The position numbers were made by a program, and so were the translations under genes. A stretch of DNA of 46,534 nucleotides. Source: Candidatus Abyssobacteria bacterium SURF_5 (GTDB lineage Bacteria > Abyssobacteria > SURF-5). This document shows positions 1-46,534 of the stretch, piece after piece. Numbering within the stretch: position 1 is the first letter of the stretch; every line of letters begins with the position of its first letter. Below the pieces are notes generated by a model that saw nothing but the letters and a program-made list of their open reading frames with translations, ran no database searches and had not been told where the DNA came from. Where the stretch lies: assembly GCA_003598085.1 (NCBI GenBank), contig QZKU01000091.1, forward strand, positions 1-46,534, written 5' to 3'.

Positions 1-546
1 GCCGCCGAGCGGGAGCAGGCGGGTCTTGATCACGTTGATGAGGGTCCGGTAGCTGCCGCCGGGAAGATCGGTGCGCCCGATCGAGCCGGCGAAGAGGGTG
101 TCGCCCACGAAAACGACGCCGTCCCAGAGGACGGATATCCCGCCGGGCGAGTGGCCGGGGCAGTGGATGATGCCGAGGCGGTGATCGGCGCCGAACGCGA
201 GCTCGTCGCCGTGCTTTACGAGCCGGTCGGCGGGCGGAGGCGAATCGATCATGAACCCGAAGATGCGCGCCTGCGCCGCCAGGTTCGCATAGAGCGGCTC
301 TTCGTCTTCGTGCAGCACGATCTGGGCGCCGGTCGCCTCCTTGAAACGGCCGACGTCGCCGGCATGGTCGACGTGCGAGTGGGTGAGGATGATGTATCTG
401 GCCTTCAGCTCCCTGTTGCGCAGAAATGCTTCGATCTCGGGGGTGAATTCGCCGGCGTCGATGATGACCGCCTCGCGCGTCTGCTCGCAGCCGAGCACAA
501 AGCAGTTGGCCATGAACGGGGTGACTTCGAATTGTTGTATCAGCAC
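1..546 (-). CDS. MBL-fold metallo-hydrolase (glyoxalase II-like), 3' end outside window
   Basis: This is a metallo-beta-lactamase-fold hydrolase of the hydroxyacylglutathione hydrolase-like (YcbL/YqgX) group, probably a soluble cytosolic thioester or related hydrolase. About 182 residues are visible before the left edge cuts it off. The metal-binding signature THSHVDH is present near residue 54. Further on are a CPGHSPGG block and VGDTLFAGSIGRTDLPGG, which carries the bridging Asp typical of this group. I chose the GTG start at 544-546 because a GGAGG lies 5 nt upstream and the family N-terminus begins right there. It diverges from the SGNH-like gene at 823. Family substrates vary widely, so the exact substrate cannot be assigned. 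Confidence 0.9.
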   Translation of the reverse strand, partial: MLIQQFEVTPFMANCFVLGCEQTREAVIIDAGEFTPEIEAFLRNRELKARYIILTHSHVDHAGDVGRFKEATGAQIVLHEDEEPLYANLAAQARIFGFMIDSPPPADRLVKHGDELAFGADHRLGIIHCPGHSPGGISVLWDGVVFVGDTLFAGSIGRTDLPGGSYRTLINVIKTRLLPLGG

Positions 547-746
547 GAATGCCTCCGATTTTCCATTAATCCGGGATTCATCAGGCGGCGGGCAGAGCGC
601 TTCCGCCCGGCTCCCTGCGCTCGCGCCGGAACGGCGCCGCGGGTGTCACAGACTAAACAGAATGGTAAAGAAATCCGGTGGAAATTGCAAGTATTTTCTC
701 CGCGAGACGGGGAGCGGCGGCGCGGCCGGCCGGCTGCTGCGCCCGA

Positions 747-775
747 TTGTGCCAGCCGAAGGCGAATGCTATAAT
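747..775 (+). promoter_or_regulatory. Sigma70-type promoter for the 823 gene
   Basis: TTGTGC at 747-752 and TATAAT at 770-775 are separated by 17 bp. They lie about 50 bp upstream of the SGNH-like start, in the divergent intergenic region. The -10 is consensus and the -35 matches the three most conserved bases (TTG). Confidence 0.6.
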
Positions 776-822
776 GGTATCATCTATCTGAAATCCTTGT
801 ACGGAAAAAGGGAATTGTATCG

Positions 823-1965
823 ATGCGGCTCCGGCGACTTGCACGGTGGTACACGCTCTTTCTGATCATCCCGACGGGAGCCGCCCTCTGTGCGCTCGGC
901 GGGGACGCGATCCTGACCGAATCGGCCAAGGTAAAACCGTATGCGGTGGTGTTCCGGGACGCGAAGGAGGCGCGGGCCGCGCGGCGGAAAAGCGATCGGC
1001 TGATCATTTTTCTCGGCGATTCATCCGTGGCTCAGCCGCCGTGGGCGGAGAAGGGGACTCCGCGCACTCCGGCGCTCCTCGAGAGCGAGCTTTCACGGTC
1101 GCACCCGCAGCTTGGAACCGTTTCCGTACTGGACTGGTCCTTCGACGGGGCCCGCTTCTTCCACTATTTCTGTCTGCTGTTCCATGCGCTCGAATACGAG
1201 CCCGATCTGGTGATAATCCCGATCAACTGGCGCAACCTCGGCCCGAGCTCGTGGGAGCAGGACCCCATATATGCCTTCCGTGAATTGAGCCGCCTCGTGC
1301 CGCTTTCCGAGCGGGACCGGCCCGCAAGCAGGCGGCTGTTTGCCCGCGAGAACATCTCCGGGCGCGCGCACCTCATGCACATCGCGCGCCATCCCCTGCT
1401 GTACCTCGAAGGCCTGCGCGTATGGAGCCGGGACCGCTTAGGCATTCGACAGACGCCCGATCTGGAGAACCTGCAGCTTCCCTCCGTGGCGGAGTTCATG
1501 GCGGGGTTCAGCGACCGGAAGCTCCTCGAGTTCTATCCGCCCGAAATCTCGCCGCAGAATCCGCAGGTCGACACGCTCCGCGCCCTTGCTCAGGCGTACG
1601 CCGAGAGCGGACTCAGGACCCTGTTCTATATCACGCCGATCCACATGGACGAGCTCAGAAGCCGCAAACCATTTGACGAAGCGGCGTTCCGTACATCCAC
1701 CCAAATGGTGGCTGCGGCCGTGTCCTCGGAGGGCGGCGGATGTGTCGACGTGAGCGGATTGCTCGAGGAAAGCCTCTTTATCGACTGCTTCGAGCATTAC
1801 AGCCCGCGGGGCAACCTCGCGCTCGCCCGCGCCCTCGCGCCCGAGGCGGTCCGTCTGGTGAGTGCGCCGCGGCCACAGCGGATGCCCGAGCGCCCGCCGG
1901 CGCAGACACATGCTCCGATAGCCACGGCGCCGGCCGACGAGCCGGCCCAACTTCTGACCAATTAG
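823..1965 (+). CDS. SGNH/GDSL-like hydrolase-fold protein, membrane anchored
   Basis: This 380-residue protein has an N-terminal hydrophobic segment (residues about 8-28), so it is probably anchored with its main domain outside the cytoplasm. Residues 62-68 read IFLGDSS, like block I of SGNH hydrolases with the nucleophilic Ser. Near the C-terminus FEHYSPRGN resembles the block V His motif (compare FHLNPEGN in the second SGNH protein at 38947). The family includes esterases and the O-acetyl-transfer or deacetylation proteins of envelope glycans; the substrate here is unknown. The ATG at 823 follows AAAGGGAA. A Pro/Ala-rich tail of about 25 residues ends the protein. It is a single-gene unit behind its own promoter, converging on the pirin gene. 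Confidence 0.7.
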   Translation: MRLRRLARWYTLFLIIPTGAALCALGGDAILTESAKVKPYAVVFRDAKEARAARRKSDRLIIFLGDSSVAQPPWAEKGTPRTPALLESELSRSHPQLGTVSVLDWSFDGARFFHYFCLLFHALEYEPDLVIIPINWRNLGPSSWEQDPIYAFRELSRLVPLSERDRPASRRLFARENISGRAHLMHIARHPLLYLEGLRVWSRDRLGIRQTPDLENLQLPSVAEFMAGFSDRKLLEFYPPEISPQNPQVDTLRALAQAYAESGLRTLFYITPIHMDELRSRKPFDEAAFRTSTQMVAAAVSSEGGGCVDVSGLLEESLFIDCFEHYSPRGNLALARALAPEAVRLVSAPRPQRMPERPPAQTHAPIATAPADEPAQLLTN

Positions 1966-2035
1966 CAGCCCCTTCGTTCGATCACGCGCTTGTTTCACTG
2001 GATGGATCCGCGCGATCATCCCTTGGCGCGGCGCC

Positions 2036-2764
2036 TCAAGCGGGACCCAGCGAAACATCCGCCAGCAGCAGCTCGGCGTCTTTTTCGGCCGTCATCTCAA
2101 TCCCCAGCTCACCCTCCGCCCTGACCGCCCCGAGCGTGGGAACAATTCGACCGTTCACGCGGACCGGTCCGCCCTCGAGAACGTACAGGTAGGCCCCGCG
2201 GGCGTGCGGCACCGGGTGTCGAACCGATTGATTTTCCTGCAGGAAACACGAGAGTACCTCCGCATCGGAGGCCAGCGGCAGCGCATCGGGATTTCTGCCG
2301 GAAACCAAAACAAGGAGGCGGTTTGTCCGCTCGTCGCGATCGACCGGCTTCTGCTCGACCGCCGGCTCGAGGCCGCGTGCGCGGGGAATGAACCACATCT
2401 GGATGAAACGCATCGGCCGGTCAGGCAGGTTGTTGATCTCGGAGTGCATCATGCCGCGCCCGACGGTGGTGTGCTGCACCCATCCCTTTTCGAGGATACC
2501 CCCCTTCCCGCGTTCGTCGGCGTGGCGGAACTCGCCCTCGGCGCAGTAGGTGACGACCTCGTTGTCCCGGTGCGGATGAAGCGGCCACACCGCGCCCGGC
2601 GAGAGCGTGTCGTCGTTGAACACCCGCAGGGTATCGAACCGCTCGTTTTCCGGATCCCGGTATCCATCGAATGAGAAATGCCAGCGCCCGCGAAACGTTC
2701 CGCGCTCGATCTGGCCTTCGGCCCGGTAAATGCTCTCGGGCTCCCTGATAACAAGCGAGGCCAT
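2036..2764 (-). CDS. Pirin family protein (bicupin)
   Basis: Pirins are metal-binding bicupins; bacterial members such as YhhW have quercetin 2,3-dioxygenase activity in vitro. This one is 242 residues, full length. The metal ligands are visible as H63, H65 (HPHRDNE), H107 and E109 (GMMHSEIN), matching the pirin four-ligand site. A second cupin half follows (residues about 150-235). The ATG at 2764 has GGAGGAG 6 nt upstream, placed immediately after the htrA stop codon. With only 18 bp between the two genes they form an operon, htrA first. It may respond to oxidative or envelope stress together with the protease, but that is inference. No signal peptide is seen, so it is cytosolic. Confidence 0.93.
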   Translation of the reverse strand: MASLVIREPESIYRAEGQIERGTFRGRWHFSFDGYRDPENERFDTLRVFNDDTLSPGAVWPLHPHRDNEVVTYCAEGEFRHADERGKGGILEKGWVQHTTVGRGMMHSEINNLPDRPMRFIQMWFIPRARGLEPAVEQKPVDRDERTNRLLVLVSGRNPDALPLASDAEVLSCFLQENQSVRHPVPHARGAYLYVLEGGPVRVNGRIVPTLGAVRAEGELGIEMTAEKDAELLLADVSLGPA

Positions 2765-2782
2765 GGTCGCTCCTCCTCCGCG

Positions 2783-3826
2783 TCATCCGGCGGTTTTCGC
2801 CTCGGCCGGCACGACCGTGAGCCGCAGAAGCTCGGTGCGGCGGATGAGCGAGACCGCAACCGGCTGCCCGATCGGCCATTCGGACAGGAACCGGTGGATG
2901 TCATCGACGCTGGTGATCAGGTGCTGATCGATGGAAACGATCAGGTCTCCTACGCTTATTCCGGCCTGTGAGGCTGGTCCCAGAGGATCTACTGTGACAA
3001 CCTCAATCACTTGATCGTTTTTGAGCTGATGATGCCGCGCGATTCGCCTGTCAAGCGGCCTCTGAGTCGCCGAAATTCCCAAAAATCCTCTCCGAACCCG
3101 CCCGTGCATCAGCAGCTGCGAGACCACCCATTTTGCGGTGCTCGAGGGGATCGAGAACCCGATCCCCTGCGCCAGATAGATGATGGCGGTGTTGATGCCC
3201 ACCACCCGCCCGCGCGAATCGACGAGCGGTCCGCCGGAGTTGCCGGGATTGAGCGGCGCGGTGTGCTGAATGATATTCTCGATCAGCCTTCCCTCGCGGC
3301 TCCTCAGGGCGCGGCCGAGCGCGCTCACAACCCCGGTCGAGACGGTCGATTGGAATCCGAACGGGTTGCCGATCGCTATAACCAACTGACCTACGCGCAA
3401 TTGAGTGGAATCGCCGAAGCCGGCGTACGGCAGGTCGGACGCGTTCACCCGGATAACGGCAAGATCGGTTGCGGGATCGGTCCCCGCGATCGTGGCGTCC
3501 AGCTGGTCGCCGTCGGCGAACGTGGCCGACAGGCTTTTGATCTGGTGCACGACGTGGTCGTTGGTGAGGATGTAGCCGTCGGGCGCGATGACGACGCCCG
3601 AGCCCGCGCCCATCTGTTCCGGCTGGGGTTGACCCGGGGGTCGATGACCGCCCGAGATGCGGACGACGGCCGGCCCCACGTTATCGACGACCGAGATGAC
3701 CGCCCGTGAATACGCGTCGAGCAGTTCGGTGTCGGACGGCTCGGCCGCGATGCCTCCGCCGGCTGTCTGGCCGAAGTCGTTGCCGGAAATCAGCTTCAGA
3801 ATCTGTTGCAATCGTTCATGATTCAT
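2783..3826 (-). CDS. HtrA/DegP-type serine protease with one PDZ domain
   Basis: This is a trypsin-fold serine protease of the HtrA family, 347 residues. The catalytic triad is intact: H91 in TNDHVV, D121 in DPATDLAVI and S197 in NPGNSGGPL. A single PDZ domain follows (about 245-340, with ASQAGISVGDLIVSID). I chose the ATG at 3826 because GGAG lies 6 nt upstream; the TTG 12 bases further out overlaps that ribosome site. Oddly, no signal peptide or membrane segment precedes the protease domain. It is therefore predicted cytoplasmic, unlike DegP/DegS, and resembles the soluble HtrA-like proteases of some environmental bacteria. The pirin gene follows 18 bp downstream in the same transcript. Confidence 0.92.
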   Translation of the reverse strand: MNHERLQQILKLISGNDFGQTAGGGIAAEPSDTELLDAYSRAVISVVDNVGPAVVRISGGHRPPGQPQPEQMGAGSGVVIAPDGYILTNDHVVHQIKSLSATFADGDQLDATIAGTDPATDLAVIRVNASDLPYAGFGDSTQLRVGQLVIAIGNPFGFQSTVSTGVVSALGRALRSREGRLIENIIQHTAPLNPGNSGGPLVDSRGRVVGINTAIIYLAQGIGFSIPSSTAKWVVSQLLMHGRVRRGFLGISATQRPLDRRIARHHQLKNDQVIEVVTVDPLGPASQAGISVGDLIVSIDQHLITSVDDIHRFLSEWPIGQPVAVSLIRRTELLRLTVVPAEAKTAG

Positions 3827-3867
3827 CGTTTGCTCCAATTGCCGCCCGAGAAAAACTCTTCTCTCAA

Positions 3868-3934
3868 CCCCAAAGGCGCAAAGGGTGCAGAAAACAGGTT
3901 TCCTTTTTGAGTCTTTGCGTCTCTGCGGTTGAAT
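3868..3934. repeat. Dispersed repeat family C (GCAAAGGCGCAGAGG type), inverted pair
   Basis: The 301-bp gap between htrA and the MFS gene holds no gene I can support. It contains AAAGGCGCAAAGG at about 3872 and, in the opposite orientation, TCTTTGCGTCTCTGCGGTT at about 3913. A related copy, ACCGCAAAGGCGCAGAGGCG, occurs near 21524. These look like copies of one short mobile or REP-like family. Confidence 0.5.
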
Positions 3935-4127
3935 GTCCTTGATCAGATGCTTTATCTTATTGAGGAATCCATCGGAGCTGGAAAATCCATTTCGGACAGG
4001 AACGATTCGCTCAATTCCTCTTCTTATTCAACTATAGTTCCGAAATCAGGTGGAGGCTATCGGGAGGAGTCCAGGTTCCGGACTTGAAACCTGTAATTTA
4101 TGACTATTTTTCAGCGTAAAAAGTTTC

Positions 4128-5852
4128 ATGTCAAGGCAGTTGCAAAGGCGGACCTTTTTCACTATCATTGGAGAGGAAATCGGCCAATTTGAACGACGAG
4201 CTTCTAAAAGCGTAAACGGACAGGAACGCACTTTGGAAACAGCCCCGTCTGTGCAGTCGATTGAGGCGTCTGCATTGAGCCCGTTGCGCCATCCGGTATT
4301 CCGCTCGCTGTGGCTCGCCTCGGTCGTCTCGAATGTCGGCACGTGGATGCAGGCCGTCGGCGCCGCCTGGCTGATGACCTCGCTCGCGCCCTCGCCGGTG
4401 ATGGTGGCACTGGTGCAGGCGGCGAACACGCTGCCGATGTTTCTGCTCGCGCTGCCGGCGGGCGCGCTGGCCGACATCATCGACCGGCGCCGGCTGCTGC
4501 TTTTCGCCCAGTGCTGGATGATGCTGGCGGCCGCGGTGCTCGGGTTTCTGACGGTTTATTCCATCACCGACGCCTGGCTCCTGCTGCTGCTCACCTTTTC
4601 GCTCGGGATCGGCGCCGCGCTCAATGCGCCCGCCTGGCAGGCGATCGTGCTCGATGTGGTGCCGAGGTCGGACCTGACCGCTGCGGTCTCGCTCAACAGC
4701 GCGGGCTTCAATGTCGCGCGCGCGGTCGGCCCGACGCTGGGGGGGATCGTCATTGCGGCATCGGGTCCGGGTGCGGTTTTCCTGATCAATGCCGCATCGT
4801 TTCTCGCCGTCGTGATCGTGCTGTTCCTCTGGCGCAAGCCCGCAACCCGCAGCGTGCTTCCGGCCGAGCGCGTTTTTGGGGCGATCCGGACCGGCATCCG
4901 CTACGTGCGGCACGCGCCGGCGCTGCAGGCGATATTTCTTCGGGCGGTGGCGTTTATCGGGTTCGGGAGCTCGATTCGGGCGCTGCTGCCGGTGATCACC
5001 CGGTTCGAACTCGAACGGGGACCGACGGCCTATGGGGTTCTGCTCGGCTTCCTGGGGGCGGGCTCCGTCGCAGGCGCGTTTCTGATGCCGGCGATGAGGC
5101 GGCGGATGAACGTGGACGCGCTCCTCGCGTTCTCGGCGCTCCTGTTTGCGGGCATGCTGTTCACTTTCGCCGGCGTTCGCGTGTTCTGGGTGCTGTGCGC
5201 GGCGATGTTCGCCGGCGGCGTCGCCTGGCTCGCGCTGCTCTCAACATTCAATGCGAGCGTGCAGGCGGCGGTGCCGGTATGGGTGCGGGGGCGGGCGCTG
5301 TCGGTGTACCTGCTGATCTTTTTCGGTGGCCTGGCGGGTGGCAGCGCGCTCTGGGGCGCGGTGGCCGAGGCAATAAGCCTCTCGGCGTCGCTGGTGATCG
5401 CCGGCGCCGGCACGATCCTGGGGCTTGTGGCGACGATGCAGTTCAGCCTTTCGCGCCGGCAAACGGAGGGGCTCGAGCCGGCGATGGACTGGCCGACCCC
5501 GACGCTGGTGGGCGGCGGCGTGGAGACCGGGCGGGGCGCGGTCCTTGTCACCATCGAGTACCGGATCGACCCGGCGCGGCAGCGCGAATTCGTCGGCGCG
5601 ATGCAGCGGCTGCGGCGAATCCGCCGGCGCGACGGCGCGCTCCGGTGGGGGCTCGGCCGCGACACCACCGATCCGGAACGGTTCATCGAGTTCTACGTGG
5701 TTGAATCCTGGACCGAGCACCTGCGCCAGCACGAGCGGCTGACGGTGGCCGACCGCGCGGCCTTCGAGCATGCGCGCTCATTTCATACGGCAGACCTGCC
5801 GCCGTCGGTCTCGCATTTCGTTTTTCTTTCCGGAAAAAACGAGGGGGCGTGA
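4128..5852 (+). CDS. MFS exporter with C-terminal ABM-like domain (MFS_3 family)
   Basis: This is a major facilitator superfamily exporter of the EntS/MFS_3 type, with about twelve hydrophobic segments between residues 55 and 440. It has the loop motif GALADIIDRRRLL after helix 2 (MFS motif A). Residues about 465-570 form a separate soluble domain (VTIEYRIDPARQREF to FHTADLPP) that resembles the antibiotic biosynthesis monooxygenase ferredoxin-like fold, an arrangement known in this family. Substrate is unknown; drugs or siderophores are typical. The ATG at 4128 has no clear ribosome site. An in-frame TTG at 4233, preceded by AGGA, fits the family N-terminus better and would give 539 residues. 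No operon partner is seen. Confidence 0.9.
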   Translation: MSRQLQRRTFFTIIGEEIGQFERRASKSVNGQERTLETAPSVQSIEASALSPLRHPVFRSLWLASVVSNVGTWMQAVGAAWLMTSLAPSPVMVALVQAANTLPMFLLALPAGALADIIDRRRLLLFAQCWMMLAAAVLGFLTVYSITDAWLLLLLTFSLGIGAALNAPAWQAIVLDVVPRSDLTAAVSLNSAGFNVARAVGPTLGGIVIAASGPGAVFLINAASFLAVVIVLFLWRKPATRSVLPAERVFGAIRTGIRYVRHAPALQAIFLRAVAFIGFGSSIRALLPVITRFELERGPTAYGVLLGFLGAGSVAGAFLMPAMRRRMNVDALLAFSALLFAGMLFTFAGVRVFWVLCAAMFAGGVAWLALLSTFNASVQAAVPVWVRGRALSVYLLIFFGGLAGGSALWGAVAEAISLSASLVIAGAGTILGLVATMQFSLSRRQTEGLEPAMDWPTPTLVGGGVETGRGAVLVTIEYRIDPARQREFVGAMQRLRRIRRRDGALRWGLGRDTTDPERFIEFYVVESWTEHLRQHERLTVADRAAFEHARSFHTADLPPSVSHFVFLSGKNEGA

Positions 5853-6229
5853 TCCTGGTTCAGGCGGTTACAGCGATTTTGTGTTCAGGCATTTCGTAAC
5901 CGCGGCGGCGCAAGCAACCACTCTTGTCCAAGATAATCTTGAAAAACGAAATATGAGATAATTCCGCGTCGCGCGGGTCCGATAGAAATAGACCAGAAAC
6001 AGAAGAAAAAGATTCCTCAACAGGAGGCAAGAGCAAACAGAGCACAAAGAACATCTTTTTCCTCCGTTGTCTATGTTCCCTCCTGTTTAAAAGGTTTCTT
6101 CTTGAATCCGTGAATTACAAAAAAATCTGTGAAAATCTCCGCAAGCTGCGGATAAGAAGGTTTTTTCTGCAGACTGCCTCGTTACAGATTGAGGTCCGCG
6201 GACTGCCTTTCTAATCCATGCTTCGCAAA
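5853..6229. repeat. 377-bp gap with inverted pair of repeat family D
   Basis: I see no supportable gene here. Between about 5995 and 6085 lie AACAGGAGGCAAGAGCAAAC and, on the other strand, AACAGGAGGGAACATAGAC, a divergent inverted pair. They resemble the family D repeats at about 31833, 32300 and 33720 (consensus core CACAGGAGCAAACRGAGGA). Confidence 0.4.
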
Positions 6230-6700
6230 TCAACCGGGCTCGGTGGCGGGAAGATTCGCTTTCGCGGTGATGCGGTCGGGCGTGATCTCGCAGACGTTCA
6301 CGATCGCGAGGGCATGCACCGGCGGCGGCTCAACGGGCACGGCGCCGGTATATTTCTTCAGCAGAAACTCGAGCGCGCGCATCTTCTCGTTCTCGTCCTC
6401 GAGCAACCGCGTTTTCCCCATGATGATGACGCTGCGGTAATATGCGGTATAGAGGCATGCCTGCTCATTGGGCACGATCTCGAGCAGCTCGTCGACCTCG
6501 AAACAAGCCGGGCGGTCGCCGCCGATCCCTTCGAATTTGCGGCCCTCGAGCCCGGTGTGGAAGTAGATGCGGCCGCCGGCATAGACGTAATTGAGCGGAA
6601 CGATGTACGGCTCTCCGCCGGCGATCACTCCGAGTCTGCCGACGAGCGCGCGCTCCAATATCTCGCGTATCTCATCCTGATTCTCGATCCAGATTTTCAC
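6230..6700 (-). CDS. Pyridoxamine 5'-phosphate oxidase-fold flavin-binding protein (NimA-like)
   Basis: This 156-residue protein has the split beta-barrel FMN-binding fold of the PPOX/NimA family. Members bind flavin and reduce small molecules such as nitroimidazoles, or have unknown roles. Visible family marks are the GRLGVIAGGEPYIVPLNYVY strand pair (about 22-41), the YFHTGLEGRK strand (about 46-55) and a YRSVIIMGKTRLLEDENEK strand-turn (about 88-106). I start it at GTG 6698-6700, because GGAGG lies 8 nt upstream and the protein then begins KIWIENQDEIREILER. It is a single gene, separated from the Cys-rich gene by a terminator and repeat B1. Substrate cannot be assigned. Confidence 0.85.
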   Translation of the reverse strand: MKIWIENQDEIREILERALVGRLGVIAGGEPYIVPLNYVYAGGRIYFHTGLEGRKFEGIGGDRPACFEVDELLEIVPNEQACLYTAYYRSVIIMGKTRLLEDENEKMRALEFLLKKYTGAVPVEPPPVHALAIVNVCEITPDRITAKANLPATEPG

Positions 6701-6735
6701 GAGGTGTGCCTCCTGTGCTGACAATGCCAATTTGG

Positions 6736-6823
6736 GTTTCGGGGACGGGCACCATCGCGACCGCTGGATGGTCGACGGTCCGCGACGCTTGGGACTCCAT
6801 CAAATTGAGCCAGTCCCCTTCGC
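6736..6823. repeat. Dispersed repeat family B, copy 1 (GGGGACRGGCACC ends)
   Basis: The element opens with TTCGGGGACGGGCACCAT and closes with GAGCCAGTCCCCTTCGC, so its ends are imperfect inverted repeats around about 55 bp of variable interior. Copy 2 at 28660-28760 has the same two ends and a different interior. Both lie just outside the start codon of a minus-strand gene. Confidence 0.65.
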
Positions 6824-6892
6824 ATTCGGGAGCGGATCGCTCCCGGTTTTTGACGGGTTATTATACGGCGGGGGGCGAAAGAGGTCAACCGA

Positions 6893-6927
6893 GAAAAAGA
6901 AAAAGCCCCTCTTTCTCGAGGGGGCTT
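6893..6927 (-). terminator. Rho-independent terminator after the Cys-rich gene
   Basis: AAGCCCCTC (6903-6911) and GAGGGGGCTT (6918-6927) form a GC-rich hairpin. Read on the minus strand it is followed by a run of U interrupted by C (6893-6904). It sits about 25 bp past the stop of the 43-residue gene. Confidence 0.8.
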
Positions 6928-6951
6928 CTTAAACTCTCTCCCGAATGTGGC

Positions 6952-7083
6952 CTATTTACAGGTGCACTGTTTAGCGGGTTTGCCGCAGCCTACGCAGACG
7001 CCGTTCTTGATCTCTCCGCCGCATTTCTTGCAGGGAGTGCATCCGCACGTTTGGCAATGCCGCACGCTGTCAAATCCGAACAT
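6952..7083 (-). CDS. 43-residue protein with nine cysteines, putative zinc-ribbon
   Basis: This short gene encodes 43 residues with cysteines at positions 10, 13, 15, 18, 21, 30, 33, 40 and 42. They are arranged as repeated CxxC pairs (CQTCGCTPCKKCG, CVGCG, CTC). The pattern suggests binding of one or two structural zinc ions, or possibly an iron-sulfur or metal-storage role. It is supported as a real gene by an AGGATG ribosome site 6-11 nt before the ATG at 7083, a clean stop and a strong terminator 25 bp downstream. It lies behind gyrA on the same strand with 128 bp between. I do not recognise a characterised family. Alternatives are a metallothionein-like buffer or a small partner protein. 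Confidence 0.75.
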   Translation of the reverse strand: MFGFDSVRHCQTCGCTPCKKCGGEIKNGVCVGCGKPAKQCTCK

Positions 7084-7211
7084 GTCTCATCATCCTTTCT
7101 GATTGCACGGTTCACTTTCCCAATCTTAGCACCGGGCAGGCGACGGGGCAAGCGATGGGGCGAGGTCCTTCTTGAGGAAAATGAGAAATGAGGACAGCTT
7201 ACGGAGCGGAA

Positions 7212-9749
7212 TCATTCAGCCTGCGGCTCGCCGTTTTCCTCGAAATCGGCTTCGTCGGCTCCCGGCGACTCCGATTCGGGCAGATTCGCGGCGGCCTCAT
7301 CGGCGAGAGCGTCCTCTTTCTCTTTCGGCATGACGACGGCGACGGCGACAAACGAATCGTCCTCCTGCAATCGGATGACGCGGACGCCCTGCGTGTTTCG
7401 CCCGATAACGGAGATATCGCTGACGGGCGTGCGGACGACCATCCCCCGGGATGAGACGCAAACGACCTCCTCGTTCTCGCGAACGGTGCGCATGCCGATG
7501 CACTTGCCGTTGCGGGCGGACGTCTTGATACTGATAATGCCTTTGCCGCCGCGGTGTTGCGAGCGGTACTCGTCGAAGTCGGTGCGCTTGCCGTATCCGT
7601 TTTCGGTCACCACCAGAATTGTGGCGTCGGGGATGACCTTTTCCATGCCGACGAGGCGGTCGCCCTCCTCCATGCGGATACCGATGACTCCCCTCGCGGT
7701 CCTGCCCATCGGGCGCACCTGCCGCTCGTTGAACCGGATGGCAAGTCCCTGCTCGGTCCCGAGCAGGATCTCGTCTTCTCCGCCGGTGAGCTTGACGTGG
7801 GTGAGCCGGTCGCCGTCATCGAGCGTAATGGCGATGATGCCGCCGGCGCGCGGGTTGCTGAAGGCCTCGAGCTCGGTCTTCTTGACGACGCCCTTTTCGG
7901 TCGCCATCATGATATAGCGGCTTTCCTCGAAGGATTTCACGCTGAGGAAGGCGGTGACGCTCTCGCCGTCCGCGAGATGGAGGATGTTGATGATCGCGCG
8001 TCCTTTCGAGTAGCGGCCGGCGCGCGGGATCTCGTGCACCTTCAGCCAGTGGACGCGTCCGCGGTCGGTGAAGAAGAGGATGTATTCATGCGTGGACGCG
8101 ATAAAGATGTGCTCGACGAAATCCTCTTCCTTCGTCTCCATGCCGGTCACGCCGACGCCGCCGCGGTGCTGTTTGCGGTACGTGCTCACCGGCAGGCGCT
8201 TGATGTAGCCGGCGTGCGAGATGGTGATGACCATGTCCTCCTGCGCGATGAAGTCCTCGACCTTGAATTCGGTCTCCTCGTCGAGGATATGGGTGCGGCG
8301 GGGATCGGAATACTTTTTCTTGATTTCCTCGAACTCGGCGCGGATGACGCCCATCAATACGCGCGGGCTCTCGAGGATCGAGCGCAGGTTCGCGATGGTT
8401 TTCAGAAGGTCCTCGTATTCGGCGTCGATTTTCTGGCGCTCGAGGCCGGTGAGCCGCTGCAGCCTCATGTCGAGGATCGCCTGCGCCTGCTTGTCGGTCA
8501 GGCCGAACTGCACCACCAGGGAGTTTCGCGCCTGTTCGGGCGTATGCGACTGGCGGATGGTGTTGATGACCTCGTCGATGTGGTCGAGCGCGATCTTGAG
8601 GCCCTCGAGGATGTGGGCGCGCTCCTCCGCTTTTCTCAGGTCGAACCGGGTGCGCCGGGTGACGATCTCAATGCGGTGATCGAGGTATTCCTGCAGCATG
8701 CGTCTGAGTCCGAGCACGCGCGGGCGGTTCTCGACCAAGGCGAGCATGATGATGCCGAAGCTGCTCTGCAGGGCGGTGTGCTTGTAGAGCTGGTTGAGGA
8801 TGACCTCGGCCACTTCGCCGCGCTTGACGTCGATGACGATGCGCATGCCTTCCTTGTCGCTCTCATCGCGGATATCGGAGATGCCCTCGATCTTCTTCTG
8901 CTGGGCGAGCGCGGCGATGCTCTCGATCAGCTTGCTCTTGTTGACCTGGTACGGAATCTCGTTGACGACGATCTTCTCTTTTCCGCTGGCGCTCGAGGGC
9001 TTCTCGATCGCGGCCTGCGCGCGGATGACCAGCTTGCCGCGGCCGGTGCGGTAGGCGTCGTGGATCCCTCTCGTACCGAGGATGACGCCGCCGGTCGGGA
9101 AATCGGGCCCCTTCACCACCTGCAGCAGGTCTGAAAGCTGCGCCTGTGGATTATCGATCAGCAGGCACAACGCGTCGATGATCTCGCCGAGATTGTGCGG
9201 CGGAATATTGGTGGCCATGCCGACCGCGATCCCGGAAGAGCCGTTGACCAGGAGGTTCGGGAGCGCCGACGGCAGGACCACCGGCTCCTGGAGCGACTCG
9301 TCGAAATTCGGCTGGAAGTTGACGGTCTCCTTGTCGATGTCGGCCAGCATCTCCTCGGCGAGCGCCGCGAGCCGGGCCTCGGTGTATCGCATGGCGGCCG
9401 CGTTGTCGCCGTCGATCGAGCCGAAGTTGCCCTGGCCATCAACCAGCGGATACCGCATGTTGAAATCCTGCGCCATGCGCACGAGCGCGTCGTAGATGGG
9501 GCTGTCGCCGTGCGGGTGATATTTACCCATCGTGTCGCCGACGATGCGCGCGCATTTGCGGTAGGCCCGGCGAGATGTAAGGCCGAGCTCGTTCATGGCG
9601 TACAGGATGCGGCGGTGAACCGGCTTGAGGCCGTCGCGCGCGTCGGGCAGAGCCCGGGCGACGATGACGCTCATCGCGTAGTCGATGAACGACTTCTTCA
9701 TCTCGGATTCGAGATTTACCGGAAATATCTTTTCGTTCTGCGTGTACAT
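7212..9749 (-). CDS. gyrA: DNA gyrase subunit A
   Basis: GyrA is the breakage-reunion subunit of DNA gyrase, which introduces negative supercoils as an A2B2 complex. The protein is 845 residues, normal length. The catalytic Tyr is Y122 (AAMRYTEAR). S83 and D87 of the quinolone-resistance region ([13 protein letters not shown]) are the quinolone-sensitive residues. The C-terminal beta-pinwheel carries the GyrA box QHRGGKG (residues about 734-740), which marks gyrase rather than topoisomerase IV. An acidic tail ends the protein, as in many gyrases. It lies 37 bp downstream of gyrB, so the two are probably cotranscribed. The AAGGA abuts the ATG at 9749 with almost no spacing, so the exact start is slightly uncertain. 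Confidence 0.98.
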
Positions 9750-9786
9750 TCCTTATGTTTCCATCAGCTCGTGAGGCGGGCGCACA

Positions 9787-12535
<2,749 letters not shown>

Positions 12536-12877
12536 TCATTCTCTTGCAAGTGAAACGGCAGGATTGATCTTGCAGATGATTTTGGCGATGGGGATCTCTC
12601 TGTATCGCTGACCGACTTTCTGAACAAGTTGCTCCTTGACAAGATCGATCTGCTGGCGCCAGACGGGACTGTCCACGTGTATGTAGAGTTTGCCGTCGGT
12701 TATTTTTGCGGGAGCGCAATGGAGGGCGGCGTCCTTTCCGACAATTTCGCTCCAGCAGGTTTGCAACTCGGCAACCTTTGCGCGCCGGGCAAAACTGCCG
12801 CCGGTGAAGAGCCGGCGCAGAACCTCATCGACTGGTTCTATTCCACAATCGGCGCGCGAGCGTTTATTCGTCTTCAT
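12536..12877 (-). CDS. DUF721/DciA-like protein
   Basis: This 113-residue protein belongs to the DUF721 family, whose proteobacterial members (DciA) bind the replicative helicase DnaB and help load it. The family core is visible: DEVLRRLFTGGSFARRAKVAELQ, then the conserved W of CWSEIVG, then LYIHVDSPVWRQQIDLVKEQLV (about 65-88), which forms the KH-like fold. The ATG at 12877 overlaps the dnaN stop by four bases (ATGA), so it is translationally coupled to dnaN. In many bacteria recF sits between dnaN and this gene; here the two are adjacent. A role at replication initiation is likely from family and position, and is inference for this organism. Confidence 0.88.
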   Translation of the reverse strand: MKTNKRSRADCGIEPVDEVLRRLFTGGSFARRAKVAELQTCWSEIVGKDAALHCAPAKITDGKLYIHVDSPVWRQQIDLVKEQLVQKVGQRYREIPIAKIICKINPAVSLARE

Positions 12878-13974
12878 AGCCTTACGGGCATCACGACATA
12901 CATGTAGTTGTCGTTGTCAAGCGGTTTGATCAGTCCGGAACTCTGCGCGTCTTTCAACTCGAGAGTGACTTTTTCCTCGTCGACTATCTTCAGCACGTCG
13001 AGCACGAATTGGGGATTGAACCCAATGCTAATGGTCTCTCCCTGGTATTCGACGTCGAACTCATCTTTTGCCTCGCCGACCTCCGGCGAATTCGTTGTCA
13101 CAACCATTTTGCCGGGGGATATCTCGAACTTGACCAAATTATAGCGGTCGGTGGTAAGCACCTGCGCCCGCTTTGTCGCAACCCCAAAGAGTTCCTTTTC
13201 GGCGATCACCTTGCGCTCATATCCGCGCGGGACAACCTGCTCGTAATTCGGGAAAACGGCGTCGATCAAATTCGAGATGACCAGCAGGTTGCCGAATTCA
13301 AACGCGATCTGGTTATCGGAGAGATAGATAGTGACATCGCCTTCATCGCTTAACAGCCGCTCCAGTTCGAGCACGGTTTTCCGCGGGATAATGTATGAAC
13401 TGTCGCCGTCGGGAGGATTCTCCAGGGTATGCCGCGCGTAGGAAAGGCGTCTTCCATCGGTGGAAACCAGTCTCAACTGACTCTGCGTCAGCGCAAGGAG
13501 CAGGCCGGTGATGTTTATCCTGTTCGGATCGATCGAGATGGAGAAACTCACCTTTTTCAACATCTCTTTCAGGAGAGCCTGCGGCAGGACAAAAGATTTA
13601 TCCCGTTTCACGTCCGGAGATTTCGGAAAGTCATCGGGCGGCATCCCCATGAGCTTATAGCGAACGACTCCGGAGGTGAGCGTAACTGCATTACTGTCGG
13701 AAGCGGTCATAGCGATCGTTCCCTGCGGCAGGATATTCACTACCTCATGCAGTTTCTTTGCGGGAAGCGTCACTGTTCCTTCCTGCTTCATCTCATCACA
13801 TTCGATAACGCATTCGATGCCGACTTCGAGATCGGTTGCCACCAGTTTAAGGCTGTTGTTTTTCGCGCTCATCAGGACGTACTGCAGCATCGGCAATGTG
13901 CTTCGAGTCGAGACAACACTCTGAACGTTTCCGATCGCATCTCGCAGTTGATCTCTTGCAATGGCCAGTTTCAT
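12874..13974 (-). CDS. dnaN: DNA polymerase III subunit beta (sliding clamp)
   Basis: DnaN forms the ring-shaped dimeric clamp that tethers polymerase III to DNA. The protein is 366 residues, the usual length, with the three-fold repeated clamp domain and the typical N-terminus MKLAIARDQLRDAI. The end reads NDNYMYVVMPVRL, the conserved C-terminal peptide of clamps (compare MPMRL in E. coli). I chose the ATG at 13974 because GGGAGGA lies 5 nt upstream; a longer reading frame exists but starts without a ribosome site. It lies 354 bp downstream of dnaA, with DnaA boxes in the gap, and overlaps the DUF721 gene by 4 bp. Confidence 0.98.
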   Translation of the reverse strand: MKLAIARDQLRDAIGNVQSVVSTRSTLPMLQYVLMSAKNNSLKLVATDLEVGIECVIECDEMKQEGTVTLPAKKLHEVVNILPQGTIAMTASDSNAVTLTSGVVRYKLMGMPPDDFPKSPDVKRDKSFVLPQALLKEMLKKVSFSISIDPNRINITGLLLALTQSQLRLVSTDGRRLSYARHTLENPPDGDSSYIIPRKTVLELERLLSDEGDVTIYLSDNQIAFEFGNLLVISNLIDAVFPNYEQVVPRGYERKVIAEKELFGVATKRAQVLTTDRYNLVKFEISPGKMVVTTNSPEVGEAKDEFDVEYQGETISIGFNPQFVLDVLKIVDEEKVTLELKDAQSSGLIKPLDNDNYMYVVMPVRL

Positions 13975-14328
13975 ACAATCCTCCCGCCTCTCCCCAAGCA
14001 AGCTCCGAACGAGTCAAACTTTCTTCTTATGCTCTTCATACTATGAGATAATAAAAGGCAGTCGCCGCAGGAGTAGTAAGGCGAAATCTGTGGAAAGCTC
14101 TTGTTTTCCCCATCGCTGCGGCACGAACCGGTGTCGACAACCTGCTGAAACTCACGCTCCAATTATCAACAAGATCAACATTATAGTGGGAACGATCGAC
14201 TTTATCAAGAATTCGTCAACAGTTTACCACAAAGTACCAACATCGCGTCAACAGATTTTTCGGGAGATTATCCTCTTGTTCTTTTGGCATACATGAACCG
14301 CAAATATGAAGAGCGTGGGAGAAATCGT
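13975..14328. other. dnaA-dnaN intergenic region with DnaA boxes (second origin half)
   Basis: This 354-bp region contains no gene. It has a DnaA box TTATCAACA at 14163-14171, a reverse-oriented box TGTGGAAAG at 14089-14097, and box-like GATCAACA, CGTCAACA and TTTATCAAG elements between 14173 and 14255. The stretch at about 14036-14056 is AT-rich (ACTATGAGATAATAAAAGG). Boxes on both sides of dnaA are the layout of bipartite origins such as that of Bacillus subtilis, where the unwinding element lies between dnaA and dnaN. Unwinding here is inference. Confidence 0.65.
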
Positions 14329-15660
14329 CTACGTGCGAAGCTGTTTGTTGATCGACTCCACGTCGGTGGCGAACCGCGAATTCGTTTTCATCATCTCGCG
14401 GACTTTCTTGCACGCGTGCAAAACCGTCGAGTGGTCGCGGCCTCCAAACGAATCGCCGATGTCGATCAGCGAGGCCTCAGTCAGCTCGCGTGCGAGATAC
14501 ATGCCCACCTGGCGTGCGAGCGCAATCGTTTTCGATCGTTTCGGCGAAACGAGATCCGAAAGCTTGACGTTATAATACGACGCGGATGTCTTCTGGATGA
14601 ACTCGACCGTGATCTGTTTTCCTTCGGCCTGTTCGAGTACGTCCTTCAGCGCCAGTTGCGCTGTCTCGATCGAGAGCGGACAATTATGGGCGCGGGCATA
14701 GCCGATGACGCGATTGAACGTGCCCTCGAGTTCCCGGATATTGGCCTTCACCAGGTTCGCAATGAAGAACAGCATGTCCGACGGACATTTTAAATGGTTC
14801 TTCTCGGATTTTTTCTGCAGGATCGCGATGCGGGTTTCGAGATCGGGCGCCTGAATATCCGTCACCAGCCCCCATTCGAATCTGCTCACCAGCCGCTCCT
14901 CGAGCGTCGGGATGTCTTTTGGGGGCCGGTCCGACGACAGGACGATCTGTTTGAATGCGTCGTGCAGCGTATTGAACGTGTGGAAGAACTCCTCCTGCGT
15001 CGCATCCTTGCCGGCGAGAAAATGGATATCGTCGATCAGCAGGACGTCAACTGTCCGGTACTTGTTTCTGAAACTTATCTGCGAGCGCTGCTGGATCGCC
15101 GAGATCAACTCGTTGGTGAATTCCTCGGAAGTTATATACAGCACCTTCAGCTTTTCCTGCCGCAGAACCTCGTGCCCGATCGCCTGCATCAGGTGCGTCT
15201 TCCCGAGCCCCGCTCCACCGTAGATAAAGAGCGGATTGTATGCGCGGGCGGGCGTCTCGCACACCGCCTTCGCGGCGGCGTGGGCGAATCTGTTGGAAGG
15301 CCCGATTACGAATTCCTCGAATGTATATTTTGAATTCAGATGAGGAAACGAGGAAATGCGGGACTGCGGTTCGGCCGGGTCCTCCGACCGGATTTCGCAG
15401 GTCATCTCTTCCTGAAGCACGTCGTTCTGCCGGAATGTGACACCGTGAAATTCGGGACTTAAGGAGTCTCCAATCGATTTGATCAGTTCCGAATATCGCT
15501 CGGCGATCCAGTTCCCGGTAAACTCATTGGGCACGAGAACCGCGAGGTGCCCTTTCTCATATGAATGGAACCGGGTCCATGTCAGCCAAGCCTCGAATGT
15601 CCGCGGGTCTATCCGCTGGCGCAGTACCTGGCGTATCTGATCCCAGAGATTGATACTCAT
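14329..15660 (-). CDS. dnaA: Chromosomal replication initiator protein DnaA
   Basis: DnaA is the AAA+ protein that binds DnaA boxes and opens the origin. The protein is 443 residues, full length. Domain I (about 1-75, [21 protein letters not shown]) is followed by a short linker. The AAA+ domain has Walker [10 protein letters not shown] (148-156) and Walker B LLIDDIHF (207-214). The C-terminal helix-turn-helix ends with the DnaA signature [16 protein letters not shown] use the ATG at 15660, preceded by a purine-rich GAGGGGGGA; an upstream in-frame extension lacks a ribosome site and would enter the DnaA-box cluster. It is the first gene of the minus-strand replication cluster. Autoregulation through the adjacent boxes is expected from other bacteria. 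Confidence 0.98.
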
Positions 15661-15820
15661 GGAGAAATCCCCCCTCTGCAATGCAAAAATTATCCACACG
15701 GAACGGAAGTCGAAAAAGGCTCTTTATTCGCTGAATTACTCGGATCAGTGCGGATTCTCCAAGACTTATCAACAAAAAGTCGGACTTTTCCACAGACTTA
15801 TCAACATCCTGTGGAAAGAG
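15661..15820. other. oriC-like DnaA-box cluster upstream of dnaA
   Basis: A perfect consensus box TTATCCACA lies at 15690-15698. TTATCAACA boxes lie at 15766-15774 and 15798-15806, TTTTCCACA at 15786-15794 and reverse TGTGGAAAG at 15810-15818. Five boxes in 130 bp immediately upstream of dnaA is strong evidence for an origin or at least a DnaA-controlled promoter. The rest of the gap to 16155 shows no gene. Confidence 0.8.
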
Positions 15821-16155
15821 GAGTTTCCAGTGTGCTGCATTTGTAATCCTGATGCTGCAAGGCGGCGGGAAGACTTCCTCACGCCGGAGGATCAAGATGA
15901 AGGGCCGAGGTCGCGAAGACTATGGAATAAAACCAGTGGATATAAAGAGGTGATAACATATTCCGCCACGTCAGTTAAAGCGGAAAAAACCCGGCCCACC
16001 CGCTCCGGAGGCTGAAGAAACCATTGTCACGGGAGTTTTGTAAACCCTTTCCCCATGATTCACCCGCTTTGAAAGCCCCTGCCATAGGGCAAGCAGAATA
16101 ATAACAAAGGCGGCGCGAAATCTCAAGCGCAAAATTTGCATAGCCATATTCCGGC

Positions 16156-16184
16156 TTGCCCTCTGCAGATAAATCCTCTATAAT
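16156..16184 (+). promoter_or_regulatory. Sigma70 promoter for the CoA-dehydratase activator gene
   Basis: TTGCCC at 16156-16161 and TATAAT at 16179-16184 are spaced by exactly 17 bp. They point away from the origin and lie about 120 bp upstream of the GTG start at 16307. Confidence 0.65.
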
Positions 16185-16306
16185 GCCAAGAGAAACAGTC
16201 AGTTAGTTCAAAGAGGAAGGGCATGCGCCCATCGCTGTCTTTGCACTGCGCAATGCAGAAGCGATGGAGCAGGGCGGGCGCCTGCCGGCAGAGCAGAGGA
16301 CAGACA

Positions 16307-17107
16307 GTGACATTTTATGCTGGAATCGACATAGGTTCACTCACATGCGACGCCGTGATCATTGACGAGTCGGCCAATGTAGTTTCTTTCGCCATAGTCC
16401 TGACCGGCGCTCGCAGCCGCGGCGCGATCGAGGCGGCTTACGCCGCGGTACTGGAGGGGGCAGGCCTCAAGAAACAGGATATTTCGGGCCTTATCTCCAC
16501 CGGGTATGGCCGGGAGCAGGTGGACGGCCGCATCAAGAGCATCACCGAGATCAGTTGTCATGCAAAGGGCGCCGCGTTCCTTTTCCCGAACACGCGGCTG
16601 ATTCTCGACATAGGCGGCCAGGATTCAAAAAGCATCAAGGTGGGCCCGAACGGGCAGGTGCTGGATTTCGCGATGAACGATAAATGCGCGGCCGGTACGG
16701 GCCGTTTTTTCGAGGTGATGGCGCGCGCTCTCGAGATCGATCTGGATGATATGGGCAGGCTTGCCTCCCGCGCCAACAACAAGCTGAGCATAAGCTCGAT
16801 GTGCACCGTCTTTGCCGAGAGCGAGGTCGTCTCGCTGGTTGCGCGCGGCGAGCCGGTCGAGGATATCGTGGCGGGGCTGTGCCGCGCCGTGGCCGAGCGG
16901 ACGCGCGCGCTTGCGCAGCGCGTCGGGATTGCGCCCGAGGTGACGATGACCGGCGGCGTCGCGAAGAACCTGGGAGTCGTCCGCGCGCTCGAGGAATTGC
17001 TCGGCCAGAAATTCAATATTCCCGCCGAACCCCAGATTGTGGGCGCACTGGGCGCCGCGATTCTGGCCAGGGAAACCACATCAAGAATGAATCCGGTTCC
17101 GAAGTAG
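16307..17107 (+). CDS. 2-hydroxyacyl-CoA dehydratase activator (HgdC/BadF-type ATPase)
   Basis: This is an ASKHA-fold ATPase that, in characterised relatives (HgdC, FldI), uses ATP hydrolysis to push one electron into a 2-hydroxyacyl-CoA dehydratase. The 266-residue protein has the phosphate-binding start YAGIDIGSLTCDAVI, a DIGGQDSKSI phosphate-2 motif (about 101-110) and the two cysteines C127 (KCAAGTGRFFE) and C166 (MCTVFAESE). Those positions equal the 4Fe-4S ligands of HgdC, so the subunit-bridging cluster should form in the homodimer. The GTG at 16307 is preceded by AGAGGA at 6 nt. No dehydratase subunit gene is next to it. Related lone activators occur in anaerobes, so its partner may lie elsewhere. 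The enzyme is oxygen sensitive and suggests an anaerobic lifestyle. Confidence 0.9.
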   Translation: MTFYAGIDIGSLTCDAVIIDESANVVSFAIVLTGARSRGAIEAAYAAVLEGAGLKKQDISGLISTGYGREQVDGRIKSITEISCHAKGAAFLFPNTRLILDIGGQDSKSIKVGPNGQVLDFAMNDKCAAGTGRFFEVMARALEIDLDDMGRLASRANNKLSISSMCTVFAESEVVSLVARGEPVEDIVAGLCRAVAERTRALAQRVGIAPEVTMTGGVAKNLGVVRALEELLGQKFNIPAEPQIVGALGAAILARETTSRMNPVPK

Positions 17108-17124
17108 GGCCTCCACCTTCGACT

Positions 17125-17219
17125 GCAGGCGCGGGTTTCAACCCCGCCCAAACATCGAACCGTGCAGTTGTCGCACGCACATCCATCAAATTCGGGCGAA
17201 CCTTTCAGACACGCCACGG
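17125..17219. repeat. REP family A, copy 1, at the 3' side of the RAYT gene
   Basis: GCGCGGGTTTCAACCCCGCCC (a palindrome) is followed by a spacer with CGTGCAGTTG and ATCCATCAAATT. The same spacer, nearly base for base, follows the palindrome at 17817 on the other side of the transposase gene. The two copies are direct repeats bracketing the gene. Confidence 0.8.
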
Positions 17220-17798
17220 TTCGTCCGCAGGGCCAGTTTTCGAAGGTGCTCCTGTATTAGGTTTCGGGTCTGCCGCAAACGGGTTTTCTCGGTCATATTC
17301 CCATTGGATAGGATTATTCACGACATACTCCCGAATGCGGTTCAGTGATTCTTCTGTGCGTATAATGTGCTCATAGTAACCGCGCTGCCAGAGAGGGGTG
17401 CCGGATGTGCTCCGTGAAGCATTAATACGGCGGGCGGAAAATGTTTTTAATGCCCTCACGATCTCGGACAGGCCATGCATCCGGATCGATATCGAACCCG
17501 CGCCCGCAGTTGTCCGAACATCTTGTGGATGCAGTAGTATGACGATGCCGTGAACGTGATTCGGCATCACAACGAAGACATCCAAACTCACGTGCGGGTA
17601 GTGGCGAGGCAAGGCAAGCCATTCTGCAAGAACCAATTGGCCAGCCTGATTCAATCGCATCTCGCTGTCCACAACATTGCCAAAAAGAAACTTCCTCTTG
17701 TAGGTGCAAAGGGTGATGAAGTAGGCGCCGGCCTGTGTGTAATCATATTCAGGAAGACGAATCGGCCGGCGCCGGAATTGATGCCGGTGGTCATTCAT
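17205..17798 (-). CDS. REP-associated tyrosine transposase (RAYT, Y1/HUH family)
   Basis: RAYTs are single-copy, domesticated relatives of IS200/IS605 transposases that cut and move REP palindromes. This 197-residue protein has the HUH motif in VVMPNHVHGIVIL (about residue 80) and the catalytic-Tyr segment REYVVNNPIQW (about 166-176). It also has TQAGAYFITLCTYKRKFLFG near the N-terminus, all typical of the family. I start it at the ATG of MNDHRHQF at 17798; an upstream in-frame extension only translates a REP palindrome. The gene is bracketed by direct copies of REP family A (17125 and 17817), and further copies occur at 18042, 21593 and 28822. It probably mobilises these non-autonomous palindromes; that is inference. 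Confidence 0.92.
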   Translation of the reverse strand: MNDHRHQFRRRPIRLPEYDYTQAGAYFITLCTYKRKFLFGNVVDSEMRLNQAGQLVLAEWLALPRHYPHVSLDVFVVMPNHVHGIVILLHPQDVRTTAGAGSISIRMHGLSEIVRALKTFSARRINASRSTSGTPLWQRGYYEHIIRTEESLNRIREYVVNNPIQWEYDRENPFAADPKPNTGAPSKTGPADEPWRV

Positions 17799-17816
17799 GC
17801 AGCCCCCCCGTTTTCT

Positions 17817-17907
17817 GTAGGGGCGGGTTTGAAACCCGCCCAATCATAGAATCGTACAGTTGCCGCACATCCATCAAATTAAGGGCAGGTTTGAAACCTG
17901 CCCCTAC
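17817..17907. repeat. REP family A, copy 2: two palindromes in inverted arrangement (BIME-like)
   Basis: GTAGGGGCGGGTTTGAAACC (17817 onward) and its inverted partner ending GAAACCTGCCCCTAC (to 17907) flank a 40-bp spacer. This matches the BIME layout of paired REPs that HUH transposases recognise. It lies directly upstream of the RAYT start. Confidence 0.85.
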
Positions 17908-18041
17908 ATTGTAACCAGATATTCAGGTTCATATCCCAGCCGGTCTGCAATCAAAATCTCTGGCAAGTAGAAACGATAGGATCGTTCTGAAGATACTTCC
18001 CCTCCTATCACCTGCCATCACAACCGTTCCAAGACGAATCT

Positions 18042-18078
18042 GCGCAGGCGCGGGTTTAAGACCCGCCCGCGCCGCTAC
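18042..18078. repeat. REP family A, copy 3, overlapping the MATE stop codon
   Basis: GCAGGCGCGGGTTTAAGACC and the pairing CGGGTC/CCCGCC sequence form a palindrome that ends inside the last codons of the MATE gene. The transposed repeat may act as a 3'-end hairpin for that transcript. Confidence 0.7.
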
Positions 18079-19433
18079 ACCTTCACCGATTTCCATCTGC
18101 CGGAGAGGAATCGCAGAAACAGCACGAACGCCTTTATGTAGTGGTCGGCGAGGATGATCAGCCACACCCAGGTGATGCTGAGGCCGAGCACGTGCGCCGC
18201 TAAGAACGCCAGCGGCAGGCGGATCAGAAACATCCCGATAAACGAGGAATACAACGGCCAGCGCGTGTCGGCGGCGCCGATCAGCGCGCCCGAGAGCGCG
18301 AAATGGATCGCCATCGCGGGCTGGCACAGCGCGAGCACGCGGACGAACAGTGCCGTATAATCGACCACACCGGCCTCATTCACGTAAATCAGAGCAGTCG
18401 GCTTCGCCGCCACGAACAGAATGATCCCGATTGCCGCCATCACCCACACCGCGAGACGAGTGCATTCCCATCCCTGTGAGGCCGCGGCGGAAGGCTCCTT
18501 CGCGCCGAGCGACTGCCCGACAAGCGCCGAGGCCGCCACCGAGAAACCGAAGCCCGGCATGAACGAGAGCGACATGATATTGACGCCGATCATGTATGCG
18601 GCGAGCGGACCGGTGCCATAGCCGGTGATTATCGTCATGTACCACAGGTAACCGAGTTGGATGAGGCCGTGCTCAACCGCCGAGGGCGACCCGATCCGGA
18701 GGATTCTGGCCATCAGATCGCGCTCCATCACGAGGAGCTTCCGCGGGAGGGAAAGCATCAGTTTTCCCGTGAGGGAGAGGTAAACGAAAGCGGCGGCCTC
18801 GAGCGTGAACGCTATGATGGAAGCGATTCCCGCTCCGAGCACCCCCAACTCCGGCATTCCGAGTTTCCCGAAGATCAGCCCGTAATTGAGGATCACATTC
18901 ACCACATTCGCGCCGACGCTCACGAAAAGCGGTGTCTTGGTGTCGCCGGCCCCCCGAAGAGCCGCCGCGAAGACAAGCGCGACCACGAGGAAAAGCGTTC
19001 CCGAAACGACAACTCGGAGATACGGAACGCCGACCGCCGTTACGACCGGATCGGCTCCGAACAATCGGAACAACGAGGCGCTTCCGACAAATGTCGGGAC
19101 GGTGACAACGGCGGCAAAAACAGTTGACAGCAGCAGCGAGTGCCCGAGAACCGCGTCGGCGCGTTCCTTCTCCTGCGCGCCAATGTGGCGCGCGACCAGC
19201 GCGATTGTGCCAGTTGTGACGGCAAGCGTCAGCGCCATCACCATGTTGAACATCTGCCCGCTCACGCCCACGGCCGCCACAGCCGCCGATCCCAGCCTTC
19301 CCACCATGATCATGTCGGCAATCCAGACGAATGTGAGCAGGAGATTGTTGAGGATGACCGGCCACGCGAGCGAGAAGATCTTCCTTCTCAGAGAGGGTGC
19401 CGCCGTTGGGACAGACACGGTGCCGGTGGTCAT
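18075..19433 (-). CDS. MATE family multidrug efflux transporter
   Basis: This is a Na+- or H+-coupled exporter of the multidrug and toxic compound extrusion family. It has 452 residues and twelve hydrophobic segments in two six-helix halves. Family marks include the N-terminal LAWPVILNNLLLTF, ADMIMVGRLGSAAVAAVG in helix 2 and MPGFGFSVAASALVGQSLGA at the start of the second half. The start ATG at 19433 overlaps the uvrC stop by four bases (ATGA), so the two are translationally coupled. Coupling of DNA repair with an exporter may reflect a shared response to genotoxic compounds (inference). The stop codon lies within a REP palindrome. Substrate is unknown. Confidence 0.93.
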   Translation of the reverse strand: MTTGTVSVPTAAPSLRRKIFSLAWPVILNNLLLTFVWIADMIMVGRLGSAAVAAVGVSGQMFNMVMALTLAVTTGTIALVARHIGAQEKERADAVLGHSLLLSTVFAAVVTVPTFVGSASLFRLFGADPVVTAVGVPYLRVVVSGTLFLVVALVFAAALRGAGDTKTPLFVSVGANVVNVILNYGLIFGKLGMPELGVLGAGIASIIAFTLEAAAFVYLSLTGKLMLSLPRKLLVMERDLMARILRIGSPSAVEHGLIQLGYLWYMTIITGYGTGPLAAYMIGVNIMSLSFMPGFGFSVAASALVGQSLGAKEPSAAASQGWECTRLAVWVMAAIGIILFVAAKPTALIYVNEAGVVDYTALFVRVLALCQPAMAIHFALSGALIGAADTRWPLYSSFIGMFLIRLPLAFLAAHVLGLSITWVWLIILADHYIKAFVLFLRFLSGRWKSVKV

Positions 19434-21337
19434 TGATCGGAGCCTGCGGCGGCGCTCTGTGTGGCGGAAAGCACGAGCTTTACTTCTCGGGCAAGCCGGA
19501 GCGGAATCCCTGCCGCCGCGGCGATTTCTTCTTCGGACGCCTCAGCGGTTTTGCGGACGCTGCCGAAATGATTGAGGAGCAGGGTCCGCCGCCGCGGCCC
19601 GATCCCTCTGACCTCATCGAGGATCGAGCGGGTATGCGCGCGCGCGCGGATTTTTTTGTGGTACGAGATTGCGAACCGGTGCGCCTCATCGCGGATATGC
19701 TGCACCAGGCGCAGAGCGGGCGAGCCCGGCCGCAAAATGATGGCGTCTTTGCGGTGGGGAATATATATCTTGTCGGCCTCCTTGGTAGCGACCCCGGCAT
19801 TGCGGCGATAGAGGATGCGCTCCTTGGCGATGCCGATTGCGTCCTGCTCGATGATCTGCAAATCGTCGAGGACGCTGAGAGCGACGTTCAGCTGGCCCTT
19901 GCCGCCGTCGACCACGATGAGCGAAGGCATCGGGCCCTCTTCGATCGCGCGGGACAGGCGGCGCGTGAGCACTTCGCGCATCATTGCGTAATCGTCGGCG
20001 CCCTCGACCGTGCGCACCTTGTAGCGGCGATAGTCGGACTTCTTCGGTTTGCCGTCCTCGAAGACGACCATCGAGCCGACCGCAAGCCGCCCGGAGATAT
20101 TCGAGATATCGAACGCCTCGATGCGCTCCGGTCGCTTGTGCAGCGAAAGCGCCTGCTGGAGTTTCTCGAGCACATCGACGGAGGCCATCTCCGCCCGCTG
20201 GTGTTCTTCATACACCGTTTTCGCGTTCATCTGCGCCATGTTCAACAGGTGCTTCTTATCGCCGCGCTGCGGGACTATCACCGATACGCGCTCGCCCTTC
20301 TTTTCGGAGAGCCACTGCTCGATGGCTTCGCTGTTCTCGGGCTCGACCGGGAGCACGACTTCCTTGGGCACGGTGTGCCCGCCCGAATAGAATTGGGTGA
20401 GCATCGAGCCGAGCGCCTCCTCGAACGGCGCCTTGATTTCCGAAAAATGATATGGCATGCTGCCGACGATCTTCCCGCCTCGCACCGCCAGCACAACGAC
20501 GCCGAGACTGCCGGTCTCAGTGAGACTGCCGGTCTCAGTGAGGCTTCCGGTCTCGCGGTGGACGCCGAAGAAGTCACGGTCGATCCGGTCGGATGCGGCA
20601 ACCTTCTGGCGCTCGATCGTTTTCTCGACCGCCTGGATCTGATCTCGGTAGCGGGCGGCCACCTCGAACTGCAGGGCATCCGACGCCTCCTGCATACGAG
20701 TCTGAAGCGTCTCGAGCAGCTCCTGGTTCTTTCCCTGCAGGAACGCGATCACATTCTGCACAAGCTGGGCGTAGGTTTTCTTGTCGACCTTGCCGCAGCA
20801 CGGTCCCATGCATTTGTTCATGCCGTGATAGATGCACGGGCGCTGGCGCCGCCCGAACGTCTCGTTAGAGCATTTGCGCAGCCCGAAGTAGTTATTGATG
20901 ACCCGGTACGTCTCGCGGGCGGCGTAGGCCGATGAATAGGGGCCGAAGTACATTGCGCCGTCGCGCTTGACCGTGCGCGTTATCAGGAGGCGCGGATACT
21001 CATCCTGCAGCGTAAGCTTGAGCCGGAGAAAACTCTTGTCGTCCTTCAGCCGGAGGTTGTACTTCGGCCTGTGTTCCTTGATCGCGCTGTCTTCCAGGAT
21101 GATGGCTTCCTTCTCGGTGTCGGTGACGATGACGTCGACATCGGCCACGTGCGCCGCCAGGAACGGCGACCACACGCGCCCATCGTCGCCCTTCTGGAAG
21201 TACGAGCGAACGCGCTTACGCAGGCTCTTCGCCTTGCCGACGTAGATCACTTTGCCCCGCTCGTTTTTCATCAGGTATACGCCGGGCTGGTCGGGGAAAT
21301 TCCTGATTTTTTCGTCTATTTGGGCTGATATTTTCAT
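19430..21337 (-). CDS. uvrC: Excinuclease ABC subunit C
   Basis: UvrC makes both incisions in nucleotide excision repair after UvrAB marks damage. The 635-residue protein has the GIY-YIG nuclease near the N-terminus (GVYLMKNERGKVIYVGKAKS) and a UVR UvrB-binding helix pair around residue 210. The RNase H-like nuclease is recognisable by EAFDISNISGRLAVGSMVVF, and a C-terminal helix-hairpin-helix pair by VRGIGPRRRTLLLNHFGSV. I chose the ATG at 21337, where the family N-terminus begins; its ribosome site is weak, and the upstream extension looks non-coding. Between the UVR and RNase H domains lies an unusual in-frame tandem repeat (TETGSL). The MATE gene follows with a 4-bp overlap. Confidence 0.97.
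   Translation of the reverse strand: MKISAQIDEKIRNFPDQPGVYLMKNERGKVIYVGKAKSLRKRVRSYFQKGDDGRVWSPFLAAHVADVDVIVTDTEKEAIILEDSAIKEHRPKYNLRLKDDKSFLRLKLTLQDEYPRLLITRTVKRDGAMYFGPYSSAYAARETYRVINNYFGLRKCSNETFGRRQRPCIYHGMNKCMGPCCGKVDKKTYAQLVQNVIAFLQGKNQELLETLQTRMQEASDALQFEVAARYRDQIQAVEKTIERQKVAASDRIDRDFFGVHRETGSLTETGSLTETGSLGVVVLAVRGGKIVGSMPYHFSEIKAPFEEALGSMLTQFYSGGHTVPKEVVLPVEPENSEAIEQWLSEKKGERVSVIVPQRGDKKHLLNMAQMNAKTVYEEHQRAEMASVDVLEKLQQALSLHKRPERIEAFDISNISGRLAVGSMVVFEDGKPKKSDYRRYKVRTVEGADDYAMMREVLTRRLSRAIEEGPMPSLIVVDGGKGQLNVALSVLDDLQIIEQDAIGIAKERILYRRNAGVATKEADKIYIPHRKDAIILRPGSPALRLVQHIRDEAHRFAISYHKKIRARAHTRSILDEVRGIGPRRRTLLLNHFGSVRKTAEASEEEIAAAAGIPLRLAREVKLVLSATQSAAAGSDQ
20504..20557. repeat. 18-bp tandem repeat (3 units) inside uvrC
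   Basis: The unit GAGACTGCCGGTCTCAGT occurs twice without mismatch at 20504-20521 and 20522-20539. A third, degenerate unit (five differences) is at 20540-20557. It encodes ETGSL-TETGSL-TETGSL just after the conserved DFFGVHR, where other UvrC proteins have only a short turn. The length is a multiple of three, so copy-number change would keep the frame. Confidence 0.9.
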
Positions 21338-21668
21338 GATAAAAACTCGCGAATATCTTTCTCTGTCCTCATTATACCCCATGGCAAAGACGACGGGCAA
21401 GCAAAGATTCGGCGCCTGGCGCTCATGTAACCCCTTTACAATCTGGATGTTGCAGGTATGAAGGCGAGTCCCGCTTCTATTCACGCAAGGGACGGGAAAA
21501 AGCCTGAAGGGTCTTCTCTGTCTAACCGCAAAGGCGCAGAGGCGGAAAGATATGGCGAGAAAAAAACGAATCTGTTCCTGATGATTGTGTTGTAGGGGCG
21601 GGTTTGAAACCCGCCACTACGGAGGTATGGATTACTGCGGCCGCCAATTGGTCGCGCTTCCGCCGCCG
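21338..21668. other. 331-bp gap between uvrC and citrate synthase, carrying repeats
   Basis: There is no gene here. It holds a family C repeat (ACCGCAAAGGCGCAGAGGCG, about 21524-21545) and REP family A copy 4 (21593-21621). The minus-strand uvrC promoter should lie here, but I see no convincing pair of boxes. Confidence 0.5.
21593..21621. repeat. REP family A, copy 4
   Basis: GTAGGGGCGGGTTTGAAACC followed by CGCCACTAC forms the same palindrome as the copy beside the RAYT start, with one change in the right arm. It lies 48 bp past the citrate synthase stop codon, a typical REP position. Confidence 0.85.
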
Positions 21669-22793
21669 CTATCGATTCTGGAGCGGGATGAGTTTCTCGT
21701 TCATGCGCCCCTTGTAATTGGAGATGGGCCGAATCAGCCGGTTATCTGCCTGCTGTTCGAGGATGTGAGCGGTCCAGCCTGCCATGCGGCTCATCGCGAA
21801 GATGGCGGTGTATAGATCGAGCGGGATGCCCATACAGTAATAGACAGATGCCGAATAGAAATCGACGTTAGGGTCCATTCCTTTCTCGTGGCGCATGATA
21901 TCTTCGATCCTGGTGAGCATGCTGTACCAGAGCGGGCCGCACCCGTGTTCGCTCATCCATTTGGAGTAGGCCTTCAGGATTTTCGCACGCGGGTCCATCG
22001 TCTTGTAGACCCTGTGGCCGATGCCCATGACTCTGCCCTTTTTTTCGAGGAGAGTCTGGATGTACTCGTCGACTTTTTCGAGGCTGCCGATTTCGAGCAG
22101 CATCTGCATGACGCGCATGTTAGCGCCGCCATGGAGCGGCCCTTTCAAGGTTCCAATCGCGGAGGTGGCCCCGCTGTAGATATCGGCGAGCGTGCTGACG
22201 GTCACGCGCGCGGCGAAGGTGGATGCATTCAGGTCATGATCGGCATGCAGCACCAGGCACACGTCGAGCACGCGGTTGAGCACCTGCATCATCTCTTGCC
22301 CTGCCAGCATATAGAGGAAATTTTCAGCAAGGCTCTTGTCTTTGAGCGGGGAGACGATCGGCAGGCCGTTCCGAACGCGATTGAAGGCGGCAATGATGGT
22401 CGGCGTCTTGGCCACGAGGCGCGCCGCCTTCCGCAGGTTCGCCTCGCGCGAGGCGTCTTCGGTCTCGGGATCGTGCAGCGCCAGTGCGCTCACGGCCGTG
22501 CGCAGGATGTCCATCGGATGTGCGTCGACCGGCGCCGCGGTGATAAAATCGATAATCGGCTGAGGCAGGTCCCGCTCGGCCGCAAGCTGCTTTTGGAAGG
22601 CCTCCAGCTCGTCCCGGTTCGGCAGCTTACCGTACCATAGAAGGTAAACGATTTCTTCGAAGCTGGCGCCGTCGGCCAGCTCATTTATGGGATAGCCCCG
22701 ATAGGCGAGTATCCCCCTGTTTCCATCTATGTAACAGATCTGAGAATCGGCAACGACGACGCCTTCGAGTCCTTTAACCGCAGTAGTGGTCAT
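21669..22793 (-). CDS. Citrate synthase (type II-like short form)
   Basis: This enzyme condenses oxaloacetate with acetyl-CoA (or, in 2-methylcitrate synthases, propionyl-CoA). The 374-residue length fits the short bacterial form. Catalytic blocks are visible: the substrate-binding HADHDLNAST (about 185), the catalytic His of GPLHGGAN (about 220), GIGHRVYKTMDPRA (about 260) and the catalytic Asp of NVDFYSASVYY (about 312). I chose ATG 22793 because GGGAGGAA lies just upstream; a six-residue longer form starts inside that site. It stands alone, with uvrC 331 bp downstream. Sequence inspection cannot separate citrate from 2-methylcitrate synthase; no prpB or prpD neighbour is present, which favours citrate synthase. 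Confidence 0.95.
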   Translation of the reverse strand: MTTTAVKGLEGVVVADSQICYIDGNRGILAYRGYPINELADGASFEEIVYLLWYGKLPNRDELEAFQKQLAAERDLPQPIIDFITAAPVDAHPMDILRTAVSALALHDPETEDASREANLRKAARLVAKTPTIIAAFNRVRNGLPIVSPLKDKSLAENFLYMLAGQEMMQVLNRVLDVCLVLHADHDLNASTFAARVTVSTLADIYSGATSAIGTLKGPLHGGANMRVMQMLLEIGSLEKVDEYIQTLLEKKGRVMGIGHRVYKTMDPRAKILKAYSKWMSEHGCGPLWYSMLTRIEDIMRHEKGMDPNVDFYSASVYYCMGIPLDLYTAIFAMSRMAGWTAHILEQQADNRLIRPISNYKGRMNEKLIPLQNR

Positions 22794-23196
22794 TGGTTCC
22801 TCCCATTTCATTCGAGCATGTTCCGGTTAACGAGGGACGCGAGCGTCTGGAGATATGAAGCTCTACCTTTCCCTTCGAACAATTTTGGCATTCAATTTGA
22901 TATCTGTAAAGGCCTTTTAGGCCTTTCCGGTATTGGGAGCAGGGTTTCTGGTGGGGACTTTGTAAAAAATCGGCGGCGGGAAAAGTTCACTATTCAAGGT
23001 GTTGCGCCATTCCGAGATGCCAAAAATCATGATCGGTGTGGCCGGGCATCGCACTGGACAGCGAATTTCGGCGGAGTGAGTGTCGGGAAAATTCCCTGTC
23101 CAGATCGACCGACCGGCAATACCCATTCGATACAACTTCATAGAGAGGAACGGTCTGCACCGCAGACTTAACGCAAGAAGGGATTATGCGGATCGG
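22794..23196. other. About 400-bp gap with no recognisable gene
   Basis: I examined both strands and see no reading frame with a ribosome site, no RNA gene and no strong hairpin. It may be decayed DNA or the upstream control region of citrate synthase. Confidence 0.4.
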
Positions 23197-23439
23197 TCAA
23201 AACTCGAGGTTGGCAAACGCGACTTCGAGACGCTCAGCCTGAAGCGCGATGGCCGGGGATGTGGTTGAGGCCGTGGGCAAATTCGGGAGGAAAAAAGGCA
23301 GGATAGGTTTCAAGATTGTGGCCGATCTACCAGAAGCAGTGGATTTACATGAATTCGCACCTAAGACGCCCGTGCAGCCAATCGCAAATGAACCAAAGAG
23401 CAGCGGATTGATCTTCTTTAGTGTAGCTTCGATGTTCAT
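23197..23439 (-). CDS. Small hypothetical protein coupled to the DUF748 gene
   Basis: This 80-residue reading frame starts with an ATG that overlaps the stop of the DUF748 gene (ATGA), the layout of a translationally coupled gene. Residues about 12-28 are hydrophobic (NPLLFGSFAIGCTGVLGANS), so it could be a small exported or membrane protein. No motif or family is recognised. The opposite strand also has an open frame of 67 residues over the same bases without a ribosome site. The stop-start overlap is the only real support, so this may be chance. Confidence 0.35.
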   Translation of the reverse strand: MNIEATLKKINPLLFGSFAIGCTGVLGANSCKSTASGRSATILKPILPFFLPNLPTASTTSPAIALQAERLEVAFANLEF

Positions 23440-26400
23440 CCGCCAAGCGTGAGATCGGCGCGCAACGCGGCGCCGTCGGATACCGGCCCCAGCTCCGGAT
23501 CGAGCAGGTAAAGCCTGTCGTTGGAGACGCCGTGCCGGTCGATCAGGTATCCCTTGATTCGATTCGCCCGCTCTTGCGCGAGAAGGCGAAGCTCGATTTC
23601 CTCGACCGGCGTGTTCTCGATCAGTCGATGGCGCGCTCTTTCAACCAATGTGTCGAGCGATCCCGATGATTTTCCCATTTCCCGGACCACTGCCCTGCTC
23701 TCGATGGATGTTTTCGATCTCAGGCCGAGCAAGCCTTGCACGTTGTCGACCAGCCCCTGCCCGGCATTCAGAATCCTTTCTCCGGCTCCGCGCGTTTGCT
23801 CCGGTGTCTGTGGGGAAAGGCCTCCAGCGTCGGCGGCTGATTCCTGCGGCGCCTCGAGCAGAGTTCTGGGGTTCTCGCCGAACGTTTCGATATAGGTCTG
23901 AAGGACAAGGCGGCTGTAATCTTCGTTGGAAAGCACAATTCCCTCGACGCCGTCAGGATGTTTTCGCTCTCCGTCCTCTTGCAGCTTGGTATTTTTCAGT
24001 TGGTTCGATAATTTTTGATCAGCCAGCACCATGCGGTCGTGTTCCGTATCCGCCTTTCCTTTGATCTCAAGCCGAAGCATGGGGCGCTTTGAGAGCGCCG
24101 CCGCGAGGGTATCGAGCTTTTCGATCTGGACGGGGCCAAGCTCCGGGCTTCCGAATTGAAACTCGATGAAACTCAGTTCTTCGCCGCTCCCCCCGACGAG
24201 CGCTCCAATCATTGCAAACGGAGAGGTAACCGCCTTCGCAAGGATATTCATCACGGCCTGAAAAATGATATGCCCATAGCTGAACTGCGGGTCGTTGAGG
24301 TCTCCACGAATGGAAATGTCCAGATCGATAACGCCATTGGAGTCCTTGAGCAATGCGATGGCCAGACCGATCGGCAGCTTTATCGCACTCGGGCTCTCCA
24401 CCCGTTCGCCCAGAGTGAGCTGGTCCAGAACGATCTTGTTCTCGCCGATAAGGACGTTCTGCGAGACTTTGTATTTCAGGTCCAGTGATAATTTGCCCTT
24501 CTCGATGGCGTAGCCCGCGAACTTGCCTGAATAGGGCGTGAAGCTGGTGAGCTCGATATTCTTGAACAGCAGCATCAGGTCGGTGTATACGTCTTCGCTC
24601 AACGGATTGATCTGGCCCTGGATGCTGACGGGCGCGTAAGCGTCGACCTTGCCCTCGAGCGAAACGTCGGCGCGCGCAAGAGCCTTTGACGAGAGCCCGC
24701 TGACTGTCCCCTTCAGGTCACGAATGCCGATTGAAAAATTCGGCGTGAGCGAGAGGTCCGAAAACCCGGCGGCCCCGCCATTGATGCTGATCTTCTTGAT
24801 CGCGATCGGCATCGGTTGCCGGTCTGGGCCCGGCTGATCGCCGGCGGGTTTCCCTTCAGTCTTGCGGGAAAACATGCTCGTGAGGTTCAATGAGCCGTCC
24901 GGCCAAATTATCACTCTAGTGTTGGGTTTTGTGGCGACGACCTCCGAAATCTTCAGGCTGTCGGGTTTGAGATCGAGGGAGAAATCTTTGAATGCAAGCG
25001 ATTGCCAGTTTAGAAAGTCGTCCGCGTACACCTGGCTCACTGCCTTGAAGTTGTCCAGAGAGATACCACCAACATAGCGGATCATCGGCCCGTTATCGCC
25101 GAGCGCGCGATATTTGGCTGCGCCTTCCAGATTCAATGCGCCGTCCAGGATGCTGAGATTGGCCGCGGATGCGACATAAGAGTTGAATGGATTCAGAGAT
25201 ATCTTTGAAAATTTGAGCGCAAGATCGGCGAACAGGGGATCAATGCCGGCCTGTCCCTCCCCTGCCATCGTTCCCGTCTCGTTTATCTTGAGGTCGAGCG
25301 CCATATCTATGCGCGTTCCCTTGCGGGTGCTGATGTTCTTCAGCAACGCCTCGATGGAATCCAGGTTTATGCGCACGGGTTTTTTGTGTGTGCGGTCCTC
25401 AAATGAAACGGCGTACTTGTACAGCGTGGTCTCGTTGATGGTTACCACCCAATCGTCCGCGGCGGCTTGTTCGGCCTTCGGCGCGGCTTTATCTGCCTTT
25501 GCGGAAGCCGACTCCTTCATGATCAGGTCGAGATAGTTGAACGTTCCCTCGGGCGTGAGCCACGTCACGAAGCGGCCGTCCGTGGATTTGACGGAAGAGA
25601 CGGTCACCTGTTTTTCCAAGACATCGATCTCGATGCCCGTCGCAGCGAACGCGGATATCGAAGTGAGCGGATCGGCGGCGCCTCTTTCCGCAAGCTTGAA
25701 GTTCTTGAGCGTAGCCCGGCCATTGAGCAACTTGATCCGGGATTCGCCTCCGCCGAGTTGCGCGTCGTATTGGCCGGCGACGCTGATCTCGCCGTCGGTT
25801 ATATCGAAATTCACCCGGTCCTGGAAGTATTCCCAGAGTTTCGGCGCCTGGATCGCGTTCAGATAGAAATTGCCCTGGGACCGCACGGGATTGACGGACA
25901 AGTTGCCCTCCCATCTGAAGGCTTCGCGCTCATGAGTGCTTGCGGTGAATGCATACGGGCTGTCACTGTCTTTCTGCGTACTGAAGTTCTCGAGTGAAAT
26001 CTGGATCGGGAAAAAGGTTCTCTCGAATGGCGTCGGGCGCGAGAGGTCCAGAAAGGCGATACGGCCCTCATCGACCGAGAGCCGGAAGATCAGCACCTGC
26101 GGCAGCTCGCCCTGTTCGTCCGATGGGGGCTCCGGCTGGTCGGAAGGCTTGAGGAGATCTGAAAAGTTGAGGGTTCCGTCAGGAAAAACCCTTACGCGCG
26201 TATCGGGTGCAATCAGACGGATTTCAGCAAACGTAAACGCCCTTCGGAAAAGAGAAGATGTCTGGAAATTGACATAGAGCTCGCCGAAGCCGGTGAACTG
26301 CTCTCCATCGAGGTCGTAAAGCTTGAAGCCGTTCGCGGTCAGCGACAAGGCAAACGGATTCAGCCGGAGCCGCTCGAGATACGCGTCTCTCCCTAGGGTC

Positions 26401-26546
26401 TTCTTGATGTTTGAAGTGAGGACCGACTTCACAATTAACGGTGCAATGAAAAATCCGAAGAGCGCATACAGGGAGACGAGCGAGAGTATCACGATAATGG
26501 ATTTTGCAGTTCGCGAAGATTTCACAAAGGAGGCGAGCGTATTCAT
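23436..26546 (-). CDS. DUF748 (AsmA-like) envelope protein, 1036 residues
   Basis: This is a large DUF748 family protein, distantly related to the AsmA/TamB/YhdP group that spans the periplasm and is implicated in lipid transport to the outer membrane. An N-terminal membrane anchor (about residues 15-38) is followed by a long beta-rich region with repeated DUF748 phrases such as RVFPDGTLNFSDLL and IIWPDGSLNLTSMF (two AsmA-like repeats). The last 70 residues (LLAQERANRIKGYLIDRHGV) resemble an OmpA-type C-terminal region that may contact peptidoglycan. The ATG at 26546 follows AAGGGAGA. It points to a diderm envelope. A possible small coupled gene follows. The lipid-transport role is inference from relatives. 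Confidence 0.88.
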   Translation of the reverse strand: MNTLASFVKSSRTAKSIIVILSLVSLYALFGFFIAPLIVKSVLTSNIKKTLGRDAYLERLRLNPFALSLTANGFKLYDLDGEQFTGFGELYVNFQTSSLFRRAFTFAEIRLIAPDTRVRVFPDGTLNFSDLLKPSDQPEPPSDEQGELPQVLIFRLSVDEGRIAFLDLSRPTPFERTFFPIQISLENFSTQKDSDSPYAFTASTHEREAFRWEGNLSVNPVRSQGNFYLNAIQAPKLWEYFQDRVNFDITDGEISVAGQYDAQLGGGESRIKLLNGRATLKNFKLAERGAADPLTSISAFAATGIEIDVLEKQVTVSSVKSTDGRFVTWLTPEGTFNYLDLIMKESASAKADKAAPKAEQAAADDWVVTINETTLYKYAVSFEDRTHKKPVRINLDSIEALLKNISTRKGTRIDMALDLKINETGTMAGEGQAGIDPLFADLALKFSKISLNPFNSYVASAANLSILDGALNLEGAAKYRALGDNGPMIRYVGGISLDNFKAVSQVYADDFLNWQSLAFKDFSLDLKPDSLKISEVVATKPNTRVIIWPDGSLNLTSMFSRKTEGKPAGDQPGPDRQPMPIAIKKISINGGAAGFSDLSLTPNFSIGIRDLKGTVSGLSSKALARADVSLEGKVDAYAPVSIQGQINPLSEDVYTDLMLLFKNIELTSFTPYSGKFAGYAIEKGKLSLDLKYKVSQNVLIGENKIVLDQLTLGERVESPSAIKLPIGLAIALLKDSNGVIDLDISIRGDLNDPQFSYGHIIFQAVMNILAKAVTSPFAMIGALVGGSGEELSFIEFQFGSPELGPVQIEKLDTLAAALSKRPMLRLEIKGKADTEHDRMVLADQKLSNQLKNTKLQEDGERKHPDGVEGIVLSNEDYSRLVLQTYIETFGENPRTLLEAPQESAADAGGLSPQTPEQTRGAGERILNAGQGLVDNVQGLLGLRSKTSIESRAVVREMGKSSGSLDTLVERARHRLIENTPVEEIELRLLAQERANRIKGYLIDRHGVSNDRLYLLDPELGPVSDGAALRADLTLGG

Positions 26547-26724
26547 GAAGGAATCTCCCTTCTGTCAGGTGGGACCCGCCGCCAGAGTCGCAAGGCAGCG
26601 TGCTGCTCGTATCGCAACGCCCTCGGCCGGCGTTCGATTCGGTATGAGACATCTCGGCTTTATCGGGTCTCCTGTGCCGCCGGGGCGCCGCGGCCTGCGC
26701 CGAAATCGTTTCAGTCAGCCCGCG

Positions 26725-26883
26725 TCATTTTTTTGCTATTACCCATATGGCATGGACAATGCCGGGAATGTACCCCATCAGGGTGAGGAGGATGTTGATC
26801 CAGAAGTGCATGCCGAATCCAACCTGCAGGAACACTCCAAGGGGCGGAAGCAAAATAGCGATGATGATTCGCACCAAATCCAT
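26725..26883 (-). CDS. Pmp3/YqaE family small membrane protein
   Basis: This 52-residue protein has two membrane segments (residues about 4-21 and 29-50) and the family signature. Its N-terminus MDLVRIIIAILLPPLGVFLQ and its end PGIVHAIWVIAKK match YqaE/Pmp3 proteins, which occur from bacteria to plants. They are linked to membrane potential, cation balance and stress, though the mechanism is not settled. A GGAGG lies 9 nt before the ATG at 26883. It lies between the DUF748 gene and the decayed nucleotidyltransferase, on the same strand, probably as a single-gene unit. Confidence 0.93.
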   Translation of the reverse strand: MDLVRIIIAILLPPLGVFLQVGFGMHFWINILLTLMGYIPGIVHAIWVIAKK

Positions 26884-27094
26884 GCCGTACCCTCCTGTTC
26901 GAACTCTTCAGCAGCAATTCCTACAAGGATGCGCCTGAAGACGGCCAAGAGCAATTACTTCGTAAGTAAAGAACCGCTTGCATCAAAGGACAAGATGCTG
27001 CTCCTATTGCTGGCGCAATATTATCAGAAAGCAACAATATCTTCAATCTTTAGACGGGTGCGTCGGGAAGGACGAAAGTTCCGGCGACGGCCGG

Positions 27095-27232
27095 TCATAT
27101 CGAGATAGCCCGTGGCTGGGGGTAGCCATGGTATCCAACCGCATAGCCGCCGACGATCAGATACTCAACGGCGTTGGAGTTCAGCAGTCTCAAAAAGTCT
27201 TTGAAGTCTGGATGTAACTCGATCTTTCCCAT
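27095..27232 (-). pseudogene. Truncated nucleotidyltransferase (AbiEii-like) remnant
   Basis: The 45-residue frame reads DFKDFLRLLNSNAVEYLIVG then GYAVGYHGYP, the conserved N-terminus of small nucleotidyltransferase-like proteins found in toxin-antitoxin and abortive-infection modules. In intact relatives this is followed by the metal-binding DxD region. Here the frame ends in a stop right after GYPQPRAISI and no continuation is found in any frame. The missing catalytic residues make it non-functional. It overlaps the 3' end of the 69-residue gene, as in intact modules. Confidence 0.75.
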
Positions 27233-27374
27233 AGACCATTCTTCGGCTTATCTCGACAGCGCGAAGGCGTTCCAGCGGTCCTCTTGACAGCCAGTACTTC
27301 TTTTCTTCCTCAATATCATTCAGGGCTGTGACCGTCACCTTCTTTTTATTCAACCTTGGAAGTTCGTCCGTCAT
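27165..27374 (-). CDS. Small protein paired with nucleotidyltransferases, orphan partner
   Basis: This 69-residue protein has the pattern KKYWLSRGPLERLRAVEISR followed by RLQRLFETAE. I recognise it as the small helical protein usually encoded just before AbiEii-like nucleotidyltransferases. Its own reading frame is intact, starting at ATG 27374. Its downstream partner is truncated, so the pair is a broken module. The role in intact pairs is presumed antitoxin or regulatory, but is not established to my knowledge. The ribosome site is poor. It may still be expressed, or may be decaying. Confidence 0.7.
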   Translation of the reverse strand: MTDELPRLNKKKVTVTALNDIEEEKKYWLSRGPLERLRAVEISRRMVYGKDRVTSRLQRLFETAELQRR

Positions 27375-27565
27375 ACATGCCGGCCTTTAGCGTCAAATTT
27401 AACTCCTGTTCCTTCCCGATAGAGTGTTCTTTCTTAAAGAATACCACACGCGTCAGACGGATTCAATATCTTGCCGTCATCAAGCAGAAAGCAGTTGGAG
27501 GGGCAAGCGGGGCCGTTATCAAAGGGCCTCTTCCTCAACACTCGCGCATCAAACCTCTCTCAGAA

Positions 27566-27600
27566 TTGTCATTCTGAGGAGCAAAGCGACGAAGAAGCTC
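27566..27600. repeat. Dispersed repeat family E (GTCATTCTGAGGAGCAAAGC)
   Basis: The stretch beginning GTCATTCTGAGGAGCAAAGC and continuing GACGAAGAA matches a short sequence I know from many unrelated bacterial genomes, where it recurs between genes. Only one copy is in this window. The surrounding 250-bp gap (27375-27627) shows no gene. Confidence 0.45.
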
Positions 27601-27627
27601 TCGAATTCCACGGGGCGATAAGCGCCT

Positions 27628-28632
27628 TTAGCCAGCGGCTGATTCGAGGATGGCGATATTGTCCGGAGAAGGGATGACCTCGCCCGTCTCCATTTGCTTG
27701 ATGATCTCGCGGACCTTCGCGTTGATTGGGACGGAAACGCGTTTTTCGAGCGCGCGGTCGACGCAATAGCCGGTGATATAATCGACCTCGGTCTTGAGGC
27801 CTTTTTCGATGTCCTGCAGCGGGCCGGGATAGATATTGCCGGCGACGGCGGCCATCATGTCGAGTATCTGCATCGAGCGCTCGATGCTTTCCTCATCGGT
27901 TGCGGTAAAGATGGTGGGATCGACCACGCCCTCGAATTTCTCGACGTTCACTCCGCAGGCTTCGGCGGTTCTAATGACTTCGGCGACGAGACGGGCGAAA
28001 ACTTTCTTGTTGCGCTCGGGCGCGAGCGCCTCACCGACGGTCTGCCCGAGCGTGCCGCAGCCGGCTATCAGGCAGTTAATGCTGAGCTTCGACCAGCGGT
28101 GGCCGTACAGATTATCGGTCAGCAGCGTCTCGACGATATCGTCGAGCACACCTTTCACGCTCTTCAGCCGCTCGGTAATCCTGCCGTCAAGCTCGCCGAG
28201 CGTGAACTTGCCTTCCGAGGTCTGCGTCAGATGGCCGGGACCGGCGTTGGTCGCTCCCCAGCCGACGACGCATCCCAAAACTCGCTCGGGACCGAAAACC
28301 GACGCGATGGTATCCTCGCTGATTCCGTTCAGCAGCGTCACAATCAGCGTGTCCGGCCCGACATACGGCTTGATGTCGTTCAGCGCATTCATCGTGTAGG
28401 GAGTCTTGACTGTCAGCAGCACGAGATCGAGAGGGCCCGACAGGTCCTTTGCCTCGACCGCATTGAGCGGGACGATCATCTCGCCGCGCACGCCGTCGAT
28501 GAGGGCGCCTTTCCTGATGCGCTCGCGGTGCTCCTTGAACGGCTCAACGAGGGTGACGTTTCGGCCGGCCCGCGTCAGATACGCGCCGCATATGCTTCCG
28601 AGCGCGCCCGCTCCGAAAATCGTTATGTCCAT
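27628..28632 (-). CDS. 2-dehydropantoate 2-reductase (ketopantoate reductase family)
   Basis: Ketopantoate reductase makes pantoate for coenzyme A using NADPH. The 334-residue protein begins with the Rossmann motif ITIFGAGALGSICGAYLTRAG (GxGxxG near residue 7). It has the conserved catalytic-Lys region RWSKLSINCLIAGCG (about residue 176) and the typical C-terminal helical domain ending KVREIIKQMETGEVIP. The family also contains opine-type and other 2-keto-acid reductases, so panE is likely but not certain, and no panB or panC is nearby. The start ATG at 28632 has a weak ribosome site (GAACAGACAT). Repeat B copy 2 lies about 30 bp upstream. Confidence 0.88.
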   Translation of the reverse strand: MDITIFGAGALGSICGAYLTRAGRNVTLVEPFKEHRERIRKGALIDGVRGEMIVPLNAVEAKDLSGPLDLVLLTVKTPYTMNALNDIKPYVGPDTLIVTLLNGISEDTIASVFGPERVLGCVVGWGATNAGPGHLTQTSEGKFTLGELDGRITERLKSVKGVLDDIVETLLTDNLYGHRWSKLSINCLIAGCGTLGQTVGEALAPERNKKVFARLVAEVIRTAEACGVNVEKFEGVVDPTIFTATDEESIERSMQILDMMAAVAGNIYPGPLQDIEKGLKTEVDYITGYCVDRALEKRVSVPINAKVREIIKQMETGEVIPSPDNIAILESAAG

Positions 28633-28659
28633 GTCTGTTCCTCTATGCTGGGGGGTTGT

Positions 28660-28760
28660 GCTTCGGGGACAGGCACCATTCTATCCCGCGAGGCGCGGGA
28701 TTTCGCTGCGCTCAACGAGGCACTTGAGATAATTCCCTAAATGGAGCCAGTCCCCTTCGC
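28660..28760. repeat. Dispersed repeat family B, copy 2
   Basis: It opens with CTTCGGGGACAGGCACCATT and closes with ATGGAGCCAGTCCCCTTCGC, matching copy 1 at 6736-6823. Its interior carries a perfect hairpin, ATCCCGCG (28683-28690) and CGCGGGAT (28694-28701). The shared ends with different centres suggest mobile, non-autonomous elements. Confidence 0.65.
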
Positions 28761-28821
28761 TTGGCCCCAAGTCGGCTGCTGAATAGATTCATAATTGCAA
28801 TCCACTGTTGTCTGTGGCTTT

Positions 28822-28850
28822 GTAGGGGCGGGTTTCAAACCCGCCCTTAC
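28822..28850. repeat. REP family A, copy 5, supplying the acylase stop codon
   Basis: GTAGGGGCGGGTTTCAAACC and CGCCCTTAC form the REP palindrome. The right end, TTA at 28847-28849, is the stop codon of the penicillin-acylase gene on the minus strand. The last residues of that protein are therefore next to, or derived from, the repeat. Confidence 0.8.
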
Positions 28851-31336
28851 GGGGCAGCCGTCGGTACTAATGGTATCAGCACCAGTTTGTCTTCACACTC
28901 TCCCGTCTCCTCTGCGTTTTTCCACAGAGGAAGCGATTCTCCCTTGAGCCAGAGCGGCAATTGATCCGCATAGTGGCGGCTGAACCGATTTTCGGACTGG
29001 CCGAGCGTGATGACCATTCGCGCCGCGTCCACGTCTCCGAAGTCCATGACTGTTCTCATTGACGGGCCGGCGATTACCGGATAGGGCTTTTGGTCCAGAT
29101 CGAAGTAATAGTTGCCCGGGTTGACAGAATAATTTTCGCCGCCCAACTGATACGGGCCGAGGTTCAGCAGCTTCGCCGCAATTCCGGAGCGCCCCAGCGG
29201 ATGCGAGAAGGTGAGCGTGTGAAGTTGTCCCCATTTCCACCCGTCGGGGGGGCGGCGATAGAAGCGCCTCAATGATTTTACTGCTTCGCCCGCGCATTCG
29301 GCAATCACCTGGTCCTGCGACTCCACACTTTCTGTCGAGGGATCATCAAACCATATCGCGAGCGCGATATTCCCCAACATGTCGTCGAGGTCCGCTACTG
29401 ACCGATAAATCCGCCTCCACTGGCCGGGCTTCATTCTGCCATCGATGATCTCTCTCGCAAGCGTCGCATAACTCTCAAAGAAAACCGCGGCGCCGGCGCT
29501 GTCACGGTCGGCCATCAGGTCCCATTTCTTCAAAAGATCCACCGCCTGCTTGAAGTCCGGATCGTCCGTTGGATACCTCTCGCACGCCTCCACGAAGATG
29601 TCCCGCACGTGCGCCGCCTGTTTCGAGTAGACGTCCATCTGGATGCGCTGCATATCTTCCCCAGAGAGTTTCTCCTGCGCGAGGATGAGCTCCTCTATTC
29701 GCTCTGCCCGGTATGGATTGGCGTAACGCGTCGAGATGAGATACGGGTAATCGTCCGGAGTCACCCGGTTGTTCGCGGTGACGATATATCCGCTCGATGG
29801 GTTGAGGAGGCGCGGCATCTCGTCGTAGGGGATGTAGCCTGCCCACTCGTATTCGTTCAGCCAGCCCGGCGCCGGCAGCATCCCGCGGCCCTTTCTTCTG
29901 ATCGGAATCATGCCGGCAAGCTGATACCCGATATTGCCGTTCGCATCCGCGTACACCCAATTCCACACCGGTGTGGCCGTGTATCGCAGGGCCTCGTGGA
30001 AATCATCCCAATTCGCCGCCTTGAGCATCAGGCGCGAAGTGATGAGCGAGTCGGAAACTTCGTACCCCGCCCAATGAAGCGAGAGCGGCATGCCGGCTTG
30101 AACCGGCGGGTCCGAGATCTCATTGATGATCGGGCCGCGGATGCTGAGCCGAATCTGCTTTTCCACTGCTTTCTGTTCGCCATTTTCCCGATAGTGGATG
30201 GTCTCCTTGATGATGTCGAACGGCTGATACGAGCCGTCGTTGTAGTATTCGTTCGGGTTTTCAGGATTCAGCTTCTCGATGAAGAGGTCCTGCGTGTCGG
30301 CGCCGGTGGTCGTGTCGCCCCAGGCGATGCGGCGGTTGTGACCCATCACAATCATTGGAACGCCACTTGTCATGATGCCTGCCGCCTCGATGCCGGGAGC
30401 CGACAGGCGCGCCATATACCATATCGACGGCAAGGTATGCGGGATGTGAGGGTCATTGGCCAGCATCGGTTTGCCGGAGCGGCTCCTTTGTCCGCTCACT
30501 GCCCATGCGTTGCTCGCGAATACCTGGCTTCTGTCCGTGAATAATCCCATGTGCGCCGCCGTTTGTATCGGCGTCGCTTCCTTGTCCTCGAACTTGATAA
30601 GACTATAATCAAACTCCGGCGGAATGATTGTCTTGTCTATGCGAGCAGGCACGATGTCGTACTGTTTCTCAGTTTCCGGGATGATGCTGGGGCCGCGCTC
30701 CCTGTGGGTCTCGATCAGCTCGAGCGCCGCATCGGCCCCCATGTCATGCACGAGGCCGGCCATCGCGAGCTCGGACTCCCAATTGAATGTGACCATCCAC
30801 TGCTGCCACATGAGCACGCCGTACACGTTCTCGGGCGACCACAATTCAGGCTTGTATCTCAACAGCAGAAACTCAAACGGCAGGCGGTCAGGGTATCTTT
30901 CTATATAGTCATTTATGCCGTTGACATAGGCGCGGCAGATCGTCTTCGACTCTTCGCCCGCGTTTGCCCAAATTTTTTCCGCCAGCCGCTGAAAGCCGAG
31001 CACCCGGTGCCTGTGGTCGACCGGGATCAGCTCGGGCCCGAATATCTCGGCGAGGCGTCCCTGCGAGAGGCGCCGGAAGATATCCAGTTGCCAGAGCCTG
31101 TCCTGCGCGTTCACGAACCCGAGCGCGTAATAGAGATCATTCTCCGATTGGGCCTGTATATGAGGTATGCCGTAGCTGTCGCGGCTGACTTCGACGCCGT
31201 GCTCGAGGCCGGGGAGTACAATCTCGCCACTGGTCTGCGGCAGGCTTCTACGGATCAGACGCGCGGCCCATGTCCCGCCAACCGCGACGACAACCAGGAA
31301 TGTTGCTGCGACTATGAAGACGATTTTTCTTCTCAT
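28847..31336 (-). CDS. Penicillin acylase family N-terminal nucleophile hydrolase
   Basis: This protein belongs to the penicillin amidase/acyl-homoserine-lactone acylase family. These Ntn-hydrolases are exported as one chain and cut themselves to expose a catalytic Ser. The 829-residue precursor has an N-terminal hydrophobic segment (residues 5-25) for export. The alpha chain contains RDSYGIPHIQAQSENDLYYALGF. S275 in VFASNAWAVSG is the predicted nucleophile at the new N-terminus of the beta chain, followed by MLANDPHIPH. Preferred amide substrates vary from beta-lactams to N-acyl homoserine lactones, and this cannot be resolved here. The ATG at 31336 follows AAAGAG. It is 20 bp downstream of the small membrane protein and may be cotranscribed. 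Confidence 0.92.
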   Translation of the reverse strand: MRRKIVFIVAATFLVVVAVGGTWAARLIRRSLPQTSGEIVLPGLEHGVEVSRDSYGIPHIQAQSENDLYYALGFVNAQDRLWQLDIFRRLSQGRLAEIFGPELIPVDHRHRVLGFQRLAEKIWANAGEESKTICRAYVNGINDYIERYPDRLPFEFLLLRYKPELWSPENVYGVLMWQQWMVTFNWESELAMAGLVHDMGADAALELIETHRERGPSIIPETEKQYDIVPARIDKTIIPPEFDYSLIKFEDKEATPIQTAAHMGLFTDRSQVFASNAWAVSGQRSRSGKPMLANDPHIPHTLPSIWYMARLSAPGIEAAGIMTSGVPMIVMGHNRRIAWGDTTTGADTQDLFIEKLNPENPNEYYNDGSYQPFDIIKETIHYRENGEQKAVEKQIRLSIRGPIINEISDPPVQAGMPLSLHWAGYEVSDSLITSRLMLKAANWDDFHEALRYTATPVWNWVYADANGNIGYQLAGMIPIRRKGRGMLPAPGWLNEYEWAGYIPYDEMPRLLNPSSGYIVTANNRVTPDDYPYLISTRYANPYRAERIEELILAQEKLSGEDMQRIQMDVYSKQAAHVRDIFVEACERYPTDDPDFKQAVDLLKKWDLMADRDSAGAAVFFESYATLAREIIDGRMKPGQWRRIYRSVADLDDMLGNIALAIWFDDPSTESVESQDQVIAECAGEAVKSLRRFYRRPPDGWKWGQLHTLTFSHPLGRSGIAAKLLNLGPYQLGGENYSVNPGNYYFDLDQKPYPVIAGPSMRTVMDFGDVDAARMVITLGQSENRFSRHYADQLPLWLKGESLPLWKNAEETGECEDKLVLIPLVPTAAP

Positions 31337-31356
31337 TTAAGGGCTCTTTCTTATCG

Positions 31357-31641
31357 TCAGTTTCCCTGGAAATGCCAAATCAGGCCGACGATCAGCGGCA
31401 GAAGCATGAGCAGCCAGCCGCAAGCGATAACAAGGCATCCCGGCGATTCAGTGTCAACGCTCTGCAGTCGCATGATTCCGGTGTATGATTCCATTTCTTT
31501 GCTGAACCATATGCAGGCAAGCGGGAGCACAAGAAAGGCAATGCAGCGGATGACACCGCCAGCGCCTCCGAGCCGATAGGCCGCAATGAGATAGATTAGC
31601 GCAACTATCGCGGATAGAATTCTGTTGACCATTCTATTCAC
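31357..31641 (-). CDS. Small membrane protein of unknown function
   Basis: This 94-residue protein has three hydrophobic segments at about 7-22, 29-47 and 68-88 (VIACGWLLMLLPLIVGLIW). The frame begins at GTG 31641, with an in-frame ATG three codons in (31632); neither has a clear ribosome site. The stop lies 20 bp before the acylase start, so the two are likely one transcript with this gene first. I do not recognise the family. The hydrophobic pattern, typical codon use and tight spacing make it a real gene rather than chance. Confidence 0.65.
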   Translation of the reverse strand: MNRMVNRILSAIVALIYLIAAYRLGGAGGVIRCIAFLVLPLACIWFSKEMESYTGIMRLQSVDTESPGCLVIACGWLLMLLPLIVGLIWHFQGN

Positions 31642-31972
31642 CGCATGGAATCACGTTAATCTTTGACCGCTACTATAGCAGTCGCGGAAAGAATTCTTCA
31701 AGCACCGCGGCAAGGAGTTCTTTGCGGCCAGAACATTGTTTATCACGAATGACCAAACCAAAGCCGAAGCGCACGAATGAAAAAAGGAGTCATTGGCGGA
31801 TTACCCTGGTTATTTACAAACCGAAAAAGAAGAAAGGACATTCACAGGAGCAAACGGAGGAGACGGAAGATTTCCGATTCTTTCTGCTTGACCTCCGGCC
31901 CCGTCACGGGATAGCATAGACTGCTCATCCAAATGCGGCCGCCTGCAAAAGCTTTTCAAGGAGAAACCAATC
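31642..31972. repeat. 331-bp gap with repeat family D copy
   Basis: There is no gene with support here. At about 31826-31871 it holds GGACATTCACAGGAGCAAAC followed by GGAGGAGACGGAAG, a clear family D copy. It matches, in reverse orientation, the copy at 33716-33764. A 65-codon open frame spans the repeat and is judged non-coding. Confidence 0.55.
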
Positions 31973-32227
31973 ATGCGCGGCAACAAATACTTGAATGCGG
32001 CCATTATGGAGGTCGTTGAAAACCAACTGAGAGACCTGGACCCGCCCGAAACTCGGCAAACGTATGACAGGCTTTTGGGTGAGGGCCTTTCCGAAGAGGA
32101 AGCGAAGCAGCTCATTGGAGTCGCCGTCGCAACTGAGATTTATTACGTTATGAAAGACCAGCGGCCTTTTGACCTGGCAAAATTCACGAAGCCCCTTTCC
32201 GACTTGCCGAAACTCCCCGAAGATTGA
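31973..32227 (+). CDS. Hypothetical small protein (84 residues)
   Basis: This short acidic protein has the pattern VVENQLRDLDPPETRQTYDR (about 14-33) followed by GLSEEEAKQLIGVAVATEIY. I have seen this helical pattern in small bacterial hypothetical proteins, vaguely like the C-terminal part of DUF1841, but I cannot name a function. It is a credible gene: ATG 31973 has AAGGAG 9 nt upstream, composition is normal and the frame is intact. No membrane segment is seen, so it is cytosolic. It stands between two family D repeat copies. Confidence 0.75.
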   Translation: MRGNKYLNAAIMEVVENQLRDLDPPETRQTYDRLLGEGLSEEEAKQLIGVAVATEIYYVMKDQRPFDLAKFTKPLSDLPKLPED

Positions 32228-32284
32228 TGCATCGCGTCAGCTCGCCGGCCGTAAAGGTGCAAATTAGAGAAACTTGTTTTATAC

Positions 32285-32335
32285 AGACTGAAAAAGAATA
32301 AAAAGAATATTATGGGAGCAAACAAAGGAGACGGA
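32285..32335. repeat. Repeat family D copy (GGGAGCAAACAAAGGAGACG)
   Basis: GGGAGCAAACAAAGGAGACG matches the core of the copies at 31826 and 33716. It lies in the 238-bp gap between two small genes; no other signal was found there. Confidence 0.5.
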
Positions 32336-32465
32336 TAATTCCTTCTTCCTGGTTTGAAAGCGGAATCTGAAACCTGATCATTTTCTTTGGTGGCGCAGAC
32401 GTCTACAAAAAGCTTTTGAGTTTGCACACAGCGACCCAACAGCCATCTTCTGGCTCTCCTGGCTG

Positions 32466-33020
32466 TTGTTTGGGCTGCTGCTCCTCCCAAGGATTCTTGA
32501 GGAATTCAGGTGGCATCCGGCCGGCGGGAATGTCGACCCATTTCAGCTTCTCGTCCGCAACATCCTGGACGTGTTGGCACTTTTAGCGGGCTGGCCGCTC
32601 TGGAAGACGCTGCGGAAAGAAAAACATTCTTCAATTCGCCAGTCTGTAGTTACTGTAATGGGTTATCTGCCGATTCAAGTCCTGTTTCTCCTGCCCTTCT
32701 TCACTGCCGCCGCCACCATAGAACTTGGCACAAATCGGGAAATAGGAAGGCAAGTCTTCATAATGGGCCTGGCCGTATCATCTTTTTTTGGAGGATGCTG
32801 GATTGGTTTCAAGAAGACCAGACTCACATTACTGTGGCTCCTCCTTGGATTTCTCTTCTTCTGGGTTCCTTTCACTATTGAAGGAATAAGCTGGAATCTC
32901 ATGGCACCCGTCAAATCTCTACCATACATCAAAGCTCTATTCTTATTTGCCTGCGTTGCTGCGGGGGGATATTTCGGACGGTGGATAGCATCTCCCTTAC
33001 CGCCGTCATCTACTCTCTGA
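32466..33020 (+). CDS. Hypothetical membrane protein with uncertain N-terminus
   Basis: The frame encodes about 184 residues with at least four hydrophobic segments (for example VVTVMGYLPIQVLFLLPFF and LTLLWLLLGFLFFWVPF). The only standard start is a TTG at 32466 without a ribosome site, and it falls inside a hydrophobic helix. The same frame is open back to a stop at 32355-32357 and reads sensibly there (WWRRRLQKAFEFAHSDPTAI). That stretch contains no ATG, GTG or TTG. The original start may therefore be lost by a mutation or frameshift, or a rare codon may be used. No family is recognised. It may be a degraded gene in a repeat-rich zone. Confidence 0.55.
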   Translation: MFGLLLLPRILEEFRWHPAGGNVDPFQLLVRNILDVLALLAGWPLWKTLRKEKHSSIRQSVVTVMGYLPIQVLFLLPFFTAAATIELGTNREIGRQVFIMGLAVSSFFGGCWIGFKKTRLTLLWLLLGFLFFWVPFTIEGISWNLMAPVKSLPYIKALFLFACVAAGGYFGRWIASPLPPSSTL

Positions 33021-33250
33021 ACATTCGTATCTTTCCATCTTTCGCTCGCCGTTCTTGCCTCAGCCTCCTGCACCAGGGGGCTGAAAGGGAGGAACTGTGG
33101 AACGTGCGACAATCGCTTCACTTGCGCAGGCAACTTCTTCACTCTGAGTGGAAAAGGAAAGAATAGATTCTGCGGAAAATGCTTCATCTTGATTATGAGG
33201 AAATCTGTCCCCCAACCTCTTTTTCCTTCTGAGATCAAGGAGGACTTAGT

Positions 33251-33715
33251 TTGACATTACCCGGAGAACCAAAACCGTCGCGAGAAGGCAAGGCACGCAC
33301 GACGGCCGTTCTCGGGATGCTGAACATCCTCTACGGTCTCGGACTGATCTCTCTGCAAATGTTGCCGTTCATGATCATAAAATTATTTCCGCCGCGACAG
33401 CCGCTCGATTTTCATTTGTCGCCCTTCACGTGGAGGTCTGCCTTTTCGATAATGTTCATTATCGGCGGATTAGGACTTCTTTCTTTTATGCGATGGGGGC
33501 GCATTCTATCGGGTTTTGCTGCTATTGGTACAATCATCACAAGCATATTTTCCCTCGTGCAATCCTCACTGGGCGCATTGCAGGAGCCAGACGTGGCTCA
33601 GCCTCTGCTTGGAATTTTAATTGCAGCATTTCTTATGGCCATTCTCCTGATTTACCCGGTCATTCTTCTTATTCTCCTTCGACGCGGTTACATTTGGGCG
33701 CGTTTGGAAAAATGA
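33251..33715 (+). CDS. Hypothetical membrane protein (154 residues)
   Basis: This protein has four hydrophobic segments, near residues 22-45, 62-80, 85-105 and 120-145 (ILIAAFLMAILLIYPVILLILL). It has a charged N-terminal tail and a short positively charged end. The TTG start at 33251 is supported by AAGGAGGA 6 nt upstream, the strongest ribosome site in this area. No family is recognised; it resembles generic small four-helix membrane proteins. A family D repeat begins immediately after its stop codon. Confidence 0.75.
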   Translation: MTLPGEPKPSREGKARTTAVLGMLNILYGLGLISLQMLPFMIIKLFPPRQPLDFHLSPFTWRSAFSIMFIIGGLGLLSFMRWGRILSGFAAIGTIITSIFSLVQSSLGALQEPDVAQPLLGILIAAFLMAILLIYPVILLILLRRGYIWARLEK

Positions 33716-33764
33716 AAAACCTCCGTTTCCTCTGTTTGCTCCTGTGGATGTGTCTTTTGCGGCA
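33716..33764. repeat. Repeat family D copy, inverted
   Basis: CTCCGTTTCCTCTGTTTGCT and the following CCTGTGGATGTGTCTTTTGC are the reverse complement of the copy at 31826. The two share the core CACAGGAGCAAAC, and then GAGGAAACGGAGG here against GAGGAGACGGAAG there. Confidence 0.6.
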
Positions 33765-33777
33765 AAAGTTTGCGCGA

Positions 33778-33796
33778 TCCCGGATCAAGTCCGGGA
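33778..33796. repeat. Perfect small palindrome (TCCCGGA-TCAAG-TCCGGGA)
   Basis: Arms TCCCGGA (33778-33784) and TCCGGGA (33790-33796) pair around a 5-base loop. The same palindrome is familiar from intergenic repeats in many proteobacterial genomes. It lies past the 3' end of livF and could act as a 3' hairpin. Confidence 0.5.
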
Positions 33797-33922
33797 CGGC
33801 GTCTATCTCTCTTCGTCGGCATGCATCAGGCGAGGCGCCTGACCACGCGAGTGCGCGTGACAGGCAAGGAGAGGCGGTTCCTGATTGATTCGTTCGGGTT
33901 CGTGGTCGGAGCTTCCTTCTAT

Positions 33923-34636
33923 CTACCCGCCCAAATAGGCGGAACGGATTTCTTCGCTGTTGAGGAGGTCCGAGCCGGTGCCGGAGGAAACGATCTGGCC
34001 GGTCTGCATGACGTAGCCGCGCGCGGCTATCGAGAGCGCCATCTGCGCGTTCTGCTCGACGAGCAGGATCGAGGCGCCGCTTCGATTGATCGACTGGATG
34101 ATCTCGAATATCTGGTCCACCAGGACGGGCGAAAGCCCCATCGACGGCTCGTCCATCAGCAACAGCTTCGGCCGGGTCATCAGCGCGCGCCCGATCGCCA
34201 GCATCTGTTGTTCGCCGCCGCTCAGCGTTCCGCCCGACTGCCGCCGCCGCTCCTTCAGTCGCGGGAAAATCTCATAGACTCGTTCGAGCTCGGGGCGCAG
34301 TTTGGCGAGGGCCTGCTTTCGGCTGAAACCCCCGATCTGCAGGTTCTCCTCGACCGAGAGCTTCGGGAAAATGCGCCGGCCTTCGGGAACCGTGGATATC
34401 CCCCGCGCGACCACCTGCGATGAAGGCAATCCGTCAATCCGCTCCTGCTGAAACGTGATGGAGCCGGTCTGCGGCGGCACCAGCCCGAGGATCGTCTTCA
34501 TGGTGGTGCTTTTGCCGGCGCCGTTACTGCCGAGAAGGCAGACGATCTCGCCGGCTTCGACGCGCAGGGACACATCGTGCAGGATTCGGGTGAGCCCGTA
34601 TGACGCAGTCACTTGTTTCAATTCAAGCAGAGACAT
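33923..34636 (-). CDS. livF: Branched-chain amino acid ABC transporter ATP-binding protein
   Basis: LivF is one of the two ATPases of the LIV-I type importer for leucine, isoleucine and valine or related amides. The 237-residue protein has Walker A GSNGAGKSTT (about 36-45), ABC signature LSGGEQQ (about 138) and Walker B LLLMDEPSMGL (about 156-166). It ends with the family's typical SEEIRSAYLGG. The ATG at 34636 overlaps the end of livG by 14 bp, so translation is coupled. It is the last gene of the livKHMGF operon, all on the minus strand. The cargo is inferred from family and operon; some such systems carry urea or other amides. Confidence 0.95.
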   Translation of the reverse strand: MSLLELKQVTASYGLTRILHDVSLRVEAGEIVCLLGSNGAGKSTTMKTILGLVPPQTGSITFQQERIDGLPSSQVVARGISTVPEGRRIFPKLSVEENLQIGGFSRKQALAKLRPELERVYEIFPRLKERRRQSGGTLSGGEQQMLAIGRALMTRPKLLLMDEPSMGLSPVLVDQIFEIIQSINRSGASILLVEQNAQMALSIAARGYVMQTGQIVSSGTGSDLLNSEEIRSAYLGG

Positions 34637-35426
34637 GTTTTTTCCCGAGGTACGCCTCGATTACCAGTTCGTTGGCGCGAACCTCTTCGAATGAGCCTTC
34701 GGCGATTTTGCGGCCGTAGTCGAACGCGATCACCCGGTCGGACAGTCCCTTTACCATCATCATGTCGTGCTCGATCACCATCAGCGTGTATCCCATATCG
34801 CGCAGGCGCTTCAAGTCGTCGATGAACTCCCTGCGCTCGTGCGGATTCATTCCCGCTGAAGGCTCATCGAGCAGCACCAGTTTGGGCCGGCTGGCGAGCG
34901 CCCGCACCACCTCGAGGCGTTTTTGATATGCATAAGGGATCGCTTTTGCCGGCTCGTTCATCACCGGCGCGAGCTGCGACCGGAAGACCGCCAGCAACCG
35001 CTTCGCCTCCTCGACAACGTTTTGTTCTTCCGCGCGCGCCCGTTTCGTTTGCAATACGGCATCGAGCGGACCGGAGCGCGTGCGGCAGTGCATTCCGACC
35101 ATGACGTTCTCGATCACGGACATGTTTGCGAAGAGGCGGATATTCTGAAACGTGCGGGCGATGCCGACAGCTGTCACCCGGTGCGGTTTCATCTTCTTGA
35201 TATTTGCAGGCGCCCGGCCGGACGGATTGAACAGGATATCGCCTTCGTCGGGCTGATAGATGCCGGAGACGAGGTTGAACAGCGTTGTCTTGCCCGATCC
35301 GTTCGGCCCGATGATGCTGAGAATCTCGTTCGGCTCGACGTGCAAGTCGATCTGATCGAGCGCCTTCAGCCCGCCGAACCATTTACTTAAGCGACAGACT
35401 TGCAGCAGCGGCACGTTCCGGTTCAT
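34623..35426 (-). CDS. livG: Branched-chain amino acid ABC transporter ATP-binding protein
   Basis: LivG is the second ATPase of the importer and pairs with LivF. The 267-residue length is normal. Walker A is GPNGSGKTTLF (about 41-51) and Walker B is LVLLDEPSAGM (about 184-194). Before Walker B the signature reads IPYAYQKRLEVVRAL, where LivG proteins usually have LPYGxQRRLEIARAL; the central Gly is replaced by Ala. LivG signatures diverge from LSGGQ anyway, so activity is still likely. The start at 35426 lies 44 bp inside the end of livM in another frame, and the stop overlaps livF. No later start codon would keep the Walker A region intact, so the overlap seems real. Confidence 0.94.
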   Translation of the reverse strand: MNRNVPLLQVCRLSKWFGGLKALDQIDLHVEPNEILSIIGPNGSGKTTLFNLVSGIYQPDEGDILFNPSGRAPANIKKMKPHRVTAVGIARTFQNIRLFANMSVIENVMVGMHCRTRSGPLDAVLQTKRARAEEQNVVEEAKRLLAVFRSQLAPVMNEPAKAIPYAYQKRLEVVRALASRPKLVLLDEPSAGMNPHERREFIDDLKRLRDMGYTLMVIEHDMMMVKGLSDRVIAFDYGRKIAEGSFEEVRANELVIEAYLGKKHVSA

Positions 35427-36585
35427 TTTCGGTTTCCAGTAGCTCCTGTTTGCGCCGCCTGCTCGGGATGAGTCCCTCGGGGCGGAAGATCATCATTGCG
35501 ATCAATGCCGCGCCGAACAGCAGCATGCGTATCTGCTGAAATTCGCGCAGCTTTTCCGGCAGAACGACGAGAACGGCCGCGCCGACGATCACGCCGGGAA
35601 TGCTGCCCATCCCGCCGAGCACCACCATGCAGACGATCATGGCCGACTCCATGAAAGTGAAACTCATCGGATCGACGAAGGTCATGAGGCTGGAGTAGAT
35701 GACGCCCGCCATCCCCGCGAAACTGGCGCCGATGCCGAATCCGAGCAGTTTGAGGGCGGTCACGTTGATGCCCGAGCTTGCGGCGGCGAGTTCGTCCTCG
35801 CGAATGGCGATCCATGCGCGCCCGATGCGCGAATGGTTAAGTCGATGGGCGGCGACGGCGATTCCGATCGCGAGAAGCAGGATGAGGTAATAGAACGTTG
35901 CGACCCGCGGCAAATAGAGGGGCCCCAGCGCGATTCCCATATCGAATGAATACGGCCCGAACGCGGGAGACGGGATATCGGAGATCCCCTTCGGCCCGTT
36001 TGTGACCGACTCCCAGTTGTTCAGGATGATCCGCACGATCTGCCCGAAGCCGAGAGTCACAATGGCGAGATAATCGCCGCGCAGCCTGAGCGTGGGGCTT
36101 CCGAGCAGCAGTCCGAACAATCCGGCAAGAAGACCCGCAGACGGCAGGATGACCCAGAACATCCAGCGGGCATCGGGATAATTGCGGAAAAAGATGGCCG
36201 ACACGTAAGCTCCGATCGCGTAGAATGCGACGTATCCGAGGTCAAGGAGCCCGGCCGACCCGACCGTGATATTGAGTCCGAGCGCCAGGCAGACGTAGAT
36301 GCCGACCAGCACGGCGACATGAATCCAATACACATTTCCCAGAAGCGTGAAGACGATGGGATAAGCGACGCAGCACGTCAGGATGGTCAAATGATACGTG
36401 CGCGCGTTTTCGGTGATAATCTCCCTGAGGCGGGAAGTCAATCCGCGGCGCGAGACAAAATAAACGGCGGCGACAGTGGCGATGAGGAAAACGGCGAAAA
36501 TCAGCGGGGGCCGGATCGAGAGTCCGACTACTATCAATAGGAATGCGCCGGCAACCGGCGCTATGGCCCCAAGTCTTTTGAACAT
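35383..36585 (-). CDS. livM: Branched-chain amino acid ABC transporter permease
   Basis: LivM is one of the two membrane permeases of the importer. The 400-residue protein has two extra N-terminal hydrophobic segments, which explains its greater length, then the permease core. Family marks include GLLDLGYVAFYAIGAYVSAI (about 110-130), LRLRGDYLAIVTLGFGQIVR (the cytoplasmic ATPase-coupling EAA-like loop, about 168-190) and GRAWIAIREDELAAASSGIN. It starts 3 bp after the livH stop codon, and its end overlaps livG by 44 bp. The C-terminal tail of about 20 charged residues is the overlapped part. Confidence 0.95.
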   Translation of the reverse strand: MFKRLGAIAPVAGAFLLIVVGLSIRPPLIFAVFLIATVAAVYFVSRRGLTSRLREIITENARTYHLTILTCCVAYPIVFTLLGNVYWIHVAVLVGIYVCLALGLNITVGSAGLLDLGYVAFYAIGAYVSAIFFRNYPDARWMFWVILPSAGLLAGLFGLLLGSPTLRLRGDYLAIVTLGFGQIVRIILNNWESVTNGPKGISDIPSPAFGPYSFDMGIALGPLYLPRVATFYYLILLLAIGIAVAAHRLNHSRIGRAWIAIREDELAAASSGINVTALKLLGFGIGASFAGMAGVIYSSLMTFVDPMSFTFMESAMIVCMVVLGGMGSIPGVIVGAAVLVVLPEKLREFQQIRMLLFGAALIAMMIFRPEGLIPSRRRKQELLETENEPERAAAASLSLK

Positions 36586-36588
36586 GAT

Positions 36589-37515
36589 CTACACTTTTTC
36601 AGCAACCCGCTCGCCCAGCAGGCCCGACGGCTTGAAGATGAGCACCGCGATCAGCAGCGCAAACGCAATAACGTCTTTATAATCGAAGGCTTCGGGCACT
36701 CCCAGAGAGGAAAGGGCCGCCACAAGCAATGTCTCGCTCAGTCCGAGGATCAATCCGCCGAGCATCGCTCCGCGCAGGCTGCCGATTCCGCCTAGGACCG
36801 CGGCGGCGAAGGCCTTGATCCCGATAATGAAGCCCATGTCGAACTTGATGCCGCCGTAATACAGGCCATTCATGATTCCGCCCGCGGCCGCGAGCGCCGA
36901 TCCGATCAGGAACGTCAGGCGGATCACCTGGTTGGCGTCGATACCCATCATCAGGGATCCCTCGAGGTCTTGCGCAATCGCGCGCATGGCCTGGCCAAGC
37001 CGCGTCCTTTGCACCAGCAGATCGAGGCCCACCATCAACGCTAGGCTTGCCGCCAAAATGAGCACCTGTATGTTATCGATGATGACTCCCGCGATATCGA
37101 AGCCGCCGTGCACGCTGCGAGGGAACGGCTGCATGTCGCGGCTATACAAGAGCATGACCATGTTCTGCAGGAAGATCGACATTCCCACCGCGGACAGGAG
37201 CAGGGTGATCCGCGGCGAGTGGCGCAGCGGCCGGTACGCGATTCTCTCGATTGCGATGCCGGCGAAACCGGTGATTGCCATCGAGCCGACAAACGCCAAC
37301 CCGAGCGCGATGGCGGAGCTGCCGACCCCGATCCGCGCCGCCAGATGCAGGATTGTCAAACCCAGGAATGCGCCCAGCATGAAGACTTCGCCGTGCGCAA
37401 AGTTGATAAGCTGGATGACCCCGTACACCATCGTATAGCCGAGGGCGACAAGGGCATACATGCCGCCGAGGGTCAGCCCGTTCACGAGTTGCTGAAAAAA
37501 AGCGGTTGGGCTCAT
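36589..37515 (-). CDS. livH: Branched-chain amino acid ABC transporter permease
   Basis: LivH is the other permease. It has 308 residues, normal for the family, with about eight membrane segments. Characteristic stretches are the N-terminal FFQQLVNGLTLGGMYALVAL, GYTMVYGVIQLINFAHGEVF and the coupling segment RTRLGQAMRAIAQDLEGSLM. It starts 1 bp past the livK stop codon, so the five genes are one operon. A proton-motive-independent, ATP-driven uptake complex of LivK, LivHM and LivFG is expected. Confidence 0.95.
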   Translation of the reverse strand: MSPTAFFQQLVNGLTLGGMYALVALGYTMVYGVIQLINFAHGEVFMLGAFLGLTILHLAARIGVGSSAIALGLAFVGSMAITGFAGIAIERIAYRPLRHSPRITLLLSAVGMSIFLQNMVMLLYSRDMQPFPRSVHGGFDIAGVIIDNIQVLILAASLALMVGLDLLVQRTRLGQAMRAIAQDLEGSLMMGIDANQVIRLTFLIGSALAAAGGIMNGLYYGGIKFDMGFIIGIKAFAAAVLGGIGSLRGAMLGGLILGLSETLLVAALSSLGVPEAFDYKDVIAFALLIAVLIFKPSGLLGERVAEKV

Positions 37516-37516
37516 G

Positions 37517-38665
37517 CTACTCGTTGAGGCTCATAGTCTTGAAAGGGACGAATTTGCCTTCGGTAACACGATAGAGGGTAATGAGCTGATTACGAGTGTC
37601 GCCCTTCTCGTCAAAGGATGTGCGACCGATAACGCCGTCGTGCTCGGTTTTGCGCACCTCTTCGAGAAGGAGGGCCTTGTCGGGACGGCCGTTGCGCTCG
37701 ATGACGCGCGCGAGAGCGCTCAACAGGATGTTTGCAACATCATACGCATACGGGCCGTAATTCTGGATTTTCGTGCCGAAGCGCTGCTCGTATTTCCGCA
37801 TAAAATCATCGGCTTGCGACAGTTCCGTCAGAGGAGCGCCGACCATGCTGATGATTGCGCCTTCGGTCTCGGCGCCGCCCGCATCGATGAAGTCCTGTCC
37901 GAACACGCCGTCGTCGCTGATGAACTGCTGGTCCATTTGCAGGGCGCGCATCTGGGCAACGATCAGGCCCGCCTCATCGTACATGCCGCCGAAATAAACA
38001 ACGTCCGGCCTCTGATCTTTTATCTTGGTCAGCAGCGCCCGGAAATCCTTCTCGCCGACGTCGATGCCGTCGAAGCTTACAACCTGCAACCCCAGTTTGG
38101 CAGCGGTATCCCGGACGACCTCGGCCAATCCCATGCCGTATTGCGTCTTGTCATGGATAACGGCGACCCGGCTGTACCCCAGGTCCCTGATGCAGCGGCC
38201 GGTTATCTCTCCCTGTACGAGATCGGTGCTGCATATGCGGAATATTTCCGGAAATCCCTGGAGTGTGATCTGCGGGTTCGTTGTCGCCCCGCTTATGGCA
38301 ACGACCCCCGTGCTGTGGTAGATTTTCGAAGCGGGCAAGAAGCAGCCGCTGTTCAAATGAGCGACCACGCCGAACACCAGCGGGTCCGACATCAGGGCAT
38401 GTGCCGCTGAGACGGCCTGTTTCGGGTCTGAGGCGTCATCTTTACTGTCCACAACGATTTTGTATCCGCCCATTTTATCCGCGGAATTCCATTCTTCGGC
38501 GGCCAGAATGACGGCATTATTCATTTCGTTTCCTGGCGCCGCCGCCGGACCGGTCAACGGAACAATCGCCCCGATCTTGACCACCTTCTGCGATGTGGAA
38601 CCGCCGCAGGATAAAGGGGAAACGAAGAATAACAGAATGGTTACGAACCAAAAAAAAGTGCGCAT
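37517..38665 (-). CDS. livK: Branched-chain amino acid ABC transporter substrate-binding protein
   Basis: This is a periplasmic type I substrate-binding protein of the leucine/isoleucine/valine family (Peripla_BP_6), 382 residues. The signal region MRTFFWFVTILLFFVSPLSC ends in a Cys at position 20, so it is probably a lipoprotein. The lipobox (PLSC) is not canonical, because Pro replaces Leu or Val at -3. The mature start VVKIGAIVPLTGPAA and the hinge region VFGVVAHLNSGCFLPASKIY match the family; the ligand pocket residues cannot be judged by eye. ATG 38665 follows GGGAG. As first gene of the operon it controls specificity of livHMGF. Confidence 0.95.
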   Translation of the reverse strand: MRTFFWFVTILLFFVSPLSCGGSTSQKVVKIGAIVPLTGPAAAPGNEMNNAVILAAEEWNSADKMGGYKIVVDSKDDASDPKQAVSAAHALMSDPLVFGVVAHLNSGCFLPASKIYHSTGVVAISGATTNPQITLQGFPEIFRICSTDLVQGEITGRCIRDLGYSRVAVIHDKTQYGMGLAEVVRDTAAKLGLQVVSFDGIDVGEKDFRALLTKIKDQRPDVVYFGGMYDEAGLIVAQMRALQMDQQFISDDGVFGQDFIDAGGAETEGAIISMVGAPLTELSQADDFMRKYEQRFGTKIQNYGPYAYDVANILLSALARVIERNGRPDKALLLEEVRKTEHDGVIGRTSFDEKGDTRNQLITLYRVTEGKFVPFKTMSLNE

Positions 38666-38815
38666 TATGTTTTCTCCCGGAGGGCCGCCTCTGATTCAAG
38701 AACTTGGAAATAAGATATACCAACACGTCAAAAATATCAAGCAGTCTCAAGGGTTCTACTCTATTGCACAAGAAGAGAAAACTTCGGCTGACGGATGAAG
38801 AACGGCAGCCATTCC

Positions 38816-38845
38816 TTGACAAGAATCCCGATACTCCTATATATT
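38816..38845 (+). promoter_or_regulatory. Sigma70 promoter for the second SGNH gene
   Basis: Consensus TTGACA (38816-38821) is followed after 18 bp by TATATT (38840-38845), or after 16 bp by TATATA. It is about 100 bp upstream of the SGNH start. Confidence 0.6.
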
Positions 38846-38946
38846 CGCAAGTGAGACGGTTATCGATTGCTTTTGCTTTCGGGCGCATCGGCTTTCTTTT
38901 AAACCGATATCCCTATATTAATAATTGGTACCGCAAAGAGTGATGA

Positions 38947-40098
38947 ATGAAGCTTTCTTTCCTCAACGTTCGATTTGATAAAGCCCTTCTTTTCTCCTCG
39001 CTTCAAGTGCTTCTGATCACGACGCTGCTCATTTTGTCGTTTGAAGGCGTGCTGCGGCTTTTTCTGCGGCTTCCTCGCGGGCGATTCGACTTCATTACTA
39101 CGAGCAGTCAGGCCTTATATCCGCCAAATCAGACGATGGAGATGACATGGGGCGTCATTCCCTATACCGTAAAGAGCAATTCCCTCGGATTTCGCGGTGA
39201 CGAGATTTCGTTCGCAAAACCTGAGGGCGCCGTCCGAATTGCGGCCGTGGGCGATTCGATGACGGATGGTTTTTTTGTGGATAACGACGCTACGTATCCG
39301 TATCTTCTCCAGCAAATCTTTCGAGAGAGACAGGGAAATGTGGAAGTCATAAATGCAGCGCATGGAGGAAGTTCCATCGACAAGGAATACTTCATCCTTC
39401 GCGAGGTCGTCCTGCCGCTCAAGCCGGACCTGGTGTTGCTGTTATTTGTGCCGAATGATATCTCCGATATCAAGGAACTGTCTCTGGATCAGTTGCTTTC
39501 TTATTCGCCCGAGCAGCCGCTGCGCAAGAGGATAGCCGATTGGTGCATAACGAAAACAGCTGCGGGCGAATGGGGTTATGACGCATATCTGCGGAGCATG
39601 AGCAGGTTTTACCGGACACATGAAAGAGAGCAGGAAAGCATCGACAAGAGCGACCGCTATGAGATTCCGGGAGGAGACGATTTCCAAAAGAACGTCGATA
39701 TCTTTGTTGAGCGGTGGGGGCCGGTCGATAATCTTGTCCTAGCCGAGCCGGAATCGGCCCAGGTGAAGCGTGCGATTTCGAATTACGTGTCGATTCTCAG
39801 GATAATGGCCGACCTATGCAATCAGCAAGGCGCCCGGCTCGTTTTCATCTCTTTCCCTTCTTATGAACAGATATATGGATCGAGAGAGGATTCGTATGTT
39901 GCGGACCTTTTCAGAGAAGAATGCGACAAGCTGTCGGTGCCGTTTTTTGACCTGACGCAGGCTTTCAAGCAGCGCGGGCAGAATTCGGTTTTGCATCTGG
40001 CGCCGCTCGATTTCCATTTGAATCCCGAGGGGAACAGAGTTTTGGCCGAAGCGATAGCCGAATACTTGTTGGGAGCAGGTCTTCTGGAGCGAAATTGA
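38947..40098 (+). CDS. SGNH/GDSL hydrolase-family protein, membrane anchored
   Basis: This 383-residue protein has an N-terminal membrane segment (about 14-36, LQVLLITTLLILSFEGVLRL) and an SGNH hydrolase domain beyond it, probably outside the cytoplasm. Block I is VGDSMTDGFFV (about 100-110), with the Ser nucleophile. Block II has the Gly of NAAHGGSSID, block III the Asn of FVPNDISD, and block V DFHLNPEGN gives the catalytic Asp and His. All four SGNH residues are therefore present. Such proteins act as esterases on envelope glycans or lipids. The start ATG at 38947 has only a weak AAGAG site. It is behind its own promoter and shares fold and anchor with the gene at 823. Confidence 0.85.
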   Translation: MKLSFLNVRFDKALLFSSLQVLLITTLLILSFEGVLRLFLRLPRGRFDFITTSSQALYPPNQTMEMTWGVIPYTVKSNSLGFRGDEISFAKPEGAVRIAAVGDSMTDGFFVDNDATYPYLLQQIFRERQGNVEVINAAHGGSSIDKEYFILREVVLPLKPDLVLLLFVPNDISDIKELSLDQLLSYSPEQPLRKRIADWCITKTAAGEWGYDAYLRSMSRFYRTHEREQESIDKSDRYEIPGGDDFQKNVDIFVERWGPVDNLVLAEPESAQVKRAISNYVSILRIMADLCNQQGARLVFISFPSYEQIYGSREDSYVADLFREECDKLSVPFFDLTQAFKQRGQNSVLHLAPLDFHLNPEGNRVLAEAIAEYLLGAGLLERN

Positions 40099-40198
40099 AT
40101 ACATCGCAAGCTCGGCGGGCGCTTTCCGGCAGCCACTCGAAGCGGTCCATGAAAAAGCAAGAGATCGCATTTTCCGAAAACCGCGCGGGCTCGACAGC

Positions 40199-40228
40199 TT
40201 GACATGTTTCTCTTTCCTACAGTATAAT
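40199..40228 (+). promoter_or_regulatory. Consensus sigma70 promoter of the rpmH operon
   Basis: TTGACA at 40199-40204 and TATAAT at 40223-40228, both perfect consensus, are spaced by 18 bp. They lie about 75 bp upstream of rpmH. This is the strongest promoter in the window, as expected for ribosomal protein and RNase P expression. Confidence 0.8.
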
Positions 40229-40305
40229 ATGTTGAAATAGCACTTTGTTTTACGAACGGCGGCGTCTGATCATGAAACCACGAACATAGAGAATAGGATT
40301 GACTT

Positions 40306-40446
40306 GTGAAGCGGACATACCAGCCATCAGGCCTTAAGAGAAAACGAACGCATGGATTTCGCGCCCGAATGGAAACCAAAGGAGGGCGAAGAGTTCTCAG
40401 CAGCAGAAGGCGCAAAGGCCGTGCGAGATTGACCGTCAGCGGCTGA
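40306..40446 (+). CDS. rpmH: 50S ribosomal protein L34
   Basis: L34 is a small basic protein of the large ribosomal subunit. The 46-residue gene starts with GTG and reads [20 protein letters not shown], then the typical [19 protein letters not shown]. This is an almost textbook L34, just at the normal length of 44-46. No strong Shine-Dalgarno lies before the GTG. It is followed by rnpA after 14 bp, the universal bacterial arrangement. The consensus promoter at 40199 drives it. In many genomes rpmH is next to dnaA; here they are 24.6 kb apart. Confidence 0.98.
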
Positions 40447-40460
40447 CGCCGCGGCCCGAA

Positions 40461-40808
40461 ATGATCGAATATGGCTTTCCGAGAGCTCGACGGTTACACA
40501 AGCAACACGAATTCCAGAAGATATACCGCGCCGGGCACAGGGAAGCAAGCAGGTATTTGACAATTTATGCCTGTCCGGCAGAGGGCCGCAGGGGAAAGTT
40601 GGGCATCGTAGCCGGCAAGCGGTTGGGGAAGGCGGTTAAGCGTAATAAAATCCGACGGGCACTAAAAGAGATAGTCAGGCTCAACCAACACCGAATACTG
40701 GAAAAAAACGACCTGATAATCATCATCAAACCGCCCGCGCTTGACCTTCCGCACCACGAGCTGGCCGAACAGCTTTTTCAGTTGCTCCGGAAGAGCGGAG
40801 CTTTTTGA
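40461..40808 (+). CDS. rnpA: Ribonuclease P protein component
   Basis: RnpA is the protein cofactor of RNase P, which trims the 5' ends of tRNA precursors. The 115-residue protein has the family RNR motif [17 protein letters not shown] (about 54-70) and the N-terminal [18 protein letters not shown] substrate-cleft region. Length and basic charge are normal. Start ATG 40461 lies 14 bp past rpmH, and the stop overlaps the yidD start by one base. The RNA subunit gene rnpB is not in this window. Confidence 0.96.
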
Positions 40809-41017
40809 TGCGTTTATTACTCATTCTTCTTATAAAGCTCTACCAGACATTTGTGTCTCCGCTTCTCCCGCCTGCTTGCCGCTTTTACCCGTCCTGCTCC
40901 GAATATGCGCTCGAGGCTGTCAGGAAGTATGGCGCGCTGAAAGGTTCTTATCTGACTGTTCGGAGGCTTCTCAGATGTCACCCCCTATGCGAAGGTGGAA
41001 TCGATCCCGTGCCTTAA
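40808..41017 (+). CDS. yidD: Membrane protein insertion efficiency factor YidD
   Basis: YidD is a small, inner-membrane-associated protein that helps insertion of YidC and Sec substrates. This 69-residue form has the family signature [20 protein letters not shown] followed by CSEYALEAV and [18 protein letters not shown]. The three Cys of the signature are present. I prefer ATG 40808, overlapping the rnpA stop by one base, to the TTG just before it. It lies between rnpA and yidC as in most bacteria. Confidence 0.95.
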
Positions 41018-41059
41018 GCGCTTGCCGCGGCCGGACCTTGTGGAGAAGGAGTAGTATTT

Positions 41060-42928
41060 TTGGATAGAGAAACACAGCGAAATATGCTCATCGCGATCGT
41101 GCTGTCGCTGATTGTCATGATCGTGTGGAGCCGGTTTTTTGCGCCGAAGCCTCCGGCGCGGGAGGTCCCGCCCCAGCAGGCGATCGAGCGAGTCTATGAC
41201 CAGCCCGCCGAGCCCCAAAATCCTCAAATCGAGTATCAGTCCGTTACGGAAGAAGTGTCCTCAGACCTCCTTGGTCAGGCGAGCGACGTCGTAGTGAAAA
41301 CGCCGAACCTGGAGGCCACCTTCAGCACGCTGGGAGGCCATCTTGTTTCGTTGAAACTCCCGGAATTCGAATCGAAACGGGGCGGCAAAGTTGAGCTGGT
41401 CCCGCAAACAACGAGTCTGCAGAAACCGCTGGCTCTCGAGTTCCATGCCCCTGAATTCGGTGTCGATTCGGAAAAGTTCCTCTATAATCATGCCCTGTAC
41501 GAGCCGACCGATTCCGCGCTCCAGCAGGTAGCGCAGCAGGCGCTTGAGGCCGCTGCAGGTGTTGGCTCCGCTTCCGGCGAGACCGAGGTGCGGCGACTGC
41601 TCGAGGAAACTCTGCCGAAGGGCCAGAATGACCCCGATTTGCGGTCGTTGGTCATAGCGGCGCTCAGCAATGAGTTGCCGGCGCAGGGTTCGGGCGAAGC
41701 GCTCGCGCAGCGGGCGCGAAGCCTGCAGGAAAGCAGCGTCCTGGTTTTCTCGCATCAGCTGTCGCCGGAGCTGAGGCTGATCAAGGGATTCGTTTTTGGA
41801 CCGCAGCATTACTCGTTCGTCATGCATACCGTCTTCCAGAATACCGGACAGGCTGCGCTTTCGATTGGGAATGGGCGTTCGAGCTACTCGGTGATCTGGG
41901 CGCCGGGCCTGGAAAGTCCGGAGAAAACGCCGAAATCCGACGAGCTTGTCGGGGTGCACTTGGTGGGAAAGAATTTCGATCAGGAGACGGTAAGGAAACT
42001 GAAAAAGGAGGAAGAGTTTTCAGAGGAGCTGAAGTGGATCGGGCTGAAAAGAAAGTACTTCTTTGCGTCGCTTGAGCCTGCCGACACGGTGGTGAGCGCA
42101 CGGATCGAGCCGCTCGGGGAAAAGGAGGAACTGGTAGGGATCAGCTTGAATATGCAGCCGCTGCAGGTTGAGCCAGACGGTCTGGCGGGCCACAGTGTCC
42201 GCATCTGCGCAGGGCCGATGCTCAAGGAAGTGCTCGACAGTTGCGGGTCCGGATACGGCCAGATACTGAATTTCGGGTTCTTCGACATCTTTGCCAAGAT
42301 GCTGCTGGCGGCATTGCTGTGGTTTAATAAAGCCGTACAAAGCTACGGGCTCGCGATCATCCTGCTGACAATCGTGGTTCGATTGGCGTTGTTCCCGCTT
42401 AACCAGAAGAGCTACCGCTCAATGCGAGCGATGCAGTCGCTTCAGCCGAAGGTGAATGAGATCAGGGAGAAGTACAAGAAGAACCCGCAGGAAATGAACA
42501 AGAAGATGATGGAACTGTATCGGACGAACAAAGTCAATCCGATGGGGGGCTGCCTGCCGATCGCATTCCAGATGCCGATATTCATAGCGCTGTTCCAGGC
42601 GCTCAGGTACGCGGTCGAACTTCGCGGCGCCCGGTTCCTGTGGATGGTGGATCTCTCCGAGCCGGACAGGCTGTTCACCATCACGCAGCCATTCAATTTT
42701 TCGCTCAACCTTCTCCCTCTGCTGGTGATCGGGGCCATGGTGATACAGCAGAAGATGACCCCAATGGCCGGAGGCGGCCAAAGCGAGGCGCAGCAAAAAA
42801 TGATGCAGTACATGCCGGTCATCTTCGGGTTCCTGTTCTACAGCATGCCGTCGGGACTCACCGTCTACTTTCTCGTCTCGACAGTACTCGGGCTGGTGCA
42901 GCAGTATTTCGTTCAAAAGGCGGCTTAG
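41060..42928 (+). CDS. yidC: Membrane protein insertase YidC
   Basis: YidC inserts proteins into the inner membrane, alone or with SecYEG. The 622-residue protein has an N-terminal anchor (about 9-26) and a large periplasmic domain (about 30-400). The conserved five-helix core (about 405-620) includes R441 in the hydrophilic groove (LTIVVRLALFPL), followed by the coiled hairpin SLQPKVNEIREKYKKNP. It is longer than the roughly 550 residues of E. coli YidC. About residues 150-225 are an Ala/Glu/Gln-rich, likely helical insertion in the periplasmic domain. It starts at TTG 41060 with GAAGGAG upstream. The large periplasmic domain marks a Gram-negative type YidC. Confidence 0.97.
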   Translation: MDRETQRNMLIAIVLSLIVMIVWSRFFAPKPPAREVPPQQAIERVYDQPAEPQNPQIEYQSVTEEVSSDLLGQASDVVVKTPNLEATFSTLGGHLVSLKLPEFESKRGGKVELVPQTTSLQKPLALEFHAPEFGVDSEKFLYNHALYEPTDSALQQVAQQALEAAAGVGSASGETEVRRLLEETLPKGQNDPDLRSLVIAALSNELPAQGSGEALAQRARSLQESSVLVFSHQLSPELRLIKGFVFGPQHYSFVMHTVFQNTGQAALSIGNGRSSYSVIWAPGLESPEKTPKSDELVGVHLVGKNFDQETVRKLKKEEEFSEELKWIGLKRKYFFASLEPADTVVSARIEPLGEKEELVGISLNMQPLQVEPDGLAGHSVRICAGPMLKEVLDSCGSGYGQILNFGFFDIFAKMLLAALLWFNKAVQSYGLAIILLTIVVRLALFPLNQKSYRSMRAMQSLQPKVNEIREKYKKNPQEMNKKMMELYRTNKVNPMGGCLPIAFQMPIFIALFQALRYAVELRGARFLWMVDLSEPDRLFTITQPFNFSLNLLPLLVIGAMVIQQKMTPMAGGGQSEAQQKMMQYMPVIFGFLFYSMPSGLTVYFLVSTVLGLVQQYFVQKAA

Positions 42929-42955
42929 CAGCGCCCTGAAAGAAAGGAAGCACGT

Positions 42956-43690
42956 ATGATATCAATTGAAGTTGAAGGAAAGACCCCGGAAGAAGCGATC
43001 AGGAAAGCACTTGAAGTGCTTGATACCACACGTGATAAGGTGCAGGTGGAAGTTATCGACGAAGGCAGCAAAGGCCTATTCGGGATGATCGGCAGCAAGC
43101 AGGCGAAAGTAAGGGCGACCCTTGTGGACTCGGATGACGTTGCGCCCGCCCAGCCCGCAACACCTGACTTCTCGCCAAGGGCGACCGTCACCGCTACTCT
43201 GCCTCCCCGCCCGATTGTCGAACAGCGATCGGTCGTTTCCGCTCCGCCGGGCTCGGCGAAACAGGTGCTCGAGGAGCTTCTCCATCATATGGGCTTTTCA
43301 GCCCGCATCACGGAAAAGGCGAGCGAGGATAAGATCGTTCTCTCGATTGAAGCAGGCGAGGACAGTAACATTCTGATTGGACGCCGCGGCAAGAATCTCG
43401 AGGGCCTGCAATACATAGTCAGCCGAATTTGCGCGAAGCGGGAAGACAACTCCAAACCGGTTCTCATCGATGTCGAAGGCTACCGGCAGCGCCGAAAAGA
43501 GATGATCGAGTCCATGGCGCGCCGGCTCGCGTCGAAGGCAAAAAGCTCACGGCGCGAGATGGAGACCGAACCGCTTTCCGCGGGCGAGCGGCGCCTCGTC
43601 CACATGGCGCTGAAGGATGACCACGAGGTACATACCCAGAGCCGCGGGGAAGGCCCGCTCAAAAATGTCGTGATCAAGCCGAAGCGATAA
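42956..43690 (+). CDS. jag: Jag/KhpB RNA-binding protein
   Basis: KhpB (Jag, EloR) is an RNA-binding protein, linked in Gram-positives to cell elongation and division control. The 244-residue protein has three parts: a Jag-N domain (1-52), a Pro/Ala-rich linker (about 60-100) and KH plus R3H domains. The KH domain has the GxxG loop in IGRRGKNLEGLQ (141-152); the R3H domain ends in ERRLVHMAL (211-219) with the Arg and His of the motif. An AAGGAAG site precedes ATG 42956, which lies 27 bp past yidC. A terminator follows before mnmE. Confidence 0.95.
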   Translation: MISIEVEGKTPEEAIRKALEVLDTTRDKVQVEVIDEGSKGLFGMIGSKQAKVRATLVDSDDVAPAQPATPDFSPRATVTATLPPRPIVEQRSVVSAPPGSAKQVLEELLHHMGFSARITEKASEDKIVLSIEAGEDSNILIGRRGKNLEGLQYIVSRICAKREDNSKPVLIDVEGYRQRRKEMIESMARRLASKAKSSRREMETEPLSAGERRLVHMALKDDHEVHTQSRGEGPLKNVVIKPKR

Positions 43691-43747
43691 CGCTCTCCTC
43701 GGAGCCGCCGAAAACCGGCTTCTTACAGGAAATCTATTGATGCGATA

Positions 43748-43786
43748 CCCCGGGATCGATTACAGCGGTTCCGGGGCTCATTTTTT
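43748..43786 (+). terminator. Rho-independent terminator between jag and mnmE
   Basis: CCCCGG (43748-43753) and CCGGGG (43771-43776) form a stem with a 17-base loop, followed by CTCA and six T (43781-43786). It ends 9 bp before the mnmE start, so mnmE may be partly uncoupled from the upstream genes, by termination or attenuation. Confidence 0.7.
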
Positions 43787-43795
43787 GGAAAAGAC

Positions 43796-45178
43796 ATGAT
43801 TGACAATCAGACAATTTGCGCCGTCTCGACGCCACTGGGCCACAGCGGCATCGGGATCGTCAGGCTCAGCGGTCCCCAGGCCGTTGCGATCGCAGACCGA
43901 CTGATCACAACGAGCGATGGGCGACCGCTCGCCCATCAACCTGATCGCCGGCTTGTGGTCGGGCGCGTGCTCGACGGCGTCTCCCTGGTGGATGAGGTGC
44001 TCGTGAGCGTGATGCGCGCGCCGCACAGCTACACGACCGAAGACGTGGTCGAAATAAATTGTCACGGCGGAATAATAGCCGTTCGCCGCACGCTGGAACT
44101 GGCGCTGCAAAACGGCGCACGGCTTGCCGAACCGGGTGAATTTACGCGGCGCGCCTTTTTAGGCGGAAGGATTGATCTGGCGCAGGCCGAAGCCGTGGCC
44201 GATCTCATTTCCGCAAAGACCGAAGCCGGACTCCGGGCCGCCGCAAGTCAGCTTCGCGGAAAACTGAGCGAGCGGATTCTGGGACTTCGCAACAGGCTGG
44301 CCGACTGCCTGGCGCATCTGGAGGCGACAATCGATTTTCCGGAGGACGAGGTTCCTCAACTCGAGGGAGGAAGCCTTTCGGCGCGCCTGCAGCAGATCAA
44401 ACTCGAGATAGAGGAGCTTTTGCAGAATGCGCGTGGTGGCGTACTGTATCGCGACGGAGTATCGACTGTAATTGTCGGCAAGCCGAACGTCGGGAAATCG
44501 AGCATTTTGAACGCGATCCTTTCCGAGCCGCGTGCGATCGTGACCGAGGAACCCGGAACCACGCGCGATGTCATCGTTGAATCGGTAAACTTGCGGGGAA
44601 TCGCTTTGCGCTTGTGCGATACAGCAGGCATCCGGGAGCCGGGCTGCACAATCGAGCGGCTCGGGGTTGAACGCAGCGAGCAGGCGATCGATGAAGCCGA
44701 CCTGGTGCTGTTCGTCATCGATTCGGCGAACGCGCCAACCGCCGAGGACCAGCGGATTATCGCGAAGCTGCGGGAGAAGCCTCATGTGATCGTTGTCGCC
44801 AACAAGGCCGATCTGAAACCCGACGCCGATCTCGATCCGCTCGGCGCCCATCTGCCGGGCAGGCGCATAATTCGGACGTCGGCAACCGCCGGGGACGGCA
44901 TCGAGGAACTCGAGCAGGCGATCTTCGACGAGGTAACGGAAGGAGCAGCCATCGCGCCCGAAGAGATACTGGTGACGCGGCTGAGACATCGGGCGGCTCT
45001 GGAAACAGCGCGGGCAGGGCTTGAAAATGCATTGCGCGCGCAGAAGGACAGGCTCTCTGTTGAATTTGTCGCGCTCGATGTGCGCGAAGCGCTCGATTCG
45101 CTCGGCGAGATCGTGGGCGCCGTGGTCACCGACGAATTGCTTGACAGGATTTTCGGAGAGTTCTGCATCGGGAAATAG
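43796..45178 (+). CDS. mnmE: tRNA modification GTPase MnmE
   Basis: MnmE, with MnmG, adds the carboxymethylaminomethyl group to U34 of certain tRNAs. The 460-residue protein has the N-terminal tetrahydrofolate-binding domain (1-118), the helical domain, and an inserted G domain. The G domain has G1 GKPNVGKSS (228-236), G3 DTAG (275-278) and G4 NKAD (336-339). The C-terminus CIGK (457-460) is the conserved CxGK motif needed for modification. Start ATG 43796 directly follows the terminator and has a GGAA site. mnmG, frequently next, is absent; a toxin-antitoxin pair follows instead. Confidence 0.98.
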   Translation: MIDNQTICAVSTPLGHSGIGIVRLSGPQAVAIADRLITTSDGRPLAHQPDRRLVVGRVLDGVSLVDEVLVSVMRAPHSYTTEDVVEINCHGGIIAVRRTLELALQNGARLAEPGEFTRRAFLGGRIDLAQAEAVADLISAKTEAGLRAAASQLRGKLSERILGLRNRLADCLAHLEATIDFPEDEVPQLEGGSLSARLQQIKLEIEELLQNARGGVLYRDGVSTVIVGKPNVGKSSILNAILSEPRAIVTEEPGTTRDVIVESVNLRGIALRLCDTAGIREPGCTIERLGVERSEQAIDEADLVLFVIDSANAPTAEDQRIIAKLREKPHVIVVANKADLKPDADLDPLGAHLPGRRIIRTSATAGDGIEELEQAIFDEVTEGAAIAPEEILVTRLRHRAALETARAGLENALRAQKDRLSVEFVALDVREALDSLGEIVGAVVTDELLDRIFGEFCIGK

Positions 45179-45197
45179 GAGGGGGCGCCGGTAAGGT

Positions 45198-45226
45198 TTG
45201 AAATGATTCAATCACGGCGTTATAAT
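45198..45226 (+). promoter_or_regulatory. Sigma70 promoter for the toxin-antitoxin pair, with inverted repeats downstream
   Basis: TTGAAA (45198-45203) and consensus TATAAT (45221-45226) are spaced by 17 bp. Downstream, CTATC (45253-45257) and GATAG (45267-45271) form an inverted repeat, and GATAG-like sequences recur to 45294. These could be an operator for autorepression, the usual control of such pairs (inference). Confidence 0.65.
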
Positions 45227-45296
45227 GTCCTCAGAAGACGGAAGGCCTCAGGCTATCCCTTGAGAAGATAGGAGCCTGGATAGAATAGTCCTATGA

Positions 45297-45931
<635 letters not shown>

Positions 45932-46052
45932 CCGCCGGATCCCGCGTCCCATAGTGCTTTCGTGGATCAATCCTTCCTCTTTTCAATCCGCAATCGTCTG
46001 ACCCCAGACTTGCCACTCGGGGGGTGTTGAAAAACAATGGGGGCAACTTGAG

Positions 46053-46279
46053 GTCCAATTAAAGGTCCCGCAAGAAGCGCTTGCCGAGTTCTGCCGCGGC
46101 AATCGAATCAGAAAACCTCATTCTTCGGCTCGGTACTGCGCGAGGATTTCAGCTCGCATAGCGAGGTGGACGTGTTGGTGGGATTCGAGTCCGAAGCGAA
46201 TGTGGGCTTCTTCGGGCTTTACGATATCGAGCAGGAGCTTTCGCGCATTCTCGGCGGTCGCAAGGAACCAGCAGTATGA
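46053..46279 (+). pseudogene. Frameshifted MNT-type nucleotidyltransferase (MntA-like) remnant
   Basis: Reading 46053 onward gives PQEALAEFCRGNRIRK, the normal start of minimal nucleotidyltransferases. The frame then breaks near 46110. In the shifted frame FGSVLREDFSSHSEVDVLVG restores the catalytic GS...DVD motif, which continues to a stop at 46279 after ILGGRKEPAV, before the C-terminal third. One base appears lost near 46110. Intact members pair with HEPN toxins as antitoxins; no HEPN gene is visible. It is a decayed toxin-antitoxin gene. Confidence 0.8.
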
Positions 46280-46298
46280 GAACGAAGGAGGGAAACAA

Positions 46299-46472
46299 GT
46301 GGGTTCAGAAAAACAAGGAAGCTTTAACAAACTACCCAAGATTAAAACAGTTAAGGGCAAGCGCGGTAGATTTCGCTGTCATATCGTTCCGACGGGCATA
46401 GAAGGGCATTGGTGGAAGACAGTGCGCATGTGCGTCTCTGGTGTGCCAGGAAAAGCCTGGCTGACTTTATAA
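46299..46472 (+). CDS. Small hypothetical protein with a strong ribosome site
   Basis: A 57-residue reading frame begins with GTG 46299, preceded at 7 nt by a full AAGGAGG. The protein is basic in its middle (KLPKIKTVKGKRGRFRCHIV) and has a WW pair and two Cys. I recognise no family. The last codons overlap a hairpin, GCCAGG and CCTGGC around AAAAG (46448-46464). It follows the decayed nucleotidyltransferase and may be a real small gene or a chance frame. Confidence 0.4.
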   Translation: MGSEKQGSFNKLPKIKTVKGKRGRFRCHIVPTGIEGHWWKTVRMCVSGVPGKAWLTL

Positions 46473-46534
46473 TCTGAAACGTGATTATCCTGCTAATTGC
46501 TCGTACAGCAGGTAGCGAAGCGGGCGGCAAGCGG

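Follow-up and report, generated by a model that had tools for sequence, protein, structure and literature searches.

The RAYT (TnpAREP) proteins of subclass 2.4 have been described as often carrying a REP inserted in frame between the HUH and Tyr motifs, an arrangement that is predominant but not universal (PMC6006769). RAYT-REP coevolution as such is already known (PMC2817692), and helix alpha3 of the E. coli TnpAREP contacts the REP stem (PMC8266576). The discrimination by a RAYT of its own REP has been studied in three proteins, all of groups 2 and 3; the S. maltophilia RAYT hardly cut a GCAG tag at all, and the E. coli RAYT did not tolerate it (PMC8266576).

The locus analysed here is ordinary in kind, in that in-frame REPs and GTAG tags are already known for subclass 2.4. 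It carries a known REP-RAYT system into a little-sampled lineage, with one intact predicted substrate beside the gene. The window, i.e. the whole stretch of 46,534 nucleotides that was analysed, is the entire contig C91 of the Candidatus Abyssobacteria bacterium SURF_5 assembly (5.1 Mb, 145 contigs). We interpret the locus, with a probability of roughly 0.87, as a REPtron consisting of a domesticated single-strand Y1 transposase of RAYT/TnpAREP subclass 2.4 and its cognate REP. The features of the gene are as follows:

17208..17798, minus strand: RAYT/TnpAREP coding sequence of 197 aa, stop codon 17205-17207 (PF01797, NF047646, fold)
17550..17561, minus strand: HUH motif NHVH, residues 80-83, invariant in the aligned relatives except for the hydrophobic residue
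17412..17471, minus strand: codons of helix 110-129 (LSEIVRALKTFSARRINASR), the predicted REP-recognition helix (AlphaFold2 model; covariation with REP stems)
17325..17327, minus strand: predicted catalytic Tyr158 in YVVNNP; Y158, N162 and P163 invariant in the alignment

The protein had been read from the sequence as an intact Y1/HUH protein with the motifs NHVH and YVVNNP. This was confirmed by a minus-strand frame open across all 197 aa, in which every invariant residue of the alignment is retained, including the WQ motif (W137 Q138), and by a score of 29.9 bits against PF01797 (cut-off 23). The NCBIfam model NF047646 REP_Tyr_transpos gave 70.3 bits, which is under its curated cut-off of 80, and NF033573, consulted for membership of the IS200/IS605 transposases, gave 21.8 bits (cut-off 55). 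In the AlphaFold2 model, residues 110-129 form a single helix (block pLDDT 84-96), and the top PDB fold match was 4er8, the E. coli TnpAREP with a REP hairpin (E 5.6e-6). When a sequence profile was compared with the PDB, the HUH and Tyr regions aligned to 4er8 and helix 3 did not, so that the E. coli residue K82 has no mapped position in the window RAYT. Residue 117 is Leu, and Phe or Tyr occupies the equivalent position in 111 of 115 relatives.

The origin-proximal position that had been proposed for the gene was also borne out. The genes gyrA, gyrB, dnaN and dnaA are consecutive on the minus strand (7212-15806), and the region 15690-15806, which contains four DnaA-box-like sites, is very likely oriC; the RAYT 3' end is about 1.4 kb away. 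On the other side, a uvrC-like gene (19430-21484, minus strand) contains a short in-frame tandem repeat, HRETGSLTETGSLTETGSLG.

The REPs at the gene are the following:

17816..17908, plus strand: intact head-to-head REP pair (REPIN/BIME-like unit) directly upstream of the RAYT start codon, GTAG outward
17817..17841, plus strand: REP with GTAG tag, GTAGGGGCGGGTTTGAAACCCGCCC
17883..17907, minus strand: opposed REP with GTAG tag, GTAGGGGCAGGTTTCAAACCTGCCC as read on the minus strand
17123..17215, plus strand: decayed REP-spacer-REP copy with the tag GCAG, overlapping the RAYT 3' end
17494..17507, minus strand: eroded half REP in the RAYT gene (GCGGGCGCGGGTTC), within the HUH-to-helix linker
18044..18068, plus strand: single REP, GCAG variant

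The two opposed palindromes that the sequence-only reading saw in the 17817 copy do form a head-to-head pair with GTAG on each outer end. Its arms are 88% complementary with 41 nt between them, and the opposed REP has an A-T in place of a G-C pair, the change having occurred in both stem arms together. The REPs that flank the gene are repeated in direct orientation, at a distance of 692 bp. The claim that near-identical REP plus spacer units bracket the gene was thus correct as to the direct copies but not as to the near-identity, since the left and right units share about 80% identity across 61 nt without gaps and the left one is decayed. With gaps, the similarity continues through the spacer and second REP, and the left unit accordingly represents the entire REP-spacer-REP arrangement in decayed form. 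At 17125 and 18044 the tag is GCAG in place of GTAG, and both of these copies carry the GCAGGCGCGGGTTT variant, whose exact form occurs at these two positions only, genome-wide. In view of the behaviour of GCAG in the two studied RAYTs, these copies would be expected to make poor substrates and, as the remaining copies at the locus are GCAG-tagged, the pair at 17816-17908 is the only predicted good substrate there. The half REP, which the sequence-only reading had overlooked, matches the local GCAG variant at 12 of 14 positions, a value reached by 3 of 3000 shuffled linkers and by 8 of 1000 shuffled genes, these frequencies being optimistic because the variant was picked after inspection of the locus. 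It occupies the spot where relatives have a complete in-frame REP. Altogether, three of the four gene-adjacent REPs differ from the consensus in stem or tag.

Six palindromes of the form GGCGGGTTTNAAACCCGCC (at most 3 mismatches) were found in the contig, at 17130, 17822, 17884, 18049, 21597 and 28827, whereas 0.02 were expected from shuffles and none of 100 shuffles attained six. Four of the six lie within about 0.3 kb of the RAYT gene ends; the other two belong to these REPs:

21592..21620, plus strand: REP of the same family as the RAYT-flanking REPs, 49 bp from the 3' end of a citrate synthase-like ORF (21669-22811, minus strand)
28822..28850, plus strand: another REP of this family, which overlaps the stop codon of a penicillin amidase-like ORF (28847-31336, minus strand)

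The further copies previously noted near 18042, 21593 and 28822 were hence all recovered, and the genome-wide count that had been proposed as a check shows that copies extend beyond the locus. The palindrome is present at 31 places (at most 2 mismatches) on about 20 contigs, 20 of them exact, with 0 matches to the reversed-pattern control. The copies are concentrated in the window, with 6 of the 31 within 0.9% of the genome (P 6e-7), and most of them bear the GTAG tag on one side only. The other genomic copies examined were singletons or direct tandem pairs, which leaves 17816-17908 as the one clear opposed pair among the copies examined. Rfam gave 0 matches in the window.

The window RAYT likely seeded the 31 REP copies, and by analogy with the E. 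coli TnpAREP it would bind, cut and copy the REP. The REP strand, when single-stranded (e.g. on the lagging strand), would fold into a hairpin, the GTAG foot of which would be held near the catalytic site while the stem would be read by helix 110-129. Tyr158 would then cut beside the tag, and the REP or the opposed REP pair could be joined elsewhere. Present activity of the window RAYT is uncertain. The few diverged copies, the off-consensus REPs, the half-lost in-gene REP and Leu117 suggest that the system may be decaying, and it is possible, although we consider it doubtful, that the RAYT formerly spread the REP and no longer does so, its ORF being not yet broken and its REPs drifting. Such a fossil state would be in agreement with GCAG in place of GTAG at 17125 and 18044, with the decay of the left unit and the erosion of half of the in-gene REP, with Leu at a position where relatives have Phe or Tyr, and with a total of just 31 copies compared with about 90 of another GTAG-type family. 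The open 197-aa frame with all its invariant residues, the 20 exact palindromes among the 31 and the preservation of both tags in the upstream pair argue against it. This alternative disputes present activity and is compatible with the family assignment of the REPtron.

The genomes available for comparison included two from the same family (G001 and G002, of other genera), the next nearest being from the same domain only. Neither G001 nor G002 contained a copy of the window REP, and G001 had no RAYT at E<=1e-3; the REP is therefore not equally abundant in relatives without this RAYT. Dispersed in its own genome and absent from both same-family genomes, it behaves as the cognate REP of the RAYT, as the sequence-only reading had it. 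Similarly, among 52 genomes in which the RAYTs were read, exact GGCGGGTTTNAAACCCGCC occurred in 8 of 9 with the helix EI[VI]RxFKxF, compared with 3 of 43 without it (P 2e-6), these counts taking in REPs at or inside RAYT genes; in one of the eight (G289) all three copies lie around its own RAYT. The exception within the helix class, G204, has GGGTTCC REPs. G033 contains 27 exact copies of GGCGGGTTTNAAACCCGCC and no RAYT over the threshold; it has a broken RAYT remnant (L247, G033:C62:1-1500) with the window helix class, HHGLPEIVRARKTFSSRRIN. In a looser count, 11 of 70 genomes that have any such RAYT contained the REP, as did 8 of 220 that lack one (P 0.001). The possibility that selection maintains the palindromes as hairpin terminators or mRNA-stabilising structures, with no relation to the RAYT, has in its favour the copies at or beside gene ends (21592 and 28822) and the perfect stems, but a specific stem with a GTAG tag is common to unrelated phyla in step with one RAYT helix class, and none is present in the same-family genomes, which need terminators too. 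We consider this explanation very improbable.

The window genome has two RAYTs with two different REPs. The second RAYT (C43) is 47% identical to the window RAYT and has a different helix, of the ACGGCAT type; its REP GTAGGGGCATCCCGCGCTTCGCGGGA occurs at 13 places in the window genome and was found in neither G001 nor G002. The tag GTAGGGGC is common to both RAYTs. That this tag is shared within one genome might suggest that C43 mobilises the window REP family, but this is the least probable explanation, as C43 is accompanied by flanking and in-gene REPs of its own and has the ACGGCAT-type helix; C43 itself was among the training genes, but L035 and L191 have the same helix and REP type.

The G002 RAYT also differs in its helix (SVGRIIQAFKSITTVRYAHG) and carries GGCGAACCTTGTGTTCGCC within the gene. 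Copies of this REP are dispersed in G002 (36+25) and in G001 (11+10), and the window genome has none. REP families thus change along with the RAYT, yet REPs can be kept where there is no RAYT, as in G001. A commoner GTAG-type palindrome, GTAGG(T/G)(G/C)CGAATT(C/T)ATTCG, was counted 43+47 times in the window genome, 51+46 times in G001 and 113+130 times in G002 (examples in the window genome, G000: L248:247-281 and L248:292-356, C31). No RAYT carrying this family was found in the window genome, and none of its cores were found in the window. The two other GTAG-type families of the genome show that a REP family can be paired with another RAYT, or with none that was identified. A third Y1_Tnp gene (C66) was placed outside subclass 2.4 by its motifs NHVH/WEGRF/YVERNP, and no such REP was seen there. 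The region L248 (C31:24000-38000) consists of mosaic repeats, with several REP types and CACCAAGACACCAAG-like repeats in both orientations.

The relation between REP and protein could be followed across phyla. Around 109 RAYT ORFs of many phyla, the density of the tag GTAGGGGC was 2.4/kb in the gene, 2.2/kb in the flanks and 0.27/kb farther away, and the tag was in frame inside 70 of the 109 ORFs, mainly between HUH and Tyr. The linkage of REP and protein within a single gene allows REP stems to be set against individual segments of the protein. In a Mantel test on 67 genes, REP distance correlated with distance in a 21-residue helix segment (r 0.46), which none of 2000 permutations equalled (largest 0.10), whereas r was 0.09 for the N-terminal 70 residues and -0.08 for the C-terminal part. 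The partial correlation for the helix given the N- and C-terminal segments was 0.44, and a 15-residue helix segment with near-duplicates removed (65 genes) gave 0.37. The nearest segment was then used to predict the 7 stem bases of held-out genes that shared no more than 85% identity with the training genes. Stem identity (n=50) was 0.67 from the nearest helix, compared with 0.47 from the N-terminus, 0.42 from the C-terminus and 0.37 at random (P 6e-6). REPs outside the coding sequence are free of coding confounding, and the prediction was therefore checked there too (n=32), giving 0.61 for the helix, 0.42 for the N-terminus, 0.38 for the C-terminus and 0.40 at random (P 2e-5). These helix P values rest on the segment controls, with no tree correction beyond them, and the sets include related genes. 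The nearest neighbour by whole protein predicted in-gene REPs at 0.76 versus 0.69 for the helix, a value confounded by its inclusion of both the helix and the REP-coded linker, which is why segments were compared instead.

The strongest covarying positions across 115 genes correspond to window residues 112, 115, 116, 119 and 120, and a weaker signal came from the segment that immediately precedes the HUH strand. The covarying positions showed no significant helical periodicity (523 of 5000 permutations), and covariation along one face of the helix is accordingly not claimed. For the window helix (LSEIVRALKTFSARRIN), the nearest training genes have GGGTTT or AGGTTC stems. Three tandem RAYT genes were observed at L157 (G204:C2:2299470-2303015), two with the helix MLLPKIIGYFK and AATTCAT REPs and one with GLPEIIRQFK and GGGTTCC REPs, which makes L157 a natural single-locus comparison of helix types.

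It is probable that the REP choice of subclass 2.4 is set by one short exchangeable helix (residues ~112-120; mainly E112, R115, A116, T119 and F120), that the REP sequence can be read from the protein across phyla, and that helix exchange, not whole-protein descent, explains REP turnover. Neither a localisation of RAYT-REP coevolution to one helix across phyla nor a helix-level code for subclass 2.4 was found in the literature searched, which excluded most subscription journals and all bioRxiv preprints. The location of REPs at or within the genes of subclass 2.4 means that genomes yield many protein-hairpin pairs, and the in-gene REPs would, if the code is true, constitute a natural table of such pairs. 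This wider result counts more than the locus itself, since the natural pairs point to one helix.

By its motifs, length, fold and associated flanking REPs, the window protein fits TnpAREP/RAYT subclass 2.4 (Bertels group 4). It shares with that subclass (Quentin et al. 2018, PMC6006769) the motifs NHVH (NH[IFV]H), WQ and Y-x-x-NNP, a length of about 195 aa (median near 194, compared with 197 here), GT[AG]G-tagged REPs within about 1 kb (GTAG at 17817 and 17907, with GCAG in two more), a scattered distribution among phyla with low copy number and low identity (two genes, 47%, in the window genome) and dispersal of the cognate REP in the genome (31 places). It differs in the Tyr motif, which is YIxNNP there and YVVNNP here (I to V), and in having just an eroded half of the in-frame REP of its relatives. 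At 17816-17908, two REPs face each other across a spacer and bear GTAG at their outer ends, as in a REPIN. In the GTAG REPtrons (Di Nocera et al. 2013, PMC3733652), GTAG REPs likewise flank the RAYT, head-head dimers have their tags outside and a REP end overlaps the stop codon, whereas the window genome has about 30 copies in total and one clear opposed pair among those examined. The IS200/IS605 TnpA proteins (IS608, ISDra2) have the same Y1/HUH fold and are hairpin-binding single-strand transposases, but they have a Y...Q motif where the window RAYT has Y...NP (YVVNNP), and multiple identical copies of the gene are absent from the window genome. The E. coli TnpAREP (PDB 4er8) is the best structural match and its REP has a GTAG tag, although it belongs to group 2, is 19% identical and has a bulged REP stem, in contrast to the perfect stems found here.

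Follow-up and report, generated by a model that had tools for sequence, protein, structure and literature searches.

The uvrC gene of Candidatus Abyssobacteria bacterium SURF_5 carries a short, in-frame tandem array of 18-bp units, which we read, at a probability of roughly 80%, as an ordinary intragenic minisatellite: a surface turn that was duplicated through slippage during replication and has been tolerated. Within the 46,534-nucleotide stretch of DNA analyzed here (the window), TRF reports the array at positions 20504-20554, with 2.8 copies, 93% matches and a score of 88. No other tandem array in the window scores as high (the runner-up reaches 59), and the top scores in 40 dinucleotide shuffles of the window fall between 35 and 60. 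Read on the minus strand, the array comprises a perfect unit that lies farthest from the gene start (20504-20521), an identical unit in the middle (20522-20539), and a degenerate unit nearest the gene start (20540-20554). In the sense strand, the perfect units read GAG ACC GGC AGT CTC ACT. The degenerate unit, GAG ACC GGA AGC CTC, matches the first 15 bases of the perfect unit at 13 positions, and the period-18 identity of the perfect units extends to 20542. Both mismatches (GGA/GGC and AGC/AGT) are synonymous, leaving the five encoded residues unchanged across the three copies, and the array translates as R-ETGSL-T-ETGSL-T-ETGSL-G. Adjacent copies, a period that is a multiple of three, a score above chance and a preserved frame together describe an in-frame minisatellite. 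The original prediction, of an in-frame 18-bp repeat in uvrC with two perfect units and one degenerate unit, is confirmed by these data; its interval of 20504-20557 stands as far as 20554, the bases at 20555-20557 not matching the unit.

The gene that hosts the array is intact. It encodes an excinuclease ABC subunit C of 635 amino acids (19433-21337, minus strand, with the stop codon at 19430-19432), which the TIGR00194 family model matches at 608 bits (cut-off 285) over profile positions 3-574 of 574. The Pfam domains GIY-YIG, UVR, PF22920, PF08459 and HHH_5 follow one another in the expected order, and the full-length family match together with the GIY-YIG, UVR and RNase H domains identifies the protein as a member of the UvrC family. 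Inspection of a UvrC alignment shows that Y21, Y32, R42, E82, D410, D477, H553, C156, C168, C176 and C180, which we take to be the conserved nuclease and cysteine residues of UvrC, are all present, in columns that are invariant or nearly so. Because the frame is kept and these residues are present, nothing points to a loss of UvrC function; the intact sequence and a fold prediction (built on 41 sequences, mean pLDDT 85, pTM 0.55, with the relative placement of domains uncertain) suggest that the repeat-bearing protein most likely stays functional.

The fold prediction also bears on where the array sits. Pfam assigns the UVR motif to residues 206-239, the RNase H-like domain PF22920 to 274-379 and the catalytic RNase H domain to 394-557, and the original prediction had set the insert between UVR and the RNase H domains. 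The PF22920 match, however, leaves out the start of the profile, beginning at position 10, and the fold prediction and alignment resolve the preceding residues into the first β-hairpin of this domain: a strand (254-261), the repeat loop (262-275) and the start of the next strand (276-286), the feature being placed at 20510-20578 on the minus strand. The array thus falls inside PF22920, where it separates the first strand from the second, rather than between the UVR motif and that domain; in the predicted model, the profile match simply begins past the insert, and the array is not in a linker that precedes the RNase H-like domain. The repeat lies at the tip of the first hairpin and apparently forms a flexible surface loop, with pLDDT values below 50 at residues 265-268 and 270-272, which are among the lowest stretches of the model. 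No conserved residue falls in the extended turn.

Comparison with other UvrCs shows how unusual this extension is. Between the hairpin anchors that we chose, 107 of 109 other UvrCs have 16 residues in the alignment (one of the remaining two has 18, the other 25), bearing out the earlier expectation of a short turn at this point; the SURF_5 protein has 28, or 12 more than is usual. The UvrC of a sister genus (L005), the only other one that the phylum's three genomes yielded, is 74% identical and carries QDNGSLD at the hairpin tip, which corresponds to a length of one unit. Since L005 and nearly all of the compared UvrCs have the one-unit length, we infer that a single unit is ancestral and that 36 bp were gained on the SURF_5 lineage. 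When TRF was run on the other uvrC genes, no repeat scored above 59. The only other clearly long hairpin, that of L014, has a 9-residue insert in the same place, in which TRF finds no tandem repeat. In a genome of the same family (G001), neither protein nor Pfam domain searches returned a UvrC match; UvrB is present, the neighboring MATE gene was not found either, and the missing UvrC is likely a draft gap.

A turn whose length is otherwise nearly invariant, and a peptide that is kept in all copies, would also be expected if the longer hairpin were an adaptive insert of this lineage, providing, say, an additional contact to DNA, to UvrB or to some other protein. Lineage-specific surface inserts are known in UvrC, among them the 16-residue insert of Deinococcus (PMC5867870). 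We nonetheless consider adaptation improbable, given that the longer hairpin is found in one genome only and that its simple ETGSLT sequence has low predicted order. The Deinococcus insert, moreover, was modeled on 2NRT, a structure that matches residues 388-619 of the SURF_5 protein, and therefore occupies a different site; it is genus-wide, lies in the C-terminal half and, in the available text, is not described as a tandem repeat (PMC5867870), whereas the SURF_5 insert is a tandem repeat in a single genome. Under the preferred reading of a tolerated duplication, the 12-residue extension may be neutral or mild in effect, and it might have some effect, given how little the hairpin varies in length elsewhere in UvrC.

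The differences between the copies speak to the order in which the units arose. At the two differing codons L005 has GGC and AGC, such that each type of SURF_5 copy keeps one of these bases and is derived at the other. Five such codons offer about 3.7 synonymous sites, and pS is 0.59 over the whole of uvrC between SURF_5 and L005; two synonymous differences are thus comparable to divergence between genera, a count far too small for dating. Taken together, these two substitutions suggest two steps, an older duplication that gave rise to the diverged copies and a recent one that produced the identical pair. Templated correction could be an alternative origin of one of the substitutions, acting within a small palindrome (TGAGAC-CGGCA-GTCTCA) that each perfect unit contains. 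The earlier claim of a recent expansion therefore applies to the last duplication, which left two identical copies, and not to the array as a single burst, as two synonymous changes set the third copy apart. The chance that two random changes are both synonymous is about 6%, and selection on the protein may be the reason that the copies differ at synonymous sites only, a pattern that rests on two differences. The sequence of events that we propose is that a unit of ancestral length, coding for the hairpin tip, would have been duplicated, and one copy later duplicated again, the most likely mechanisms being template switching or slipped-strand mispairing as the DNA is replicated; both duplications would have preserved the frame, and the 12 extra residues would lengthen a turn that is already flexible.

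Searches of the 5.1 Mb genome did not find the repeat unit elsewhere; off the array, we recovered one 15-mer with 1 mismatch (contig C115), which is no more than a reversed-pattern control yields. A dispersed or mobile repeat, such as a REP-like palindrome, is thereby ruled out, as the unit occurs only in the uvrC array. No match to the two-unit pattern was seen in viral contigs, and no near match to the repeat in plasmids. A DNA or RNA hairpin at the repeat was likewise rejected, the 81-nt region folding no better than shuffled sequences (z-scores of 0.35 for DNA and -0.16 for RNA). Across 1.14 Mb of the genome (60 stretches plus the window), we identified two perfect tandem duplications with periods of 18-150, the uvrC array itself and a second that lies at the start of a different gene (L171) or shortly before it; such duplications are rare in this genome, but not unique. 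That the repeat number is an artefact of assembly or sequencing, as a draft of 145 contigs might suggest, is very unlikely, as the 51-bp array is shorter than typical short reads, preserves the reading frame and contains copy-specific differences.

Other repeats were also observed. The palindrome GGCGGGTTTSAAACCCGCC, to which the palindrome of the uvrC unit is unrelated, has three copies in the window (17822-17840, 21597-21615 and 28827-28845) and about 25 in the genome, compared to none in a reversed-pattern control; an open reading frame for an IS200-like (Y1) transposase (17205-17843) overlaps the first copy, and the pairing of palindrome and transposase resembles a REP/RAYT system. Another family of palindromes, GGTGCGAATTYATTCGCAC, lies just past the 3' end of the sister-genus uvrC (L005 1360-1435) and also forms a 46-bp tandem array in the SURF_5 genome (L129 8187-8313). 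The genome further contains a CRISPR-like array with the unit GTCGCGCCCCGCGGGGGCGCGTGGATTGAAAC at a spacing of about 66 bp (L149 8539-10627), as well as a tandem array in which a 168-bp unit occurs about 7 times (L165 1-1161); this array lies in a 2040-nt open frame at a contig end and probably encodes a repeat protein.

The original prediction further proposed that the array could act as a repeat-number switch that tunes mutation or repair without a frameshift; slippage would then vary the number of ETGSLT units within populations, and with it the activity of UvrC and the rate of mutation. Adjacent identical copies such as these two, which match at 21 positions at period 18, are able to slip, and precedents exist both in the 6-bp mutL repeat of Salmonella (PMC2955026) and in tolA, where in-frame repeats have graded effects (PMC3477136). 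Several observations weigh against this proposal, which we hold to be highly improbable. Because nearly all relatives have the one-unit length, the repeat does not qualify as a conserved device; the array, besides being short, has an interrupted third copy, which resembles the synonymous interruptions that the mutL authors used to lock their repeat (PMC2955026); the older first duplication speaks against fast turnover; and the enzyme is not necessarily affected when a loop changes in frame. Among the papers searched, none reported a uvrC repeat switch, and a single repeat number was seen, in one genome of the species. As a tolerated duplication, the array is a neat case of a core repair enzyme accepting an in-frame duplication in a hairpin of nearly invariant length, and would gain greater importance only if repeat number varied within populations and altered repair.

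The known systems closest to the uvrC array, besides the Deinococcus insert, are mutL and tolA. Like uvrC, mutL of Salmonella has a short in-frame tandem repeat within a DNA-repair gene, with slippage as the supposed mechanism; three copies of its 6-bp unit give a functional protein and two a mutator, close relatives share the repeat as a conserved feature, and changes in copy number and mutability have been demonstrated (PMC2955026). That repeat sits in a lid over the ATP pocket, whereas the uvrC units are 18 bp long, include one imperfect copy, come from the sequence of one genome and map to a predicted flexible loop. A stepwise setting of UvrC efficiency by natural variation in ETGSLT number, which by analogy would make the array the equivalent of the mutL switch in nucleotide excision repair, is slightly less probable still than slippage-driven tuning in general. 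In tolA of E. coli, in-frame coding repeats can, as in uvrC, lengthen the protein without a frameshift; repeat number there varies widely among strains with measured effects (PMC3477136), whereas the uvrC repeat is known from a single genome sequence.
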